The notes under the pieces are model-generated. The model made no database searches. It saw nothing but the letters and a program-made list of their open reading frames with translations, and was not told where the DNA came from. A stretch of 64,000 nucleotides of DNA from Azotobacter salinestris (GTDB lineage Bacteria; Pseudomonadota; Gammaproteobacteria; Pseudomonadales; Pseudomonadaceae): contig NZ_CP045302.1 of the NCBI RefSeq assembly GCF_009363155.1, positions 323,001 through 387,000 of the forward strand. The letters run 5' to 3'. Positions 1 through 64,000 of this stretch are shown here, in pieces (within the stretch, counting starts at the first letter, position 1; each line of letters begins with the position of its first letter). Made by a program: the position numbers and the translations under genes.

Positions 1-5
1 CCGCT

Positions 6-656
6 TCAGACGTCGCGGGCCTCCTGCTTCCAGCGAGGAAAGAACCTGGGGGTGCGCTGGGCGTATTGCTCGAATTCGGCCCCGAACTGGCGATCCATTT
101 CCGCTTCTTCGGTGATTGCCAGGCGGCCATACATCGCCACCAGAATCGGGAACATGATCAGGGTCAGCAGGGTCGGCCACTGCAACAGGAAGCCGAGCAG
201 GATCAGTACGAATGCCACGTACTGCGGGTGGCGAATTCGCGCATAGGGGCCGGTAGTTGCCAACTGGTGGTTGCGTTGTGCCCGATAGAGGACATTCCAG
301 GCACTGGCCAGCAGATAGAAACCGAAGCCGAGAAACAGGTAGCTGGCGATATGCGGAATGCCGAAGTGGGGATTGCCCTTTCCGCCCGCCAGGGTCGACC
401 ACAGGTGACCGGCATCGTGGGACAGGATGTCGAGTTCCGGGTATCTGCTCTGCAGCCAGCCGGACAGCAGGTAGATGGTCAGCGGAAAGCCGTACATCTC
501 CACGAAGAGCGCGACGATGAAGGCGGAAAATGCGCCGAAACTCCGCCAGTCCCGTGCGCTCTCCGGCTTGAAGAAACTGAAGGCGAACATGATGAAGACG
601 GCCGAGTTCAGGATGACCAGCGACCATAATCCGTAGGCTGGCTCAGCGTGGTCCAT
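6..656 (-). CDS. Isoprenylcysteine carboxyl methyltransferase-like membrane protein
   Basis: The predicted protein has 216 residues and several membrane segments. Its C-terminal half carries the signature of the ICMT/phospholipid methyltransferase superfamily: the stretch GPYARIRHPQY followed by a hydrophobic hairpin and an acidic Glu-Glu helix. Members use S-adenosylmethionine to methylate membrane-embedded substrates, but the substrate cannot be read here. A longer reading begins at 698. I chose the internal ATG at 656 because the longer form would overlap the upstream DUF2933 gene by 56 bases rather than 14. The two genes look like an operon. Genes of this type often sit in copper/heavy-metal resistance clusters (family knowledge), which fits the divergent metal-ligand-rich genes. 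Confidence 0.75.
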   Translation of the reverse strand: MDHAEPAYGLWSLVILNSAVFIMFAFSFFKPESARDWRSFGAFSAFIVALFVEMYGFPLTIYLLSGWLQSRYPELDILSHDAGHLWSTLAGGKGNPHFGIPHIASYLFLGFGFYLLASAWNVLYRAQRNHQLATTGPYARIRHPQYVAFVLILLGFLLQWPTLLTLIMFPILVAMYGRLAITEEAEMDRQFGAEFEQYAQRTPRFFPRWKQEARDV

Positions 657-891
657 GAGGGCTCTCCTTGTCTGTTCCGTGCTTGTCGTTTCCGCCATGA
701 CCGCGATGCATGAACAAATGCATCAGGGGGCAGGCAAGAAACAGCAGATAGGGCAGCGCACCCAGGACATGTGCCGTGTGTTCGGTGAGCAGGAAATAAC
801 CTGCCACGGCCCCGATCACAAGCAGGCCGATGGCGTAGCGGGAGCGCCAGAAACCGCCGGGTGTTTCATGCATTCCATGATCATGTTTCAT
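643..891 (-). CDS. DUF2933 small membrane protein
   Basis: This 82-residue protein has a His-rich N-terminus (MKHDHGMHE), two closely spaced hydrophobic segments (about residues 18-36 and 41-60) and a His/Gly/Lys-rich tail. That is the usual build of DUF2933 proteins, which recur beside copper- and metal-efflux genes; their function is unknown. The start has only a weak GGGA ribosome site. It overlaps the downstream methyltransferase-like gene by about 14 bases, so the two are probably co-translated. Histidines at both ends suggest metal contact, which is inference. Confidence 0.7.
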   Translation of the reverse strand: MKHDHGMHETPGGFWRSRYAIGLLVIGAVAGYFLLTEHTAHVLGALPYLLFLACPLMHLFMHRGHGGNDKHGTDKESPHGPR

Positions 892-1284
892 GATTGTTTC
901 CCGTTGCCGCTTGCTTCAATGGAGCCGGCCAATCATTCGCTCCGTGCTTTATAGCTATCCGCCATTCATGTCGGCATTACATTGATGCCGCTCAAGACTC
1001 ATCGATTTTACGTCTGTTATTTATGGGTTCGACTTAGTGTAGTGCTGTCAAGACGGAAAACTTGAAACTGACGCAAATGTAATGAAAAGCCCTTTCTGAT
1101 AAGCAGTTGCTGCCTGTCATCCGCTCGAGCGGCTATTGTCGGCCTTACATAAATGTAATCGAAGCCCCCTCTTTCACCATGGCAGATTAGGGGGTAAGCG
1201 GGCAGGGCAACTATTTTTATCCTGGCGGTATCGCCGGCTTTTCCGGGTATCGCCACTTCGTGCCAATCCATGAGGGCTTGAAAC
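892..1284. promoter_or_regulatory. Divergent intergenic region with TTACAT/ATGTAA palindrome
   Basis: This non-coding gap of 393 bases separates two divergent units. At 1145-1158 it holds a perfect palindrome, TTACAT-AA-ATGTAA. Related half-sites are ATTACATTGATG near 975-986 and ATGTAATG near 1078-1085. Repeated inverted hexamers between divergent genes suggest a shared regulator. Given the neighbours, a metal-responsive response regulator of the CopR/CusR type is possible but unproven. No gene was recognised here. Confidence 0.5.
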
Positions 1285-1611
1285 ATGAGCAACTTTCCGA
1301 AACGCAAGATCCTGCTGTCCGGCTTCCTCGCCCTTGTCCTGGGGGCCGCCCTGCAACTGCCTGCCCTGGCGGCGCACCACGAGCACAAGGAGGACTCCGG
1401 CAGCACCCAGGACTATCAGGAGCAGCAGGGGCGCAAGGGCGGCACCATGGGCGACGAGCGCAAGATGGAGCACGACGGCCACGAGAAGCGAATGGAGGAG
1501 ATGCACGAGCAGCACATGCAGCCCGATGACGAGGAGGAGGGCGACACGGACCTGGACCGCAGCGGGCAGGGCACTTCCGAAGACGGCAGTGACGGCACCA
1601 TGGAAGAATGA
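1285..1611 (+). CDS. Secreted His/Met/acid-rich small protein
   Basis: The protein has 108 residues. It begins with a clear signal peptide (KRK, a hydrophobic core, cleavage near ALAA at residues 27-30). The mature part is low-complexity and hydrophilic, rich in His, Met, Glu and Asp (HHEHKED, KMEHDGHEKRMEEMHEQHM). Such composition is typical of periplasmic metal chelators, especially for copper, but no named family is certain. The cytochrome c gene follows 59 bases downstream on the same strand. A helical charged segment lies at about residues 45-80. Function is inferred from composition only. Confidence 0.6.
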   Translation: MSNFPKRKILLSGFLALVLGAALQLPALAAHHEHKEDSGSTQDYQEQQGRKGGTMGDERKMEHDGHEKRMEEMHEQHMQPDDEEEGDTDLDRSGQGTSEDGSDGTMEE

Positions 1612-1670
1612 TCTCCCGGGCAGCGGCGGGGCATTCGCGCCCTGCTGCTTCCGATGTGAAAAGGACAAGC

Positions 1671-2309
1671 ATGGGAATTCTCAAGACACTGACCTGGAGC
1701 GGCCTTGCCGTCGTCGCGCTCGGCGCCGGCGTCCTGTATTCGGGGCTGATCGACGTGGGCGCCGACGCGCCGCATTCCGCGCCGGTGCGGGCTCTGCTGG
1801 AGACGGCCCGGGAGCGCTCGGTCGCCGTGCGCGCCAGGGGCATCCAGGTGCCCGATCTCGCCGACGAGGCCATGATCCGCGCCGGGGCCGGCAACTACGA
1901 CGCCATGTGCGTCGGCTGTCACCTGGCACCGGGGCTCACCGAGACGGAGCTGGGCCGCGGGCTCTATCCGGCGCCGCCGAATCTGGGCGAGGTTGGCTAC
2001 GCAGGCGACCCGGCCGGCGCGTTCTGGGTCATCAAGCACGGGATCAAGGCCACTGCCATGCCGGCCTGGGGCCGGAGCATGGACGATCCGTACATCTGGG
2101 AGCTCGTGGCCTTCCTCGGCCGGCTGCCGAGCCTCGATGCCGAGAGTTACCGGAGGATGGTGGAGAGCAGCCCCGGGCACCGCCACGGCGGCGGGAGCAT
2201 GGGGCCGGAAGCAGCGCAGGGCGGCCCGGCTCATGGGCCGTCCGCTCCCGTCGAGGTGCCAGCCTCGGAGGTCCATATCCATGGCGACGGAGAACGGCAC
2301 GTCCATTGA
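1671..2309 (+). CDS. Membrane-anchored c-type cytochrome with His-rich tail
   Basis: The protein has 212 residues. It has an N-terminal membrane anchor (about 7-26), a single haem-binding motif CVGCH at 80-84, and a likely axial Met in the segment TAMPAWGRSM. The fold matches monohaem class I cytochrome c in the periplasm. The last 50 residues are unusual for a cytochrome: rich in His and Gly (HRHGGG, HIHGDGERHVH), which suggests metal binding. The ATG at 1671 is chosen because AAGGAC lies just upstream; an upstream in-frame ATG at 1608 would overlap the preceding gene and destroy the signal-anchor position. It may pass electrons in metal detoxification (inference). Confidence 0.8.
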   Translation: MGILKTLTWSGLAVVALGAGVLYSGLIDVGADAPHSAPVRALLETARERSVAVRARGIQVPDLADEAMIRAGAGNYDAMCVGCHLAPGLTETELGRGLYPAPPNLGEVGYAGDPAGAFWVIKHGIKATAMPAWGRSMDDPYIWELVAFLGRLPSLDAESYRRMVESSPGHRHGGGSMGPEAAQGGPAHGPSAPVEVPASEVHIHGDGERHVH

Positions 2310-2702
2310 GAAGCCGTGGGCAAAACAGGCAGGCTGACGCGAGGCCGACTGGCTCCTGAAGCCAGACTCCGCAGGGGCTATTCCTGCGACTCTTCGAACT
2401 TGTCCTGCCATCCGTTTACTTGTGCATCAACTTCCGTATCAAAGTCCAGACTCTGGTTTTTTCCGGTCCGATTCGAAAACCATGAATACGGAACTTGGCA
2501 AGATAAAGACAGTCTTGAAAGAGCTACCGCAAGGCAGATGGTCAAGTAATTTCGGCCTACTGTCGAGGCTCGAAAAAGTTTCCCCGAGTATCTGGGCAAG
2601 TTTACCAACAGGCTGCCGGGCTGGAGCCGGCTCTGGTGTGTCCAGACGATAGGGCCGCTCGTTGAGAGCAATTACAATTAAAGTCAGCACAAGGATAGTT
2701 GT
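2310..2702. other. Intergenic stretch without a recognised gene
   Basis: This region is clearly lower in GC than its surroundings. Short open frames exist on both strands but none shows family signatures or a convincing ribosome site. The 3' end supplies AAGGATAG, 9 bases before the ATG at 2703, the ribosome site for the next gene. The drop in GC may mark an old junction. Confidence 0.4.
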
Positions 2703-5645
2703 ATGGCGACTTCGATATCGGTTAATACCGCGCCGAGCTTCGGCCTTCGATCGGCCAGCGGCAAGCTGGTCGTGGATGTGGATGGACTCAACGATTACGG
2801 CCATGCCCTGGCCCTGCAGCCCGACGGCCGGATTCTGCTGGCAGGGCGCAGCTACAGCATCGCCAGCAAGAGTTACGACTTCGGCGTGATCAGGTTGAAT
2901 GCCGATGGCTCGCTCGATACCGGCTTCGATGGCGACGGCAAGGCCGCCTTCGCCATTGGGGACTCCTTCGATGGCGCGCGAAGCCTGAGCGTACTGCCGG
3001 ACGACAAGATTCTGGTGGCGGGATACAGCTATACGACCAGCAATAACCCTGACTTCGCCCTGATCCGGCTGAATGCCGACGGCACGCTGGATACCGGCTT
3101 CGGCGATGCTGGCCAGATCGTCGTCGATATCGGCGGAGGAGGAGACCAGGATTCCGCCTATGACCTGGCCGTGCAGCCCGACGGCAAGATCCTGCTGGCG
3201 GGCGAGAGCCACTCCAACTTCACGGTGATCCGGCTGAACGCCGATGGCACGCTGGATAGCGGCTTCGGTGTCGATGGCAAGGTCGCGGATCTCGGCGGCA
3301 GCCAGAGCGAGAGCCTGTTCCTGCAGCCCGACGGCAGGATTCTGCTGGTGGGTCCGACCTACAACGCCAGCAGCGGCAATTACGATTTCGGCGTGCTCCG
3401 CCTGAATGCCGACGGCACACTCGACACCGGCTTCGGCACCGACGGCAAGGTCACCTTCGACGGTGGGGGTCACGAATACGGTAATGACCTGATCGTGCAG
3501 CCGGACGGCAAGATCCTGGTAGCCGGCATTGCCGACATGAGCGCCACCAGCACTCCGAACAACAACTTCAGTGTGCTCCGTCTTAACGCCGACGGCTCGC
3601 TCGATACCGGCTTCAGCGAGGATGGCGAGGCCATCGTCGATGTTGCCAGGCACCATGATTTCGGCTTCAGCATGGCCCTGCAGCCCGACGGCAGGATCCT
3701 GGTGGCGGGCATGAGCCGGGTGAGCGGCGACCCCAACAGCAACTACAACTTCAGCGTGGTCCGCCTGAATGCCGACGGCACGCTGGATACCAGCTTCAGC
3801 GACGACGGCAAGGCCACCTTCGATGTCGGCGGCAGCTACGATGAAGGCCGCAGCCTGACCGTGCAGCCCGACGGCAAGATCCTGCTGGCGGGCTCCAGCT
3901 ACAACCCCGGCAGCGGCAATTACGACTTCAGCGTGATCCGTCTGAACGTCGACGGCACGCTCGATACCTCGTTTGGCAGCCCGACCGGCAGCCCGAGTTC
4001 GCTGGGCGGTACGGCCCACTACACCGAGGGCGCGGCGCCCGTCCTGCTGGATGCCAGTGTGGCGATCTTCGATACCGAACTGGCCGCCCTCGATGGCGGT
4101 GCCGGCAACTACGCGGGCGCCAGCATCACCCTGAGCCGCCAGGGCGGGCCTTCCCCAGAGGATCTGTTCTTCGCGCTCGGCGATCTCGCCTTCAGCGATG
4201 GCGCTGCCGTGCTGTCCGGCGTGACGGTGGGCAGTGTCGGCCAGGCGGACGGCACGCTGGGCATCGCCTTCAATGCCAACGCCTCGCAGGCACGGGTCGA
4301 CGAGGTGCTCTCCAGCATCGGCTACGCCAACACGGCCGATGCGCCCCCGGACAGCATTCGCATCGATTGGGCTTTCCGGGACGGCAGCGGCAGCGACGCG
4401 CTGTCCGTGACCGACGGCACGACCGTCCATTTGCTCAATACCAACGACGCGCCGACCGTGGAGCTCCCGTTGCGGGTCGCCGCGAACGAGGACGATGCCG
4501 CCTTTACCGTCGATCTGCTGGCCGGGGCCAGCGATCCCGATGGCGACAGCCTTGAGGTGATCGACGCCGGGCTGCTGCCGGGAGGCATCACCCTCTCCGG
4601 CAACCTGCTGACCGTCGACCCGGGCCATGCCGCCTTCCAGCATCTGGCCGCCGGTGCCACACGGGAGATCCTGGTCGACTACCGGATCAGCGATGGTATC
4701 GACAGCATCGGGCAGATCCTCGGCCTCTCGATCCGGGGTGTGAATGACGCGCCCCGGACGACGGCGGTCTCCCTCTCTGGCGTGGAGAATGCGCCCCTGT
4801 TGATTCCGCTGGTCGAGGATTACGTCCGCGATCCCGATGCCGGCAGCCAGCTCCATATCGGCGCGGTGACCGCCATCGACTACGCCTGGGCAGGCGATAC
4901 GGCCTCGACCGCGCTGACGCATCCCATCACCGGCCAAGCCGTATCGCTCGACGTCCTGGCCGGCACGACCGTGGTGTCCAGCGATGGCAAATCCCTGCTG
5001 CTCAGCCCCGCCAGCGAGCTGGAGTGGATGAGCGCCGGCCAGAAGATCACGGCGACGGTCCACTACAGCGTGGAGGACGAGAGGGGGGCCGCCACGACCG
5101 GCAGCATTGCCGTGACGCTTTCCGGGGCGGCCGCGGATGAGCGCAGGGGCGCCGACGATCTGGCGGGCAGCCAGGCCGGGGATGTCCTGGAGGGAGGAAA
5201 TGGCAAGGATACCCAGCAGGGGTACGGCGGCAGCGACGCGCTGTACGGGGGCAGCGGCGACGATGAGCTCCGCGGCGACAAGGATGTCGACTACCTCTAC
5301 GGCGACAAGGGCGACGATCTGCTCGACGGGGGAGCGGGCAACGACGTGCTGTTCGGTGGCAAGGGCGACGACCTGCTCATCGGCGGCGCCGGCAGCGATC
5401 ACTTCGTGTTCGGGCCGCGGTCGGACAGTGATCGCATCCTCGACTTCGTCAAGGGCATCGATACCCTGCACTTCGTCGACTTCGGGAGGCCGGGCATCAG
5501 CGCCGAGGCCTTCGTCGCGGAACATGTGTCCGGCGACGGGGAAGGCGGTCTGCTCATCGATCTCGGCAGCAGCGCGATCACCCTGGTGGGAGTGAGCGAT
5601 ACCCAGGGCCTGGCGGAGTCGATTTCCTTCGTCATGTCCTCCTGA
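2703..5645 (+). CDS. Delta-60 repeat, cadherin-like, RTX-terminated giant secreted protein
   Basis: This 980-residue protein has no N-terminal signal peptide. Residues 20-430 hold seven delta-60 repeats, each with a core like RLNADGTLDTGFG followed by QPDGKILLAG; these are expected to form a beta-propeller. Residues 430-830 contain cadherin/VCBS-like modules (SDPDGDSLEV, SDGIDSIGQ, VNDAP linkers). Residues 840-910 carry RTX nonapeptides (GGSGDDELRG, GGAGNDVLFG) that bind calcium, followed by a C-terminal beta segment. This plan is typical of type I secretion substrates acting at or beyond the cell surface as adhesins or matrix proteins. No type I exporter is in the window, so the transporter must be elsewhere. 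The repeats at DNA level also create a very long shadow frame on the opposite strand. Confidence 0.85.
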   Translation: MATSISVNTAPSFGLRSASGKLVVDVDGLNDYGHALALQPDGRILLAGRSYSIASKSYDFGVIRLNADGSLDTGFDGDGKAAFAIGDSFDGARSLSVLPDDKILVAGYSYTTSNNPDFALIRLNADGTLDTGFGDAGQIVVDIGGGGDQDSAYDLAVQPDGKILLAGESHSNFTVIRLNADGTLDSGFGVDGKVADLGGSQSESLFLQPDGRILLVGPTYNASSGNYDFGVLRLNADGTLDTGFGTDGKVTFDGGGHEYGNDLIVQPDGKILVAGIADMSATSTPNNNFSVLRLNADGSLDTGFSEDGEAIVDVARHHDFGFSMALQPDGRILVAGMSRVSGDPNSNYNFSVVRLNADGTLDTSFSDDGKATFDVGGSYDEGRSLTVQPDGKILLAGSSYNPGSGNYDFSVIRLNVDGTLDTSFGSPTGSPSSLGGTAHYTEGAAPVLLDASVAIFDTELAALDGGAGNYAGASITLSRQGGPSPEDLFFALGDLAFSDGAAVLSGVTVGSVGQADGTLGIAFNANASQARVDEVLSSIGYANTADAPPDSIRIDWAFRDGSGSDALSVTDGTTVHLLNTNDAPTVELPLRVAANEDDAAFTVDLLAGASDPDGDSLEVIDAGLLPGGITLSGNLLTVDPGHAAFQHLAAGATREILVDYRISDGIDSIGQILGLSIRGVNDAPRTTAVSLSGVENAPLLIPLVEDYVRDPDAGSQLHIGAVTAIDYAWAGDTASTALTHPITGQAVSLDVLAGTTVVSSDGKSLLLSPASELEWMSAGQKITATVHYSVEDERGAATTGSIAVTLSGAAADERRGADDLAGSQAGDVLEGGNGKDTQQGYGGSDALYGGSGDDELRGDKDVDYLYGDKGDDLLDGGAGNDVLFGGKGDDLLIGGAGSDHFVFGPRSDSDRILDFVKGIDTLHFVDFGRPGISAEAFVAEHVSGDGEGGLLIDLGSSAITLVGVSDTQGLAESISFVMSS

Positions 5646-5772
5646 GGCAAAGAGCGAGCCCGACGGGACCACGCCCGGGGGCTTGACGCTTTGTTCACCT
5701 GCTTTTGACGGGTTGTACATGCCCCTATGAATAGAGTGGTTGCCACAGACTTCTTCGAGGAGTGTGGCAACC

Positions 5773-7938
5773 ATGTTCTCGAGCCGCCCTGCCGGACTCG
5801 CCTTTTTGCAGAAACACCGCCGGGCGTCGGTCCGGCAACTCCAGGAACCGCGCCCAGGGATAGGGGACGAGGCAAGTTACCGGCAGTCCGTCGCTCGAAT
5901 CGCCTGCAGCATCTCCCTCCGCCAGCATCTGGCCTTCACCCTGGCCAGCGCCGCCGTGCTGATGCTCCTGTACTCCCTGCTGCGCCTGGCCCTGCTGCTC
6001 TACAACAGCGAGCAGATCGGCCCGGCGTCCGCCGCGACCCTGGCCGAGGCCTTTCTCAACGGCCTGCGCTTCGATCTGCGGCTGGTCGCGTACATCTGCG
6101 CGCCCCTGGTGCTGGCCGTGATCAGCCGGCGGGCGATGCGGGCAAGGGCGCTGCTGTGCGCCTGGCTGACGTTGTTCGCCAGCCTCACCCTGTTTTTCGG
6201 CGTGCTGGAGCTGGACTTCTACCGCGAGTTCCACCAGCGGCTGAACAACCTGGTGCTCCAGTACCTGAAGGAAGATCCGCAAACCGTCCTGAGCATGCTC
6301 TGGCACGGCTTCCCGGTCCTCCGCTACTTGCTCGCCTGGCTGCTGGCGACGCTGCTGCTGGGCTGGCTGTTCAGGCGCCTGGATTTGTTCACCCGCTCGC
6401 CGGCCGTGGATGGCCGGCAACAGGAGGGCGGCCGCTGGCCGGTCCGCGTCCTGACTTTGGCGATCTGCCTGGCGCTGGCCGTGCTCGCCGGGCGCGGGAC
6501 CCTGCGTCAGGGGCCGCCGCTGCAGTGGGGCGATGCCTTCACCACCGACTCGATGTTCGCCAACCGGCTCGGTCTCAACGGCACCCTGACCCTGGCGGAT
6601 GCGCTGCGCAGCCAGCTCTCCGATCATCGCGACAACCGCTGGAAGGCCGGCCTGGCGGATGACGAGGCCCGCCAGACCGTGCGGCAGATGCTGCTGACCG
6701 ACGCCGACCGGCTGGTCGACGGGGACAGCGCCGCGGTACGCCGCGACTATCGGCCGCCGCTCGGCGGCACCCTGCCGGTGCGCAACGTGGTGGTGATCCT
6801 GATGGAAAGCTTCGCCGGCCATTACGTCGGGGCGCTGGGCGCGCCAGGCGGTATCACGCCGAACTTCGACCGGCTGGCCGGGGAAGGGCTGCTGTTCACC
6901 CGCTTCTTCTCCAACGGCACCCATACCCATCAGGGCATGTTCGCCAGCATGGCCTGCTTCCCCAATCTGCCCGGCTTCGAATACCTGATGCAGACGCCCG
7001 AGGGCGGCCATCGGTTCTCGGGGCTGCCGCAACTGCTCGGCGAGCGCGGCTACGACAGCCTGTACGTCTACAACGGCGATTTCGCCTGGGACAACCAGTC
7101 GGGCTTCTTCGGCAGCCAGGGGATGAAGACCTTCATCGGCCGGCACGACTTCGTCGATCCGGTGTTCTCTGACCCGACCTGGGGCGTCTCCGATCAGGAC
7201 ATGTTCGACCGCGCCGCCGAGGAGCTGGAGCGCCGCAGCGAGGCCGGCAAGCCGTTCTACGCCCTGCTGCAGACGCTCTCCAACCACACGCCTTACGCCC
7301 TGCCGGAGCACCTGCCGGTGGCGCCGGTGAGCGGCTTCGGCGAGCTGGACCAGCGCCTGACCGCCATGCGCTATGCCGACTGGGCGCTCGGGCGCTTCTT
7401 CGACAGGGTCCGTCACGCGCCTTATTTCCAGGACACCCTGTTCGTGGTGGTCGGCGACCACGGCTTCGGCAGCCGCGAGCAGCTCACCGAGATGGACCTG
7501 CTGCGCTTCAACGTGCCCCTGCTGCTGATAGGTCCGGGCGTGCAGGAGAAGTTCGGCGCCCGCCGCGACATCGTCGGCACCCAGGTCGACATGGTGCCGA
7601 CCATCATGGGCCGCCTCGGCGGTACGGTCCGTCACCAGTGCTGGGGCCGCGACCTGCTCGCCCTGCCGGCGGCAAGTCCTGGGTTCGGCGTCATCAAACC
7701 CTCGGGCGGCGACCAGACCGTCGCCCTGGTCAGCGGCGACCGGGTGCTGGTGCAACCCCCCGGCCTGCCGGCGAAGGTCTACCGCTATCGCCTCGGCAGC
7801 GAGCCTGCCAGCCTGCCGCTCGCCGCGGTACCCGACGAAGCGCTGCTGAAGCGCCAGCTCGGCGCCTTCCTGCAGACGGCCACCGCCAGCCTGCTGGACG
7901 ACACGGCCGGGGTGACCGACGGCAGGCCGGCGCGCTGA
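5773..7938 (+). CDS. LtaS-type membrane sulfatase / phosphoglycerol transferase family
   Basis: The protein has 721 residues: about four to five membrane segments in residues 40-235, then a periplasmic alkaline-phosphatase-superfamily domain from about residue 330. Visible motifs are VVVILMESFAGHYVG (metal-binding Glu), the nucleophile region NGTHTHQG, and VVGDHGFG (Asp-His pair). Relatives include lipoteichoic acid synthase and OpgB/MdoB-like phosphoglycerol transferases; in Gram-negatives they decorate periplasmic glucans or lipids. A TTG reading at 5740 is possible, but the ATG at 5773 has GAGGAG at 5757-5762. It runs convergently into the RTX gene with only 12 bases between stops. The substrate is unknown. 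Confidence 0.85.
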   Translation: MFSSRPAGLAFLQKHRRASVRQLQEPRPGIGDEASYRQSVARIACSISLRQHLAFTLASAAVLMLLYSLLRLALLLYNSEQIGPASAATLAEAFLNGLRFDLRLVAYICAPLVLAVISRRAMRARALLCAWLTLFASLTLFFGVLELDFYREFHQRLNNLVLQYLKEDPQTVLSMLWHGFPVLRYLLAWLLATLLLGWLFRRLDLFTRSPAVDGRQQEGGRWPVRVLTLAICLALAVLAGRGTLRQGPPLQWGDAFTTDSMFANRLGLNGTLTLADALRSQLSDHRDNRWKAGLADDEARQTVRQMLLTDADRLVDGDSAAVRRDYRPPLGGTLPVRNVVVILMESFAGHYVGALGAPGGITPNFDRLAGEGLLFTRFFSNGTHTHQGMFASMACFPNLPGFEYLMQTPEGGHRFSGLPQLLGERGYDSLYVYNGDFAWDNQSGFFGSQGMKTFIGRHDFVDPVFSDPTWGVSDQDMFDRAAEELERRSEAGKPFYALLQTLSNHTPYALPEHLPVAPVSGFGELDQRLTAMRYADWALGRFFDRVRHAPYFQDTLFVVVGDHGFGSREQLTEMDLLRFNVPLLLIGPGVQEKFGARRDIVGTQVDMVPTIMGRLGGTVRHQCWGRDLLALPAASPGFGVIKPSGGDQTVALVSGDRVLVQPPGLPAKVYRYRLGSEPASLPLAAVPDEALLKRQLGAFLQTATASLLDDTAGVTDGRPAR

Positions 7939-7950
7939 GGGGGCCCTGCT

Positions 7951-9387
7951 TCAGGCGAGGGGCCAGTCGGCAAGAGAGAGGGATATCCCCACGGAGGAAA
8001 TCCCGCCCGCTTCGGGAAACAGCAGCATTGATCCCTCCGTGGTGAGCGCCGGGTCGTCGACGAAGGCACCATTCACGCCGGTGTCGGCGTCGAACATGAA
8101 GTCGTCCTGCGCCATGTCGTGCCTGGCGATGCCCGCCAGCCGGATCGAGCCTTCGATCCAGCTGACGAGGGTATCGGCACCGTCTTCGGCAATGGTGATG
8201 TCCTGCGGCCCGAGGTCCTTGAAGGCGATGTGGTCGAAGGCGCCGGGACCGGCCGTGAAGCCGCCGACGACCAGGTCGTGGCCGCTGTCGCGGGAGACGA
8301 TGAAGGCGTCGGCGCCGTCGCCGCCATCGAGGCTGTCATCGCCGCTGCCGCCTTCGAGCATGTCGTGCCCGGCGCCCGCACTCAGCGTGTCATTTCCGGC
8401 TCCGCCCATGAGGTTGTCTGCTTTCGTCCCACCTTCCAGCCAGTCGTCGCCGTCGCCCCCTCTCAGGTCGTCCATGCCCGGGCCGCCATCGAGATGATCG
8501 TTGCCGGCGTCGCCCCGCAGGTCATCATCGCCGTCGCTGCCGGAAAGGTCGTCGTCGCCCTCCAGGCCGAGGTAGTAATCGCGGGCCGCGGTGCCGGCGA
8601 AGACATCGCGGCCCGCGTCGCCGATCCGGACATTGAATTCGTCGAAGCGGAAATCGGCGTCATCCGTGAGCGGCTCCGCTCGTGACGGAGGGGCCGCTCT
8701 TGTCGGGGGCGCGGCCCTGGCCAGGTCATCCATGGCATGGGCGCCGCCGACCGGCAGTAGGTGATTGTCCTCGGTGAACATGAAATCGTCCTGCGCCAGC
8801 TCGCCTTTGTCCACGCCGACCAGCAGCACCGAGCCCTGTCCGTCGTTCCAGCTGACTCGCGTGCCGGCGGCCGCCTGCTCGAAGTCGAGGTCGTCCGGGT
8901 GGATGTGATGCAGCGCGAGGTGATCGAAGATCCCGGGGCCTGCCTGGAAGTCGAAGATCAGGTCGTGACCGCTCGAGGGATCGACCATGAAGGCGTCGCC
9001 ACCCCGGCCGCCGATCAGCACATCGTCCCCGGTGCCGCCTTCGAGATCGCCATGCCCGTCCCCCTCGTCGAGCCAGTCGCGGCCTTCCGCGCCGCGCAGG
9101 GTGTCGGCCTTGGCCTGGCCGAGCAGAATGTCGGCGCCTTCGCCGCCATCGAGGTGATCCGCACCGTCCCCGCCATCCAGATAGTCGCTGCCGGCGCCCC
9201 CGAGCAGATCGTCGTCCCGGTCGCTGCCGGGAAGAAAATCCGGATCGTTGCGACCGAAGGCGACGTTCATGCCGTCCTCGCGCGGATCGAAGCGATCGGC
9301 GCGATCCGTGCCGATGAAGAGGCGGTAGTCGTCGACGTCGAGTCGAGTGGCTTCGCTTGCCATGTCCCGTCTGAATCTGCTGACCAT
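7951..9387 (-). CDS. RTX calcium-binding repeat protein, two-block
   Basis: The protein has 478 residues. It contains two separate RTX nonapeptide blocks (about residues 45-125 and 275-370; units such as GGAGSDYLDG and GGPGMDDLRG). Each is followed by a similar globular segment ending in a phrase like DDFMFTEDNHL or DDFMFDADTG, so the protein is an internal tandem duplication. Calcium-dependent folding outside the cell after type I secretion is expected. The ATG at 9387 is preceded by GGAGG at ideal spacing; an upstream frame extending to 9486 lacks a ribosome site. No catalytic domain is apparent. It could be a matrix protein or a partner of the larger RTX protein upstream (inference). Confidence 0.8.
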   Translation of the reverse strand: MVSRFRRDMASEATRLDVDDYRLFIGTDRADRFDPREDGMNVAFGRNDPDFLPGSDRDDDLLGGAGSDYLDGGDGADHLDGGEGADILLGQAKADTLRGAEGRDWLDEGDGHGDLEGGTGDDVLIGGRGGDAFMVDPSSGHDLIFDFQAGPGIFDHLALHHIHPDDLDFEQAAAGTRVSWNDGQGSVLLVGVDKGELAQDDFMFTEDNHLLPVGGAHAMDDLARAAPPTRAAPPSRAEPLTDDADFRFDEFNVRIGDAGRDVFAGTAARDYYLGLEGDDDLSGSDGDDDLRGDAGNDHLDGGPGMDDLRGGDGDDWLEGGTKADNLMGGAGNDTLSAGAGHDMLEGGSGDDSLDGGDGADAFIVSRDSGHDLVVGGFTAGPGAFDHIAFKDLGPQDITIAEDGADTLVSWIEGSIRLAGIARHDMAQDDFMFDADTGVNGAFVDDPALTTEGSMLLFPEAGGISSVGISLSLADWPLA

Positions 9388-9535
9388 GAAGTAACCTCCG
9401 AGCGTTGCGGCGGATCGCTCGGCCTGCCAGGCAGGGGCAATGGGTGCATGGGCGACAGGCCGACAACAGTTACCGACTTTCGGCAAACGGCGGGGGTTCC
9501 GGCGCCTTTCCCGGCGGCGATGCCCGGTCCTGGCC

Positions 9536-10438
9536 TCAGAGGCCCAGTGCGCGGATGCTCTCGATCAGCTGGCGCAGACCGGGCTGGGCCTGGCGGCGGC
9601 TGGGGTAGTACATGCAGAAGGGCGGGCCCATCGACGACCACTCGGGCAGCACCGTCTCCAGCCGGCCGCTGCGCAGCTCCTCGGCCACCCGCAGCTCCAG
9701 GCAGTAGGCCAGGCCCAGGCCGTCGAGCGTGGCCTGTAGCAGGATGTCGGTCTCGTTGGCGCCGAGCGATCCGGGGACGTCCAGATGGATGGCCTGCGGG
9801 CCGTCGCCCAGCTCCCACTTGTAGGGCGTGTTGTCGCCCAGGCGGATGCGCATGCACTGGTGGTGCAGCAGGTCTTCGGGCACTTGCGGGCGGCCGCGGC
9901 GACTCAGGTAGTCGGGGGAGGCGACCACGATCCAGCGCAGCTCGCCGGTCAGCGGCATGGCGATCATGTCGCGGGGCACGGTGCCGCCGTAGCGGATGCC
10001 GGCATCGAAGCCGTCGGCGACGATGTCGACCATGCGGTCCTCGACCGCCACCTCCAGCTGCAGCTCCGGGTAGCGGGCGAAGAAGCCCGGCAGGACCGGG
10101 CCGAGCAGCAGGCGCGAGGCGTCGCGGGGCACGTTCAGGCGCAGCCGGCCGATCGGCGCGTCGCGGTGGACGTCCAGCTCGGCGAGGGCCTCGGCGATGG
10201 TCTGGAAGCCCTGTTCGAGACGTTCGGCCAGGGCGCTGCCGGCCTGGGTGGGGACCACCGAGCGGCTGGTGCGGTTGAGCAGCTTCACGCCCAGGCGCGA
10301 CTCCAGGTTCTTCATGGCGTGGCTGAGCGCCGAGGTGGTGACGCCCAGCTCGATGGCCGACTGGCGAAAGCTGCGGCGCCGGACGATGGTCATGAATACG
10401 TTGAGATCGGCGAGTTCCGCGCGGGTGAAGGCCGGCAT
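9536..10438 (-). CDS. LysR-family transcriptional regulator
   Basis: The protein has 300 residues. Its N-terminal winged helix-turn-helix (residues 8-67; SFRQSAIELGVTTSALSHAM, then LESRLGVKLLNRTSR) and C-terminal substrate-binding domain from about residue 90 are typical of the LysR family, CrgA-like subgroup. The start at 10438 has GGGAG upstream. It is divergent from the aldo/keto reductase with about 126 bases between start codons, the classic arrangement in which the LysR protein controls its divergent neighbour from the shared promoter region. The effector is unknown. Confidence 0.9.
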   Translation of the reverse strand: MPAFTRAELADLNVFMTIVRRRSFRQSAIELGVTTSALSHAMKNLESRLGVKLLNRTSRSVVPTQAGSALAERLEQGFQTIAEALAELDVHRDAPIGRLRLNVPRDASRLLLGPVLPGFFARYPELQLEVAVEDRMVDIVADGFDAGIRYGGTVPRDMIAMPLTGELRWIVVASPDYLSRRGRPQVPEDLLHHQCMRIRLGDNTPYKWELGDGPQAIHLDVPGSLGANETDILLQATLDGLGLAYCLELRVAEELRSGRLETVLPEWSSMGPPFCMYYPSRRQAQPGLRQLIESIRALGL

Positions 10439-10564
10439 CCGAGGTCTCCCATGCTTGCCGTGAAATCAATGGATTATTGAACCTCATTCAACGGTACATG
10501 AGATAGATTGATCCGCTTCTCTCGGACTCCGCTGTCCGCCGCTCGTCTCGCCAAGGAGGATCTC

Positions 10565-11554
10565 ATGAGCATCGAAACCATCCGGATCGACGGCGTCGCC
10601 ACGCCTGTTTCGCGCATCGGCCTCGGCACCTGGGCCATCGGCGGCTGGATGTGGGGCGGTGCCGACGATGCGCGCTCGGTGGAAACCATCCGCAAAGCCG
10701 TCGAGTCCGGCATCAACCTGATCGACACCGCGCCGGTCTACGGCTTCGGGCATGCCGAGGAGGTGGTCGGCAAGGCCCTGGAGGGCATCCGCGACCAGGC
10801 GGTGATCGCCACCAAGGTGGCGCTGGAATGGTCGGATAGCGGCATCCACCGCAACGCCACGGCGCGGCGCATCCGCCAGGAGATCGAGGATTCCCTGCGC
10901 CGCCTGCGCACCGACCGCATCGATCTCTACCAGGTCCACTGGCCCGACCCATTGGTGCCCCACGAGGAGACCGCCCGCGAACTGGAGAAGCTGCGCGCGG
11001 AGGGCAAGATCCTCGCCATCGGTGTGAGCAACTACTCGCCCGACCAGATGGACGGCTTCCGCCGCTTCGCCCCGCTGGCCACGGTGCAGCCGCCCTACAA
11101 CCTGTTCGAGCGCGCCATCGAGGAGGACGTGCTGCCCTACGCCAAGGAGCACGGGCTGGTGGTGCTGGCCTACGGCGCTCTGTGCCGCGGCTTGCTGTCC
11201 GGGCGGATGCGCGCCGACACCAGCTTCGAGGGCGACGACCTGCGCAAGGTCGATCCCAAGTTCCAGGCGCCGCGCTTCGCCCAGTATCTGGCGGCGGTCG
11301 AGGCCCTGCGCCAACTGGCCGCCGAGCGCCACGGCAAGTCGGTGCTGGCCCTGGCGATCCGCTGGATTCTCGACCAGGGGCCGACCATCGCCTTGTGGGG
11401 CGCACGCCATCCGGGCCAGCTCGCTGGCATCGACGAGGCCTTCGGCTGGAGGCTGGGCGCGGAGGACCTGCGCCGGATCGACGCCCTGCTGGCCGAGCAC
11501 GTCAAGGACCCGGTCGGCCCCGAATTCATGGCGCCGCCGGCGCGCCAGGGCTGA
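10565..11554 (+). CDS. Aldo/keto reductase
   Basis: This 329-residue protein has the NAD(P)H-dependent aldo/keto reductase (alpha/beta)8 barrel. Visible features are LGTWAIGGWMWGG near the start, the catalytic Asp/Tyr region NLIDTAPVYGFGHAEE, a Lys in ATKVALEW, the active-site His region YQVHWPDP, and the GVSNYSPDQM strand. AAGGAGGA at 10551-10558 fixes the ATG at 10565. It is most like the YajO/general stress protein 69-type reductases that act on small aldehydes and ketones. It lies upstream of the molybdenum hydroxylase operon in the same direction, 116 bases apart, and may or may not be co-transcribed. Confidence 0.9.
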   Translation: MSIETIRIDGVATPVSRIGLGTWAIGGWMWGGADDARSVETIRKAVESGINLIDTAPVYGFGHAEEVVGKALEGIRDQAVIATKVALEWSDSGIHRNATARRIRQEIEDSLRRLRTDRIDLYQVHWPDPLVPHEETARELEKLRAEGKILAIGVSNYSPDQMDGFRRFAPLATVQPPYNLFERAIEEDVLPYAKEHGLVVLAYGALCRGLLSGRMRADTSFEGDDLRKVDPKFQAPRFAQYLAAVEALRQLAAERHGKSVLALAIRWILDQGPTIALWGARHPGQLAGIDEAFGWRLGAEDLRRIDALLAEHVKDPVGPEFMAPPARQG

Positions 11555-11670
11555 GCAGCTCTGCGTCGAGGTTTCGTCGGGCGCCGGTCATCGCTACAGT
11601 TCGCCAGCGCTTTCCATGCTCGGGGATCGTCCCGGGCGCCTTCCCAAGGAATCAGGACCACGACATCGTC

Positions 11671-12137
11671 ATGCTCACCCTCAACCTGAACGGCAAGGAT
11701 CATTCCCTCGATGTGCCGGAAGACATGCCCCTGCTCTGGGCCATCCGCGATGTCGCCGGCTACAGCGGCACCAAGTTCGGCTGCGGCATGGGCCTGTGCG
11801 GCGCCTGCACCGTACATGTCGACGGCCAGGCCACCCGCGCCTGCGTCACGCCGGTAAGCGTGGCGGCCGGCAAGAAGATCACCACCCTCGAGGCGCTGCA
11901 CGCCGATCCGGTCGGGCAGGCGCTGCAGGCCGCCTGGCTGGAGCTCGGCGTGGCGCAGTGCGGCTACTGCCAGGGCGGCCAGCTGATGACCGCCACCGCG
12001 CTGCTCAAGGGCAACCCAAACCCCGACGAGGAGCAGATCGAGTCGGCGATGGCCGGCAACGTCTGCCGCTGCGGCACCTACAACCGGATTCGCGCGGCCA
12101 TCCAGGTCGCCGCCCGGAAGCTGCGGGAGGGCAAGGC

Positions 12138-12141
<4 letters not shown>
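11671..12141 (+). CDS. iorA: 2Fe-2S subunit of molybdenum hydroxylase (isoquinoline 1-oxidoreductase alpha-like)
   Basis: The protein has 156 residues and binds two [2Fe-2S] clusters. The N-terminal plant-ferredoxin-type cluster is marked by CGMGLCGACTVHVDG. The C-terminal cluster is marked by CGYCQGGQ and CRCGTYNRI. It passes electrons from the molybdenum site to an external acceptor. Size and motifs match the small subunit of two-subunit hydroxylases such as isoquinoline 1-oxidoreductase or aldehyde oxidoreductase. The stop overlaps the next start (ATGA at 12138), implying coupled translation with the large subunit. The ATG at 11671 is the first sensible start, with AAGGA further upstream. 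The substrate is not predictable. Confidence 0.88.
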
Positions 12142-14449
<2,308 letters not shown>

Positions 14450-14450
<1 letters not shown>

Positions 14451-15469
14451 TGGACAGCGCTGACCTGAATGTTTTGCGCAGCGTGCTGGCCTGGCGGCAG
14501 GCCGGCCAGCGCGTGTTGCTCTATACGGTGGTGCAGACCTGGGGCAGCGCGCCCCGGCCGCCCGGCGCCATGCTCGCCCTGCGCGGCGACGGCATGCTGA
14601 TCGGCTCGGTGTCCGGCGGCTGCATCGAGGACGACCTGATCGAGCGGCTGCGCGACGGGCGCAGTGCGCCGGGCCGGCCGGTGTCCCTGGTGACCTACGG
14701 GGTGACCCGTGAGGAGGCGGCGCGCTTCGGCCTGCCGTGCGGCGGCACCCTGCGCCTGACCGAGGAGGAGGTGTTGGAGACGGCCTGGGTCGAGGCGCTG
14801 CTGGCGCGCTGCGAGAACCACGAGCTGGTCGCCCGCGAACTGGATCTTTCCAGCGGCGCGGTCAGCCTGCACGAGGCTTCCCGCGGCGATGCCCCGAGTT
14901 TCGACGGGCAGCGTCTGCGCGCCGTCTACGGGCCGCGCTGGCGCCTGTTGCTGATCGGCGCGGGGCAGCTGTCGCGCTACGTCAGCGAGATGGCGCGGAT
15001 GCTCGACTTCGAGGTGCTGATCTGCGATCCGCGCGAGGAGTTCGCCTTCGGCTGGGAGGACGGTACCGCCCGCTTCGTGCCCGGCATGCCCGACGACGCC
15101 GTGCTGGCCATCGAGCCGGACGAGCGCACCGCCATCGTCGCGCTGACTCACGATCCGCGCCTCGACGACATGGCACTGCTCACCGCGCTGCAGTCGCGCG
15201 CCTTCTACGTCGGCGCCCTCGGCTCGCGGGTCAACAGCGCCAAGCGCCGCGAGCGCCTGGCCTTCCTCGGCCTGGCGGCGAGCGACATCGAGCGTCTGCA
15301 CGGCCCGATCGGCCTGCCCATCGGCAGCCGGGTACCGGCGGAGATCGCCCTGTCGCTGCTGGCCGAGATCGTCGCGCTGAAGAATGGGGGCGGCAAAGAC
15401 GGGATCGTCAACGGTAGGGTCGCCTGCGCCGCCCAGCCGGCCCCGCAGGCGAACGGGCAGCCGGTATGA
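14450..15469 (+). CDS. XdhC-family molybdenum cofactor maturation protein
   Basis: The protein has 339 residues. It contains the N-terminal XdhC/CoxI domain (SAPRPPGAMLAL, SVSGGCIEDDLIERL, PCGGTLRL) and a C-terminal Rossmann-like XdhC_C domain (LLLIGAGQLSRYV, THDPRLDDMAL, ALGSRVNSAKRRERL). XdhC proteins bind molybdenum cofactor, promote its sulfuration and insert it into xanthine-oxidase-type enzymes. The start overlaps the upstream stop (TGATG), and its own stop overlaps the next start (ATGA). This places it as the dedicated chaperone for the enzyme encoded just upstream. Confidence 0.9.
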
Positions 15470-16068
15470 GTGGCGTCTGCGCCGTGCTGCTGGCGGCGGG
15501 GCAGGGCAGCCGCTACGGCGCGGTTGCCGGGGCGGGCGAGGACAAGCTGCTGGCACGCTGCCACGGCCGCGACGGCAGCGAACGGGCGGTGCTGGAGCAT
15601 GCGCTGCTGGCTCTGCGGGCGAATCTCGAGCGGGTCCTGCTGGTGACCCGTCCCAACAATGGCGGGGTGATCGCCCTGGGCGAGGCGCACGGCTGCGAAG
15701 TCCTGAGCCTGGACTCGGCCGGGATGGGTCAGAGCATCGCTGCGGCGGTGGCGCGGACGGCGGACTGCGCGGGCTGGCTGATCGCCCTGGGCGACATGCC
15801 GTTCATTCTGCCGTCGACCGTGGCGCGTGTGCTGGGTGCGTTGGAAGAGCAGCCGCTGGTGGTGCCCACCTGGCAGGGGCGCTACGGGCATCCGGTCGGC
15901 TTCGGCCGCATCCACGGGGCGGCACTCATGGCGCTGGATGGCGACCACGGGGCGAAGCGTCTGCTGCGCGAGGGGCCGGTGCTCGAACTGGCGGTCGAGG
16001 ATCGCGGCGTGCTCTGGGACGTCGATACGCCCGCGGCGCTCGGCTTCGCAAAGGCTTTGCCCGGCTGA
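15466..16068 (+). CDS. MocA-like molybdenum cofactor cytidylyltransferase
   Basis: The protein has 200 residues and a nucleotidyltransferase fold. The N-terminal nucleotide-binding motif LLAAGQGSRYG is clear; GMGQSIAAAV and the metal-binding LGDMPFIL follow. In this context it should convert Mo-molybdopterin to the cytosine dinucleotide form (MocA role) for the hydroxylase large subunit. It is the last gene of the overlapped operon. Assignment to MocA rather than MobA rests on proximity to a xanthine-oxidase-family enzyme that uses the cytosine form (family knowledge). Confidence 0.85.
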   Translation: MSGVCAVLLAAGQGSRYGAVAGAGEDKLLARCHGRDGSERAVLEHALLALRANLERVLLVTRPNNGGVIALGEAHGCEVLSLDSAGMGQSIAAAVARTADCAGWLIALGDMPFILPSTVARVLGALEEQPLVVPTWQGRYGHPVGFGRIHGAALMALDGDHGAKRLLREGPVLELAVEDRGVLWDVDTPAALGFAKALPG

Positions 16069-16093
16069 GCCGCGTCCAGCCGGGCAGGGCGGC

Positions 16094-16708
16094 TCAGTGG
16101 CGCTGTTCGTCCTGCGGCACCCAGTTCAGGCGGCGCATGGGACAATCCGGCGTTCCGGAGCGCCCGGCACAGCTCGAAACCACCGTATGCAGAGTCTGCT
16201 GCTTGCTGTTGCTCCAGATCCAGGGGGCCACGATGTCCTTCCTGGGCTGGCCCCAGAGCCCGCAGCGCTCCCGCTTGGCCTCGGCTTCCACGGGAAGCAG
16301 CTCGGCAAGCGGCGTGGCCTCGTCGTGGGCGACCCAGGCCGCGCCACGGCGGATCATTTCACGGTTGATGTCTTTTCCCTCGACGAACATCTGCGCGACG
16401 CTACGTCCGGCTAGGTCACGGGCCTGCACCTGCAGGATGGCTCGCTTGCCGAGCGCCAGCTTGGAGAGGGTCTGGCGGGCCTTGTCGCTGTAGGGCTGGT
16501 CGGGATTGGGGGCGTCGATGTTGGCCAGACGGACGTGGATCTGCCAGTCGTCGGAGGTGACCACGCTGAGGGTGTCGCCATCGAGGACTTCGACCACCTG
16601 GCCGGTGATCTCCTCGGCCGGGGCCTGGGTACTGCCCAGCAGCAACAGCATGGAAAGCAGGCTGCCTTTGACGGTCGCCTGGTTTGCAAATGGGGTGCGA
16701 TAAATCAT
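16094..16708 (-). CDS. Thermonuclease-family (SNase-like) nuclease
   Basis: The 204-residue protein has a signal peptide (hydrophobic core near residues 15-27, cleavage near APA) and a staphylococcal-nuclease-like OB-fold. Motifs are VLDGDTL, RLANIDAPNPDQPYSDKA and GRSVAQMFVEGKDINREMI, matching the calcium-binding Asp and catalytic Arg/Glu regions. It is likely a periplasmic or secreted nuclease. The start at 16708 is set by GGAGG at good spacing; a longer frame reaches 16798 without a ribosome site. It runs convergently to the molybdenum operon and divergently from phnN. Confidence 0.85.
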   Translation of the reverse strand: MIYRTPFANQATVKGSLLSMLLLLGSTQAPAEEITGQVVEVLDGDTLSVVTSDDWQIHVRLANIDAPNPDQPYSDKARQTLSKLALGKRAILQVQARDLAGRSVAQMFVEGKDINREMIRRGAAWVAHDEATPLAELLPVEAEAKRERCGLWGQPRKDIVAPWIWSNSKQQTLHTVVSSCAGRSGTPDCPMRRLNWVPQDEQRH

Positions 16709-16989
16709 GTACTCGCCTCCTTGCGGGGGGCCCCGTTCCCCGTGATGTGAATGCTCTTGTTCCCAAGCCATTCGGCTGAAATCATTGAACCCGGTCACAT
16801 ACTGGGCAAGATGCTAGCTAATGGCTTTGGTGATGGCAATCATTATCTTTTCAAGGGACAACCTGCATTAACCGAGAGCAAGCAATCCCTTGAAAACTTC
16901 AATCGCTCTTCGGATGACACCATGATTCTTGTGCTTTTGCCGGAACGCCTCGGCATATCGGTTCACCGCTACGGTGGCGAAAGGGGGAG

Positions 16990-17556
16990 ATGAACGTGCA
17001 TGGCAGGCTGTTCTACCTGATGGGACCCTCGGGGGCTGGCAAGGATTCTCTGCTGCTTCGCGCGCGAGAACGGCTCAGCGCGCGCTCCTGTCTCATTGCC
17101 TCGCGCTACATCACCCGCCCGCCCGAACTGCGCGGGGAAAATCACCTGTGGCTGAGCGAAGCCGAATTCGAGCAGAGGCTGGCACTCGGCACCTTCGCCT
17201 TGCACTGGAGCGCCAATGGTCACCGCTACGGCATCGGCCTGGAGATCGACTGCTGGCTGGAGCGGGGGCTGGATGTGCTGATCAACGGCTCGCGCGCCCA
17301 TCTGGAGCAGGCCCGGCTGCGCTACGGCAAGCGTCTGGTGCCGCTGCTGCTGCAGGTCGATCCGGCGTTGCTGCAGCAGCGCCTGAGCGCCCGCGGCCGG
17401 GAGACGCCGCAGGAGATCGCCGCACGGGTCGAGCGCGCCCGGCGGCTGTCGGCGGAGCGGCCGGCGGACGCCATCGTCATCGACAACAGCGGTGAGCTGG
17501 AAATGGCGCTCGCCCAGCTCCTGAAGGCCGTGCAGCAGCACTCTCCGTCCGGGTAG
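16990..17556 (+). CDS. phnN: Ribose 1,5-bisphosphokinase
   Basis: The 188-residue protein is a P-loop kinase of guanylate-kinase type. The Walker A motif GPSGAGKDSLLLRAR and SRYITRPPE segment match PhnN, which phosphorylates ribose 1,5-bisphosphate to PRPP. The rest of the C-P lyase operon is absent, so phosphonate use is unlikely to be its role here. Its neighbours include two phosphoribosyltransferases that would consume PRPP. The purine-rich AAGGGGGAG abuts the ATG at 16990 very closely. An in-frame GTG at 16996 has better spacing and may be the true start. Confidence 0.85.
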   Translation: MNVHGRLFYLMGPSGAGKDSLLLRARERLSARSCLIASRYITRPPELRGENHLWLSEAEFEQRLALGTFALHWSANGHRYGIGLEIDCWLERGLDVLINGSRAHLEQARLRYGKRLVPLLLQVDPALLQQRLSARGRETPQEIAARVERARRLSAERPADAIVIDNSGELEMALAQLLKAVQQHSPSG

Positions 17557-17627
17557 CGCGCTGCGAGCCGCTCTCCGGCAGGCCTACTACTATGAAAGCA
17601 TGGCCTGTCACCCCGGAGGATCTCTCC

Positions 17628-18569
17628 ATGAGCCAGTTCCAACGCCTGTTGCTGGTCGTCACCCCGGACATGTGTCGAACACCGGCCTTCGAGCGCGCCG
17701 CTGCCCTGGCCAGGGTCAGTGGCGCCCCCCTGCACATGGCCCTGTTCACCTACGTGGAAACCCTGGCGGCGGTCGGCCGGTTCAACCCCGAGGGCATGAA
17801 GGAGGCCGTGGACAGCTACCTGGGCGGACATCGCGAGTGGCTGGAGGAGGAAGCGTCGATCCTGCGCAGCCAGGGCCTGCAGGTGACCACCGAGGTGGTC
17901 TGGACCAAGCATCCGGCGGAGGAAATCATCACCCACGTCCAGGAAATGCCGGTCGACCTGCTGATCAAGGACGTGCGCCCGGAGTCGGCGGTCATGCGCG
18001 CCTTCGTCACGCCTCTGGACTGGCAGCTGCTGCGCCGCTGTCCCGTGCCGCTGCATCTGGTGACCGATGCGCACAACCCGGTGCCGCTCAAGGTGGCGGC
18101 GGCGGTCGATCCCTTCGTCCATACGGAAGGGGCCAGCGAGTTCAACGACCGGATCATCCGCGCGGCCGGCGATCTCGCCCTGCAGTGCAATGCCGAGCTG
18201 CACCTGCTGCATGCCTGCAATGCCCAAGGCGGTCAGCCCTTCGGCAGCGCCACCCTCAACCTGCCCTGGCTGGGTACGCTCGGGGCAAAAATGAAGAGCA
18301 CGGCCCAGGAGGCTTTCCGGCTGCTCGCCGACCGTCACGGCGTACCGGAGAAGCAGCGGCACTTCCTGCTGGGCCCGCCGGTTCCCACCCTGACCGATTA
18401 CGCCTGCCGCCACGAGATCGACGTGGTGGTGCTGGGCAGCAGCCTGCGCAAGTCCCTCGAGCAGGAGATTCTCGGCAGTACCAGCGAGGCACTGCTCTAC
18501 CGGCTGCCCTGCAGCGTACTCGTGGTTCATCCGGAGGGGGTCGGCGAACTTGATCGCTACGGGAGGTGA
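17628..18569 (+). CDS. Tandem universal stress protein (UspE-like)
   Basis: The 313-residue protein consists of two UspA domains, residues 1-150 and 155-313. The second ends in VVVLGSSLRKSLEQEILGSTSEALLYR then CSVLVV, close to the ATP-binding glycine motif of the family. Tandem proteins of this type help cells survive energy starvation and low oxygen (family knowledge). The ATG at 17628 follows GGAGG. The groEL-like gene begins 3 bases after its stop, so the two are almost certainly co-transcribed. Confidence 0.88.
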   Translation: MSQFQRLLLVVTPDMCRTPAFERAAALARVSGAPLHMALFTYVETLAAVGRFNPEGMKEAVDSYLGGHREWLEEEASILRSQGLQVTTEVVWTKHPAEEIITHVQEMPVDLLIKDVRPESAVMRAFVTPLDWQLLRRCPVPLHLVTDAHNPVPLKVAAAVDPFVHTEGASEFNDRIIRAAGDLALQCNAELHLLHACNAQGGQPFGSATLNLPWLGTLGAKMKSTAQEAFRLLADRHGVPEKQRHFLLGPPVPTLTDYACRHEIDVVVLGSSLRKSLEQEILGSTSEALLYRLPCSVLVVHPEGVGELDRYGR

Positions 18570-18572
18570 AGC

Positions 18573-20186
18573 ATGGCAAAGACCCGTATCCTGTTCCGCA
18601 ACGCCGCGCGCGAGAAGGTCCTGCAGGGGGCGACCCAACTGGCCGACGCGGTGCGTGTGACCCTGGGGCCGAAATCCAAGTCGGTGCTGATCCAGAAGCA
18701 GTGGGGGACGCCCTCGGTCTGCAACGACGGCGTGACCATCGCCAAGCAGGTGGACCTGGAGGATGCCGAGGAGAACCTCGGTGCGGCGATGCTGCGCCAG
18801 GCCGCCGAACGCACTGGCGAGACGGTCGGCGACGGTACCAGCACCTCCACGGTGCTGGCCCAGGCGATCTTCGCCGATGGCGTGCGCAACGTGGTCGCCG
18901 GCGCCAGCGGCATCGACCTCAAGCGTGGCCTCGACCGCGGCCTGCAGGTGGCTGTCGCGTCCCTGCAGGCGCAGTCGCGCCCCGTGGTGGCGCGCAAGGA
19001 AAAGGCCCAGGTCGCCAGCATTTCCGCGCACAACGACGCTGAGGTCGGAGAACTGGTGGCCGAGGCCATGGAAAAGGTCGGCGGCGAGGGCGTCATTACC
19101 GTGGAGGAGTCGAAGACCACCGAGACCATCCTCGAAGTGGTCGAGGGCATGCAGTTCGAGCGTGGTTATGTGTCGCCGTACTTCGTCACCGACCCCGAGA
19201 AGATGCAGGTGGTGCTGGAGGATGCCTTCGTCCTGCTCTGCGAACAGAAGGTCAGCCTGCTGCAGGACCTCATCCCCCTGCTGGAGGAGGTCGCCAAGGC
19301 CGGTCGGCCACTGCTGTTCATCGCCGAGGACATCGAGGGCGAGGCCCTGGCCACGCTGATCCTCAACCACATCCGTGGCGTGCTGCATGCCGTGGCGGTC
19401 AAGGCGCCGGGGTTCGGCGACCGGCGCAAGGAGATGCTGGAGGATATTGCCGTGCTGACCGGCAGCGAGGTGATCAGCCGCGATCTGGGACGCAACCTGG
19501 CGGACACCACGCTGGCCCAGCTCGGCCGCATCCAGCGTGTGGTGGTCGACAAGGAGAGCACCACCCTGATCGGCGGCGCCGGCGACTCGGCGGCGCTCGA
19601 GGCGCGGATGAAGCAGATCCGCGCGCAGATCGACAAGACCGGCAGCGACTACGACCGAGAGAAGCTGCAGGAGCGCCTGGCCAAGCTCTCCGGCGGCGTG
19701 GCGGTGATCCGCGCCGGGGCGCCGACCGAGGCCGAGATGAAGGCGCGCAAGGACGCCCTGGACGATGCCATCTCCGCGACCAAGGCGGCGATCGCCGAAG
19801 GCATGGTCCCTGGCGGCGGTCTGGCGCTGCTGCGCACGGTACCGGCGCTGCTCGCCGAGGAGGCGCAGGTCGAGGGCGACGAGCGCACCGGCTTGCAGAT
19901 CCTGCGCCGCGCCCTGGAAATGCCGGTGCGGACCATCGCCGAGAACTCCGCCGTGGACGACGGGGTGGTGGTCGCCCGGCTGCTGGCCGAGGAGGGCAAC
20001 GTCGGCTTCGATGCGGCGCAGAACCGCTATGTCGACATGTTCGAGGCCGGCATCATCGACCCGACCAAGGTGGTGCGGGTGGCCCTGGAAAATGCGGTAT
20101 CGGTCGCCAGTATCCTGCTGCTGACCGAGGCGACCATGACCGAGCTGCCCGAGCCCAAGCCCCTGGAGCCGCGCCTGCCGGAGTGA
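18573..20186 (+). CDS. Divergent GroEL-type chaperonin without GroES partner
   Basis: The 537-residue protein aligns end to end with GroEL. Conserved elements include [12 protein letters not shown], the ATPase loop [30 protein letters not shown], and the Asp in [13 protein letters not shown]. It departs from the housekeeping form: GPKG is GPKS, the N-terminus is altered, and the tail ends in a Pro/Glu-rich stretch rather than Gly-Gly-Met repeats. No groES lies upstream; the tandem Usp gene takes that place. It is therefore probably a specialised second chaperonin used under stress, either borrowing GroES from elsewhere or working on particular clients (inference). Confidence 0.9.
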
Positions 20187-20199
20187 GACGTGGGCTGCG

Positions 20200-20230
20200 C
20201 TGCCGGCGAGGCATCGGCTATCGCCGGCAG
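20200..20230. terminator. Stem-loop downstream of the chaperonin gene
   Basis: CTGCCGGCGA at 20200-20209 pairs perfectly with TCGCCGGCAG at 20221-20230 across an 11-base loop. It lies 14 bases after the groEL-like stop. There is no following T-run, so it may be a weak terminator or an mRNA-stabilising hairpin. Confidence 0.45.
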
Positions 20231-20280
20231 GCGGGATTCCTGCCGACAATCACGGGAAAGAAAAAGGGGAGGGAGTCCAG

Positions 20281-20306
20281 GCCCGAGCCTTGAGGAAGGC
20301 TTGGGC
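20281..20306. terminator. Second stem-loop between convergent chaperonin and Hsp20 genes
   Basis: GCCCGAGCCTT at 20281-20291 pairs with AAGGCTTGGGC at 20296-20306 around a GAGG tetraloop, with one G-T mismatch that would be a G-U pair on one strand. It lies between two convergent genes and could end transcription in either direction, though it lacks a clear T-tract. Confidence 0.45.
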
Positions 20307-20403
20307 TGGGGCGCCATCGGTGAGGGCGGCCGTTGCGGCGGCTTGATCACCTCGCGCCCCAGAGACCTGTATCAGATGGACCGTTCAGCCGGGAGCCGCT
20401 CGA

Positions 20404-21030
20404 TCAGTGGGTGGTGGTTTGTTGGCTACCGGTGTCCTGCTGCTGCTCGGTCGCTTCCCCGCGCTTGATCTCGATGGACTTCTCCGGCTGCTGCGCCTCG
20501 GGTCGTTTCGGCAGGGTGATGCTCAGCACGCCCTTGTCGAAGCGGGCTTCGATCTTCTCGGCATCGACGCTGTCCGGCAGGACGAAGCTGCGCTGGAAGG
20601 CGCCGTAGCTGCGCTCGGAGAGGTAGCGGCCCTTGCTGCTCTCTTCACGCTCGTTCTTCTTCTCGCCCTTGAGCATCAGGTTGCCGTTGCACAGCTTGAG
20701 CTCGATGTTCTGCTCGTCCATGCCGGGCAGTTCGGCCGTGATGAGAATGGCCTGCTCCTGATCGACGATGTCCACCGCAGGCATGCTCATGCCGGTCATG
20801 CCTCCTGCACCCCCACCCCGGCCGAAGGGCTCCATCAGACTGCCGAAGTTGAGGCCGCTGCGTCCCATCGACCCGAACGGCGACATGCGATCGAAGTCTT
20901 CGAAAAGATGATCGATCTGCCGGCGCAGGTTGGTCAGTGGACGCCAGGGGTCGCTGCCGGAAAAGGCAGTGGGTTGCTGGGACTGCTGTTCCCGGTTGAC
21001 GGGAACGTTTTGTTGTTCTGCTTGAGCCAT
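20404..21030 (-). CDS. Hsp20/alpha-crystallin small heat-shock protein
   Basis: The 208-residue protein has a Gln-rich N-terminal arm (residues 1-35), an alpha-crystallin domain from about residue 80 to 175 (PAVDIVDQEQAILITAELPG, then a basic segment and GVLSITLPKR), and a C-terminal IEIKRGE tail. Hsp20 proteins hold unfolding proteins for refolding. The ATG at 21030 is chosen because GGAGGAAATAACC precedes it. It faces the groEL-like gene convergently, so chaperonin and holdase genes share one island. A 17-base near-palindrome with 8-base arms (21108-21124) lies upstream. Confidence 0.9.
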   Translation of the reverse strand: MAQAEQQNVPVNREQQSQQPTAFSGSDPWRPLTNLRRQIDHLFEDFDRMSPFGSMGRSGLNFGSLMEPFGRGGGAGGMTGMSMPAVDIVDQEQAILITAELPGMDEQNIELKLCNGNLMLKGEKKNEREESSKGRYLSERSYGAFQRSFVLPDSVDAEKIEARFDKGVLSITLPKRPEAQQPEKSIEIKRGEATEQQQDTGSQQTTTH

Positions 21031-21107
21031 GGTTATTTCCTCCATGTCGGAATGGATAGAAAGTGCAACCGCACCACAGTCAAGCACATGTCCGGCCGAA
21101 TTCTATT

Positions 21108-21124
21108 GCCTGCCCGGGGCAGGC
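21108..21124. promoter_or_regulatory. GC-rich palindrome upstream of hsp20
   Basis: GCCTGCCC, a single G, then GGGCAGGC form a perfect inverted repeat about 80 bases upstream of the Hsp20 start, in the short divergent region shared with the flavoprotein gene. It could be an operator or a hairpin in the leader. No known regulator site is claimed. Confidence 0.3.
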
Positions 21125-21253
21125 GACGAAATGCCGGACAGTGCATTGCACGGAAAGGATAGTATTCTCTCGCCATACCCGCGCCTGCGACGATGGCTGC
21201 GGCGCTTCCTCCCGTCGTGTGCATCAGCCCTTAATGCAGAGGATTGAATCATC

Positions 21254-22078
21254 ATGGTCAGCCTGGTTCCTCGGCCCATGCAGTTGCTCGAGTTCCACGA
21301 CGAAGGCGAAGGGGTACGGCATTTCAGCTTCGCGCTCCAGTCGCCGCGGCCCGGCGACCAGGCTGTCATGCCCGGCCAGTTCTTCATGCTGACGGTGCCG
21401 GGGGCGGGGGAAGCACCCTTCAGTTATGTCCGTCCGCCGGACTGGCAGGGGCGCTTCTCGGCATTGGTCCGCCGGGAGGGCCTGGTGAGCGCAGCCCTGT
21501 TCGGGCTGGAGCCGGGGGCGCGGCTGGGCTATCGCGGTGCCTTCGGCACCGGCTGGCCGGAGCTGTCGGGCGCCCGCCGAGTGCTGGTGGTCGCCGGCGG
21601 CAGCGGCCTGGCGGCGCTGGCCGGCTTGATCGAGGCGCTGATCCGCGGCGGCCACCAGGATGCCCTGACGCTCGTCTACGGAGCGCGCAGTCCGGGCCAT
21701 CAGGTGCTGGCCCGGGAGCGGGCGCACTGGCGGGAGGCGCTGGAACTCATCGAAACCCTGGAGCGGCAGGCGGACGGCCGTGTCGGTTGCAACCCGCTGG
21801 GGCCGCTGCGGGCCAGGCTCGCCAGCCAGGTTCCGGACGCCGTGCTCTGCTGCGGGCCTGAGCCGCTGATGCAGAACGTCGCCGAACTCTGCCTGACGCA
21901 CGGCGTGCCGCCAACGGGGATCTGGCTGTCCATCGAGCGGCGTCTGGACTGCGGTATTGGCGACTGCGGACGTTGCCATGTCGGGCGCAGCCCGGTCTGC
22001 CAGGAAGGGCCGGTCTATCGCTACGACCGCTATCTCGACCGGCTCGCCGAGGAGCAGGATGCGCGCCGGTCCTGCTGA
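21254..22078 (+). CDS. FAD/NAD(P)H and 2Fe-2S electron-transfer flavoprotein (AsrB/HydG/PyrK-like)
   Basis: The 274-residue protein matches the ferredoxin-NADP reductase-like subunits found in anaerobic sulfite reductase (AsrB), sulfhydrogenase gamma and dihydroorotate dehydrogenase PyrK. Residues 1-100 form the FAD-binding barrel (MPGQFFMLTVPG). The NAD-binding domain begins at VLVVAGGSGLAALAGLI. The C-terminus carries four Cys in CGIGDCGRCHVGRSPVC, ligands for a [2Fe-2S] cluster. No partner sulfite reductase or hydrogenase is in the window. It may serve as a redox shuttle active under low oxygen, in keeping with the stress island. The cognate electron acceptor is unknown. Confidence 0.82.
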   Translation: MVSLVPRPMQLLEFHDEGEGVRHFSFALQSPRPGDQAVMPGQFFMLTVPGAGEAPFSYVRPPDWQGRFSALVRREGLVSAALFGLEPGARLGYRGAFGTGWPELSGARRVLVVAGGSGLAALAGLIEALIRGGHQDALTLVYGARSPGHQVLARERAHWREALELIETLERQADGRVGCNPLGPLRARLASQVPDAVLCCGPEPLMQNVAELCLTHGVPPTGIWLSIERRLDCGIGDCGRCHVGRSPVCQEGPVYRYDRYLDRLAEEQDARRSC

Positions 22079-22095
22079 GCCGGCGCGTCAGTTCT

Positions 22096-22581
22096 TCAGT
22101 TGCGTTCCCAACGGACTCTCAGCGCGGTCCGGTCGTCGCTGTAGGTGTAGTCGACATGGCCCTTGAAGGCCGCCTCCAGCGCATGGCCCAGCCGGTTGGC
22201 CAGGTGTATGCCGGTGGTTGTCACCACCAGGCCTTCGGGCTCGTCGGTGATGGTCATCAGCCGTTCGAGGGGATGCTCCCGCTTTTCCAGTGACTCGGTG
22301 TTGTGCAGCAGGTTGCAGATCTCGTCGGTGTGGTCCTTGACGAAGCGACCGGCCAGGGTCAGGTTGCCGGCCGGGGCCTTGTCGGCGATACGCCGGCAGG
22401 CCGGGCAGAGGCTCCTTTCGGCATGTTCGGCGTCGTTCAGTCCCTCCCAGGACCAGCGGTTCGCGCCCGCCTGATAGGAAACCCCGCATTCCGGGCAAAG
22501 CGCGTCGCCCCGGGCCTGCCAGTGCCTGAGGTAGGGGTCGTGAACGTCCTGCTGGTACAGTTGGTCGTGACGCGTGTCCAT
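22096..22581 (-). CDS. BCAM0308-type zinc-ribbon protein
   Basis: The 161-residue protein has two Cys-X2-Cys pairs, CPEC (residues 30-33) and CPAC (about 60-63), forming a probable zinc ribbon like that in NMD3-type proteins. An alpha/beta C-terminal region contains repeated acidic and His positions. The family is named after a gene of the Burkholderia cenocepacia low-oxygen-activated locus; its molecular role is unknown. GCGAGG lies ahead of the ATG at 22581, better than the in-frame ATG at 22599. It is convergent with the flavoprotein gene and divergent from the phosphoribosyltransferase. Confidence 0.72.
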   Translation of the reverse strand: MDTRHDQLYQQDVHDPYLRHWQARGDALCPECGVSYQAGANRWSWEGLNDAEHAERSLCPACRRIADKAPAGNLTLAGRFVKDHTDEICNLLHNTESLEKREHPLERLMTITDEPEGLVVTTTGIHLANRLGHALEAAFKGHVDYTYSDDRTALRVRWERN

Positions 22582-22697
22582 GACAGCACCTCGCTGCATC
22601 GGGAGTTCGGCTATCCGTCGCGATTTCCGTCCATCCGTCCATGACGCGGATTTATTGGGCCAGACTCAAAGCATAGAAGTGCAGCGGAGCCGTGCAA

Positions 22698-23378
22698 ATG
22701 AACCTGACTATTCCCTTTCCAGACCGGGTCTATGCCGGCCGGGCCCTGGCCGAGCAACTGGTCGCGGAAGGTTCGTGGGACGATGCTCTGGTGCTGGCCC
22801 TGCCGCGTGGCGGCGTGCCGGTGGCCTACGAGGTGGCCAGCCGCCTGGGACTGGAGCTGGACATCATGGTGGTGCGCAAGCTGGGCCTGCCGGGCCATCA
22901 GGAGCTGGCGATGGGCGCCATCGCCAGTGGCGGCGTGCGAGTGATGAACGAGGAGGTCGTTCACTACGCCCATGTGCCGCCGGCTACCGTCGACGTCGTC
23001 GCCGAGCGGGAGATCCAGGAGCTGCAGCGCCGCGAGCGCGTCTATCGCGGGGAGCGGCCGCTGCCATCGGTGCGCGAGCGGCCGGTGATCCTGATCGACG
23101 ACGGCCTGGCGACCGGTGCCACCATGCGCGCCGCCATCGAGGCGGTGAAACTGCTGGGGGCGGAGAAGGTGATAGTTGCCGTGCCTGTCGGCGCGCCGGA
23201 AACGGTTGCCCAGCTACGCCGGCAGGCAGATCGGGTAATCTGCCTGTATACGCCGCAGGATCTCGTTGCGATCGGTTATTGGTACCGCGACTTCAGCCAG
23301 ACCTCCGATCGCGAAGTGCAGGAGTTGCTGCGACAGGCATGGTCAGATCAAGAGAACGATGGAGAAAGACAAGCATGA
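22698..23378 (+). CDS. Phosphoribosyltransferase-family protein (type I fold)
   Basis: The 226-residue protein has the PRTase hallmark VILIDDGLATGATMRAAIEA, the acidic PRPP-binding loop. The N-terminal region DALVLALPRGGVPVAYEVA and the central flexible part are typical of the stand-alone family common in stress islands. The real substrate of the family is not established. The ATG at 22698 is preferred over a GTG at 22692 because CGGAG has proper spacing only to the ATG. Its stop overlaps the start of the hydrolase gene (ATGA). Confidence 0.85.
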   Translation: MNLTIPFPDRVYAGRALAEQLVAEGSWDDALVLALPRGGVPVAYEVASRLGLELDIMVVRKLGLPGHQELAMGAIASGGVRVMNEEVVHYAHVPPATVDVVAEREIQELQRRERVYRGERPLPSVRERPVILIDDGLATGATMRAAIEAVKLLGAEKVIVAVPVGAPETVAQLRRQADRVICLYTPQDLVAIGYWYRDFSQTSDREVQELLRQAWSDQENDGERQA

Positions 23379-24034
23379 AGAGTCCTGTTGTGCCGCATCC
23401 GATGCGTTTCCCCATGGGCAAGGTCAGGCTGCATGGCGACCTGATTGCTCCGGAGGATGCGCAGGGGCTTGTGGTGTTCGTGCATGGCAGCGGCAGCAGC
23501 CGGCACAGTCCGCGCAATCGCAGCGTCGCGCGCTTCTTCAATGGCCTGGGAATGGCCACCCTGCTGTTCGACCTGCTCACCGACGAGGAACAGCCGATCG
23601 ACGAGATCACCCGGCAGTTCCGCTTCGACATCTCGCTGCTCGGCGAACGGCTGAGCGGGGTGGTCGACCAGTTGCGCGCCAACGCCGACCTGCGTGACTT
23701 GAAAATCGGCCTGTTCGGCGCCAGCACCGGTGCCGCGGCCGCATTGATCGCCGCAGCGGCACGTCCGGCCGATATTGCCGCGGTGGTTTCCCGGGGCGGG
23801 CGCGTCGATCTGGCGGGCGACGTCCTGGGCAAGGTGCATGCGCCCTCGCTGTTCATCGTCGGCGAACTGGACAGCGAAGTCCTCGCGCTGAACCGCCAGG
23901 CGGCCGAGCGTCTGCAATGCCCGCATGAACTGGCGGTGGTGTCGGGCGCCACCCACCTGTTCGAGGAGCCGGGGACGCTGGAGGAGGTGGAGCGGCTGGC
24001 CGGCCAGTGGTTCCTCCAGCATCTGGCGAGTTGA
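23375..24034 (+). CDS. Dienelactone-hydrolase-like alpha/beta hydrolase
   Basis: The 219-residue protein has an alpha/beta-hydrolase core: oxyanion strand VVFVHGSGSSRHSPRN, the nucleophile elbow GLFGASTGAAAA (Ser in G-A-S-T-G), an Asp in FIVGELDSEV, and the catalytic His in GATHLFEEPG. It is translationally coupled to the phosphoribosyltransferase by a 4-base overlap. The same PRTase-hydrolase pair, sometimes as a fusion, recurs in other genomes (family knowledge). That suggests a shared substrate, still unknown. Confidence 0.82.
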   Translation: MKSPVVPHPMRFPMGKVRLHGDLIAPEDAQGLVVFVHGSGSSRHSPRNRSVARFFNGLGMATLLFDLLTDEEQPIDEITRQFRFDISLLGERLSGVVDQLRANADLRDLKIGLFGASTGAAAALIAAAARPADIAAVVSRGGRVDLAGDVLGKVHAPSLFIVGELDSEVLALNRQAAERLQCPHELAVVSGATHLFEEPGTLEEVERLAGQWFLQHLAS

Positions 24035-24053
24035 GCGGGGCGGCTGGCGCACC

Positions 24054-24614
24054 TCAGCCGCGCCGGCGCAGTTCGATGCAGAATTCCGCCTCGTAGGGCG
24101 GTACGTGACAATCGATGATGTCCCCCGGAGCGATCTGCAGGCGAACCCCGCAGACGTCGGCATGCACCGGCTGGCGGCTCACGCAGCGGTCCACCAGCAC
24201 CGCTGTACGTATCTCGTCGGCGCCCAGCCGGCTCAGGTAGGCACAGCTGCGCAGCAGTGAGTGGCCGCCATAGCGCACGTCGTCGACCAGCAGCAGCGGG
24301 GTGCCGGCCAGCTCCAGGCCGGCCAGGGTCGGGTTTTCCTCCAGCAGGGTTTCGCGGTGCAGCACGCTCAGGTCGTCCGCATAGCGCTTGACCCGCAGGG
24401 GAGTGACCGGCAGTTCGGTCAGTCCCAACAGAGGCTGCAGCCGGTCGGCGAGCATCCGGGCGAGCGGTTCACCACGCCGTAACAGCCCCACCACCCGAAG
24501 CGGCCGTCCCGACTGGAACAGCTGCGCGGCCTGCTGCGCCATGTGCTGCAGCACCGGTTCCAGTTCGGCAGCGGTATAGAGGCACAGCCGTTGCTCGTGC
24601 TCGATGTCGCTCAT
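24054..24614 (-). CDS. PyrR/Hpt-like phosphoribosyltransferase
   Basis: The 186-residue protein is a second type I phosphoribosyltransferase, with the PRPP loop LLLVDDVRYGGHSLLRS where family members usually have VDDV(L/Y)xTGxT. It resembles PyrR and hypoxanthine PRTases in length and order. The ATG at 24614 follows GGGGGA; a longer frame to 24695 lacks a ribosome site. It runs convergently with the hydrolase gene (19 bases between stops) and closes the stress island. Gly-His-Ser in the PRPP loop replaces Gly-Arg-Thr, so activity should be tested before assuming PRPP use. Confidence 0.75.
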   Translation of the reverse strand: MSDIEHEQRLCLYTAAELEPVLQHMAQQAAQLFQSGRPLRVVGLLRRGEPLARMLADRLQPLLGLTELPVTPLRVKRYADDLSVLHRETLLEENPTLAGLELAGTPLLLVDDVRYGGHSLLRSCAYLSRLGADEIRTAVLVDRCVSRQPVHADVCGVRLQIAPGDIIDCHVPPYEAEFCIELRRRG

Positions 24615-24853
24615 TGCAGTCCCCCGTGCTGCCATCTCTCTGAAACCATAGCCGATCGTCCTCGGTCGGCGTCGCCTGAGGTGGATGCCCGTCAATCCCT
24701 CAAGACAAGAAATGGACGTGCCAGGCAGGCAGCCTTTGGGCAGAGTCTTGGCCTGCTTGCAGCAGCTTATTACTGAAATCGGAAATGCAGAATGAGGAAA
24801 ACTTCACCCAATCCACTTCCGTATATCAAACCTTGTAATCAAGGAAACACCGG

Positions 24854-25825
24854 TCAAAGCGGATCGGAAAGCTTCGGCAGGGAACAGGAATCGCTCTCCA
24901 GAAGCGGCCTGGCAGCCAGGCCGCCGAAGGACAGGGTAGGGTCGATGTAGCGCATGGCCGATTTCACATCCTTCCAGCCGACGTAGCCCATCAGGCTCTT
25001 GAGGTCCCAGCCATTGGCGGCGGCCCAGGTGGCGAAGCCGCGGCGCAGCGAGTGGCTGCTGTACGACTCGGCCGGCACTCCGGCGCGCTCCAGGATCTGC
25101 CGCAGCAGGGCGATGAGGCTGTTGGGGTTGAGACCGTCGGCGCCGAGGTTGCCCCAGCGGTCCAGCCGGCGGAACACCGGCCCCTGGGTCAGGCCGGCCA
25201 GCTCGATCCAGTCCAGATAGGCCTGCACTGGACACAGCCGCTTCAGCGCCGGGGCGCGGCAGGTGGTGCCGAGAAAGTCGCGGTCGCCCTTGCTGCGCGG
25301 CAGATGGATCTCCATGCCGACGCCGGCCACCGCCTGGATGCGCTCGACCTCCAGACGGCACAGCTCGTCGCTGCGAAAGCCGCGCCAGAAACCGAGCAGC
25401 AGCAAGGCAGCGTCGCGCCGATAGCGCAGCAGGGTGGCGCTGTCGTTCCGGGCGGAGGCCTCGTTGGCTTCGGCAGCGAGCCAATCGACGGCCTGTTGGA
25501 GATGCTGCAGTGGCAAGGGCGCGGCCTGTTTTTCCCGCGCCGGATGCAGGGCCCGAATGCCCTTGAGCACCTGGCGCACCACCGGCGCCTTGGTCGGGTC
25601 GGGAAAGCCCTGGGAGATGTGCCACTGGGCCAGAGCGGCGAGGCGCAGCTTCAGTGTGTTGAACGACAGCTTGTCGGCGTGGGCGACCAGATAGCGCGCC
25701 ACGCTGTCGCCGGTCGCCGGCAAAAAGCCGCCCCAGCTCACCTCGAAGTGCTCGATGGCTGCCTGGTAGCTGCGCCGGGTGTTCTCCCGGGTGCCGGCCT
25801 GCAGGTAGCGCTCGATCTCGCTCAT
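24854..25825 (-). CDS. Tyrosine recombinase (site-specific integrase)
   Basis: The 323-residue protein has an N-terminal core-binding domain (residues 1-105, NTRRSYQAAIEHF) and a catalytic domain. The active-site residues are visible: the first Arg in GFRSDEL, His and second Arg in HSLRRGFATWAA, Trp/His position in GYVGWKDVKSAM, and the nucleophile Tyr in MRYID. Length and order are those of XerC/D-type and integrative-element recombinases. It diverges from the KfrA-like gene, suggesting both belong to one mobile element. No element ends were found. Confidence 0.88.
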   Translation of the reverse strand: MSEIERYLQAGTRENTRRSYQAAIEHFEVSWGGFLPATGDSVARYLVAHADKLSFNTLKLRLAALAQWHISQGFPDPTKAPVVRQVLKGIRALHPAREKQAAPLPLQHLQQAVDWLAAEANEASARNDSATLLRYRRDAALLLLGFWRGFRSDELCRLEVERIQAVAGVGMEIHLPRSKGDRDFLGTTCRAPALKRLCPVQAYLDWIELAGLTQGPVFRRLDRWGNLGADGLNPNSLIALLRQILERAGVPAESYSSHSLRRGFATWAAANGWDLKSLMGYVGWKDVKSAMRYIDPTLSFGGLAARPLLESDSCSLPKLSDPL

Positions 25826-25946
25826 CGCCCATCTCCAGTACGAAAAGCGCCATTCTCGCAGCTGCCTGCGTGGCTGTCAGCGGATAACCCTTAATTATCA
25901 AGTCTCAGGAATTGCCATTTTCCATATCCATCCTGGTACAAATTAG

Positions 25947-25971
25947 TATGTAATTACATATTATGTAAAAC
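25947..25971. promoter_or_regulatory. AT-rich palindromes in the integrase/KfrA-like intergenic region
   Basis: TATGTAA-TTACATA at 25947-25960 is a perfect 14-base palindrome. An overlapping inverted pair, TACAT-ATT-ATGTA, follows at 25956-25968. The 3' part, TTATGTAAAAC at 25961-25971, matches 9 of 11 bases of the XerD arm of the dif site at 36119-36129. Such sites could bind the KfrA-like protein (KfrA represses its own gene in plasmids) or be a recombination half-site. Confidence 0.4.
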
Positions 25972-26000
25972 AGTATTAAATCTCGGGAGAGCAGGGACCC

Positions 26001-27035
26001 ATGGCACGTGGCGGCATCAACAAGGCACTGGTCATGCGGGCACGGCAGGCGCTGCTGGCCCGCGGCGAACATCCCGGCATCGACGCGATACGCGTCGAGC
26101 TGGGCAATACCGGCTCCAAGACCACCATCCATCGCTACCTGAAGGAGCTGGAGGAAAGCGAAGCCGGGCAGGCGAGCAGGAGCGCCAACACTTTGAGCGA
26201 CGAACTGGCCGCACTGATCGCGCCGCTGGCCGCGCGCCTGCAGGACGAGGCCGAGGAAACCGTCGCGCGGATGCGCCAGCAGTGCGACGCCGAGCGAGCG
26301 GATTTCGAGGCGCGCCTGGTCCAGGCGCAGGAGCAAATCGGCCAGTTACAGGGGCAGGTCGACAGCCTTTCAGGCCAACTGCAGGCCGAGACGGAGCGTC
26401 ATCAGCAAAGCCGCGAGCAGCTGCAGCAGGCCGAAGTCGAGCAGGTGCGCCTGCGCCAAGCCAACCAGGATCAGGCTGCACACCTGAAGGATCGCGACGA
26501 GCAGGTGCGCTCGCTGGAAGAGAAGCACCGGCACAGCCGCGAGGCGCTGGAGCACTACCGCCAAGCCAGCAAGGAGCAGCGCGAGCAGGAGCAGCGCCGC
26601 CACGAAGCCCAGCTGCAACAGGTGCAGATGGAGCTGCGCCAGTTGCAGCAGACGCTGATCCTCAAGCAGGACGAGGTGACCCAGCTGAACCGTGCCAACG
26701 AGCGCCTGGCCAGCGAGAATGCCTATAGAGCGAAGGAGCTGGAGGAACGGCGCGACCGGCTGGAGCGGCAGGCCGGTGAGCTGGCCGCGCTGCAGGGGCA
26801 GTTGAGCCAGTCCCATGCCGCCAGAGAGGTTTTGCAGGAGCGCCTGGGTCTGCTGCAGGCGGAAACGGGCGAGCTGAAGGCCACTCTCGACACGCAGCGC
26901 CAGGAGGCGCAGGCGCTGCACATCGGCCTGGCGGCGGCCAACACGGAGCTGCAGTTGCTGCGCCAAGCCGTGGCGAACGCGCAGGAGAGGGCGCCCGAGC
27001 CAGAGGCGTCACCGGAGCGGCAGGAGGAGTCCTGA
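26001..27035 (+). CDS. KfrA-like coiled-coil DNA-binding protein
   Basis: The 344-residue protein starts with the KfrA-type helix-turn-helix (residues 1-50; ARQALLARGEHPGIDAIRVE, then a Lys-Thr-Thr-Ile-His-Arg recognition helix). Residues 70-330 are an almost unbroken, Gln/Glu/Arg/Leu-rich coiled coil. KfrA proteins bind their own promoter and form filament-like assemblies linked to plasmid segregation (family knowledge). Chromosomal copies next to tyrosine recombinases are often found in mobile elements. The ATG at 26001 has GGGAG at a slightly long spacing. Confidence 0.82.
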   Translation: MARGGINKALVMRARQALLARGEHPGIDAIRVELGNTGSKTTIHRYLKELEESEAGQASRSANTLSDELAALIAPLAARLQDEAEETVARMRQQCDAERADFEARLVQAQEQIGQLQGQVDSLSGQLQAETERHQQSREQLQQAEVEQVRLRQANQDQAAHLKDRDEQVRSLEEKHRHSREALEHYRQASKEQREQEQRRHEAQLQQVQMELRQLQQTLILKQDEVTQLNRANERLASENAYRAKELEERRDRLERQAGELAALQGQLSQSHAAREVLQERLGLLQAETGELKATLDTQRQEAQALHIGLAAANTELQLLRQAVANAQERAPEPEASPERQEES

Positions 27036-27044
27036 GCGCAGACG

Positions 27045-27688
27045 TCAGCACACCCGTTCCGCTGCTGTGTCGAAGCCATGGAAACTGGCGAATTCCTCGA
27101 CCGGCTGCCGCTCGGTCAGCAGGCAGTTTTCCGGGGCCTGGGTGTCCTCGCACAACGGCAGGTGCCGGCGCACGACGGCATGGAAAGGGGCGAAGGCGGC
27201 CTGGGCGCAGCTGTGCAGCCCCTGGCCGCGGGCGGTGACGAGGATGTTCTGGATGAACATGCCGAGGTCCATGTAGCTGCCGGTGTTCAGGCGGCGGTCG
27301 AGGGTCACCAGCAGGCCGACCGGCGCATCGAAGAACGAGTAGTTGCGCAGCATCTGCTGCTCGCGCCGCTGCAGGTCCCTGCGGTCGATGCCCAGGGCTT
27401 CGTAGAGGGCGAAGCCGTTCTGCCGGCGGCGATCCAGGTAGGGCTCGACCCATTGGCTGGGGTAATACTCGTACTCGGGCCGATGCTGCTCGCCGCCTGC
27501 AGAACGTCCCGGCACAGCGCCTGTAGCGGTTCGCCGGCGACCGCATGGACGCGCCAGGGCTGGATGTTGTTGCCGCTGGGCGCGCGCGAGGCCACCTGCA
27601 GGAGGTGGCGGATCACCTCCTGCGCGACCGGGGTGGACAGAAAGCGGCGCACCGAGCGGCGCGATTGGATGGCTTCATCGACATGCAT
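27045..27688 (-). pseudogene. Frameshifted nitroreductase-family gene
   Basis: The 5' part, starting at the ATG at 27688 with a perfect AAGGAG ribosome site, encodes a nitroreductase N-terminus (RRSVRRF, SRAPSGNNIQPWR: FMN contacts). The frame breaks near 27495-27502 and continues in another frame with PEYEYYPSQWVEPYL through RGQGLHSCAQAAFAPF to 27045. The region that normally reads (V/L)VCGMALGYAD before the final ERQPVEEFASFHGF tail is also missing, which points to an in-frame deletion. The protein should not be functional. The damage abuts the truncated thiolase, and both may come from the same rearrangement. Confidence 0.78.
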
Positions 27689-27747
27689 GCCGATTCTCCT
27701 TTTTGGACAGATGCTGTGGCGGGCGACTCGGTTCACCAGAACTTCAG

Positions 27748-28602
27748 AACGTGAGCCGCGCGCCCTTCGTGCTGGCCAAGAGCGAAAGCCCCTTCGCCCG
27801 CGAGCTCCGCGCTTTCGACAGCACCATCGGCGCGCGCTTTCCCAATCCGCGGGTGGAGGCCGAGTTCGGCGCCGACTCCATGCCGGAAACCGCCGACAAC
27901 GTGGCCCGCATCCTGGGCATCGACCGCGCGGCGGCCGACCGCTACGCCGAGCGCAGCCAGCGGCTGTACGCCGCGGCCGCCGAGGCCGGTTTCTACGCGG
28001 ACGAGATCCTGCCCATCGAGGTCGCTCAAGGACGCCGCCAGCCGCCGAAAGTCGTGGCGAGCGACGAGCACCCGCGCCCGGACACCAGCCTGGAGTCGCT
28101 GTCGCGGCTGCCGGCGCTGTTCGCCGGGGGCGTGGTCAGCGCCGGCAACGCCTCCGGGGTGAACGACGGCGCTGCGGCCCTGCTGCTCGGTTCGCGGGCG
28201 ATCGGCGTGCGCTACGGCCGCAAGCCGCGGGCGCGCATTCTCGCCGGCGCCATCGCCGGGGTGGAGCCGCGGCTGATGGGCCTCGGCCCGGTGCCGGCGA
28301 TCCGCAAGGTGCTGAAGCGCACCGGGCTGAGCCTGATCGACATGGACACGATCGAGATCAACGAGGCCTTCGCCGCCCAGGTGCTGGGCTGCGCCCGCGA
28401 ACTGGGCCTGGCCTGCGACGAGCCGCGGCTCAACCCCAACGGCGGCGCCATCGCCATCGGCCACCCGCTGGGCGCTTCCGGTGCGCGTCTGGTGCTGACT
28501 GCGCTGCGCCAGCTCGAACGCACCGGCGGGCGCCATGCGCTGGTCAGCCTGTGCATCGGCCTGGGGCAGGGGATCGCCTGCATCGTCGAACGGCTGGACT
28601 GA
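27748..28602 (+). pseudogene. 5'-truncated thiolase (acetyl-CoA acyltransferase)
   Basis: The frame begins abruptly at the thiolase motif MSRAPFV (here VSRAPFV), which normally sits about 115-120 residues into the protein. Everything after it is well kept: [54 protein letters not shown] and CIGLGQG. The N-terminal lobe and its nucleophilic Cys are gone, so no thiolase activity is expected even though the second active-site His and Cys remain. It lies upstream of the glutaryl-CoA dehydrogenase gene, suggesting an acyl-CoA degradation operon whose front was lost. A GTG at 27751 could still start a 283-residue product. Confidence 0.8.
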
Positions 28603-28663
28603 TCCCGGTTTCGCCCGGACACTGAATTCACTCGCGACAGAACAACAAGACAGGAATACCGAC

Positions 28664-29845
28664 ATGGCCAACCACGCAAGCTTCAACTGGGCAGATCCGT
28701 TGCTGCTCGACCAGCAACTGAGCGACGAGGAACGCATGGTGCAGGACAGCGCCCGCAAGTTCGCCGCCGAGCGGCTGGCCCCGCGGGTGCTGGAAGCCTT
28801 CCGCCGTGAGCACACCGACCCGGCGATCTTCCGCGAGATGGGCGAGACCGGCCTGCTCGGCGCGACCCTTCCGGCCGAATACGGCGGCAGCGGCCTGAAC
28901 TACGTGTGCTACGGGCTGATCGCCCGCGAGGTCGAGCGCATCGACTCCGGCTACCGTTCGATGCTCAGCGTGCAGTCCTCGCTGGTGATGCTGCCGATCT
29001 TCGAGTTCGGCACCGAGGCGCAGAGGCAGAAGTACCTGCCGAAGCTGGCCAGCGGCGAGTGGATCGGCTGCTTCGGCCTGACCGAGCCCGATCACGGCTC
29101 CGACCCGGGCTCGATGGCCTGTCGGGCGAAGAAGGTCGACGGCGGCTACCGGCTGACCGGCAGCAAGATGTGGATCACCAACAGCCCGATCGCCGATGTG
29201 TTCGTGGTCTGGGCCAAGGACGAGGCCGGCGACATTCGCGGCTTCGTGCTGGAGAAGGGCTGGGCCGGGCTGTCCGCCCCGGCGATCCACGGCAAGGTCG
29301 GGCTGCGCGCCTCGATCACCGGCGAGATCGTCATGGACGAGGTGTTCGTTCCCGAGGAGAACGCCTTCCCCGAGGTGCGCGGCCTCAAGGGGCCCTTCAC
29401 CTGCCTGAACTCGGCGCGCTACGGCATCGCCTGGGGTGCCCTGGGCGCCGCCGAGGCCTGCTGGCACACCGCGCGGCAGTACGTGCTCGACCGCAAGCAG
29501 TTCGGCCGCCCGCTGGCCGCCAACCAACTGATCCAGAAGAAGCTGGCCGACATGCAGACCGAGATCGCCCTGGGCCTGCAGGGCTGCCTGCGCCTGGGAC
29601 GAATGAAGGACGAGGGCACCGCGGCGGTGGAAATCACCTCGATCATGAAGCGCAACAGCTGCGGCAAGGCGCTGGACATCGCCCGCCTGGCCCGCGACAT
29701 GCTGGGCGGCAACGGCATCAGCGACGAGTTCGGCATCGCGCGGCACCTGGTCAACCTGGAGGTGGTGAACACCTACGAGGGTACCCATGACATCCATGCG
29801 CTGATCCTCGGCAGGGCGCAGACCGGCATCCAGGCGTTCTTCTGA
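28664..29845 (+). CDS. gcdH: Glutaryl-CoA dehydrogenase
   Basis: This 393-residue acyl-CoA dehydrogenase matches GcdH closely. Features include [19 protein letters not shown] at the N-terminus, the substrate and FAD contacts [16 protein letters not shown] and [17 protein letters not shown], and the catalytic Glu in [10 protein letters not shown]. It oxidises and decarboxylates glutaryl-CoA to crotonyl-CoA in lysine/tryptophan breakdown. AGGA lies ahead of the ATG at 28664. It follows the truncated thiolase by 61 bases and is followed by a good terminator. Confidence 0.9.
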
Positions 29846-29860
29846 GCGGGTAGGGGCAAG

Positions 29861-29884
29861 AGCCCGGCTTCGAGCCGGGCTTTC
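29861..29884 (+). terminator. Rho-independent terminator after gcdH
   Basis: AGCCCGGCT at 29861-29869 pairs perfectly with AGCCGGGCT at 29873-29881 around a TCG loop, followed by TT. It lies 15 bases after the gcdH stop. Confidence 0.7.
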
Positions 29885-29905
29885 GCACGTATCGGGGGCA
29901 GGAAG

Positions 29906-29933
29906 TATTCCGATTATGCCTATAATCGGAATA
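29906..29933. promoter_or_regulatory. Perfect 12-bp inverted repeat, recombinase-core-like, before integrase 2
   Basis: TATTCCGATTAT at 29906-29917 and ATAATCGGAATA at 29922-29933 are exact reverse complements around GCCT. Read another way it is two 11-base arms around a 6-base spacer TGCCTA, the geometry of XerCD, loxP and related tyrosine-recombinase cores. It sits 40 bases before the second integrase start. It also contains TATAAT (29921-29926), which could serve as a -10 box. Operator and recombination site are both possible. Confidence 0.55.
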
Positions 29934-29973
29934 TGTACCCTGACATCCAGCCACCCGACAGATCCCTTGCCCG

Positions 29974-31260
29974 ATGACCGAACTCATTCCCCAGCCGCTG
30001 TTCGACACCTATGCGCGCTTCCTGGCGCTGTCTCCAAGCAGCCTGGTGTTCGAAAACCGCTTCGTCGTGCGTTTTCTGAACAGGCTCGAACCGGAGCTTC
30101 CGGCCAAGAACGATTACCTGCACACCCGGGACTTCCTGCGCTCCTACGCCGGCTGGGAAACCACCTACAAGGCCTACCGCATCCAGGTGGAGCGGCTGTT
30201 GCTGTGGTGCTGGCTGAAGAAGGGGAGTTCGGTGCTGAAGCTGACGCGCGAGGACGCCGAGGCCTTCCTCGGCTTCTGCCGCGAACCGGACATGGAGTGG
30301 GTCGGCCAGGCGGTGCGGCGGCGCTTCATCGCCGGCGAGGAGCCCGGCGAGCTGGTGCTCAATCCGCAATGGCGTCCCTACGAGAGCCTCGGCAGCAAGG
30401 CGGCGCGCAAGCTCGCCGACGAGACCGGCATGCCGCGCCAGGCGCCGGAGCATTACAAGGTCACGGCGAGTTCGCTGAAGCAGGCCTTCACCATCTGCTG
30501 TTCCTTCTACGACTTCCTGGTCGGGCAGAATACGCTGCTCGACAACCCGTTCCGCGCCATCGAGGAGCCGGGCCGCTTCTTCGAGAAGCGCGCGCCCTCG
30601 ATCGAGGGCAAGGTGCTCAACCCGCTGCAGTGGGCGTTCGTCATCGAGACCGCGGAGTGGATGGCCCATCAGGATGCGGAGCGCCACGAGCGCACGCTGT
30701 TCGTGGTCGTCGTGCTGTTCTCCCTGTACCTGCGCATCTCCGAGCTGGCCGGTCGGCCCGACTGGCATCCGACTATGCAGGCCTTCCAGCAGGACGAAGG
30801 CGGCGCCTGGTGGTACGTGACCGTCGGCAAGGGCGGCAAGGAGCGGCGGATCTCGGTCGGCAGCGAGCTGCTCGGCTACCTCAAGCGCTACCGCATGTCG
30901 CGCAACCTGACGCCGCTGCCGCAGCCCGGCGAGAACGTGCCGCTGCTGCTGAAGCTGGACGGTCGCGGCGGGCTGACCGACCGGCAGATCCGCAACATCG
31001 TGCAGAAGTGCTTCGACACCGCGGTCAAGCGCATGCAGGCCGAGGGCCGCGGCGAGCGGGAAATCGCCAGCCTGCGCGCCGCCAGCACCTACTGGCTGCG
31101 CCACACCAGTGCCAGCTACGACGCGCCGCACCGGCCGCTCAGGCAATTGCAGGTCGATCTGGGCCACGCCAAGGCCAGCACCACTCATGACATCTACTAC
31201 AACAGCGTCGCACCGGAGCGCACGCCCACGGGGCGCCCGCGCCGGCTGAAGCGCCGCTGA
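29974..31260 (+). CDS. Large tyrosine recombinase (site-specific integrase)
   Basis: The 428-residue protein has an extended N-terminal region (1-200) with a SAM-like DNA-binding part (YKAYRIQVERLLLWCWLKK) and a catalytic domain with Arg in LYLRISELAG, His/Arg in YWLRHTSASYD, His in DLGHAKASTTHD, and the nucleophile Tyr in IYYN. It is of the type found alone or in recombinase-in-trio arrangements. The ATG at 29974 has only weak ribosome pairing. A lox-like palindrome lies 40 bases upstream. It is convergent with the FMN glutamate-synthase-like gene, with no gap between stops. Confidence 0.88.
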   Translation: MTELIPQPLFDTYARFLALSPSSLVFENRFVVRFLNRLEPELPAKNDYLHTRDFLRSYAGWETTYKAYRIQVERLLLWCWLKKGSSVLKLTREDAEAFLGFCREPDMEWVGQAVRRRFIAGEEPGELVLNPQWRPYESLGSKAARKLADETGMPRQAPEHYKVTASSLKQAFTICCSFYDFLVGQNTLLDNPFRAIEEPGRFFEKRAPSIEGKVLNPLQWAFVIETAEWMAHQDAERHERTLFVVVVLFSLYLRISELAGRPDWHPTMQAFQQDEGGAWWYVTVGKGGKERRISVGSELLGYLKRYRMSRNLTPLPQPGENVPLLLKLDGRGGLTDRQIRNIVQKCFDTAVKRMQAEGRGEREIASLRAASTYWLRHTSASYDAPHRPLRQLQVDLGHAKASTTHDIYYNSVAPERTPTGRPRRLKRR

Positions 31261-32874
31261 TCAGAAGCGCGCCGCCTCGAAGCTGTCGGCGCGCGCCATC
31301 CGCCACATGCGCGCGTAGAACTCGCTGTCGATGCGGTCGCCGAGCAGTTCGCCCGGCTTGAGGAAGGCGTGCAGCTGGGCGTACTGGCGGATTTCGCTCT
31401 CCGACAGGCGCCGCAGCAGGTGGCGGGGCTCCAGTTGCGCAGGATGTTCGAGGCCGGCGGCGGCGACGATCTCGGCCAGGGCCTTGAGCGTGTTGCGGTG
31501 GAAGTTGCGCACCCGTTCGGCCTTGTCCGGCACCACCAGGGCGCGTTGGCGCAGCGGGTCCTGGGTGGCCACGCCGGTCGGGCAGCGGTTGGTGTGGCAG
31601 CTCTGCGACTGGATGCAGCCGATGGCGAACATGAAGCCGCGCGCCGAGTTGGCCCAGTCGGCGCCGATGGCCAGCACGCTGGCGATGTCGAAGGCGCTGA
31701 TGATCTTGCCGCTGACCCCGAGGCGGATGCTGTCGCGCAGGCCGGCGCCGACCAGGGTGTTGTGGACGAACAGCAGGCCCTCGCGCAGGGGCACACCCAT
31801 GTGGTCGGAGAACTCCAGAGGGGCGGCGCCGGTGCCGCCTTCCTTGCCGTCGACGACGATGAAGTCGGGCAGGATGCCGGTTTCCAGCATGGCCTTGACG
31901 ATGCCCATGAACTCCCAAGGATGGCCGAGGCAGAACTTGAAGCCGACCGGCTTGCCGCCGGACAGCTCGCGCAGCCGGGCGACGAAGCCGAGCAGCTCCA
32001 GCGGCGTGGAGAAGGCGCTGTGGCGGGCCGGGGAGACGCAATCGCGGTCCATGCTCACGCCGCGGGTGGCGGCGATCTCCGCGGTGATCTTGTTCATCGG
32101 CAGGATGCCGCCGTGTCCGGGTTTGGCGCCCTGGCTCAGCTTGATCTCGATCATCTTCACCTGATCGTTCTGCGCCTGGCTGGCGAAGCGCTCGGGATCG
32201 AAGCGGCCGTCCTCGGTACGGCAGCCGAAGTAGCCGCTGCCGATTTCCCAGATCAGGTCGCCGCCGTGTTCGCGGTGATAGGGGCTGATGCTGCCTTCGC
32301 CGGTGTCGTGGGCGAAGCCGCCGAGCCTGGCGCCCTGGTTAAGGGCACGGATGGCATTGGCACTGAGCGAGCCGAAGCTCATCGCCGAGATGTTGAAGAT
32401 CGAGGCGGAATAGGGCTTGGCACACTGCGGACCGCCGATCTGGATGCGCAAATCCTCGGGCTTGCCGAGCTCGGCCGGGCGCATCGAGTGCGTGATGAAC
32501 TCGAAGCCGTTCTGGTAGACGTCGTGCAGGGTGCCGAAGGCCTTGTCGGCGCTCTGGTTCTTGGCGCGCGCGTAGACCAGCATGCGCTGGGCCCGGGAGA
32601 AGGGCAGGCACTCGTCGTCGGTTTCCAGCAGGTACTGGCGGATCTCCGGGCGGATGTACTCGATCAGGTAGCGGATGTTGCCCAGCACCGGGTAGTTGCG
32701 CCGCACCGCGTGCTGCGTCTGCCGCAGGTCGTTGACGCCCACGAGGCTGAGCAGCCCGGCGATCAGGGTCAGCGGCCAGAGTCCGGGCGAGCCGGGGAGG
32801 AGGGGCAGGGTGACGACGGTGAGCAGTATGCAGGCGACAAAGAAGGCGTAGCGACTGAACAGGGTGACACTCAT
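31261..32874 (-). CDS. FMN-binding glutamate synthase-like protein
   Basis: The 537-residue protein has two N-terminal membrane helices (about 5-50) and then the GltS FMN/alpha-ketoglutarate-binding domain of glutamate synthase: FNISAMSFGSLSANAIRALN, HDTGEGSISPYH, SQGAKPGHGGILP, and the Fe-S Cys cluster region CIQSQSCHTNRCPTG. It lacks the glutaminase domain. Such membrane-attached, single-domain forms are widespread and of uncertain role. The ATG at 32874 follows AGGAATCC. An IS630 insertion sits 11 bases upstream and separates it from the antiporter gene, but leaves its ribosome site intact. Confidence 0.85.
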   Translation of the reverse strand: MSVTLFSRYAFFVACILLTVVTLPLLPGSPGLWPLTLIAGLLSLVGVNDLRQTQHAVRRNYPVLGNIRYLIEYIRPEIRQYLLETDDECLPFSRAQRMLVYARAKNQSADKAFGTLHDVYQNGFEFITHSMRPAELGKPEDLRIQIGGPQCAKPYSASIFNISAMSFGSLSANAIRALNQGARLGGFAHDTGEGSISPYHREHGGDLIWEIGSGYFGCRTEDGRFDPERFASQAQNDQVKMIEIKLSQGAKPGHGGILPMNKITAEIAATRGVSMDRDCVSPARHSAFSTPLELLGFVARLRELSGGKPVGFKFCLGHPWEFMGIVKAMLETGILPDFIVVDGKEGGTGAAPLEFSDHMGVPLREGLLFVHNTLVGAGLRDSIRLGVSGKIISAFDIASVLAIGADWANSARGFMFAIGCIQSQSCHTNRCPTGVATQDPLRQRALVVPDKAERVRNFHRNTLKALAEIVAAAGLEHPAQLEPRHLLRRLSESEIRQYAQLHAFLKPGELLGDRIDSEFYARMWRMARADSFEAARF

Positions 32875-32885
32875 TCGAGGATTCC

Positions 32886-34072
32886 TAGTGTGGTGAATCA
32901 CAAGTTCGCTTCATTATTTCTTTGCAAGGCTCGAGCAGCCCTGCCGACAGAGGCCAGGATTTCACCTGCTCCCTTACGCCAGCGGAAGGGCCTTGGATTC
33001 TGGTTGTAAGTCGCCAGGTAATACTCGATGGACTGCTCGAGATCCTTCACGCTGGTATGGGCCTGGCGCCTTATCCACTTCTGGGTGAGCATCGAGAAAA
33101 AGCGCTCCACCAGATTCAGCCATGACGCGGACGTCGGGGTGAAATGCACGTGATAACGCGGGTGCGCGACAAGCCAGGCGCGCACCTTGTCGGTCTTGTG
33201 CACGGCATAGTTATCCATGATCAGGTGGATGGCCTTGTCGCTCTCGACCGTTTCCTCGATGGCCCTGAGAAACTCCAGGAATTCTGCGCTGCGGTGACGG
33301 CGCTTGAGACGTCCGATCACCTCGCCGGTGGCCACATCCAGGGCGGCAAACAAGGACGTCGTGCCATGGCGCTGATAATCATGGGTACGGGTCGCCGGAT
33401 ACCCAGGCTCCAGCGGCAGCCCCGGCTGTGTTCGATTGAGCGCCTGGATCTGGCTTTTCTCATCGACGCACAGTACCAGCGCCTTATCCGGCGGATTCAG
33501 GTAGAGCCCTACGATATCCTGCACTTTGTCGACAAAGGCGGGATCGGTGGACAGCTTGAAGGTGTGCTCCAGGTGAGGCTTGAGCCCGAAGGCTCGCCAG
33601 ATACGCTGTACGCTCGCCGGTGAAATATGGGTGGCCTTGCTCATCCGGCGCGAGCTCCAATGACTGGCATCGTCGGGCCGGGTCTGCCGCACCCGGTCGA
33701 CCACTTCCTGGACCTTTTCATCGCTGATGCTGCGTGGGCGGCCTGAGCGCGGCTCGTCATTGAGGCCTTGCAGGCCCAAACGGGCGAAGCGAAGGCGCCA
33801 CCTCGAAACGGTTTGCGCCGTAATGCCGAGCCGTCGAGCAATGGAAGAGCCGGACTCGCCTCGAGCGCAGGACAGAATGATCTCGGCGCGCAGCTGCATA
33901 TCGGCAGGCCCCTTGTGCCTGGCTCGGCGGCGGGTGAGTTCGGCATGCTCGTGTTCGGTCAGTTCGATCCGAACGGCTGGGCGGCCTGTTTTCATCGCAT
34001 GCCCTCCGAAAAAACTCTGTCAGCTCCGCGGTAGACAAGTCTTATCCTGAGTAGTTGTGATTCACCACACTA
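32886..34072 (-). mobile_element. IS630-family insertion sequence with 18-bp perfect ends
   Basis: The ends TAGTGTGGTGAATCACAA (32886-32903) and its exact reverse complement (34055-34072) bound a 1187-base element that encodes one DDE transposase. The outermost TA on each side is the duplicated target typical of IS630/Tc1/mariner. The transposase stop codon lies inside the left terminal repeat. Both ends are intact, so it may be active or recent. Confidence 0.93.
32898..33995 (-). CDS. IS630-family transposase
   Basis: The 365-residue protein has an N-terminal helix-turn-helix ([18 protein letters not shown]) and an arm rich in Arg. Its DDE catalytic residues are visible in [12 protein letters not shown] (Asp), [12 protein letters not shown] (Asp) and [10 protein letters not shown] (Glu). 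The frame is uninterrupted, and full-length for the family. It cuts and pastes the surrounding element into TA targets. Confidence 0.93.
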
Positions 34073-35893
34073 GAGCGGATCGGAGTATTTCGGGGGAGTA
34101 ACGGGTTCTTCCAGAACGTCCCGGGCGAACAGGCTTTCGAGATCGTCGAAGTAGGCGTGGGTGGTCCTGAGGCTGGCGGCCTCGTCGCTGACCACCTTGT
34201 GCAGCTCCTGCAGCATTTGCTCGTCGTGGCGGCGGAAGCGCTCGATGCGCGCACTGGCCTGCTGTTCGCTCAGGCCCAGCCCGAGCAGCACCTGGCGGCC
34301 CATCTCCAGGCTGGAGAAGAAGGTCTCGCGCACCGGGCCGGCATCCAGGTCCAGCAGGGTATGCAGCTGCTCCCAGTCCAGGGCGCGGGTGATCACCTTC
34401 ATGTGCGGATAGCGCTGGCGGACCAGGCGGGCCGTCTGGATGTTCGCCTGGCCGTCGTCGGTGGCGATGACGAAGAACTGCGCATGCTCGGCCTTGGCGG
34501 CGTGCAGGATCTCCAGGCGCAGGGGATTGCCGTAGTAGATCGGCAGGTCGCTGACCTTGCGGTGGAATTCCACCGCCTCGACCGCCGTGTCGAAGCCCAC
34601 GAAGGGTACGCGCTGGGCGTGCAGGAGGCGGGCGACGACCTGGCCGACCCGCCCCATGCCCATGATGATCACTCGCGGTTCGTGGTCGATGTACGGGGCC
34701 TCGTGGGACTGTACAGCCGGTTGGCGGACCGATCCGGAAAGCCGCGAGAGCAGCACGACGACCAGCGGAGTAATGGCCATCGACAGGGTGATGGTCAGCA
34801 CCAGCAGATCGTGGAGTCTCTCGTCGAACAGCCCGTGGTTGCGGGCGATGGAAAAGATCACGAAGGCAAATTCGCCGCCGCCGGCGAGCACCACGCCCAG
34901 GCGCAGCGCGGAGTCGGGCTGCAGATGCCCGGTATGCCGCCCGACGAAGGCGATCAGGGGCAGCTTGAGCAGGATCAGCAGCAGGGCCAGGCCGAGCACC
35001 GTCCAGACCGACTCGACCAGCAGGTCGAGGTTCATGTTCATGCCGACGCCGAGGAAGAACAGCCCGAGCAGCATGCCCTTGAAGGGCTCGATCTTCGCTT
35101 CCAGGGCATGGCGGTACTCGGACTCGGCCAGCAGCACGCCGGCCAGGAAGGCGCCGAGGGCCATGGACACGCCGATCCACTCCATCAGCAGGGCGCTGCC
35201 CATCACCACCAGCAGGGCGGTGGCGGTAAGGATGTCCTGCATGTCACCCTTGGCCACCATGCGGAACAGCGGGCGCAGCAGGTAGCGGCCGCCGATGACC
35301 AGGCCGCCCACGCAGGCGACCACCTTGAACAGCTCGACCAGCGGGTCTTCGCCGCTGTCCGGCCGGCTGACGCCGCTGAGCAGCGGAACCATCGCCATCA
35401 GCGGAATGGCGGCGATGTCCTGGAACAGCAGCATCGAGAACGCCAGGCGCCCGTGGGGCATGTGCAACTCGCGGCGCTCGGCGAGCAGCTGCAGGACGAA
35501 GGCGGTGGACGACAGCGCCAGGCCGAGGCCGAGGACGAGGGCGCTGGTCCAGTGCTGCTGGAAGAAGGCCATGGCCACGCCGCCGATGGCCGCGCCGCAC
35601 AACAACACCTGTGCCAGGCCGGCGCCGAACACCGCATGGCGCATCAGCCAGAGTCGCTTCGGCGACAGCTCCAGGCCGATGATGAACATCAGCATCACCA
35701 CGCCCAGCTCGGAGATCCGCATGATGCTGCCGGGCCGATCGATCAGGCCCAGTACGCCGGGACCGATCAGCACGCCGCCGATCAGATAGCCGAGCACGGC
35801 ACCCAGCTGCATGCGCTTGGCGAGCGGCACGAGCAGGACCATGGCAATCAGGCAGACCACGCTGGCCTGTAACAGGCGCGACTCATGTTCCAC
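34070..35893 (-). CDS. CPA2-family (Kef-type) monovalent cation:proton antiporter
   Basis: The 607-residue protein has 12-13 membrane segments in residues 1-385 (GYLIGGVLIGPGVLG, LALSSTAFVLQLLAE, FLAGVLLAESEYRH are the family hallmarks) and a cytosolic TrkA-N Rossmann domain from about 405 to 530 (VIIMGMGRVGQVVARLL), which senses nucleotides. It exports K+ or Na+ in exchange for protons in the inner membrane, as in glutathione-gated Kef systems. The start is a GTG with AGAGGT upstream. Its stop TAG shares its TA with the IS630 target; the stop would have been the same before insertion. Confidence 0.9.
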   Translation of the reverse strand: MEHESRLLQASVVCLIAMVLLVPLAKRMQLGAVLGYLIGGVLIGPGVLGLIDRPGSIMRISELGVVMLMFIIGLELSPKRLWLMRHAVFGAGLAQVLLCGAAIGGVAMAFFQQHWTSALVLGLGLALSSTAFVLQLLAERRELHMPHGRLAFSMLLFQDIAAIPLMAMVPLLSGVSRPDSGEDPLVELFKVVACVGGLVIGGRYLLRPLFRMVAKGDMQDILTATALLVVMGSALLMEWIGVSMALGAFLAGVLLAESEYRHALEAKIEPFKGMLLGLFFLGVGMNMNLDLLVESVWTVLGLALLLILLKLPLIAFVGRHTGHLQPDSALRLGVVLAGGGEFAFVIFSIARNHGLFDERLHDLLVLTITLSMAITPLVVVLLSRLSGSVRQPAVQSHEAPYIDHEPRVIIMGMGRVGQVVARLLHAQRVPFVGFDTAVEAVEFHRKVSDLPIYYGNPLRLEILHAAKAEHAQFFVIATDDGQANIQTARLVRQRYPHMKVITRALDWEQLHTLLDLDAGPVRETFFSSLEMGRQVLLGLGLSEQQASARIERFRRHDEQMLQELHKVVSDEAASLRTTHAYFDDLESLFARDVLEEPVTPPKYSDPL

Positions 35894-36101
35894 TGCGAAA
35901 TACCTCTATGAGCAGGCCTTGGAGAGAATGGAGCGGCACGACGCGACCGGGCGCCGGACTCGTTCCGGGAAAGTTGCACAATTGTGCCTATGGCGTGGCT
36001 TTTTGACAGCTGACCCTGGTCATCGCTTGTGACTGGTGATCTGGAGCGTACAGGCTGTCCGTGTATCATCCGGATTTCGGGGTTTCAAAACCCAAACCTA
36101 A

Positions 36102-36129
36102 AGTTCGCATAATGTATATTATGTTAAAT
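36102..36129 (+). other. dif: Chromosomal dif site (XerCD dimer-resolution site)
   Basis: The 28-base site has XerC arm AGTTCGCATAA, central region TGTATA and XerD arm TTATGTTAAAT. The central region and XerD arm are identical to the Escherichia coli dif site as I know it, and the XerC arm differs only at the outer bases, as in Pseudomonas. It lies in a non-coding gap of 354 bases (35894-36247) that is AT-rich around the site. XerC/XerD act here with FtsK at the terminus to resolve chromosome dimers. The rest of the gap shows no gene. Confidence 0.92.
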
Positions 36130-36247
36130 TGCATATGCACCAGCGAACACCATAACCCCTGCTGGCCAGCGAACCCCCTCTCTTCCTCAAAGTTGACGAA
36201 TAAGGTGCAGGCCGAATACGCCGCCGCCGGAAGACCGACACGCCCGG

Positions 36248-38719
36248 CTACAGGCACGCGATGGCCTCCTTGAGCTGGGCGATCAGCGCGGGAATCGCAT
36301 GCAGGTGTTCCTCCTCCTCGGCGAGCACCTGCTCGAAGGCGCGTTTTTTCAATGCTGCAATATCGAAATTGCCGCGCACACTCACCGGCGCCGTGCTGAG
36401 GAGGATGTCGAAAAGCCGGTCCACCGCATGCAGGCGTCCCCACAGGTAGTCGTTCTCGCGGATCGAACGGCCGAGAAAGCCGCCGAAGCTGGCGAGCGAG
36501 CGGCCGAGCAGGACGTCCTTCTGGCCTTCGATCCTGAGGCTGGTCGCATCCTCGGGACTGATGCGGTCGACCAGGATCTCCTCGATGGGGCCCGCATCGG
36601 TATCCAGCGACAGCGCACTCACGGTTGGGCGCAGAATGATGTCCCAGAAGAAATATCCCAGATAGCCGGTAAGAATGGCATCGCGGCTCGCCGCCTCCAG
36701 GCCCAGCACCAAGGGCGAAGCCAGCATGGCATCGGCGTCGTCCGCGGTTCGGGCGAGGTCGCACTCCTGCGCCAGGCGCTCGACCAGCCGGGCTATCTCC
36801 TCGAAAGTAGCCGGCTCGGGCAAGGGGACGGCGCCGAAAACCGCGGATTTCGCGCCCTCCTCCAGGAAAATATCCCGGCAGGCGGCGATCGCCTGTCGGC
36901 TGAGAAAATCGATGCTGTCGTAGATCGACAACTCGTCGATGCACTTGTGGATCTTGATCTTCAGCAGATCGAGGGATTCCGAGTGGCCGATGCTGAGCGG
37001 ATCGTCGGAGACCTCGGGATAGTGTTCGTTGATTTCGTGCAGGACGAAGTTCAATCGCCTCCTCTTATAGATCACGCCGAAATCCAGAATCATCTTCCCG
37101 TAAGGCGGCAGCTCGGCGTTGTTGTAGAGATTGTCGGGCATGACGTAGGAATCGGTAATGATCCCCTGTTGTCTTGCCCAGCTCTCGATGATGTCCTGGA
37201 CTCGACACGCCTCCGGCGAGTTGGCGGTGAACTGACAGGCACTGGTGATGATCTGCACGATGTAGTCCAGGGCCTCGAGAACCAGCGAGCGCATCCACAC
37301 GTCATAGACGACCGTGGTCCCGGCCAGCAGGCTGATCGACGAAAGCCGCCAGTGCCGCAGGTCGTCGGCCGAGAAGCTCCCCCGCAGCCCGCCCGCCGTC
37401 GCCTGCTCGATCAGCTTCGCGGCCAGGGGTCTGGCGCTGGAGATCGCCGTCTTGAGACGTCTGGCCTGCACGTTGTAACGACTGATGACCGCCAGTTCGT
37501 TGTATACCGGATCATGCCGCGGCAGGTCCGAGAGCGCGCCCCGCAGGGTAGCGAAAAAGCCCGGAACGCCAGCCCCGGGCGCTGCCTTGTCGATCCCTGG
37601 ATGGGGATCGATGAAGACCAGGCGGCGGTCCACCTCCCGGAAGGCGCAGTGCGTGCGGATGGCCTCGACGCAGGCCATGATCGGCTTGTTGTCGAGCACG
37701 CTGCCGTCGAGCAGCACCGCCTCCTCGGGATTCTCGCCGCGCTCGCGATAATGGCGAAAATTCCGCTCCAGAAAATGCGCGCGTGCCGGCCAGGGGACAT
37801 GGCGCTCGGCCAGAATCTCGTCGATTTCGCGGATCCGGGCGGGCGGAAACGCGCCGGGAAAGGAAGCCGTCGCCCGTCCCGCAAAGGCCAGGGAGGGAAA
37901 GTTGTCCACGTCGAAATCGCTGAGAAGATGTCCGGTCTTGCGATGGTCGAGGCCGAACCGCAGAAGGTGGCGGTGCTCCCGCTCGTAGGCGACCGGTGGA
38001 TCATGGATGAAGATCGGCCGCTCGATTCCCCGGAAGTCCGTGACCGTCACCAGAAGATCCAGTCTGGCCCCCTGGGGCAACAGCGACTCCCACGGCGAGC
38101 TGGAGGTTTTCATCGCCGTCAGGGCATCGAGGATGAGCGTGGTCAGGCGCCGGCCGTCCAGGGGCGGTTTGAACCAGCGGGAGCGCAGGAACACCGAGAT
38201 CCGCTTGGCGATTTCGGCATCGGCCTTTCCCGGCAGCAGGCCCTCGCGGTCGAGCCGGGTGAGCAAGGGCCGCATCAGCGGCCAGAAATACCACTTGCTC
38301 CAGAGCCGCGCCTTGGCCTCGGGTGCCAGCAGGTTCAGCATGTCCGCTTCCTCGAGCCATATGCGGGTGACCGGTATCAGGCTGCGATCGTGAGCCAGTG
38401 CCGTGGCCAGGGTCACACCGTTGATGCCGCCCGCCGAAGACCCGGCGATGACGTCGACGATCACTCTCAGGCACACGTCCTTGCCCAGCGCCTCCAGGAA
38501 CTCAAGATAGACATCGCCGGTGGAGTTCTCCGGCTCGTCCGGGTAGTTCTCGTGCAGGCGGCGCGACGGCTTTTCCCGGCCCTCACCGGCTCTGTCGCCG
38601 TGATAGAGCTTCGAGGCCCGAACCAGATTGAGGATTTCCCGATTGATGCCGTGCTGGTAGATCGCAAGCGACACGCCGCCGAACAGGACGACCGCCAGCC
38701 GAAGCTCTTTCTCTTTCAT
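36248..38719 (-). CDS. Patatin-related phospholipase-like protein (long form)
   Basis: The 823-residue protein has a patatin domain at its N-terminus: the oxyanion Gly-rich loop LRLAVVLFGGVSLAIYQHG, the nucleophile elbow IAGSSAGGING (Gly-X-Ser-X-Gly) and the catalytic Asp in LLDGSVLDNKP. A long helical C-terminal extension fits the 'patatin-related' family around TIGR03607/DUF3376. It may act as a lipid acyl hydrolase; substrate and location are unknown. The ATG at 38719 was chosen because the domain begins right after it; the upstream frame to 38854 is unlike protein. Its stop is 119 bases from dif. Confidence 0.83.
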   Translation of the reverse strand: MKEKELRLAVVLFGGVSLAIYQHGINREILNLVRASKLYHGDRAGEGREKPSRRLHENYPDEPENSTGDVYLEFLEALGKDVCLRVIVDVIAGSSAGGINGVTLATALAHDRSLIPVTRIWLEEADMLNLLAPEAKARLWSKWYFWPLMRPLLTRLDREGLLPGKADAEIAKRISVFLRSRWFKPPLDGRRLTTLILDALTAMKTSSSPWESLLPQGARLDLLVTVTDFRGIERPIFIHDPPVAYEREHRHLLRFGLDHRKTGHLLSDFDVDNFPSLAFAGRATASFPGAFPPARIREIDEILAERHVPWPARAHFLERNFRHYRERGENPEEAVLLDGSVLDNKPIMACVEAIRTHCAFREVDRRLVFIDPHPGIDKAAPGAGVPGFFATLRGALSDLPRHDPVYNELAVISRYNVQARRLKTAISSARPLAAKLIEQATAGGLRGSFSADDLRHWRLSSISLLAGTTVVYDVWMRSLVLEALDYIVQIITSACQFTANSPEACRVQDIIESWARQQGIITDSYVMPDNLYNNAELPPYGKMILDFGVIYKRRRLNFVLHEINEHYPEVSDDPLSIGHSESLDLLKIKIHKCIDELSIYDSIDFLSRQAIAACRDIFLEEGAKSAVFGAVPLPEPATFEEIARLVERLAQECDLARTADDADAMLASPLVLGLEAASRDAILTGYLGYFFWDIILRPTVSALSLDTDAGPIEEILVDRISPEDATSLRIEGQKDVLLGRSLASFGGFLGRSIRENDYLWGRLHAVDRLFDILLSTAPVSVRGNFDIAALKKRAFEQVLAEEEEHLHAIPALIAQLKEAIACL

Positions 38720-38916
38720 CGTCAGTGTCTCGCCGGGCCCATCAAAACCGATGGCCCCCGCAGCGCCCCCGTGACTCGAACCTCTTGAGTATGGCGCGTT
38801 GGCAGAAGGCAGAAGGCAAAGGCGCCTCGAGACCGGCACGGGAAGCGTGTCCACCCTCCTCCCTGCGGCCTGGACGAAGCGGTTGACTTGGGCGGCGATC
38901 CCGCCAGAATCGCCCC

Positions 38917-39549
38917 ATGACCATCACGACTCCCAAACCCCGACGCGGCCGTCCTCCCAAGGTCGCCCGGGATTTCCCCGACACCCGCGAGGCGCTGATC
39001 CGCTGCGGGATGGAAGTCCTCACCGAACAGGGCTTCATGTCCACCGGCATCGAGTCCGTGCTCAAGCGCATAGGCGTGCCCAAGGGCTCCTTCTATCACT
39101 ACTTCGACAGCAAGGAAGTCTTCGGCCAGGCGGTGCTGGAAAGCTATGGCGCCTATTTCGCCCGCAAGCTGGATCGCTGGCTTTTGCAGGAGGAAGTGCC
39201 GCCGCTGCAGCGCCTGCGCGATTTCGTCGAGGACGCCAAGGCCGGTATGGCGAAATACGAATTCCGGCGCGGCTGCCTGGTGGGCAACCTCGGTCAGGAG
39301 GTAGCCATCCTGCCGGAAAGTTTCCACGCTCAGCTGGAGGCCACCCTGTGCGACTGGCAGTGTCGCCTGGCCGCCTGCCTGCGGCTTGCCCAGGACCGTG
39401 GCCAACTGGCTGGCGACGCCGTTTGCGAGGAGCTTGCCGCCTTCTTCTGGATCGGCTGGGAAGGCGCCGTGCAGCGCGCCCGGCTGGTTCGCAACGGCAC
39501 GCCGCTGGACATCTTCCTCGAGGGCTTCCTCGCCGGACTGCCGCGTTAG
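38917..39549 (+). CDS. TetR-family regulator (AcuR-like)
   Basis: The 210-residue protein has a Lys/Arg/Pro-rich N-terminus (TPKPRRGRPPK) and a TetR helix-turn-helix (STGIESVLKRIGVPKGSFYHYF). The C-terminal domain RRGCLVGNLGQEVA and ESFHAQLEATL resembles AcuR, the repressor of acrylate/acryloyl-CoA genes. It could sense a reactive electrophile. It diverges from the patatin gene and overlaps the convergent response regulator by 4 bases, stop against stop. Confidence 0.85.
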   Translation: MTITTPKPRRGRPPKVARDFPDTREALIRCGMEVLTEQGFMSTGIESVLKRIGVPKGSFYHYFDSKEVFGQAVLESYGAYFARKLDRWLLQEEVPPLQRLRDFVEDAKAGMAKYEFRRGCLVGNLGQEVAILPESFHAQLEATLCDWQCRLAACLRLAQDRGQLAGDAVCEELAAFFWIGWEGAVQRARLVRNGTPLDIFLEGFLAGLPR

Positions 39550-40229
39550 CGGCCGACTTCGCCATCTGCCGGAAGGCGCACCCTCCCCGGCTGGCCGCCT
39601 GCCTGTGCACGCAGATTCAGCGGATCGACCAGCCCGGCCGCAATGGCCATGCCGACCAGATCGGCATGCCGCTCGGCCTGCATGCGCTTCATCACCCGCA
39701 TCCGATAGAGATCGACCGTCTTCACGCTGATTTCCAGCTGCTCGGCGATCTCCCGGTTGGTGTAGCCCTGCACCAACGGCAGCAGCACGTCGCGCTCGCG
39801 CGGGGTCAGCGCATCCAGGCGCGCCTGCACTGCCTCCTGGCCACGGCTGTCGGAGCGGTGCTCGCCATGACGGCCGAGCGCCTGCTGCACGCTATCGAGG
39901 AGAATCTGCTCGTTGTAGGGCTTCTCGATGAAGTCGCAGGCGCCGGCCTTGAAGGCCCGCACGACGATGGGCACGTCGGCGTGCCCGCTGACGAAGATCA
40001 CCGGTAGGTCGATGCCCCGCGCGCGCATCGCCTCCTGCACGTTCAGCCCGCCCATCCCGGGCATCCGTATGTCCAGCAACACGCAGGCGTTGAGACTGGG
40101 CTCGCAGGCGTCGAGAAACTCCCGGCCGCTGATGAACGGCAAGGCCTTCAGCCCCACCGACTCGAGCAGCCAGACGGTCGAGTCCAGCATGCCTTGGTCA
40201 TCGTCCACCACGTACACCACCTGCTCCAT
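39546..40229 (-). CDS. FixJ/NarL-type response regulator
   Basis: The 227-residue protein has an N-terminal receiver (residues 4-118; acidic pocket VVDDDQ, phosphoacceptor Asp in VLLDIRMPG, switch Ser in FVSGHAD, Lys in FIEKPYN) and a C-terminal LuxR-type helix-turn-helix (LTPRERDVLLPLVQG, then NREIAEQLEISVKTV). GGAGAATC precedes the ATG at 40229. No kinase gene adjoins it. The PAS histidine kinase at 58490-60292, on the same strand and in the correct order, is a good candidate partner separated by the arsenic island. Confidence 0.9.
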   Translation of the reverse strand: MEQVVYVVDDDQGMLDSTVWLLESVGLKALPFISGREFLDACEPSLNACVLLDIRMPGMGGLNVQEAMRARGIDLPVIFVSGHADVPIVVRAFKAGACDFIEKPYNEQILLDSVQQALGRHGEHRSDSRGQEAVQARLDALTPRERDVLLPLVQGYTNREIAEQLEISVKTVDLYRMRVMKRMQAERHADLVGMAIAAGLVDPLNLRAQAGGQPGRVRLPADGEVGR

Positions 40230-40524
40230 CGGGATTCTCCTGTTGTTGTCATTGGGCGCTGTCTTTCCGGGAGGCTGCGGAGCAGCGAGCCGCCCTCCCC
40301 CTGAACGTCGCCGGCACGGATAGAAGAGCCTGGCACCGGGCAATCCAGTCGCCATCGAAGCGGCCAAGTACAGCATGCCTGCCGGCATGCCGGAAGTGCG
40401 AACCGCACGACCACCCTGCGTTTGGCCTGTTTGCTGGTTTCAGGTTATGTAGGAATTTTATGGGTAAGGTATTCCTGTTTGTTTATTTCCGATTACGGTA
40501 ATTTTTTCAAAAGGAAATGCCATC

Positions 40525-40655
40525 TAGTGGCCTGTTTGGTTAGTTCAGTTAGTCAATTTCGGCGCCCATGGCCCCGATATGACTCGTCGCGGCGCCTTGC
40601 TTCGGAACCATGGTCATCCGAACTTGAGTTAACAAACTAACCGCACAGGCCACTA
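40525..40655. mobile_element. MITE-like element with TA ends
   Basis: The sequence TAGTGGCCTGT-TT-GGTTAGTT at the left (from 40525) and its near-exact reverse complement at the right (ending 40655; GC in place of TT) bound 131 bases with no coding capacity. The outer TA on each side fits an IS630/mariner-type target duplication. No transposase in the window has these ends, though both begin TAGTG like the IS630 element at 32886. Confidence 0.6.
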
Positions 40656-40739
40656 GGGATGTGGGATGCCACATCACTAAATTTCCGATTACAGAAATAT
40701 CGCCAACAAGATACCTGTACCGACCGGCAATTTCCGACT

Positions 40740-40960
40740 TGCAGATGCGGGCTAGATCAAGGCAGGCCTCTTCGAGGCGCTGGTGCACGATTTGCGCGAA
40801 CCGATCCGCAGTGCCGACAAGAGAAAGGCGCCGAACAGGTGCAGAAGTTGCCTGGGGAGTCGGTGGAGAGTGCCTTCGTCGACCAGGGCTACAGCGGCGA
40901 GTCGCCCGCCCGGCAAGCAGAAGAGCATGGAGTCCAACTGGAAGTGACCTGTGTGTAACA
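40740..40960 (+). pseudogene. IS5-family transposase remnant
   Basis: Two frames preserve pieces of an IS5-type DDE transposase: GLFEALVHDLRE and, after a shift, ESAFVDQGYSGESPARQAEEHGVQLEV. In an intact protein these are separated by about 80 residues, so the copy has an internal deletion and frameshift. The conserved C-terminal part (usually LLPRRWVVERSF) is absent. Ends were not found. The gap 40230-41086 otherwise holds the MITE, and a repeated ATTTCCGATTAC at 40485-40496 and 40681-40692. Confidence 0.6.
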
Positions 40961-41086
40961 AACACACAGCTCCTTCATCTGAGGGGTACAGCTGGTCACG
41001 CCTGCCCTGCCATTTCTCACGGAGGCACTACCCAGTCATAGCGTTAGGCGCCGTAGCGCCCGAGCAGCCCACAGTCTAAAAAAATT

Positions 41087-41254
41087 ATGGAAGCCTGGCA
41101 GGCGGTTCACCCGGGCCAGGACGTATTCGAAGACCGGGCGCTGGAGATCACCGGCTACCTGCCCATTTCGGTCGAAGACTGGAGCCGGGCTCCTGACACG
41201 CGCTCAGGCCACCGGCACCCGGCCCTGATCATCGCTGCAAGGAGCAAGACATGA
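41087..41254 (+). CDS. Small ORF coupled to arsC, perhaps a remnant
   Basis: A 55-codon open frame starting MEAWQAVHPGQDVFEDRALE, with GYLPISVEDW further on, ends in ATGA so that its stop overlaps the arsC start. It has codon use like its neighbours but no convincing ribosome site, and it follows the IS remnant. It may be the 3' end of a gene truncated by insertion, or just a leader frame. I do not recognise the family. Confidence 0.3.
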   Translation: MEAWQAVHPGQDVFEDRALEITGYLPISVEDWSRAPDTRSGHRHPALIIAARSKT

Positions 41255-41721
41255 AAATCCTTTTCCTCTGTACCGCCAACAGCTGCCGCAGCATCCTCGC
41301 GGAAGCCATCTTCAACCACCTGGCGCCGGCCGGCATGCGGGCCTACAGCGCCGGTAGCAGGCCGCGCGGCGAGGTGCATCCGCAAAGCCTCAAGGCCCTG
41401 CAGCGCGCCGGCATCCAAGTGATCGGGCTGCACAGCAAGGCACAAGGCGTGCACGAGGGGCTGCGCCCAGACCTGGTGATCACCCTGTGCCACAATGCGG
41501 CCAGCGAACCCTGCCCGGTCTACTTCGGCAGCGCGATCAAGGCCCACTGGGGGCTGCCCGACCCGGCCGGGCAAGGCGACTCGCAGGCGAAAGTCGATGC
41601 GGTGTTCGACCGGACGGTGGCCAGTATCGAGCAGCGGGTCAGCGCGTTCCTGTCCCTTCCTCTGGAGCAGTTGGGTACGCAAGAGCTGAGCAGCGCGTTG
41701 GCAGCCATCGGCCAGCATTGA
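41251..41721 (+). CDS. arsC: Arsenate reductase, low-molecular-weight phosphatase type
   Basis: The 156-residue protein belongs to the LMW tyrosine-phosphatase-like arsenate reductases. The P-loop ILFLCTANSCRSILAEA has the CX5R active site (CTANSCR), and the resolving Cys appear in LCHNAASEPCPV. A DPA motif (GLPDPAGQGDS) provides the general acid. Thioredoxin probably recycles it. It reduces arsenate to arsenite in the cytoplasm, feeding efflux or methylation. AAGGAG precedes the ATG. It begins the arsenic-related part of the accessory block. Confidence 0.9.
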   Translation: MKILFLCTANSCRSILAEAIFNHLAPAGMRAYSAGSRPRGEVHPQSLKALQRAGIQVIGLHSKAQGVHEGLRPDLVITLCHNAASEPCPVYFGSAIKAHWGLPDPAGQGDSQAKVDAVFDRTVASIEQRVSAFLSLPLEQLGTQELSSALAAIGQH

Positions 41722-41764
41722 ACGCATCCTTGGAGCTCCGTACCTGACGAGCGGGAATCGACCG

Positions 41765-42262
41765 ATGACGAAGGGCACAGGCGCCTCGCGCCCCTGGCAT
41801 GACGACCCGCAAGTCTGGCATTTCGTCTTCGTGCGCTACCTGGTCTTCTTCGGGCCGATGAATCTGCTGTGGGAAATCGCACAGCTGCCGCTTTACACCC
41901 TCTGGACGCAAGCGCCACCCCCATCGATCGCCTACGCGGTCATCCATTGCACGCTGGGGGACATACTCATCGCTGTGCTCGCCCTGCTCGCCGCGCTGGG
42001 TGTCACGAGCGCCGGCCCCCTGGACCGGTGGCGCTGGCGGCGGATAGGCGCCGTCGCGGTTACTTTCGGCCTCGCTTATACAGCGTTCAGCGAGTGGATC
42101 AACACGGCCGTGCGGATGAACTGGGCCTACTCCGAATGGATGCCGCTGACGCCCTTCGTTCCGCTCGGCGCCTCGCCGCTGCTGCAATGGCTGGTGCTGC
42201 CGACAGCCGCGCTGGCCTTGGCCCGTGGTTCACTGCACAAAGCAAACGGCCCAGAGGGGTAA
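41765..42262 (+). CDS. Four-helix membrane protein of unknown function
   Basis: The 165-residue protein has about four hydrophobic segments (near 25-45, 60-85, 95-115 and 130-155), with conserved-looking motifs WHFVFVRYLVFFGPMNLLWE and EWINTAVRMNWAYSEWMP. Aromatic and charged residues within the helices suggest a buried polar site. I do not recognise a named family. It follows arsC by 43 bases on the same strand, and may be part of the same transcript. Confidence 0.6.
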   Translation: MTKGTGASRPWHDDPQVWHFVFVRYLVFFGPMNLLWEIAQLPLYTLWTQAPPPSIAYAVIHCTLGDILIAVLALLAALGVTSAGPLDRWRWRRIGAVAVTFGLAYTAFSEWINTAVRMNWAYSEWMPLTPFVPLGASPLLQWLVLPTAALALARGSLHKANGPEG

Positions 42263-42367
42263 GAGGTGCGTCTTCAACGCTGGTCCCCCCTTCCGGGCCA
42301 TGAGGCAATGTGCGGGACGCCTGCCTGATCGGCGCGGCGCCCCGCACATGCCATAGCTAGCCGCTAT

Positions 42368-43465
42368 TAATCAGGCCCTTAAATTCACGCCATGGCATAG
42401 CGTGCTGCAGGATGCTGGAAATAGGCCATGACCTTGTCGGGCAAGCTGCCGAGTGTGTTCATGAAAGCCATCGCCTTGTCCAGCAGGCTGGCCTTGTCAT
42501 GGCTGACCGGGCCGCTGCGCAGCGCCGTCTTGAAATCCCGATTCAGGTACTCGTCGGGATTGGACTCGGGCGCATAGGGTGGTAGGAACACCAGTTCGAT
42601 CCTGTCCTGCTTGTCACTGAGCCACTCGCTGACCACCTTGGCATGGTGGACGCGCAGGTTATCGACCACCAGGAAGATCTTCTGCGGTGTCCCTTCAACG
42701 AGGCGGCTCAGGAAGTCGATGAAACGCAGCGCGTTGATACTGCCTTCGACGATCTGGAAGGCCACCTCGCCACGGGGCGAAATTGCGGAGATCATCGACA
42801 GCTTGTGCCAGCGAGTGGGCGTCGCCAGCACTGGCGTCTGGCCCCTGGGGGCGTAGCCGCGTATCCAGTTCGCATCCTCCTTGACTGCGGTTTCGTCCCC
42901 CCAGTGAATCACCGCTCCTTCGGCAGCGGCGCGCGCCTTGACCTGGGGGTAGGTCTGCTTCAGCCAGCGCTCGATGTCCTCCGGCCGCTGCTCCTGCGCC
43001 CGCTTCACGGGACGCTGAGGCGTAAACCCCCAGCGCTTGAGATACTTGCCGATCAACCGGTCCTGCAGCTCGATCCCGAGGCGTTCCCTGGCCAGCGCCT
43101 TGATGGCCGGGCGCGTCCACAGGGCAAACGGCAACTGCAGCTGCTGCGGGGGTTGCTCGACGATTTGCTCGCGCAGCCACTGCTCGTCGGCCGGCGTCAG
43201 CTTGCGGCAGGCGCCCGCCGGGCGCCCCCGACGCTTTTCCTCCAGGGCTTGCGCGCCCTCGCGGTTGGCACGGGTCAGCCAAGTCTTGATGGTGGTCGGA
43301 TGCACACCGGTGACCGAGGCCAACTCCTCGACTTTCATGTTGGACTGCTGGCGCAGGCGAATCACTATCTGGCGAAGCAGCTTGCGACTCTCTGCGGTCA
43401 GTTTGCGGGCGTCGATCTTTTCCATGCCTGAAGTCTAACTAGACGTCTATTTAAGGGCCACCTTA
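42368..43465 (-). mobile_element. Second IS630-family element
   Basis: Imperfect terminal repeats (left ATCAGGCCCTTAAAT, right in reverse complement AGGTGGCCCTTAAAT; 12 of 15 match) abut TA on each side at 42368-42369 and 43464-43465. The roughly 1.1-kb element carries one transposase gene. It differs in sequence from the IS630 element at 32886. It is inserted 14 bases from the 3' end of the broken carboxymuconolactone decarboxylase gene. Confidence 0.82.
42385..43425 (-). CDS. IS630-family transposase (second type)
   Basis: The 346-residue protein has an N-terminal helix-turn-helix (VEELASVTGVHPTTIKTWL), and DDE residues in VIHWGDETAV (Asp), IFLVVDNLRVHH (Asp) and ESNPDEYLNRD (Glu). The frame is intact. 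It is only distantly related to the other IS630 transposase of the window, by motif spacing and termini. Confidence 0.9.
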   Translation of the reverse strand: MEKIDARKLTAESRKLLRQIVIRLRQQSNMKVEELASVTGVHPTTIKTWLTRANREGAQALEEKRRGRPAGACRKLTPADEQWLREQIVEQPPQQLQLPFALWTRPAIKALARERLGIELQDRLIGKYLKRWGFTPQRPVKRAQEQRPEDIERWLKQTYPQVKARAAAEGAVIHWGDETAVKEDANWIRGYAPRGQTPVLATPTRWHKLSMISAISPRGEVAFQIVEGSINALRFIDFLSRLVEGTPQKIFLVVDNLRVHHAKVVSEWLSDKQDRIELVFLPPYAPESNPDEYLNRDFKTALRSGPVSHDKASLLDKAMAFMNTLGSLPDKVMAYFQHPAARYAMA

Positions 43466-43478
43466 ATAATGTCGCCGC

Positions 43479-43891
43479 TCACTTCTGCCGCCAGGCCTGG
43501 CCGGCGAACATCTCGTCCAGAGGGGTGTGGAACATGGTGCGGGTAAAGTCGGCCAGTGCCGCCACCGATTGCATCGGTGACCTGCGGTGCGAGACCCGAT
43601 TTCATATCGCCAGCACGCTGTGCGCGGACACGCAGTATTCGCAGCCGTTCTCGCGGCTGATGACCAGGAACACCACACCTCCTGTTCGGCCGGGGTAAAG
43701 CCCGACTCGTTGCGGAAGGCGGCATAGCCGTCCAGATAGGTCTCCAGCAGGCAGGGGGAGTTGACCATGCGGGCGTACACGTTGGGGATGAAGCCGACCT
43801 GCGCCTGGGCTTTTCCAGTACGGCCTGTCCGCGGTTGTCGGCGCTATTCAGCGCTGAGTGCAGGCAGGCTCAGTTGGTGTTCGCAGAGCAT
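43479..43891 (-). pseudogene. Decayed carboxymuconolactone decarboxylase / AhpD-like gene
   Basis: Pieces in three frames rebuild a CMD-family protein: MLCEHQLSLPALSAE at the start (ATG at 43891), VGFIPNVYARMVNSP, ETYLDGYAAFRNESGFTPAEQEV, a segment with ENGCEYCVSAHS (redox Cys pair), KSGLAPQVTDAI, and a last piece ending MFAGQAWRQK. At least three frameshifts and one stop are needed to explain it. Intact relatives reduce peroxides or act in ring-fission pathways. It diverges from the TetR gene, with an operator-like palindrome right before its start. Confidence 0.75.
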
Positions 43892-43907
43892 GGGACTGAT
43901 TGATCCC
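43892..43907. promoter_or_regulatory. TetR operator-like site D
   Basis: GGGACTGATTGATCCC lies immediately upstream of the broken CMD gene. It matches 12 of 16 bases of the composite TGGACTGATCGGTCCA found at the other three sites around this TetR gene. Confidence 0.5.
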
Positions 43908-43977
43908 TAAATATTCTGCAAAATGCCTCGTCGCCAAGGTGCGGCAAGCTGACCTCAGGCAGGTAACGCCTACATTT

Positions 43978-43994
43978 TGGACTGATCGGTTCCA
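43978..43994. promoter_or_regulatory. TetR operator-like site A
   Basis: TGGACTGATCGGTTCCA has the two arms of the shared palindrome with one extra T. It sits midway in the divergent region between the CMD pseudogene and the tetR-type gene. Confidence 0.55.
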
Positions 43995-44108
43995 ATGTCA
44001 ATCCAGAGCCTGCAGTTGCGCTTGTGCGGCGGACCGTTGGGCGGCTACTCGACTCGGGCATACGGCAAGGAGTTTTGTTACAACTCGGGAAAGTTTCTCC
44101 TTGAGTTA

Positions 44109-44124
44109 TGAAATGATCGGTCCA
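44109..44124. promoter_or_regulatory. TetR operator-like site B
   Basis: TGAAATGATCGGTCCA keeps the right half exactly and matches 13 of 16 bases of the composite. It ends 11 bases ahead of the tetR ATG, where binding would block transcription or translation start. Confidence 0.55.
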
Positions 44125-44135
44125 TAATTCGCGCC

Positions 44136-44720
44136 ATGAACCGTGGACGCCCTAGAAACTTCGATCCTGACCTCGTTTTGGAAAATGCCATGCAGCTTTT
44201 CTGGAGCAAGGGCTATGAGGCCACCAGCCTGCAGGATCTGCTGGAGGCGACAGGTCTTTCCAAGAGCAGCCTTTACGAGAGCTTCGGTAACAAGCAAAGC
44301 CTGTTCGAGGCCGCGTTCACCCGCTACTTCGACAGCCGGTCCAAGCAGATGAGGACCCGGCTTGAGCAGGCTGACTCGCCGTTGGCTTTCATCCGCGCAT
44401 GCCTGCTGTCCGTGCTTGAGGATGCGGAGCGAAATACGCCCCGTGGCTGCATGCTGGTCAACGTGGCCAATGAGTTCTCCACCGCCGACCCCGCGGTACA
44501 GCAGCTGATCGGGCTCGCTACCCGCCGCTTTCGCGAGGTATTCGAGCAGGCCTTTGCGCAGGCGCAGTCCTGTGGGGAGATACCGGCGACGCGTGCCCCT
44601 GCCGCCTTGGCGCTCTACATGCATTGCTCGATGAGCGGCCTGCGTACTCAAGTCAAATCCGGTCTGCAGCGAAAAGATTTGCTCAGCGTTATCGAGATAA
44701 TCATGTCGAACCTGAGCTGA
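44136..44720 (+). CDS. TetR-family repressor
   Basis: The 194-residue protein has a TetR helix-turn-helix (SLQDLLEATGLSKSSLYESF) and a C-terminal ligand-binding domain of the class with GCMLVNVANEF. Four related 16-base palindromes flank it: one before the divergent CMD pseudogene, two in the shared region, and one before the downstream dehalogenase. This suggests it represses both sides and itself. The ligand is unknown; a halogenated or aromatic compound would be a guess from the neighbour. Confidence 0.87.
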   Translation: MNRGRPRNFDPDLVLENAMQLFWSKGYEATSLQDLLEATGLSKSSLYESFGNKQSLFEAAFTRYFDSRSKQMRTRLEQADSPLAFIRACLLSVLEDAERNTPRGCMLVNVANEFSTADPAVQQLIGLATRRFREVFEQAFAQAQSCGEIPATRAPAALALYMHCSMSGLRTQVKSGLQRKDLLSVIEIIMSNLS

Positions 44721-44738
44721 TTTTTTTTCGCTTAATTA

Positions 44739-44754
44739 TGGACTGAAAAGTCCA
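44739..44754. promoter_or_regulatory. TetR operator-like site C
   Basis: TGGACTGAAAAGTCCA is a palindrome with perfect 6-base arms, TGGACT and AGTCCA. It lies between the tetR stop and the dehalogenase start and shares its left arm and flank (AATTATGGACTGA) with the inverse of site B. Confidence 0.6.
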
Positions 44755-44790
44755 GATTAGTGCTTTCAAGCCACTCCATAAGGAAATCCC

Positions 44791-45471
44791 ATGATCAATG
44801 TGGTCGCTTTCGACATCTACGGGACGCTGATAGACACCCAGGCAGTGCTCGGCAAGTTAACCGGGGTGATGGGCGAGCAGGCGCCGTCCGTGGCCAGGAC
44901 GTGGCGCCAGAAGCAGTTGGAGTACAGCTTCCGCAGAGGCTTGATGCGAGACTATTGCGACTTCTCGGTCTGCACCCGGGACGCCTTGCTCTTCTCGTGC
45001 AGGGAAAACGGGGTGGCGATCAGCCCGGCTGACGTCGAGCAGCTGATGCAGGCCTATGCCGAGTTGGAAGCTTTCCCCGATGTGCATGCCGGCCTGCAGG
45101 CGCTGGCCGAGAGCGGGCTTCGCCTCAATGCATTTTCCAACGGCAGCCATGAAGCGGTCGAGCGACTGCTGCAGCGGGCCGGGATTCGCGACGCTTTTGC
45201 CGACGTGGTGAGTGTCGAGGCCGTGCGCTCCTTCAAGCCGGCGCCGGAGGTCTATGCCCACCTCGTTGCGGTCTGCGGGGTGCCTGCCGAACGGATCTGC
45301 CTGGTTTCGGGCAACCCCTTCGATGTGCTGGGCGCGGCACACGCCGGGCTGCGGACAGCCTGGCTGCGGCGCGATCCCGGCACGCAGTTCGACCCCTGGG
45401 GCGTGGAGCCCGATATCACGCTGGAGAGCCTCGACGGCCTGGCGAGCCGCCTGCGCGAAACGCGTCTGTAA
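44791..45471 (+). CDS. Haloacid dehalogenase type II (L-2-haloacid dehalogenase-like)
   Basis: The 226-residue protein is a HAD-superfamily enzyme: nucleophile Asp in VVAFDIYGTLIDT, the Ser/Asn motif LNAFSNGSHEAV, the Lys in VRSFKPAPEVY, and the acidic-motif equivalent LVSGNPFDVLGA. This pattern (SxGxPFD-like SGNPFDV) is the L-2-haloacid dehalogenase subgroup rather than phosphatases. It hydrolyses the C-halogen bond of 2-haloacids. AAGGAA lies ahead of the ATG, and operator C sits upstream. Confidence 0.88.
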   Translation: MINVVAFDIYGTLIDTQAVLGKLTGVMGEQAPSVARTWRQKQLEYSFRRGLMRDYCDFSVCTRDALLFSCRENGVAISPADVEQLMQAYAELEAFPDVHAGLQALAESGLRLNAFSNGSHEAVERLLQRAGIRDAFADVVSVEAVRSFKPAPEVYAHLVAVCGVPAERICLVSGNPFDVLGAAHAGLRTAWLRRDPGTQFDPWGVEPDITLESLDGLASRLRETRL

Positions 45472-45524
45472 CACAGATCCGCCCCGCGTCTCAAAAGGGA
45501 CAGTTTCCAAGAGTAGCCACCGCC

Positions 45525-46505
<981 letters not shown>

Positions 46506-46518
46506 GGAGTGACTCGTC

Positions 46519-48717
46519 ATGGACAAGCGCAAATCGGCCCTGCTGGCCATTATCCTGCTGCTGGTGGCGGGCTTCTTCCTGTTCGACCTGGGCCAGTACC
46601 TCGATCTGGCCAGCCTCAAGGCGCAGCACGCGGCGCTCGATGCCCGGGTGGCGGCCCATCCCCGGCTGGCCGGCGGGCTGTTCTTCCTGATCTACGTGCT
46701 GGTCACCGCGCTGTCATTGCCCGGTGCGGCCTTGATGACCCTGGTGGGCGGTGCGCTGTTCGGCCTGCTCGGCGGCACCCTGCTGGTGTCCTTCGCCTCC
46801 ACCCTGGGGGCCACCCTGGCCATGCTGATCAGCCGCTTCCTGCTGCGCGACTGGGTGCAGGCCCGTTTCAGCCAGCGCCTGGCCGGCATCGACCAGGGCA
46901 TCGCCCGCGAAGGGGCCTCCTACCTGTTCGCCTTGCGCCTGGTGCCAGTATTTCCCTTCTTCCTGATCAACTTGGCCATGGGCCTGACCAAGCTACCTGC
47001 GCGCACCTTCTGGTGGGTCAGCCAGCTGGGCATGCTGCCGGGCACCTTGGTCTACGTGAATGCCGGCCGCGAGCTGGGCCAGCTGGACTCGCTGGCCGGG
47101 ATTCTCTCGCCGGGGCTGCTAGGCGCCTTCGTGCTGCTCGGTCTGCTGCCGCTCCTGTCGCGCAGGGCGCTGGACTGGTTCAAGGCGCGCAAGGTCTACG
47201 CCGGCTGGGTCAAGCCCAGGCGCTTCGACCGCAACCTGGTGGTGATCGGCGCCGGCTCCGGCGGTCTGGTGTCGGCCTATATCGCCGCGGCGGTGAAGGC
47301 CAAAGTCACCCTGATCGAAAAGCACAAAATGGGGGGTGACTGCCTGAACACCGGCTGCGTACCGTCCAAGGCGCTGATCCGCTCGGCCAGGCTGGCCAAT
47401 GAGCTGAAGAAGGCCGAACGACTGGGCTTCAAGCCCGTCGTCGGTGGCGAGGTGGATTTCGCCGCGGTCATGCAGCGCGTGCAGCGTGTGGTGGAGAAGG
47501 TCGGGCCGCACGACTCGGTCGAGCGCTATACCGGCCTGGGCGTGGAGGTGATCGAAGGCGAGGCCCGGATCACCTCGCCTTGGTCGGTGGAGGTCAACGG
47601 CCAGAGCCTCAGCACCCGCGCCATCGTCATTGCCACCGGCGCCAGCCCCCTGGTGCCGGAGATACCGGGCATCGAGCGGGTCGCACCGTTGACCTCGGAT
47701 AACATCTGGGAGCTGCGCGAGCAGCCCAGGCGCCTGCTCGTACTCGGCGGCGGTCCCATTGGCTGCGAGCTGGCCCAGGCCTTTCAACGGCTGGGTTGTG
47801 GAGTCACCCTGGTGCAGCGGAACCAGCGCCTGTTGCCGCGCGAGGATCCCGATGCCAGTTCGGCGGTACTGGCCGGCCTGCGAGCGGACGGGGTGGACGT
47901 GCTCCTTCAGCACAAGGCCGTGCGCTTCGAGGTCGTTGACGGCCAGCGGCAGCTGATCTGCATGAACATGGCCGACGACAGCGAGACGGCCATAGCCTTC
48001 GACCAGGTGCTGCTGGCCCTGGGGCGCGTCGCCAACGTCAAGGGCTTCGGTGCCGAGGAACTGGGGCTGGAGGTGCGCGACAACGGCACCCTGGCAACCG
48101 ACGGCTACCTGGCCACGCGCTTCCCCAACATTTTCGCCGTGGGCGATGTCACCAGCGCCTATCAGTTCACCCATACCGCGGCATACCAGGCCTGGTATGC
48201 CGCGGTGAACGGCCTGTTCGGCGGCCTCAAGCGCTTCAGGGTGGACTACCGGGTGATTCCCTGGGCCACCTTCACCGACCCTGAGGTGGCTCACGTCGGC
48301 CTCAACGAGCAGGACGCCAAGGCCAAGGGCATTGCCTGCGAGGTCACCCGTTTCGGCATCGACGATCTCGATCGCGCCATCACCGACGAGGCGGCCCATG
48401 GCTATGTCAAGGTGCTGACCGAGCCCGGCAAGGACCGCATCCTCGGCGTGACAATCGTCGGCGAGCACGCCGGCGACCTGATCGCCGAGTACGTCGCGGC
48501 GATGAAGCATGGCCTGGGCCTGAACAAGATCCTCGGCACCATCCACATCTACCCGACCCTGGCCGAAGCCAACAAGTACGCGGCCGGCGAATGGAAGCGC
48601 ACCCACGCCCCGGCTACGGCGCTGCACTGGCTGGCACGTTTCCATCGCTGGCGTCTGGGGAGCGGCGGCAAGAACGAAGCCGCCTCGCCGCTCAAGGCAG
48701 ACGGGAGACTCTCGTGA
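46519..48717 (+). CDS. TVP38/TMEM64 membrane domain fused to disulfide-reductase flavoprotein
   Basis: The 732-residue protein has two modules. Residues 1-230 are a TVP38/DedA-like membrane domain (LPGAALMTLVGGALFGLLGG, LRLVPVFPFFLINLAMG). Residues 235-715 are a pyridine-nucleotide disulfide oxidoreductase, with VVIGAGSGGLVSAYIA, the redox pair in GGDCLNTGCVPSKALI, and FAVGDVTSAYQFTHTAAYQ. It lacks the C-terminal Cys pair of mercuric reductase. The fusion tethers a thiol reductase to the inner membrane, perhaps to supply electrons for arsenic chemistry. GAGGAG precedes the ATG. It overlaps the next gene by 4 bases. Confidence 0.85.
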   Translation: MDKRKSALLAIILLLVAGFFLFDLGQYLDLASLKAQHAALDARVAAHPRLAGGLFFLIYVLVTALSLPGAALMTLVGGALFGLLGGTLLVSFASTLGATLAMLISRFLLRDWVQARFSQRLAGIDQGIAREGASYLFALRLVPVFPFFLINLAMGLTKLPARTFWWVSQLGMLPGTLVYVNAGRELGQLDSLAGILSPGLLGAFVLLGLLPLLSRRALDWFKARKVYAGWVKPRRFDRNLVVIGAGSGGLVSAYIAAAVKAKVTLIEKHKMGGDCLNTGCVPSKALIRSARLANELKKAERLGFKPVVGGEVDFAAVMQRVQRVVEKVGPHDSVERYTGLGVEVIEGEARITSPWSVEVNGQSLSTRAIVIATGASPLVPEIPGIERVAPLTSDNIWELREQPRRLLVLGGGPIGCELAQAFQRLGCGVTLVQRNQRLLPREDPDASSAVLAGLRADGVDVLLQHKAVRFEVVDGQRQLICMNMADDSETAIAFDQVLLALGRVANVKGFGAEELGLEVRDNGTLATDGYLATRFPNIFAVGDVTSAYQFTHTAAYQAWYAAVNGLFGGLKRFRVDYRVIPWATFTDPEVAHVGLNEQDAKAKGIACEVTRFGIDDLDRAITDEAAHGYVKVLTEPGKDRILGVTIVGEHAGDLIAEYVAAMKHGLGLNKILGTIHIYPTLAEANKYAAGEWKRTHAPATALHWLARFHRWRLGSGGKNEAASPLKADGRLS

Positions 48718-49793
48718 ACGGCGAATTCGACCTTCTACTCTCGGGGGCCGGTCATGCCCATCTGGGCGTGCTGCGCCAGTGGTCCACCGGGCAACGCCCC
48801 AAGGGGCGTATCGCCTTGATCAGCGAGGGGCCCTACGCCTGGTACTCCGGCATGTTGCCGGGACTGCTGGCGGGGCGTTACAGCCCCGAGCAATGTCGCG
48901 TGCCCCTGGAGGGGCTGTGCGCCAGCACTGAGGTAGTGCTGCTGCAGGGCCGGCTGGTGGGCCTTGAGCCAGCCTCCAGCAGCCTTGAGCTGGCCGATGG
49001 TAGGCGCTTCTCGGCATCCTGGCTGTCCCTCAACCTGGGCTAGCAACCCAAAGCGCCTCAAGAGCTGGGCGGCGAGATGGCATTGTTGCCGGTGAAACCC
49101 TTCGAGGCTTTCCTCAAGGGCTGGAGCCAGTGGCAGGAAACACCACAGCCGCTGGCCATCCTCGGCGGCGGGGCCGCCGGGGTCGAGCTGGCGCTTGCGC
49201 TCGCTCCGCAGGTGCCGGAGCTGACCCTGCTCAGCGCCGGGCGGATTCTGGCGGGATATCCCGCTTCCCTGCGCCACAGGGCTTTGCGCCACTTGGCCAA
49301 AGCCGGGGTGACGGTTCAGGAAGGCATGGCCGTGGATTCCATTCATGGCGATGCCCTGGTCGCCGGCAATCACCTGGCCTGGCATGGCAGGCGCGTGATC
49401 CTGGCCACGGGGGCCAGCCCACTGCCCTGGCTGCGCGAGACGGGGCTGGCCTGCGATGAACGCGGTTTCATCAGCATCCGCGACACCCTGCAGAGCCTTT
49501 CCCATCCTCACATCCTGGCTGCCGGCGATTGCGCCAGCCTGGCCGGCACGCCACGCAACGGCGTGTACGCGGTACGCCAGGGCCCGACCCTGGCGGCCAA
49601 TCTGAGCGCGGCCCTGCTGGGCCAGCCGTTCGTGCGTTTCGTGCCGCAGCGCCATGCGCTCGGGCTGCTGGCCGACGGTCAGGGCGGTGCGCTGATGAGC
49701 TGGGCGGGTCTCAGCGCCGAAGGGCGCGTGCTTGGCTGGTGGAAAGACCGGCTCGATCGCCGCTTCATCAACCGGCATCTCGTCAGCCACTGA
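48714..49793 (+). pseudogene. SelD-like FAD/NAD oxidoreductase interrupted by an in-frame amber codon
   Basis: A GTG start at 48714 (GGGAGAC upstream) opens a 359-residue frame with LLLSGAGHAHLGVLRQW and LISEGPYAWYSGMLPGLLAG, the N-terminal signature of the flavoprotein domain attached to SelD in some bacteria. A TAG at 49041-49043 breaks it after SLNLG. The same frame goes on without shift (KPFEAFLKGW, LAILGGGAAGVELALALA, ILAAGDCASLAGTPRNG) to the stop at 49793. A relative usually has Ser here, so TCG to TAG is a simple explanation. It is probably a recent nonsense mutation, or a sequence error. Confidence 0.82.
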
Positions 49794-49886
49794 ACCCCCT
49801 TTCACCTGCCCAGCCAAACCGGTCGGGCATGAAAAACCAAGGCCAAGTCACAAACTCGGCTCTACTCGATCAAGGAGAAAACCGCA

Positions 49887-50288
49887 ATGAAAACCTGGAC
49901 GCTGCTATTCCTGCGCGTGTCGCTTGGCTGGCTGCTGGTCATCTGGGGCGCCGACAAGGTGTTCAACGTCGAGCACGGCATGGCGGTGGCCAACAAGTTC
50001 TACTTCGGCTTCCTCGCCGCCGAGAACGCCCTGCGTGTGGCCGGAGCCCTGCAGATACTGGTCGGTCTGGCGGTGGTGGTCGGCTTTGCGCGCCGCTGGG
50101 CATACCCCGTGCAGGTGCTGCTCAACGGCGCCTCCCTGCTGGCAGTGATGCAGTCGGTGATCGATCCCTGGAACTGGGTGTTCCAAGGCAGCAACGCGCT
50201 GTTCTACCCCTCGCTGATCATCTTTGCCGGCAGTCTGCTGCTGATCGCCTATCGCGATGAGGATCGACTGGTCATGGACAGGTCCTGA
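49887..50288 (+). CDS. DoxX-family membrane protein
   Basis: The 133-residue protein has four membrane helices and the DoxX-like opening LRVSLGWLLVIWGADKVFN. DoxX-type proteins accompany redox enzymes and detoxification genes; their biochemical role is unsettled. AAGGAG lies 9 bases before the ATG at 49887. It sits between the flavoprotein and arsM, suggesting a membrane redox role in the arsenic operon (inference). Confidence 0.75.
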   Translation: MKTWTLLFLRVSLGWLLVIWGADKVFNVEHGMAVANKFYFGFLAAENALRVAGALQILVGLAVVVGFARRWAYPVQVLLNGASLLAVMQSVIDPWNWVFQGSNALFYPSLIIFAGSLLLIAYRDEDRLVMDRS

Positions 50289-50411
50289 GCTGTAACAAAA
50301 CCCCGGCTGTTCGTATCTGCTTGATAGGCCACAGTCACCACACATCTACCAAGCCGCTCCGCTTCACCACTCGCGGGCCGGCGCTTGGCAATCCGCACAC
50401 AGAGGTCGCTC

Positions 50412-51452
50412 ATGCACGAGTCGGTACAGAACTACTACGGCAAGATCCTGCAGAAAACCGGGGATCTGAAAACCAGCGCCTGCTGCGACGTCTCCAGCCT
50501 GCCCGGCTGGCTCAAGCCGCTGCTGGACAAGGTGCACCCGGAGGTCAACGCGCGCTACTACGGTTGCGGCCTGGTCGCACCGACACTGCTGGAAGGCTGC
50601 CGGGTGCTCGACCTGGGCAGTGGCTCGGGCCGCGATTGCTACGTGCTGGCCCAACTGGTGGGGCCGCAAGGCTCGATACTGGGCGTGGACATGACCGCCG
50701 AGCAACTCGCCGTGGCCAACGCCCATCTGGACTACCATACCGAGCGCTTCGGCTATGCCAATGTGGCGTTCCGCCAGGGCTATATCGAGGATCTTGCCGC
50801 CCTGGAGCTGGCCGATGCCAGCTTCGACGTGATCGTCTCCAACTGCGTGATCAACCTGTCGCCGGACAAGGACAGCGTGCTGCGCGAGGCCCATCGCCTG
50901 CTCAAGCCGGGCGGCGAGCTGTACTTCTCCGATGTCTACGCCGATCGCCGGCTGACCAAGGAACTGCGCGAGGACGAGGTGCTCTACGGCGAGTGCCTGG
51001 GTGGCGCCCTGTACTGGAACGACTTCGAAAACCTCGCGCGCCGCCACGGCTTTGCCGATCCGCGGCTGGTGGAGGATCGCCCGATCAGCGTGGACGCCCC
51101 GCACCTGGCGGAAAAGCTCGGCGACGCCCGCTTCTTCTCCGCCACCTACCGGCTGTTCAAGCTCGATGGCCTGGAGCCGGCCAGCGAGGACTACGGCCAG
51201 GCAGTGATCTACCAGGGCAGCATCCCCGGCGCGGCCAGCGCCTTCGTGCTCGACAAGCACCACCGCATCGAGACCGGCCGGGTCTTCCCGGTGTGCGGCA
51301 ACACCTGGCGCATGCTCAAGGACAGCCGCTTCGCCGCGCACTTCCAGTTCATCGGCGACTTCAGCCGCCATTTCGGCATCTTCACCGGCTGCGGTGCCGG
51401 CCTGCCGTTCGATCAGCCGAACGCCGCAGCGCCAGCGGCCAGCTGCTGCTGA
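50412..51452 (+). CDS. arsM: Arsenite S-adenosylmethyltransferase
   Basis: The 346-residue protein has a class I SAM-methyltransferase core (VLDLGSGSGRDCYVLAQLVG) and the three arsenic-binding Cys contexts of ArsM: TSACCDVSS, IVSNCVINLSPDK and LYGECLGGALYWND. It methylates As(III) with SAM to methylated arsenicals that are volatile or are precursors for arsenosugars. The tail ends in a Cys pair (PAASCC). The ATG at 50412 follows AGAGGT; an earlier in-frame ATG (50385) has no ribosome site. Confidence 0.92.
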   Translation: MHESVQNYYGKILQKTGDLKTSACCDVSSLPGWLKPLLDKVHPEVNARYYGCGLVAPTLLEGCRVLDLGSGSGRDCYVLAQLVGPQGSILGVDMTAEQLAVANAHLDYHTERFGYANVAFRQGYIEDLAALELADASFDVIVSNCVINLSPDKDSVLREAHRLLKPGGELYFSDVYADRRLTKELREDEVLYGECLGGALYWNDFENLARRHGFADPRLVEDRPISVDAPHLAEKLGDARFFSATYRLFKLDGLEPASEDYGQAVIYQGSIPGAASAFVLDKHHRIETGRVFPVCGNTWRMLKDSRFAAHFQFIGDFSRHFGIFTGCGAGLPFDQPNAAAPAASCC

Positions 51453-51462
51453 GGGAGTAGCC

Positions 51463-52278
51463 ATGTTGATCCGCGGCCTGTTTGCCCTCGCCTGTACCGC
51501 GCTGCTGCTGGCCGGCTGTGCGCCGCAGCGCGAGCAGACCATCACCGTTTCCGGCTCCAGCACCATCGCGCCCTTGATGGCCGAGATCGGCAAGCGCTTT
51601 GAAGCCCGGCACCCCGGCATGCGGGTCGACGTGCAGTCCGGCGGCACCTCGCGCGGCATCCAGGACGTGCGCGGCGGCCTGGCGAGCATCGGCATGGTGT
51701 CGTGCGCGCTGAACCCCGATGAGCGGGATCTGACCCCCTTCCTCATCGCCAACGATGGCATCACCATGATTGTGCATGCCGACAATCCCCTGGATGGCAT
51801 CAGCAGCGCGCAGGTGGTGGGGCTCTACACCGGCCGGCTCGGTGACTGGAGCGAGCTGGGTGGCCAGCCAGGACCTGTGGTGAAGGTGCACAAGGCCGAG
51901 GGGCGCTCGCCCCTGGAGCTGTTCCTCAAGCACTTCGGCCTCGACAACGCTGCGGTGCAGCCGGATCTGGTCATCGGCGACAACCAGCAGGGCATCAAGT
52001 CGGTGGCCGGCAATCCGCTGGCCATCGGCTACGTATCCATCGGCAGCGCCGAGTACGAAGCCCGGCAGGGCGTGCCGATCAAGCTGCTGACCCTGGATGG
52101 GCAGGCGGCCTCGACCGAGGCCCTGCTCTCCGGCAGCTATCCGCTGAGTCGCGAGCTGAACCTGGTGGTACGCGGCGAGCCCGACGCCAACATCCGGGCC
52201 CTGCTGGCCTTCGCCCAATCCAGCGAGGTGGCCGACCTTGTCGCTCAGCACGCCTTCATCCCTGCGCCACGGCGCTGA
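51463..52278 (+). CDS. pstS: Phosphate-binding lipoprotein of a Pst-type ABC transporter
   Basis: The 271-residue protein has a lipoprotein signal (LACTALLLAGC, Cys at residue 19) and the PstS fold with VSGSSTIAPLM, the phosphate-binding QSGGTSRGIQDV and GYVSIGSA motifs. It captures phosphate, or perhaps arsenate, in the periplasm. GGGAG precedes the ATG. Its 3' end overlaps the start of the permease gene by 41 bases. Placement inside the arsenosugar cluster suggests it manages phosphate/arsenate competition. Confidence 0.88.
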   Translation: MLIRGLFALACTALLLAGCAPQREQTITVSGSSTIAPLMAEIGKRFEARHPGMRVDVQSGGTSRGIQDVRGGLASIGMVSCALNPDERDLTPFLIANDGITMIVHADNPLDGISSAQVVGLYTGRLGDWSELGGQPGPVVKVHKAEGRSPLELFLKHFGLDNAAVQPDLVIGDNQQGIKSVAGNPLAIGYVSIGSAEYEARQGVPIKLLTLDGQAASTEALLSGSYPLSRELNLVVRGEPDANIRALLAFAQSSEVADLVAQHAFIPAPRR

Positions 52279-53452
52279 CCGCCTGCTGGGCGGTGCCAGC
52301 CTGGTCTGCGCGCTAAACGCCGCCATGGTACTGCTGCCGATCCTGGTGTTCCTGACCCAGGCCAGTTGGCCGCTGCTGCAGCAGCCGGCCAATCTGTTGG
52401 GCGCGAGCTGGCAGCCGGCCAGGGGGCTGTTCGGCCTGCAGGCCATGCTCGGTGCCTCCCTGCTCAGCAGCCTGCTGGCCCTGCTGCTGGCGGTGCCGGC
52501 GGGGCTGCTGGTGAGTGTCTGGCTGATCTTCTATGCACCCTCGGCCGTGGCGCGGCTGTATGGCGCCATGCTCGGCCTGATGGCCAGCATCCCCTCGGTG
52601 GTCTACGGACTCTGGGGGCTGATGGTGCTGGTGCCGCTGCTCAACCGTTGGGTACCGCCTGGTGCCAGCCTGCTGGCGGCGGGTATCGTCCTGGCCCTGA
52701 TGATCCTGCCGTTGCTGATGGTGCAGGCGGACGTGGCCCTGCGCGAGAGCGCCCGGCGTCATCTGCCGGCGGCGCTGTGCCTGGGCGTATCGCGCTGGGC
52801 GGCGATCCGCCGGGTGCTGCTGCCGGCCGCCTGGCCGCGCCTGTGGCCGTCCATCCTGCTGCAGCTGGGGCGCGCGCTGGGCGAAACCATGGCAGTGCTG
52901 ATGGTGGCCGGCAACGTGGTGCAGTGGCCGGGCTCACCCTTCGAGCCGGTGCGTACCCTGACCGCCAATATTGCCCTGGAGATGAGCTACGCCAGCGGCC
53001 CGCATCTGCAGGCGCTGTACCTGAGCGGCTGGGTGCTGCTGGTGCTGGCCCTGCTGCTGATGGGACTGGCACGCCTGTATGGGAGTCGCACATGCTACCG
53101 GCAGGCCGCGGCCGGTCTGGCCATCTCGCGGGTTGGCTACCTGCGCCGCATCCTGCTGCCCTTTGCCGCGCCGGGCATCGCCGCCGCCCTGGTGCTCAGC
53201 GCCGGTCGCGCCCTGGCGGAAACCGCCGTGCTGCTGTTCACCGCCGGCTACGTGATGCGCTGGCCGGAGAGCCTGTTCGACTCCGGGCGCACGCTGGCCG
53301 TGCACATCTACGACCTGGCCATGAACGTGTCGGGCGGCCGCCCGGCATCGACCGGCACCGCCCTGGTGCTGCTGGGCTTCGCCTTGCTGATCCAGCTGAT
53401 CGCCTGGCGCATCGGCCAACGACCGCAGTCCTTTTGCGAGATAAACCCATGA
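52238..53452 (+). CDS. Fused phosphate permease: complete PstC joined to C-terminal PstA
   Basis: The 404-residue protein carries a full PstC (residues 1-280; six membrane segments, EAA loop CLGVSRWAAIRRVLLPAAWP). At LYGSRTCYRQAAAG it passes directly into the last third of PstA (its own EAA loop ISRVGYLRRILLPFAAPG, ETAVLLFTAGYVMRWPES). About 160-175 residues expected at the N-terminus of PstA are missing, so the ORF is a deletion fusion near 53090-53110 that remains in frame. The TTG start at 52238 is supported by GAGGTG at 52225-52230. Whether the hybrid still transports phosphate is unclear. Confidence 0.83.
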   Translation: MSLSTPSSLRHGADRLLGGASLVCALNAAMVLLPILVFLTQASWPLLQQPANLLGASWQPARGLFGLQAMLGASLLSSLLALLLAVPAGLLVSVWLIFYAPSAVARLYGAMLGLMASIPSVVYGLWGLMVLVPLLNRWVPPGASLLAAGIVLALMILPLLMVQADVALRESARRHLPAALCLGVSRWAAIRRVLLPAAWPRLWPSILLQLGRALGETMAVLMVAGNVVQWPGSPFEPVRTLTANIALEMSYASGPHLQALYLSGWVLLVLALLLMGLARLYGSRTCYRQAAAGLAISRVGYLRRILLPFAAPGIAAALVLSAGRALAETAVLLFTAGYVMRWPESLFDSGRTLAVHIYDLAMNVSGGRPASTGTALVLLGFALLIQLIAWRIGQRPQSFCEINP

Positions 53453-54222
53453 GCAATCCCCCCTCACTGAGCATCCAGGGACTCAGCGTGCATTATGGCG
53501 AGCAGGGGGCCTTGCTCGGCGCCTCCCTCGACGTGGCCCCCGGCGAGCTGATGGCGCTGGTCGGCACCAGCGGTTGCGGCAAGAGCAGCCTGCTGTCGGC
53601 GGCCAACCGCATGAGCGACCTGGTGTCCGGCGCCCGGGGCAGCGGCCGGGTACTGATCGATGGCCAGGACGTGCTGGACAGCGGCGTCGATGTCCAGCTG
53701 CTGCGCCGTCGAGTCGGCATGGTGTTCCAGCAGCCCAACCCCTTCCCCCTGAGCATCGCCGAGAACATCCTGTTCGCCCTGCGCGAGCACGGCGTGCGCA
53801 GCAAGGCCGAACTGCATGGGCGGATGGAACAGGCGTTGCAGGCCACCGGGCTGTGGAACGAGGTGCGTGACCGCCTGCACCGGCCCGCGCTGGGCCTGTC
53901 CGGGGGCCAGCAGCAGCGCCTGTGCTTCGCCCGCGCCCTGGCGCTGGAGCCCAGCGTGCTGCTGCTGGACGAGCCCTGCAGCGCCCTCGACCCCATCGCC
54001 AGCGCCACCGTCGAGGGGCTGATCGACAGCCTGAAGGGCCGCTATACCCTGCTGATGGTCACCCACAACCTGGCCCAGGCGCGGCGCCTGGCCGACCATG
54101 TGGCGGTGTGCTGGGTACGTGATGGCTGCGGCTGCGTACTGGACAGCGGACCGGCCTGCGAACTGTTCGAAAGCGCGCGCGATCCGCTGGCCCATCGCTA
54201 TCTCAACGGCTTGCTGTGCTGA
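53449..54222 (+). CDS. pstB: Phosphate ABC transporter ATP-binding protein
   Basis: The 257-residue ATPase has Walker A GTSGCGKSS, the PstB-specific QQPNPFPLSIAENI segment, signature LSGGQQQR and Walker B VLLLDEPCSALDP. It overlaps the permease fusion by 4 bases. It powers phosphate uptake. There is no phoU nearby. In contrast to the permease, this gene is intact. Confidence 0.9.
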   Translation: MSNPPSLSIQGLSVHYGEQGALLGASLDVAPGELMALVGTSGCGKSSLLSAANRMSDLVSGARGSGRVLIDGQDVLDSGVDVQLLRRRVGMVFQQPNPFPLSIAENILFALREHGVRSKAELHGRMEQALQATGLWNEVRDRLHRPALGLSGGQQQRLCFARALALEPSVLLLDEPCSALDPIASATVEGLIDSLKGRYTLLMVTHNLAQARRLADHVAVCWVRDGCGCVLDSGPACELFESARDPLAHRYLNGLLC

Positions 54223-54348
54223 GCGACCCTGGATTTCAGCAGCTGCGGGCAGACACCGATGTAACAACGGCCGGGCGACGGCATCCCAGGATGCGCACTG
54301 CGGCACGGCCGATATCCATGCTGAAGTCAGCACGCTCTGGGGAATGGA

Positions 54349-54954
54349 ATGGAAGAAGAACGGGATATGGTCAAGCGTCTGCAGCAAGGGGATGCGGCAG
54401 CCTGCGAGGCGGTCATCCGTGCCCATCACCGCTTTCTGGTGGCCATGGCCACCCCTCTGGTCGGACAGGGGTTGGCCGACGATGTCGCCCAGGAAACCTG
54501 GTTGAAGGCCTTCGCCGCCATCAAGGGCTTCGAGGGACGCTCGCGGTTGCGTACCTGGCTGGCGCGCATCGCACTGAACGAGGCGCATGCGCTGCTGCGC
54601 CAGTACAAGCGCGAGGTCTCGCTGGAAGGCTGGGGAGTGGACAGCGGCTCACCGATTGCTTCCAGCTTCAGCGACAAAGGCACCTGGAGTCATCCGCCCG
54701 CACAGTGGCACCACGACAGCCCGGAGGCTCTGCTGACCGAAGCCGAACTGCACGAGTGCATCCGCAAACATCTACATCGGCTGCCCGGCGACCAGCGGAG
54801 CGTGGTGCTGATGCGCGAGCTGGGCGGGCTGGAATTCGCCGAGATTGCCCGGGCCACCGGGCTCAGCGAAGGCAACGTGCGCGTCCTGCTGCATCGGGGG
54901 CGGCAACGCATGCATGCCATGCTCAACCACTTCGAGGAGGTGGGCACATGTTGA
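54349..54954 (+). CDS. ECF-type RNA polymerase sigma factor
   Basis: The 201-residue protein has sigma region 2 (DDVAQETWLKAFAAIKGF, RLRTWLARIALNEA) and region 4 (LPGDQRSVVLMRELGGLEF, then GLSEGNVRVLLHRGRQRM). An unusual 35-residue insertion lies between them (about residues 90-125). The stop overlaps the anti-sigma gene start (ATGTTGA). This pair probably times expression of the surrounding arsenic/phosphate genes. The sensed signal is unknown. Confidence 0.87.
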   Translation: MEEERDMVKRLQQGDAAACEAVIRAHHRFLVAMATPLVGQGLADDVAQETWLKAFAAIKGFEGRSRLRTWLARIALNEAHALLRQYKREVSLEGWGVDSGSPIASSFSDKGTWSHPPAQWHHDSPEALLTEAELHECIRKHLHRLPGDQRSVVLMRELGGLEFAEIARATGLSEGNVRVLLHRGRQRMHAMLNHFEEVGTC

Positions 54955-55175
54955 CCTGCAAGGAAATGTCGGAGTTGGGTTCGGACATCATCGACCGGCA
55001 TCTGGGCCTGCGCACGCGCATGGCCGTTTTCATGCACCTGCGCATGTGCTGGCGCTGCCGGCGCTATATCAAGCAGCTCCGGCTCACCTCCCAGGTCCTG
55101 CAGCAGCTGCCGCTGGACTGGGAGCCCGTGGATACCGCAGCCATCCTGGACAAGGTGCGCAAACATGCGGAGTAG
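54948..55175 (+). CDS. Zinc-finger anti-sigma factor
   Basis: The 75-residue protein carries the ZAS motif HX3CX2C in MHLRMCWRC, the signature of cytoplasmic zinc-finger anti-sigma factors. It has no membrane segment, so it acts in the cytosol. Such a Cys-containing zinc site could also react with arsenite, releasing the sigma factor; this is inference. It overlaps the sigma gene by 7 bases. Confidence 0.78.
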   Translation: MLTCKEMSELGSDIIDRHLGLRTRMAVFMHLRMCWRCRRYIKQLRLTSQVLQQLPLDWEPVDTAAILDKVRKHAE

Positions 55176-55321
55176 CCGGGCCACCTGCTTCGCCAGGCAA
55201 GGCTGTAACAGGAGCCGCCCGGCTCCCTCCAATTCATAGACAGGTGGCCGTAAATTCGGCAATCCGCGAGCCGGCCGCCCCCTTGAAAGCTTCCTCTGCC
55301 ATTTTGCTGCGAGCCTGGTCG

Positions 55322-56008
55322 ATGTTCCCTGAAGAAAATACCTCCCCTCATCCCACCCTGGTCCTGGTCTGCAAGCGTCCCGCCATCGGTCACGGCAAGC
55401 AGCGCCTGGCTGCCCGGATTGGCGCCGAAGCGGCGTTACGGATTGCCGAATGGCTGCTGGACTGTGCGCTGGAAGATCTCGGCAACTGGCCCGGCGCCAC
55501 GGTGATCGCGCCGGATCAGAGGGTGCATCGCGACTGGGCCAGTGCCCTGGCCCCGCAGGCCCTCTGCCTGCCGCAGGGCAGCGGCAACCTCGGCGAGCGG
55601 CTGAATGCTCTGGATCACACACTGCGCGCCGCCGGGCATCGCCGCCTGGTGTTCATCGGCAGCGACGCGCCGGCCCTGCGCCCTGAGCATTACCAGCGGG
55701 TACGTATCGCCCTGCGAGAAGCGGATACGGTGCTGATCTCCGCCAGCGATGGTGGCGTGGTGCTGATGGCTTCGAACCGGCCCTGGCCCGACCTGACCGA
55801 GCTGCCCTGGAGCACTGCCGATCTGGGCCAGGCACTGGCCGACGCCTGTCGCGAGGCAGGCCACTCCGTTGCACTCTGTGGCGAGTCCTTCGATATCGAC
55901 GAGCAGGCGGACCTGACGCGCGCCCTGGGCGAACTGGCCGACGACCCACGCCCGGCACGTCGCCGCCTGCTGCACAGCCTGGCCAGCACCTGCGGAGAGC
56001 ACGCATGA
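55322..56008 (+). CDS. TIGR04282-family arsenosugar biosynthesis glycosyltransferase
   Basis: The 228-residue protein shows the DUF2064/TIGR04282 plan: a nucleotide-sugar loop LVLVCKRPAIGHGKQRLA, GSGNLGERLNAL, and the metal-binding FIGSDAPALRPEH. Members recur beside ArsM/ArsS genes and are named for that context; activity is not well proven. The ATG at 55322 has little ribosome pairing; an upstream GTG is possible. Its stop overlaps the next gene by 4 bases. Confidence 0.83.
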   Translation: MFPEENTSPHPTLVLVCKRPAIGHGKQRLAARIGAEAALRIAEWLLDCALEDLGNWPGATVIAPDQRVHRDWASALAPQALCLPQGSGNLGERLNALDHTLRAAGHRRLVFIGSDAPALRPEHYQRVRIALREADTVLISASDGGVVLMASNRPWPDLTELPWSTADLGQALADACREAGHSVALCGESFDIDEQADLTRALGELADDPRPARRRLLHSLASTCGEHA

Positions 56009-56754
56009 GCGCCCGGCTCCCGGTCAGCGTGGTCATTCCCTGCTTGCGCGACGAGCTACCCCTCGAGCGTCTGCTCGGCCAGTTGCGCCAGGCCGAAAGG
56101 GACGGCGGTCCGCCGTTGCAGATCATCGTCGTCGATGCCGCCGCCAGCGAGCCTTGCCAGGCGCTTTGCCGACGTCACGGGGCGCTCTGGTCGCCAGCGG
56201 TGCCCTGTCGTGGCGAGCAGCTGCGCCAGGGCGCGGCACTCGCCGAACACGACATCCTCTGGTTCCTCCACGCCGATGCCGAGCTGGACGGCCAGCCGCT
56301 GGCGGCATTGCGTCAGGCCGTCAGCACGGGGGCAGCGGGTGGCTACTTTGCCTTCCGCTTCAGTGGCACCCCCGGTTGGCAGGGTCGCCTGCTCGAACGC
56401 CTGGTGGCCTGGCGCAACCAGGTCGGCGTGCCCTATGGCGACCAGGGGCTGTTCGCCCGACGCAGTGCCTACTACGCGGTGGGACAGCACGCGCCATGGC
56501 CCCTGTTCGAGGAAGTCCCGCTGGTCGAGGGGCTGCGCGAGCATGGCGATTTCCGCTGCATTCGCCAGGGGCTGCGGGTGAGTCCGCGCCGCTGGCAACG
56601 CGACGGTTGGTGGCGCCGCGCCTGCCGCAACCGCCTGCTGGCCCTGGGCTTCATCCTCGGCATTGCACCCACTACGCTCGCGCGCCTGTATGCCGGCAAG
56701 CCCCGAACGGGGGCCATGGCGGCACAGGGTCCAACCTCGGGAGAGCGGCCATGA
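56005..56754 (+). CDS. TIGR04283-family arsenosugar biosynthesis glycosyltransferase (GT2-like)
   Basis: The 249-residue protein has a GT-A fold: VSVVIPCLRDELPLERLLG, IIVVDAAASEP, the Asp-X-Asp-like ILWFLHADAEL, and GDQGLFARRSAYYAVG. A basic C-terminal helix may touch the membrane. TIGR04283 proteins pair with TIGR04282 ones next to ArsM/ArsS. It should transfer a sugar onto the growing arsenosugar or a lipid carrier (inference). Stops and starts overlap on both sides (ATGA). Confidence 0.85.
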   Translation: MSARLPVSVVIPCLRDELPLERLLGQLRQAERDGGPPLQIIVVDAAASEPCQALCRRHGALWSPAVPCRGEQLRQGAALAEHDILWFLHADAELDGQPLAALRQAVSTGAAGGYFAFRFSGTPGWQGRLLERLVAWRNQVGVPYGDQGLFARRSAYYAVGQHAPWPLFEEVPLVEGLREHGDFRCIRQGLRVSPRRWQRDGWWRRACRNRLLALGFILGIAPTTLARLYAGKPRTGAMAAQGPTSGERP

Positions 56755-57536
56755 GGATGCTGCTGTGGGCTCTGCTGGCCCTGAGCGGCCTTGCCCAGGC
56801 CGAGTCCTTCGACCATCGGCACAAGGGCTGGAACAGCCTGCTCGAACGTCATGTGCACTGGGTACGCGAGGGTGTGGCCAGCGAGGTGGACTACCCGGCC
56901 TTCGCCCGTGACCGCCAGGCGCTCGCTACCTATCTGGCGCAGCTGTCGGCGGTCAGTCGCGCCGAGTTCAATGGCTGGGCTCGCGACCAGCGACTGGCCT
57001 TTCTGATCAATGCCTACAACGCCTTCACCGTGCAGTTGATCCTCGACCACTACCCGACTGCCTCGATCAAGGACATCGGCAGCCTGTTCGGCTCGCCCTG
57101 GAAACGCCGCTTCATTCCGCTCCTCGGCCAGACCCTCAGCCTCGACGACCTGGAGCATGGGCTGATCCGCCAGCCGGGTGCCTACGACGAGCCGCGCATT
57201 CATTTCGTGGTCAACTGCGCTTCGGTCGGCTGTCCTGCATTGCGCCCGGAAGCCCTGGTCGCCGAACAGCTGGAGGGCCAACTGGAAGACAGCCTGCGTC
57301 GCTTCCTCGGTGATCGCCAGCGCAACCGCTTCGATCGGCAAGGCAACCAACTGGAAGTCTCGAGGATCTTCGATTGGTACGGCGAGGACTTCGCCCGCCA
57401 GGCCGGCTCGGTGAGTGGCTATCTCGCTGTGCGAGCACAGTGGTTGAGCGATGAGCCTGCCGATCAGCAACGAATACGCCAGGGCGCGGAGCTGGGCTAC
57501 CTTGACTATGACTGGACGCTGAACCAGCAGCGCTGA
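56751..57536 (+). CDS. DUF547 secreted protein
   Basis: The 261-residue protein has a signal peptide (LLWALLALSGLAQA) and the DUF547 domain: RLAFLINAYNAFTVQLIL, SPWKRRFIPLLGQTLSLDD, FVVNCASVGCPALR. Members are periplasmic or outer; function is unknown, with a possible thiol-protease-like arrangement of Cys and His reported for related folds. It overlaps the TIGR04283 gene by 4 bases, so it belongs to the same operon. Confidence 0.8.
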   Translation: MRMLLWALLALSGLAQAESFDHRHKGWNSLLERHVHWVREGVASEVDYPAFARDRQALATYLAQLSAVSRAEFNGWARDQRLAFLINAYNAFTVQLILDHYPTASIKDIGSLFGSPWKRRFIPLLGQTLSLDDLEHGLIRQPGAYDEPRIHFVVNCASVGCPALRPEALVAEQLEGQLEDSLRRFLGDRQRNRFDRQGNQLEVSRIFDWYGEDFARQAGSVSGYLAVRAQWLSDEPADQQRIRQGAELGYLDYDWTLNQQR

Positions 57537-57550
57537 ACAGGAGAGGGGAC

Positions 57551-58424
57551 ATGCAATCCAGCACCGCCTTGGTTCTGGCCGGCGGCGGAAGCCTCGGCGC
57601 GGTTCAGGTCGGCATGTTGCAGACGCTGGTGGAAGCGGGGTTGAACTTCGATCTCGTGGTCGGCGGCCTCGGTCGGAGCCATCAATGGCGCCTATTTCGC
57701 TGCCCGCCCCACCCTTGCCGGCATTGCCGGGCTCGCGGATATCTGGCGCGGATTGCGCCAGGCCGACGTGTTCCCCTTCTCGTTCACCGACGCCCTCGGC
57801 GGGTTGCTGCATCACCGCGGCCACCTGCTGCAGCCGGCCGCCCTGAAGCGCCTGATCCGACGCGCGCTGCCCATCCGGCGCATCGAGGAAGCCCGACTGC
57901 CACTGCACATCGTCGCCACCGACCTTTTGAGCGGCGCGGAGGTCGTGTTGTCCAAGGGAGATGCCGAACAGGCCCTGCTGGCCAGCACTGCCATTCCACT
58001 GGTATTCCCGGCGGTGTGGCGCGAAGGCAGCGTGCTGGTAGACGGTGGGGTGAGCAGCAGCACCCCCATCGCCAGCGCCGTAGCGCTGGGTGCTACTCGA
58101 ATCCTGGTGTTGCCCACAGGCTTTGGCTGCGCCTGCAAGGAGCCGCCCAGAGGCCTCGTAGCCCTGGCACTGCATACCCTCAACCTGATGAGCATGCGCC
58201 AACTGGTACGCGACATCGAGCTGCATGCAGCCCGTGCGCGCATTCATGTCGTTGCCCCACTGTGTCCTCTGGCAGTGTCGGTTTTCGATTTCAGCCAGAC
58301 CGGAGAGCTGATGGACCGCGCCCATCAACGGACCCGAGCCTGGCTGGATTCCGGGGGACTCGAGCAAAGCGGCGTGCCGGATTCGCTGATGGCACATCAC
58401 CATGCTGACATGATGATGCCGTAA
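57551..58424 (+). pseudogene. Frameshifted patatin-like phospholipase
   Basis: The start (ALVLAGGGSLGAVQVGMLQ) is the patatin oxyanion region. Near 57664-57668 one extra G shifts the frame inside the nucleophile motif: without it the sequence would read VVGASVGAINGAYFAARP (G-X-S-X-G). The other frame keeps ATDLLSGAEVVLSKG, and the Asp-Gly motif VLVDGGVSSSTPI to the stop at 58424. The total length is 3n+1, consistent with a single insertion. It closes the arsenosugar operon; an intact protein might have acted on lipid-linked arsenic species (inference). Confidence 0.8.
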
Positions 58425-58489
58425 GGCGGCGACCTACGGCGAACGGAGCTCACTGGGGGTATCTCAGAAGGCGGAACTTTGGCGCCTTT

Positions 58490-60292
58490 CTACTGGATCG
58501 GCAGCCGGCAGCGCATCGACAGCCCGACGCCCTCGGCGCGCTGCGCTTCCAGGGAGCCGCCGAAGCCCTCGACGATGCTGCGACTCATCGACAGGCCCAA
58601 CCCAAGCCCTTCCGGCTTGCTGGTGTAGAACGGCGTGAACACCCGCTCCAGCTCAGCGTCGCTCAGCCCCGGCCCGCAGTCGCGCACCTCGATCGTTACC
58701 CGCCCGGCCTCGGCACGGGCCGTCAGCATGATGCTGGTCGGCTGGCCGGGATGGGCCTCATGGTTGGCGTCGATGGCATTGCGCAGCAGGTTGAGCAGGA
58801 CCTGCTCGAGCAGCACCCGGTCGGCGTAGACCGGCGGCAGGTCGTTCGGCAAGTGCGCCTCGATCGTCACCTGGCTGGCGTTCGCTTCCCAGCCGCAGAG
58901 ACGTACCGCGCCCCGCGCCACCTCGGCCACATCGAGCGCCTGCATGCGTCGCTGCCCCTTGCGCAGAAAGGCGCGCAGCCGCTTGATCACCTCCGAAGCG
59001 TGCTGGGCGTGCTCGGTGATGCGTTCCAGTCCCTGGGCAACGCGCAGCACCGCCTGCGGATTGTGCTCCAGGGATTGCAGGTAGCGCTGGCTGGCGCTGG
59101 CGTAGTTGACCACCGCCGCCAGCGGCTGGTTGATCTCGTGGGCGAGCCCGGAGGCCAGCTCGCCGAGACTGACCAGCCGGGCGGTATGCGCCAGCTCGTC
59201 CTGATGACGGTGCTGCTGCGCCTCGCGCAGCTCGCGCTCGGTCATGTCGCGCGCCACCAGCGAGTAATAACGTTCGCCGCCGACCGCAGAATGCGCCAGC
59301 AGCACCAGCGAAACCGGCACCGAGGCACCGCCGCCCATCGGTTGCAGGCGCGCATCGGCGCTCCACGCCCCCTGTCGCTCGGCGATGCTCCAGCCCTCGG
59401 CCTGCAGCTGCGCCACGTCGTCGCGGGCGAAGAGTGCGGCCAGCGGCGGCATCGGCTGCCGCTCGCCGATCCCCAGGGTGCGCCGGGCAGCCGGATTGAG
59501 GTAGGTGATCTGTCCGGCCGGGTCGATGAACAGCACCAGATCGGTGTTGGCCTCCACCACGCCGGCCAGTCTGCGGTTGTTTTCCTCGGCACGGACCCGG
59601 GCGGTGATGTCCCGCGACACGCTGATCACCTCCACCACCTCACCGGTATAGGTGTCACGGATCGCCCGGCTGGCCGTCTCGAACCACAGGTAGTGCCCGG
59701 CACGGTGGCGCACCCGGTAGCTCATGGTGTGATAGCCGTGCTGCTCCAGCGCCTCCCGGGCACTGACCAGTTGCGTCCGCTCGCGAATATGCACGAACGT
59801 GCGTACCGGCTTGCCGCGCAGCTCCTCCGGCCAGTAGCCGAGCAGGGTCCAGGAGGCCGGCGAAGCGTCCAGGAAACGCCCGTCGGGATCGTGGCGGGAG
59901 ATCAGGTCGGTAGTGTTCTCGGTGATCAGTCGATACAGCCGACGCGCCTTGGCGGCCTCGCGCTCGCCGAGAATGTGTCCGGTGGCATCCCGACAGCGCG
60001 CCACCACCCTCCTCGTTCGCGGATCGGGAATGAAAGTCCAGAGCAGAACCCGCTCCCCGAACTGCGCCTCGACGTCCTCGATGGCCCGCCGCTGCTCAAG
60101 ACAGGCGCGCACCAGCTGCTCGTGATTCGCCGGCAGGCAGCCGGCCAGAACCTGCCGTTCGGACTCGCCGAGCAGCGCCCGCAGGGACTCGTTCAGTTCC
60201 AGGGGCCGAGCACGGGAATCCAGCAGCAGACCGGGCTGCGGATCGAACGCCAGCAACGGCGAAGCGCTCGGATGATCGGCATCTGGCTGCAT
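58490..60292 (-). CDS. PAS-domain sensor histidine kinase
   Basis: The 600-residue protein has no membrane segments. Residues 1-130 are a degenerate PAS-like region; PAS domains follow at about 135-250 (LITENTTDLISRHDPDGRFL) and 255-370 (EANTDLVLFIDPAGQITYL). The HisKA phosphoacceptor is in LASGLAHEINQPLAAVVNYA, and HATPase motifs are NLLRNAIDANHEA and DCGPGLSDAEL. It is a cytosolic FixL-like sensor without a clear haem ligand. No regulator gene is adjacent. The same-strand FixJ-type regulator at 39546-40229 is the plausible partner. Confidence 0.88.
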   Translation of the reverse strand: MQPDADHPSASPLLAFDPQPGLLLDSRARPLELNESLRALLGESERQVLAGCLPANHEQLVRACLEQRRAIEDVEAQFGERVLLWTFIPDPRTRRVVARCRDATGHILGEREAAKARRLYRLITENTTDLISRHDPDGRFLDASPASWTLLGYWPEELRGKPVRTFVHIRERTQLVSAREALEQHGYHTMSYRVRHRAGHYLWFETASRAIRDTYTGEVVEVISVSRDITARVRAEENNRRLAGVVEANTDLVLFIDPAGQITYLNPAARRTLGIGERQPMPPLAALFARDDVAQLQAEGWSIAERQGAWSADARLQPMGGGASVPVSLVLLAHSAVGGERYYSLVARDMTERELREAQQHRHQDELAHTARLVSLGELASGLAHEINQPLAAVVNYASASQRYLQSLEHNPQAVLRVAQGLERITEHAQHASEVIKRLRAFLRKGQRRMQALDVAEVARGAVRLCGWEANASQVTIEAHLPNDLPPVYADRVLLEQVLLNLLRNAIDANHEAHPGQPTSIMLTARAEAGRVTIEVRDCGPGLSDAELERVFTPFYTSKPEGLGLGLSMSRSIVEGFGGSLEAQRAEGVGLSMRCRLPIQ

Positions 60293-60343
60293 TCGTTTAT
60301 AACCATCCCTTACTGGGAGTTAAATTAAATAAATATAGTAATC

Positions 60344-60366
60344 ATACTACATTGTGCAGGTAGTAT
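60344..60366. promoter_or_regulatory. Inverted repeat in the kinase/acyl-CoA synthetase promoter region
   Basis: ATACTAC at 60344-60350 and GTAGTAT at 60360-60366 are exact inverse copies spaced by 9 bases. They lie in an AT-rich divergent region (60293-60474) upstream of the acyl-CoA synthetase gene. This could be the binding site of the FixJ-type regulator or of another activator. Confidence 0.45.
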
Positions 60367-60474
60367 TTACATATCAAATGGAGATTGCTATACAGATCGG
60401 CGAAGGGTGTACCAGCCCTGCCGGAACGGAAAGGCTGGCAGGCAATAAGAACAATCAGCCGAAAGGATAAAAGC

Positions 60475-62097
60475 ATGTCGATCTTCGAACAGGGCCTGTC
60501 GCGCTCTGAAGTCAACCACGTCCCCCTTTCCCCGCTGAGCTTCATCGAGCGAAGCGCCTCCGTCTATCCGAACCGCCCAGCCGTGATCCATGGTTCGATT
60601 CGCCGCACCTGGGCCGAGACCTATGTGCGTTGCCGCCGCCTGGCCTCCGCCCTCGCCGGTCGCGGCATCGGCAAGGGCGATACCGTGGCGGTGATGCTGC
60701 CCAACATTCCGCAGATGCTCGAGGCGCACTTCGGCGTACCGATGGTCGGCGCAGTACTCAACACGCTCAACGTACGCCTGGATGCCGAGGCCATCGCCTT
60801 CATGCTGCAGCACGGCGAGGCCAAGGTGCTGATCGCCGATCGCGAATACCAGGAGGTGATCCATGCCGCAGTCGGGATGCTCGATCATCCGCCGCTCCTG
60901 ATCGACGTCGACGATCCGGAGTACGGCGAAGGCCAGCCGATCAGCGATCTCGACTACGAGGCCCTGCTCGCCGAGGGCGACCCGGCGTTCGCCTGGCAGT
61001 GGCCAGACGACGAGTGGCAGGCCATCAGCCTCAACTATACCTCCGGCACCACCGGCAATCCCAAGGGGGTCGTCTACCATCACCGCGGCGCCTACCTGAA
61101 CTCGCTGGGCAACCAGATGGTCTGGGCGATGGGCAACCACCCCGTGTACCTCTGGACCCTGCCGATGTTCCACTGCAATGGCTGGTGCTATCCCTGGACC
61201 GTCACCGCCCTGGCCGGCGTGCACGTGTTCCTGCGCCGGGTCGATCCGCAGCAGATCCTCACCCTGATTCACGAGCACCGCGTCACCCATCTGTGCGGCG
61301 CCCCCATCGTCCTCAATGCCCTGGTCAACATGCCAGACTCGGCCAAGGCTGCCATCGACCACCCGGTGCATGCCATGGTCGCCGGCGCCGCACCGCCGGC
61401 CAAGGTGATCGGTGCGGTGGAGGAAATGGGCATCCAGGTCACTCACGTCTATGGCCTCACCGAAGTCTACGGCCCGGTCACCGTGTGCGCCTGGCACGAG
61501 GAATGGGACGAGCTGTCGCTGGACGAACGGGCGCGGATCAAGGCGCGCCAGGGCGTGCGCTACCCGACCCTGGAGGGAGTGATGGTGGCCGATCCGCAGA
61601 CCCTGAAGTCGGTGCCGCGCGACGGCGAGACCATCGGCGAGATCTTCATGCGCGGCAACACGGTAATGAAGGGCTACCTGAAGAACCCGACCGCTACCGC
61701 CGAGGCCTTCGAGGGTGGCTGGTTCCATACCGGCGACCTGGGCGTCTGGCATCCGGACGGCTATGTGGAGATCAGGGACCGCCTGAAGGACATCGTGATC
61801 TCCGGTGGCGAGAACATCTCGACTATCGAGGTGGAAGGTGTGCTCTATCGCCATCACGGCGTCCTCGAGGCAGCCGTGGTGGCCCGCCCCGACGAGAAAT
61901 GGGGAGAAACCCCCTGCGCCTTCGTCACCCTCAAGGCCGGCCACGAGCGGACCAGCGAGGCGGAGATCATCGCCTTCTGCCGCGAGCACCTGGCCGGCTT
62001 CAAGATCCCCAAGCGCGTGGTCTTCAGCGAACTGCCGAAGACCTCCACCGGCAAGATCCAGAAATACGTCCTGCGCGAACGCGCCAGGGCGCTGTAG
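60475..62097 (+). CDS. Acyl-CoA synthetase (AMP-forming)
   Basis: The 540-residue protein is an ANL-superfamily ligase: the P-loop NYTSGTTGNPKGVVYHHRG, the core VTHVYGLTEVYGP, GGWFHTGDLGVWHPDGY and the C-terminal catalytic Lys in KTSTGKIQKY. It activates a medium-chain or related carboxylic acid as acyl-AMP and then the CoA thioester; the closest types are AlkK/DmdB-like. AAAGGA precedes the ATG at 60475. Next come a permease and a 3-hydroxyacyl-CoA dehydrogenase on the same strand, forming a likely fatty/carboxylic acid use operon. Confidence 0.9.
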   Translation: MSIFEQGLSRSEVNHVPLSPLSFIERSASVYPNRPAVIHGSIRRTWAETYVRCRRLASALAGRGIGKGDTVAVMLPNIPQMLEAHFGVPMVGAVLNTLNVRLDAEAIAFMLQHGEAKVLIADREYQEVIHAAVGMLDHPPLLIDVDDPEYGEGQPISDLDYEALLAEGDPAFAWQWPDDEWQAISLNYTSGTTGNPKGVVYHHRGAYLNSLGNQMVWAMGNHPVYLWTLPMFHCNGWCYPWTVTALAGVHVFLRRVDPQQILTLIHEHRVTHLCGAPIVLNALVNMPDSAKAAIDHPVHAMVAGAAPPAKVIGAVEEMGIQVTHVYGLTEVYGPVTVCAWHEEWDELSLDERARIKARQGVRYPTLEGVMVADPQTLKSVPRDGETIGEIFMRGNTVMKGYLKNPTATAEAFEGGWFHTGDLGVWHPDGYVEIRDRLKDIVISGGENISTIEVEGVLYRHHGVLEAAVVARPDEKWGETPCAFVTLKAGHERTSEAEIIAFCREHLAGFKIPKRVVFSELPKTSTGKIQKYVLRERARAL

Positions 62098-62194
62098 TCC
62101 CTTTCCGCCGCCCGGTAGCGCCACGAACGCGCCAGGTGTGCCTGCCCGTTTTACAACAACGATAACAATGGCGCATGCGCCAACGGAGACCTCC

Positions 62195-63568
62195 ATGCAA
62201 CTATTCAATCGCAAAGACGGTGACGAGCAGCCCTACTGGCCGGCCGGCCCCTTCAAGGTCCGCCTGCCCTTCGTGCACTACCGCTGGGAAACCGCGGAAA
62301 TGCTCCAGGCGTTCATCATGTTCGTGGTCAGCCTGGGCATGATCCCGCTGCTGGAGAAATACCTCGGCCTGCCCTATGAGGTGGCCATCGCCTACGTGGT
62401 AATCTGCGGCATCGGCTTCATGCTGCCGGCCCTGCTCGGCGTGCCGCTGGTGCCGGGCTGGATCACGCCCGGCATCCCGGTGGTGATCCTCTTCCTCAGC
62501 GACTACCAGCCCGGTCCGGAAGCTATCCAGGCCCTGTTCGCCCTGCAATTTCTGGTGTTCCTGATCTTCCTCCTGCTCGGTGTCACCCGTCTCGGCAGCG
62601 TGATGGTGCGTCTGGTGCCCAACTCCATGAAGGGCGGCATCATCATCGGCGCCGGCATTGCCGCACTGATGGGCGAGATCTCCAGCGGCGGACGCCTGGC
62701 CAATACCCCGATCTCCCTGGTGCTGGGCAGCCTGATCTGCCTGTACCTGATGTTCTCGGTATCCTTCAGGGGCCTCACCGAGCGTGTGCCGCTGGCGCGC
62801 AAGATCGTCAACTACGGGATGGTGCCGGGCATGCTGATCGCCATTTTCATCGGCATCGCCGTGGGTGAGTACAAGATGCCGGAGATCAGGTGGGGGATCA
62901 CCCAGCCGGCCTTCGACCAGCTCTGGAACTACCTGCCGTTCGGCATCGGCTTCCCGGATGCGAAGATCTTCCTCTATGCCATCCCCACGGCGGTGATCGC
63001 CTACATCATCGCCTTCGGCGACATCATCGTTGGCCAGTCGCTGATGCAGCGCGCCGATGAACTGCGCACCGACGAAAAGATCGACTACAACGTCGACCGC
63101 ATCCATCTGGTCACCGCCGTGCGCAACGCCCTGCATGCCTTCTTCGCGCCCTACCCCGGCCTGGCCGGGCCGCTGTGGACCGCCGCCGCGGCGACCATGG
63201 CCGAGCGCTACAAGTACGGCCGCAAGGCGATGGACTCGATCTACAGCGGTGCCGGCACCTTCTGGATCACCGGTTTCATTGCCCTGTTCATCCTGCCGCT
63301 GGTGAGCTTCTTCCAGCCGGTGCTGCCGATCGCCCTGTCGCTGACCCTGGTACTCACCGGCTACATCTGCCTGATGGTCGGCTTCGAGCAGCTCAACAAC
63401 AACACCGAGCGCGGGATCGCTGGCACCATGGGCGTGGTTCTGGCCGTCTATGGGGCGGGCTGGGGCCTGGCCACCGGGGTCGTGCTGTACATTCTGGTGG
63501 AGCGCACCCATCTGCTCCGCTTCGCCTCGACCAAGAGCGAGATCGGCGCCACCCCGGAAGCCGACTGA
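62195..63568 (+). CDS. Multi-pass permease, solute carrier 23/NCS2-like
   Basis: The 457-residue protein has about 12-14 hydrophobic segments. Motifs LVPNSMKGGIIIGAGIAALMGEI and AFGDIIVGQSLMQRADELR resemble the nucleobase/ascorbate and xanthine-uracil permease fold, but the usual substrate-binding signature is altered. Its placement between acyl-CoA genes suggests carboxylate rather than base uptake (inference). GGAGACC lies ahead of the ATG at 62195. Confidence 0.68.
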   Translation: MQLFNRKDGDEQPYWPAGPFKVRLPFVHYRWETAEMLQAFIMFVVSLGMIPLLEKYLGLPYEVAIAYVVICGIGFMLPALLGVPLVPGWITPGIPVVILFLSDYQPGPEAIQALFALQFLVFLIFLLLGVTRLGSVMVRLVPNSMKGGIIIGAGIAALMGEISSGGRLANTPISLVLGSLICLYLMFSVSFRGLTERVPLARKIVNYGMVPGMLIAIFIGIAVGEYKMPEIRWGITQPAFDQLWNYLPFGIGFPDAKIFLYAIPTAVIAYIIAFGDIIVGQSLMQRADELRTDEKIDYNVDRIHLVTAVRNALHAFFAPYPGLAGPLWTAAAATMAERYKYGRKAMDSIYSGAGTFWITGFIALFILPLVSFFQPVLPIALSLTLVLTGYICLMVGFEQLNNNTERGIAGTMGVVLAVYGAGWGLATGVVLYILVERTHLLRFASTKSEIGATPEAD

Positions 63569-63638
63569 ACCGCTATATTCCTGTCGTCCACGCCTGTACG
63601 GGGCTGGGCGACAGGAGCCTATCCAAGGAAAGCCGAAC

Positions 63639-64000
63639 ATGAACGATCCCTTGAAGAATACGACTGAAGCGCGCATCGCAGTCATCGGCGCCGGAACCAT
63701 GGGCAACGGTATCGCCCAGGTCTGCGCATTGGCAGGCCGCCAGGTCACTCTCGTGGACATCTCCGACAGCGCCCTCGAGCGTGGCCTCGCCACCCTGTCC
63801 GCCAATCTGGAGCGCCAGGTGAAGAAGGGGCTTATCGCGGAGGCGGACAGGCAGGCAGCCCTGGCCCGCATCCACCCGCAGACCCACTACGGCGCTCTCG
63901 CCGGAAGCGAACTGGTTATCGAGGCGGCCACCGAGAACCTTGACCTCAAGCGGCAGATCCTCGCCCTGATCGAGGAAGCGACGGAGCCCGACGCGCTCAT
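63639..64000 (+). CDS. 3-hydroxyacyl-CoA dehydrogenase, N-terminal part (runs off the window)
   Basis: About 120 residues are visible. The Rossmann NAD-binding motif VIGAGTMGNGIAQVCALAG and the acidic Asp in VTLVDIS followed by LVIEAATENLDLK are typical of 3-hydroxybutyryl/3-hydroxyacyl-CoA dehydrogenases (PaaH/Hbd). It oxidises 3-hydroxyacyl-CoA with NAD+. AAGGAA precedes the ATG at 63639. The C-terminal domain lies past the window edge. Confidence 0.88.
   Translation, partial: MNDPLKNTTEARIAVIGAGTMGNGIAQVCALAGRQVTLVDISDSALERGLATLSANLERQVKKGLIAEADRQAALARIHPQTHYGALAGSELVIEAATENLDLKRQILALIEEATEPDAL

Follow-up and report, generated by a model that had tools for sequence, protein, structure and literature searches.

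At cell division, XerC and XerD act at the dif site to separate daughter chromosomes that are joined to each other; in Escherichia coli the site reads GGTGCGCATAATGTATATTATGTTAAAT. The corresponding site of Pseudomonas aeruginosa PAO1 is GATTCGCATAATGTATATTATGTTAAAT, according to a survey of proteobacterial dif sites (PMC2731167). The analysed window, meaning the whole stretch of 64,000 nucleotides (C2:323001-387000, on a contig C2 of 4,929,889 bases), carries the 28-mer AGTTCGCATAATGTATATTATGTTAAAT on the forward strand at positions 36102-36129, exactly as described in the original prediction of a dif site with two arms around TGTATA. The sequence can be divided into AGTTCGCATAA-TGTATA-TTATGTTAAAT and fits the proteobacterial dif consensus, consisting of an 11-bp XerC arm, a 6-bp centre and an 11-bp XerD arm. 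Compared to E. coli dif, the centre and the entire XerD arm are identical; there are two mismatches in total, both located at outer positions of the XerC arm, and the neighbouring genes are different. The P. aeruginosa PAO1 and Azotobacter sites have in common a 26-base core and the 11-6-11 layout (PMC2731167), and both lie near the GC-skew maximum. All three elements, located on the forward strand, have been compared with the P. aeruginosa sequence: the XerC-binding arm AGTTCGCATAA (36102-36112) shares its nine inner bases, while the central hexamer (36113-36118) and the XerD-binding arm TTATGTTAAAT (36119-36129) match it (PMC2731167). Only the two outermost bases differ, being AG at the start of Azotobacter dif and GA in PAO1. 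No earlier report of dif in Azotobacter was found in the searchable literature, which is an annotation gap and not a surprise. The site is already known in kind and brings no new biology; it pins down where the terminus of this Azotobacter chromosome lies, which helps annotation and the orientation of the replichores. We regard positions 36102-36129, with near certainty, as the ordinary chromosomal dif of an Azotobacter chromosome and the likely site of FtsK-activated XerCD dimer resolution.

The number of copies was analysed in the whole genome (5.29 Mb in three contigs). At up to three mismatches dif is single-copy with the centre fixed, and likewise with the central hexamer left free; no further copies were found in the genome, contigs C1 and C3 included. 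A resemblance arising by chance would be an alternative explanation, and nothing was found in its favour: dinucleotide shuffles of the window gave no dif matches, the chance expectation being zero, and for the 26-base core the true site has no mismatches and the runner-up eight among 3,196,000 sampled positions, both strands counted, so that the probability of this explanation is negligible.

The position of the site on the chromosome was determined from GC skew, from the origin and from the polarity of the KOPS motif GGGNAGGG, using a contiguous 400 kb around the site and 20-kb samples taken every ~80 kb. Within the contiguous region the cumulative GC skew reaches its maximum 2,167 bases to the right of dif. 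The dnaA gene is located at C2:2.694 Mb, i.e. 2.33 Mb from dif, half of the contig being 2.46 Mb. Assuming that contig C2 is a complete circle, as its length and skew suggest, dif lies ~130 kb off the exact dnaA antipode, which corresponds to a modest replichore asymmetry; the site is thus at the GC-skew switch and roughly opposite the origin. Within 100 kb of dif, KOPS occurs 28 times in forward and once in reverse orientation on the left side, and once in forward and 18 times in reverse orientation on the right side. The ratio of favoured to unfavoured orientations is therefore 46:2, a stronger polarity than the 27:8, 49:17 and 28:11 of related G-rich octamers. In the whole-arm samples the counts are 160:30 on one arm versus 33:113 on the other; the preference switches sign at dif and near dnaA, and the polarity converges on dif. 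The placement of the replication terminus in the window is supported because the single copy, the GC-skew switch (peak 2.2 kb from dif) and the reversal of KOPS polarity at 36.1 kb (28:1 to 1:18) all agree, these being the checks proposed with the original prediction.

The same results bear on the possibility that the sequence, rather than being the native dif, is a chromosomally located XerCD site of a mobile-element or plasmid type (an IMEX attachment site or pdif). Such an origin is conceivable in this group, as relatives carry extra XerCD sites with altered centres and one more is present on an A. chroococcum plasmid; however, the site in the window has the canonical centre, is the sole copy in the genome, lies at the GC-skew and KOPS switch, and its neighbours are kept across Azotobacter, which makes this explanation very improbable. 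A search of plasmids with the 700 bp surrounding dif gave no match.

The native dif is flanked by two genes encoded on the reverse strand. The left neighbour (34070-35893) is a kefB/kefC-like K+ efflux antiporter gene, which adjoins dif in A. beijerinckii and A. chroococcum too, and the right neighbour (36248-38719) encodes a patatin-like protein (TIGR03607) and adjoins dif in A. chroococcum and in a further Azotobacter genome, G003. A. beijerinckii and A. chroococcum are the nearest named relatives. In A. chroococcum dif is located between the kef-like and patatin-like genes, as in the window; in A. beijerinckii the kef-like gene is beside dif and the patatin gene ~3 kb away; in G003 the patatin side is retained and the opposite side has been replaced. 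The exact 26-base core is present in all four Azotobacter genomes, and in each of the three others dif coincides with a sign change of the GC skew and a reversal of KOPS direction. At the family level, 89 of 119 genomes possess a site no more than two mismatches from a slightly relaxed pattern.

The protein partners of dif are present as well, the genome encoding XerC/XerD-type recombinases and an FtsK with a gamma domain. There are 14 Phage_integrase matches on C2; the two top-scoring ones have open frames that span 321 and 300 aa and, judging by score and open-frame length, are likely XerC and XerD. The two integrases near dif were rejected for this role, as they reach 27-54 bits versus XerC/XerD model cut-offs of ~330. 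A single FtsK-gamma gene, whose open frame spans 1002 aa, is located 86 kb from dif. Recombination at the site itself would follow from the established knowledge of dif, XerCD and FtsK, and the mechanism is likely the textbook one, i.e. standard FtsK-activated XerCD dimer resolution. Homologous recombination between sister chromosomes can yield a circular dimer. Polarised KOPS converging on dif would then guide FtsK, which is anchored at the septum, and FtsK would join up two dif copies. Its gamma domain would activate XerD and subsequently XerC, and strand exchange at the 6-bp centre would restore the monomers.

The original prediction also held that dif explains a dense accumulation of recombinases, IS elements, decayed genes and accessory blocks on both sides. 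Pfam scans covering most predicted genes indicate that the window genes are mainly metabolic and transport genes, for example those for a molybdopterin-binding oxidoreductase, XdhC, a chaperonin, an acyl-CoA dehydrogenase, an ABC transporter, an AMP-binding enzyme and two-component regulators. The enrichment test comprised two families, tyrosine integrases and IS630. Two tyrosine integrases (24854-25825 and 29974-31260) were observed versus ~0.16 expected from the rest of the chromosome, a small, nominal excess from a post hoc test. The two IS630-type transposases (32898-33995 and 42385-43425) represent no clear excess over the ~0.9 expected. These expectations used chromosome totals of 15 integrases and 71 IS630 copies; the listings give 14 and 75, respectively, which leaves the picture unchanged. 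The comparison of clearly truncated genes with an intact relative covered one gene, the pcaF thiolase gene (27751-28602): it is missing 118 residues at its start, whereas A. beijerinckii has it in full length. Some plasticity of the window is thus real, but the results do not establish a general enrichment; the claim of a density driven by dif is weak, and dif need not be the cause of the plasticity.

The first of the integrase genes and a gene for a KfrA-like coiled-coil DNA-binding protein (26001-27035) are arranged divergently and occupy 24854-27035, ~10 kb from dif; the KfrA-like gene counts among the mobile genes of the window, together with the two integrases and the two IS630-type transposases. 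The start of pcaF seems to have been removed by a rearrangement next to this KfrA/integrase block.

Extra XerCD-type sites have been noted in the relatives; no altered-centre site of this type was found within the window. The A. beijerinckii genome, which also has a normal dif, contains a second site (L069:3501-3526, from G001:C36) with perfect inner arms and the centre TCTATC, which has a fragment of a LacI-type regulator on one side and an IS-type transposase frame on the other. Five altered-centre sites come from another genus of the family (L064:9819, L065:636, L066:9067, L067:9265 and L068:9585); in L064 and L068, synteny extends over 8.5 kb on one side of the site, whereas the other side differs, like an insertion edge. 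It is possible, albeit doubtful, that sites with intact arms and an altered hexamer, as found in A. beijerinckii, the other genus and the A. chroococcum plasmid, point to mobile elements that depend on Xer, or to the resolution of plasmid dimers, in this family. The plasmid in question, pAcX50e of A. chroococcum NCIMB 8003 (132 kb), carries the dif-like site GTTCGCATAATGTTTGTTATGTTAAATTGC (L138:4001-4030), with a PRTRC ParB gene ~2 kb away, and this site perhaps serves the resolution of plasmid dimers.
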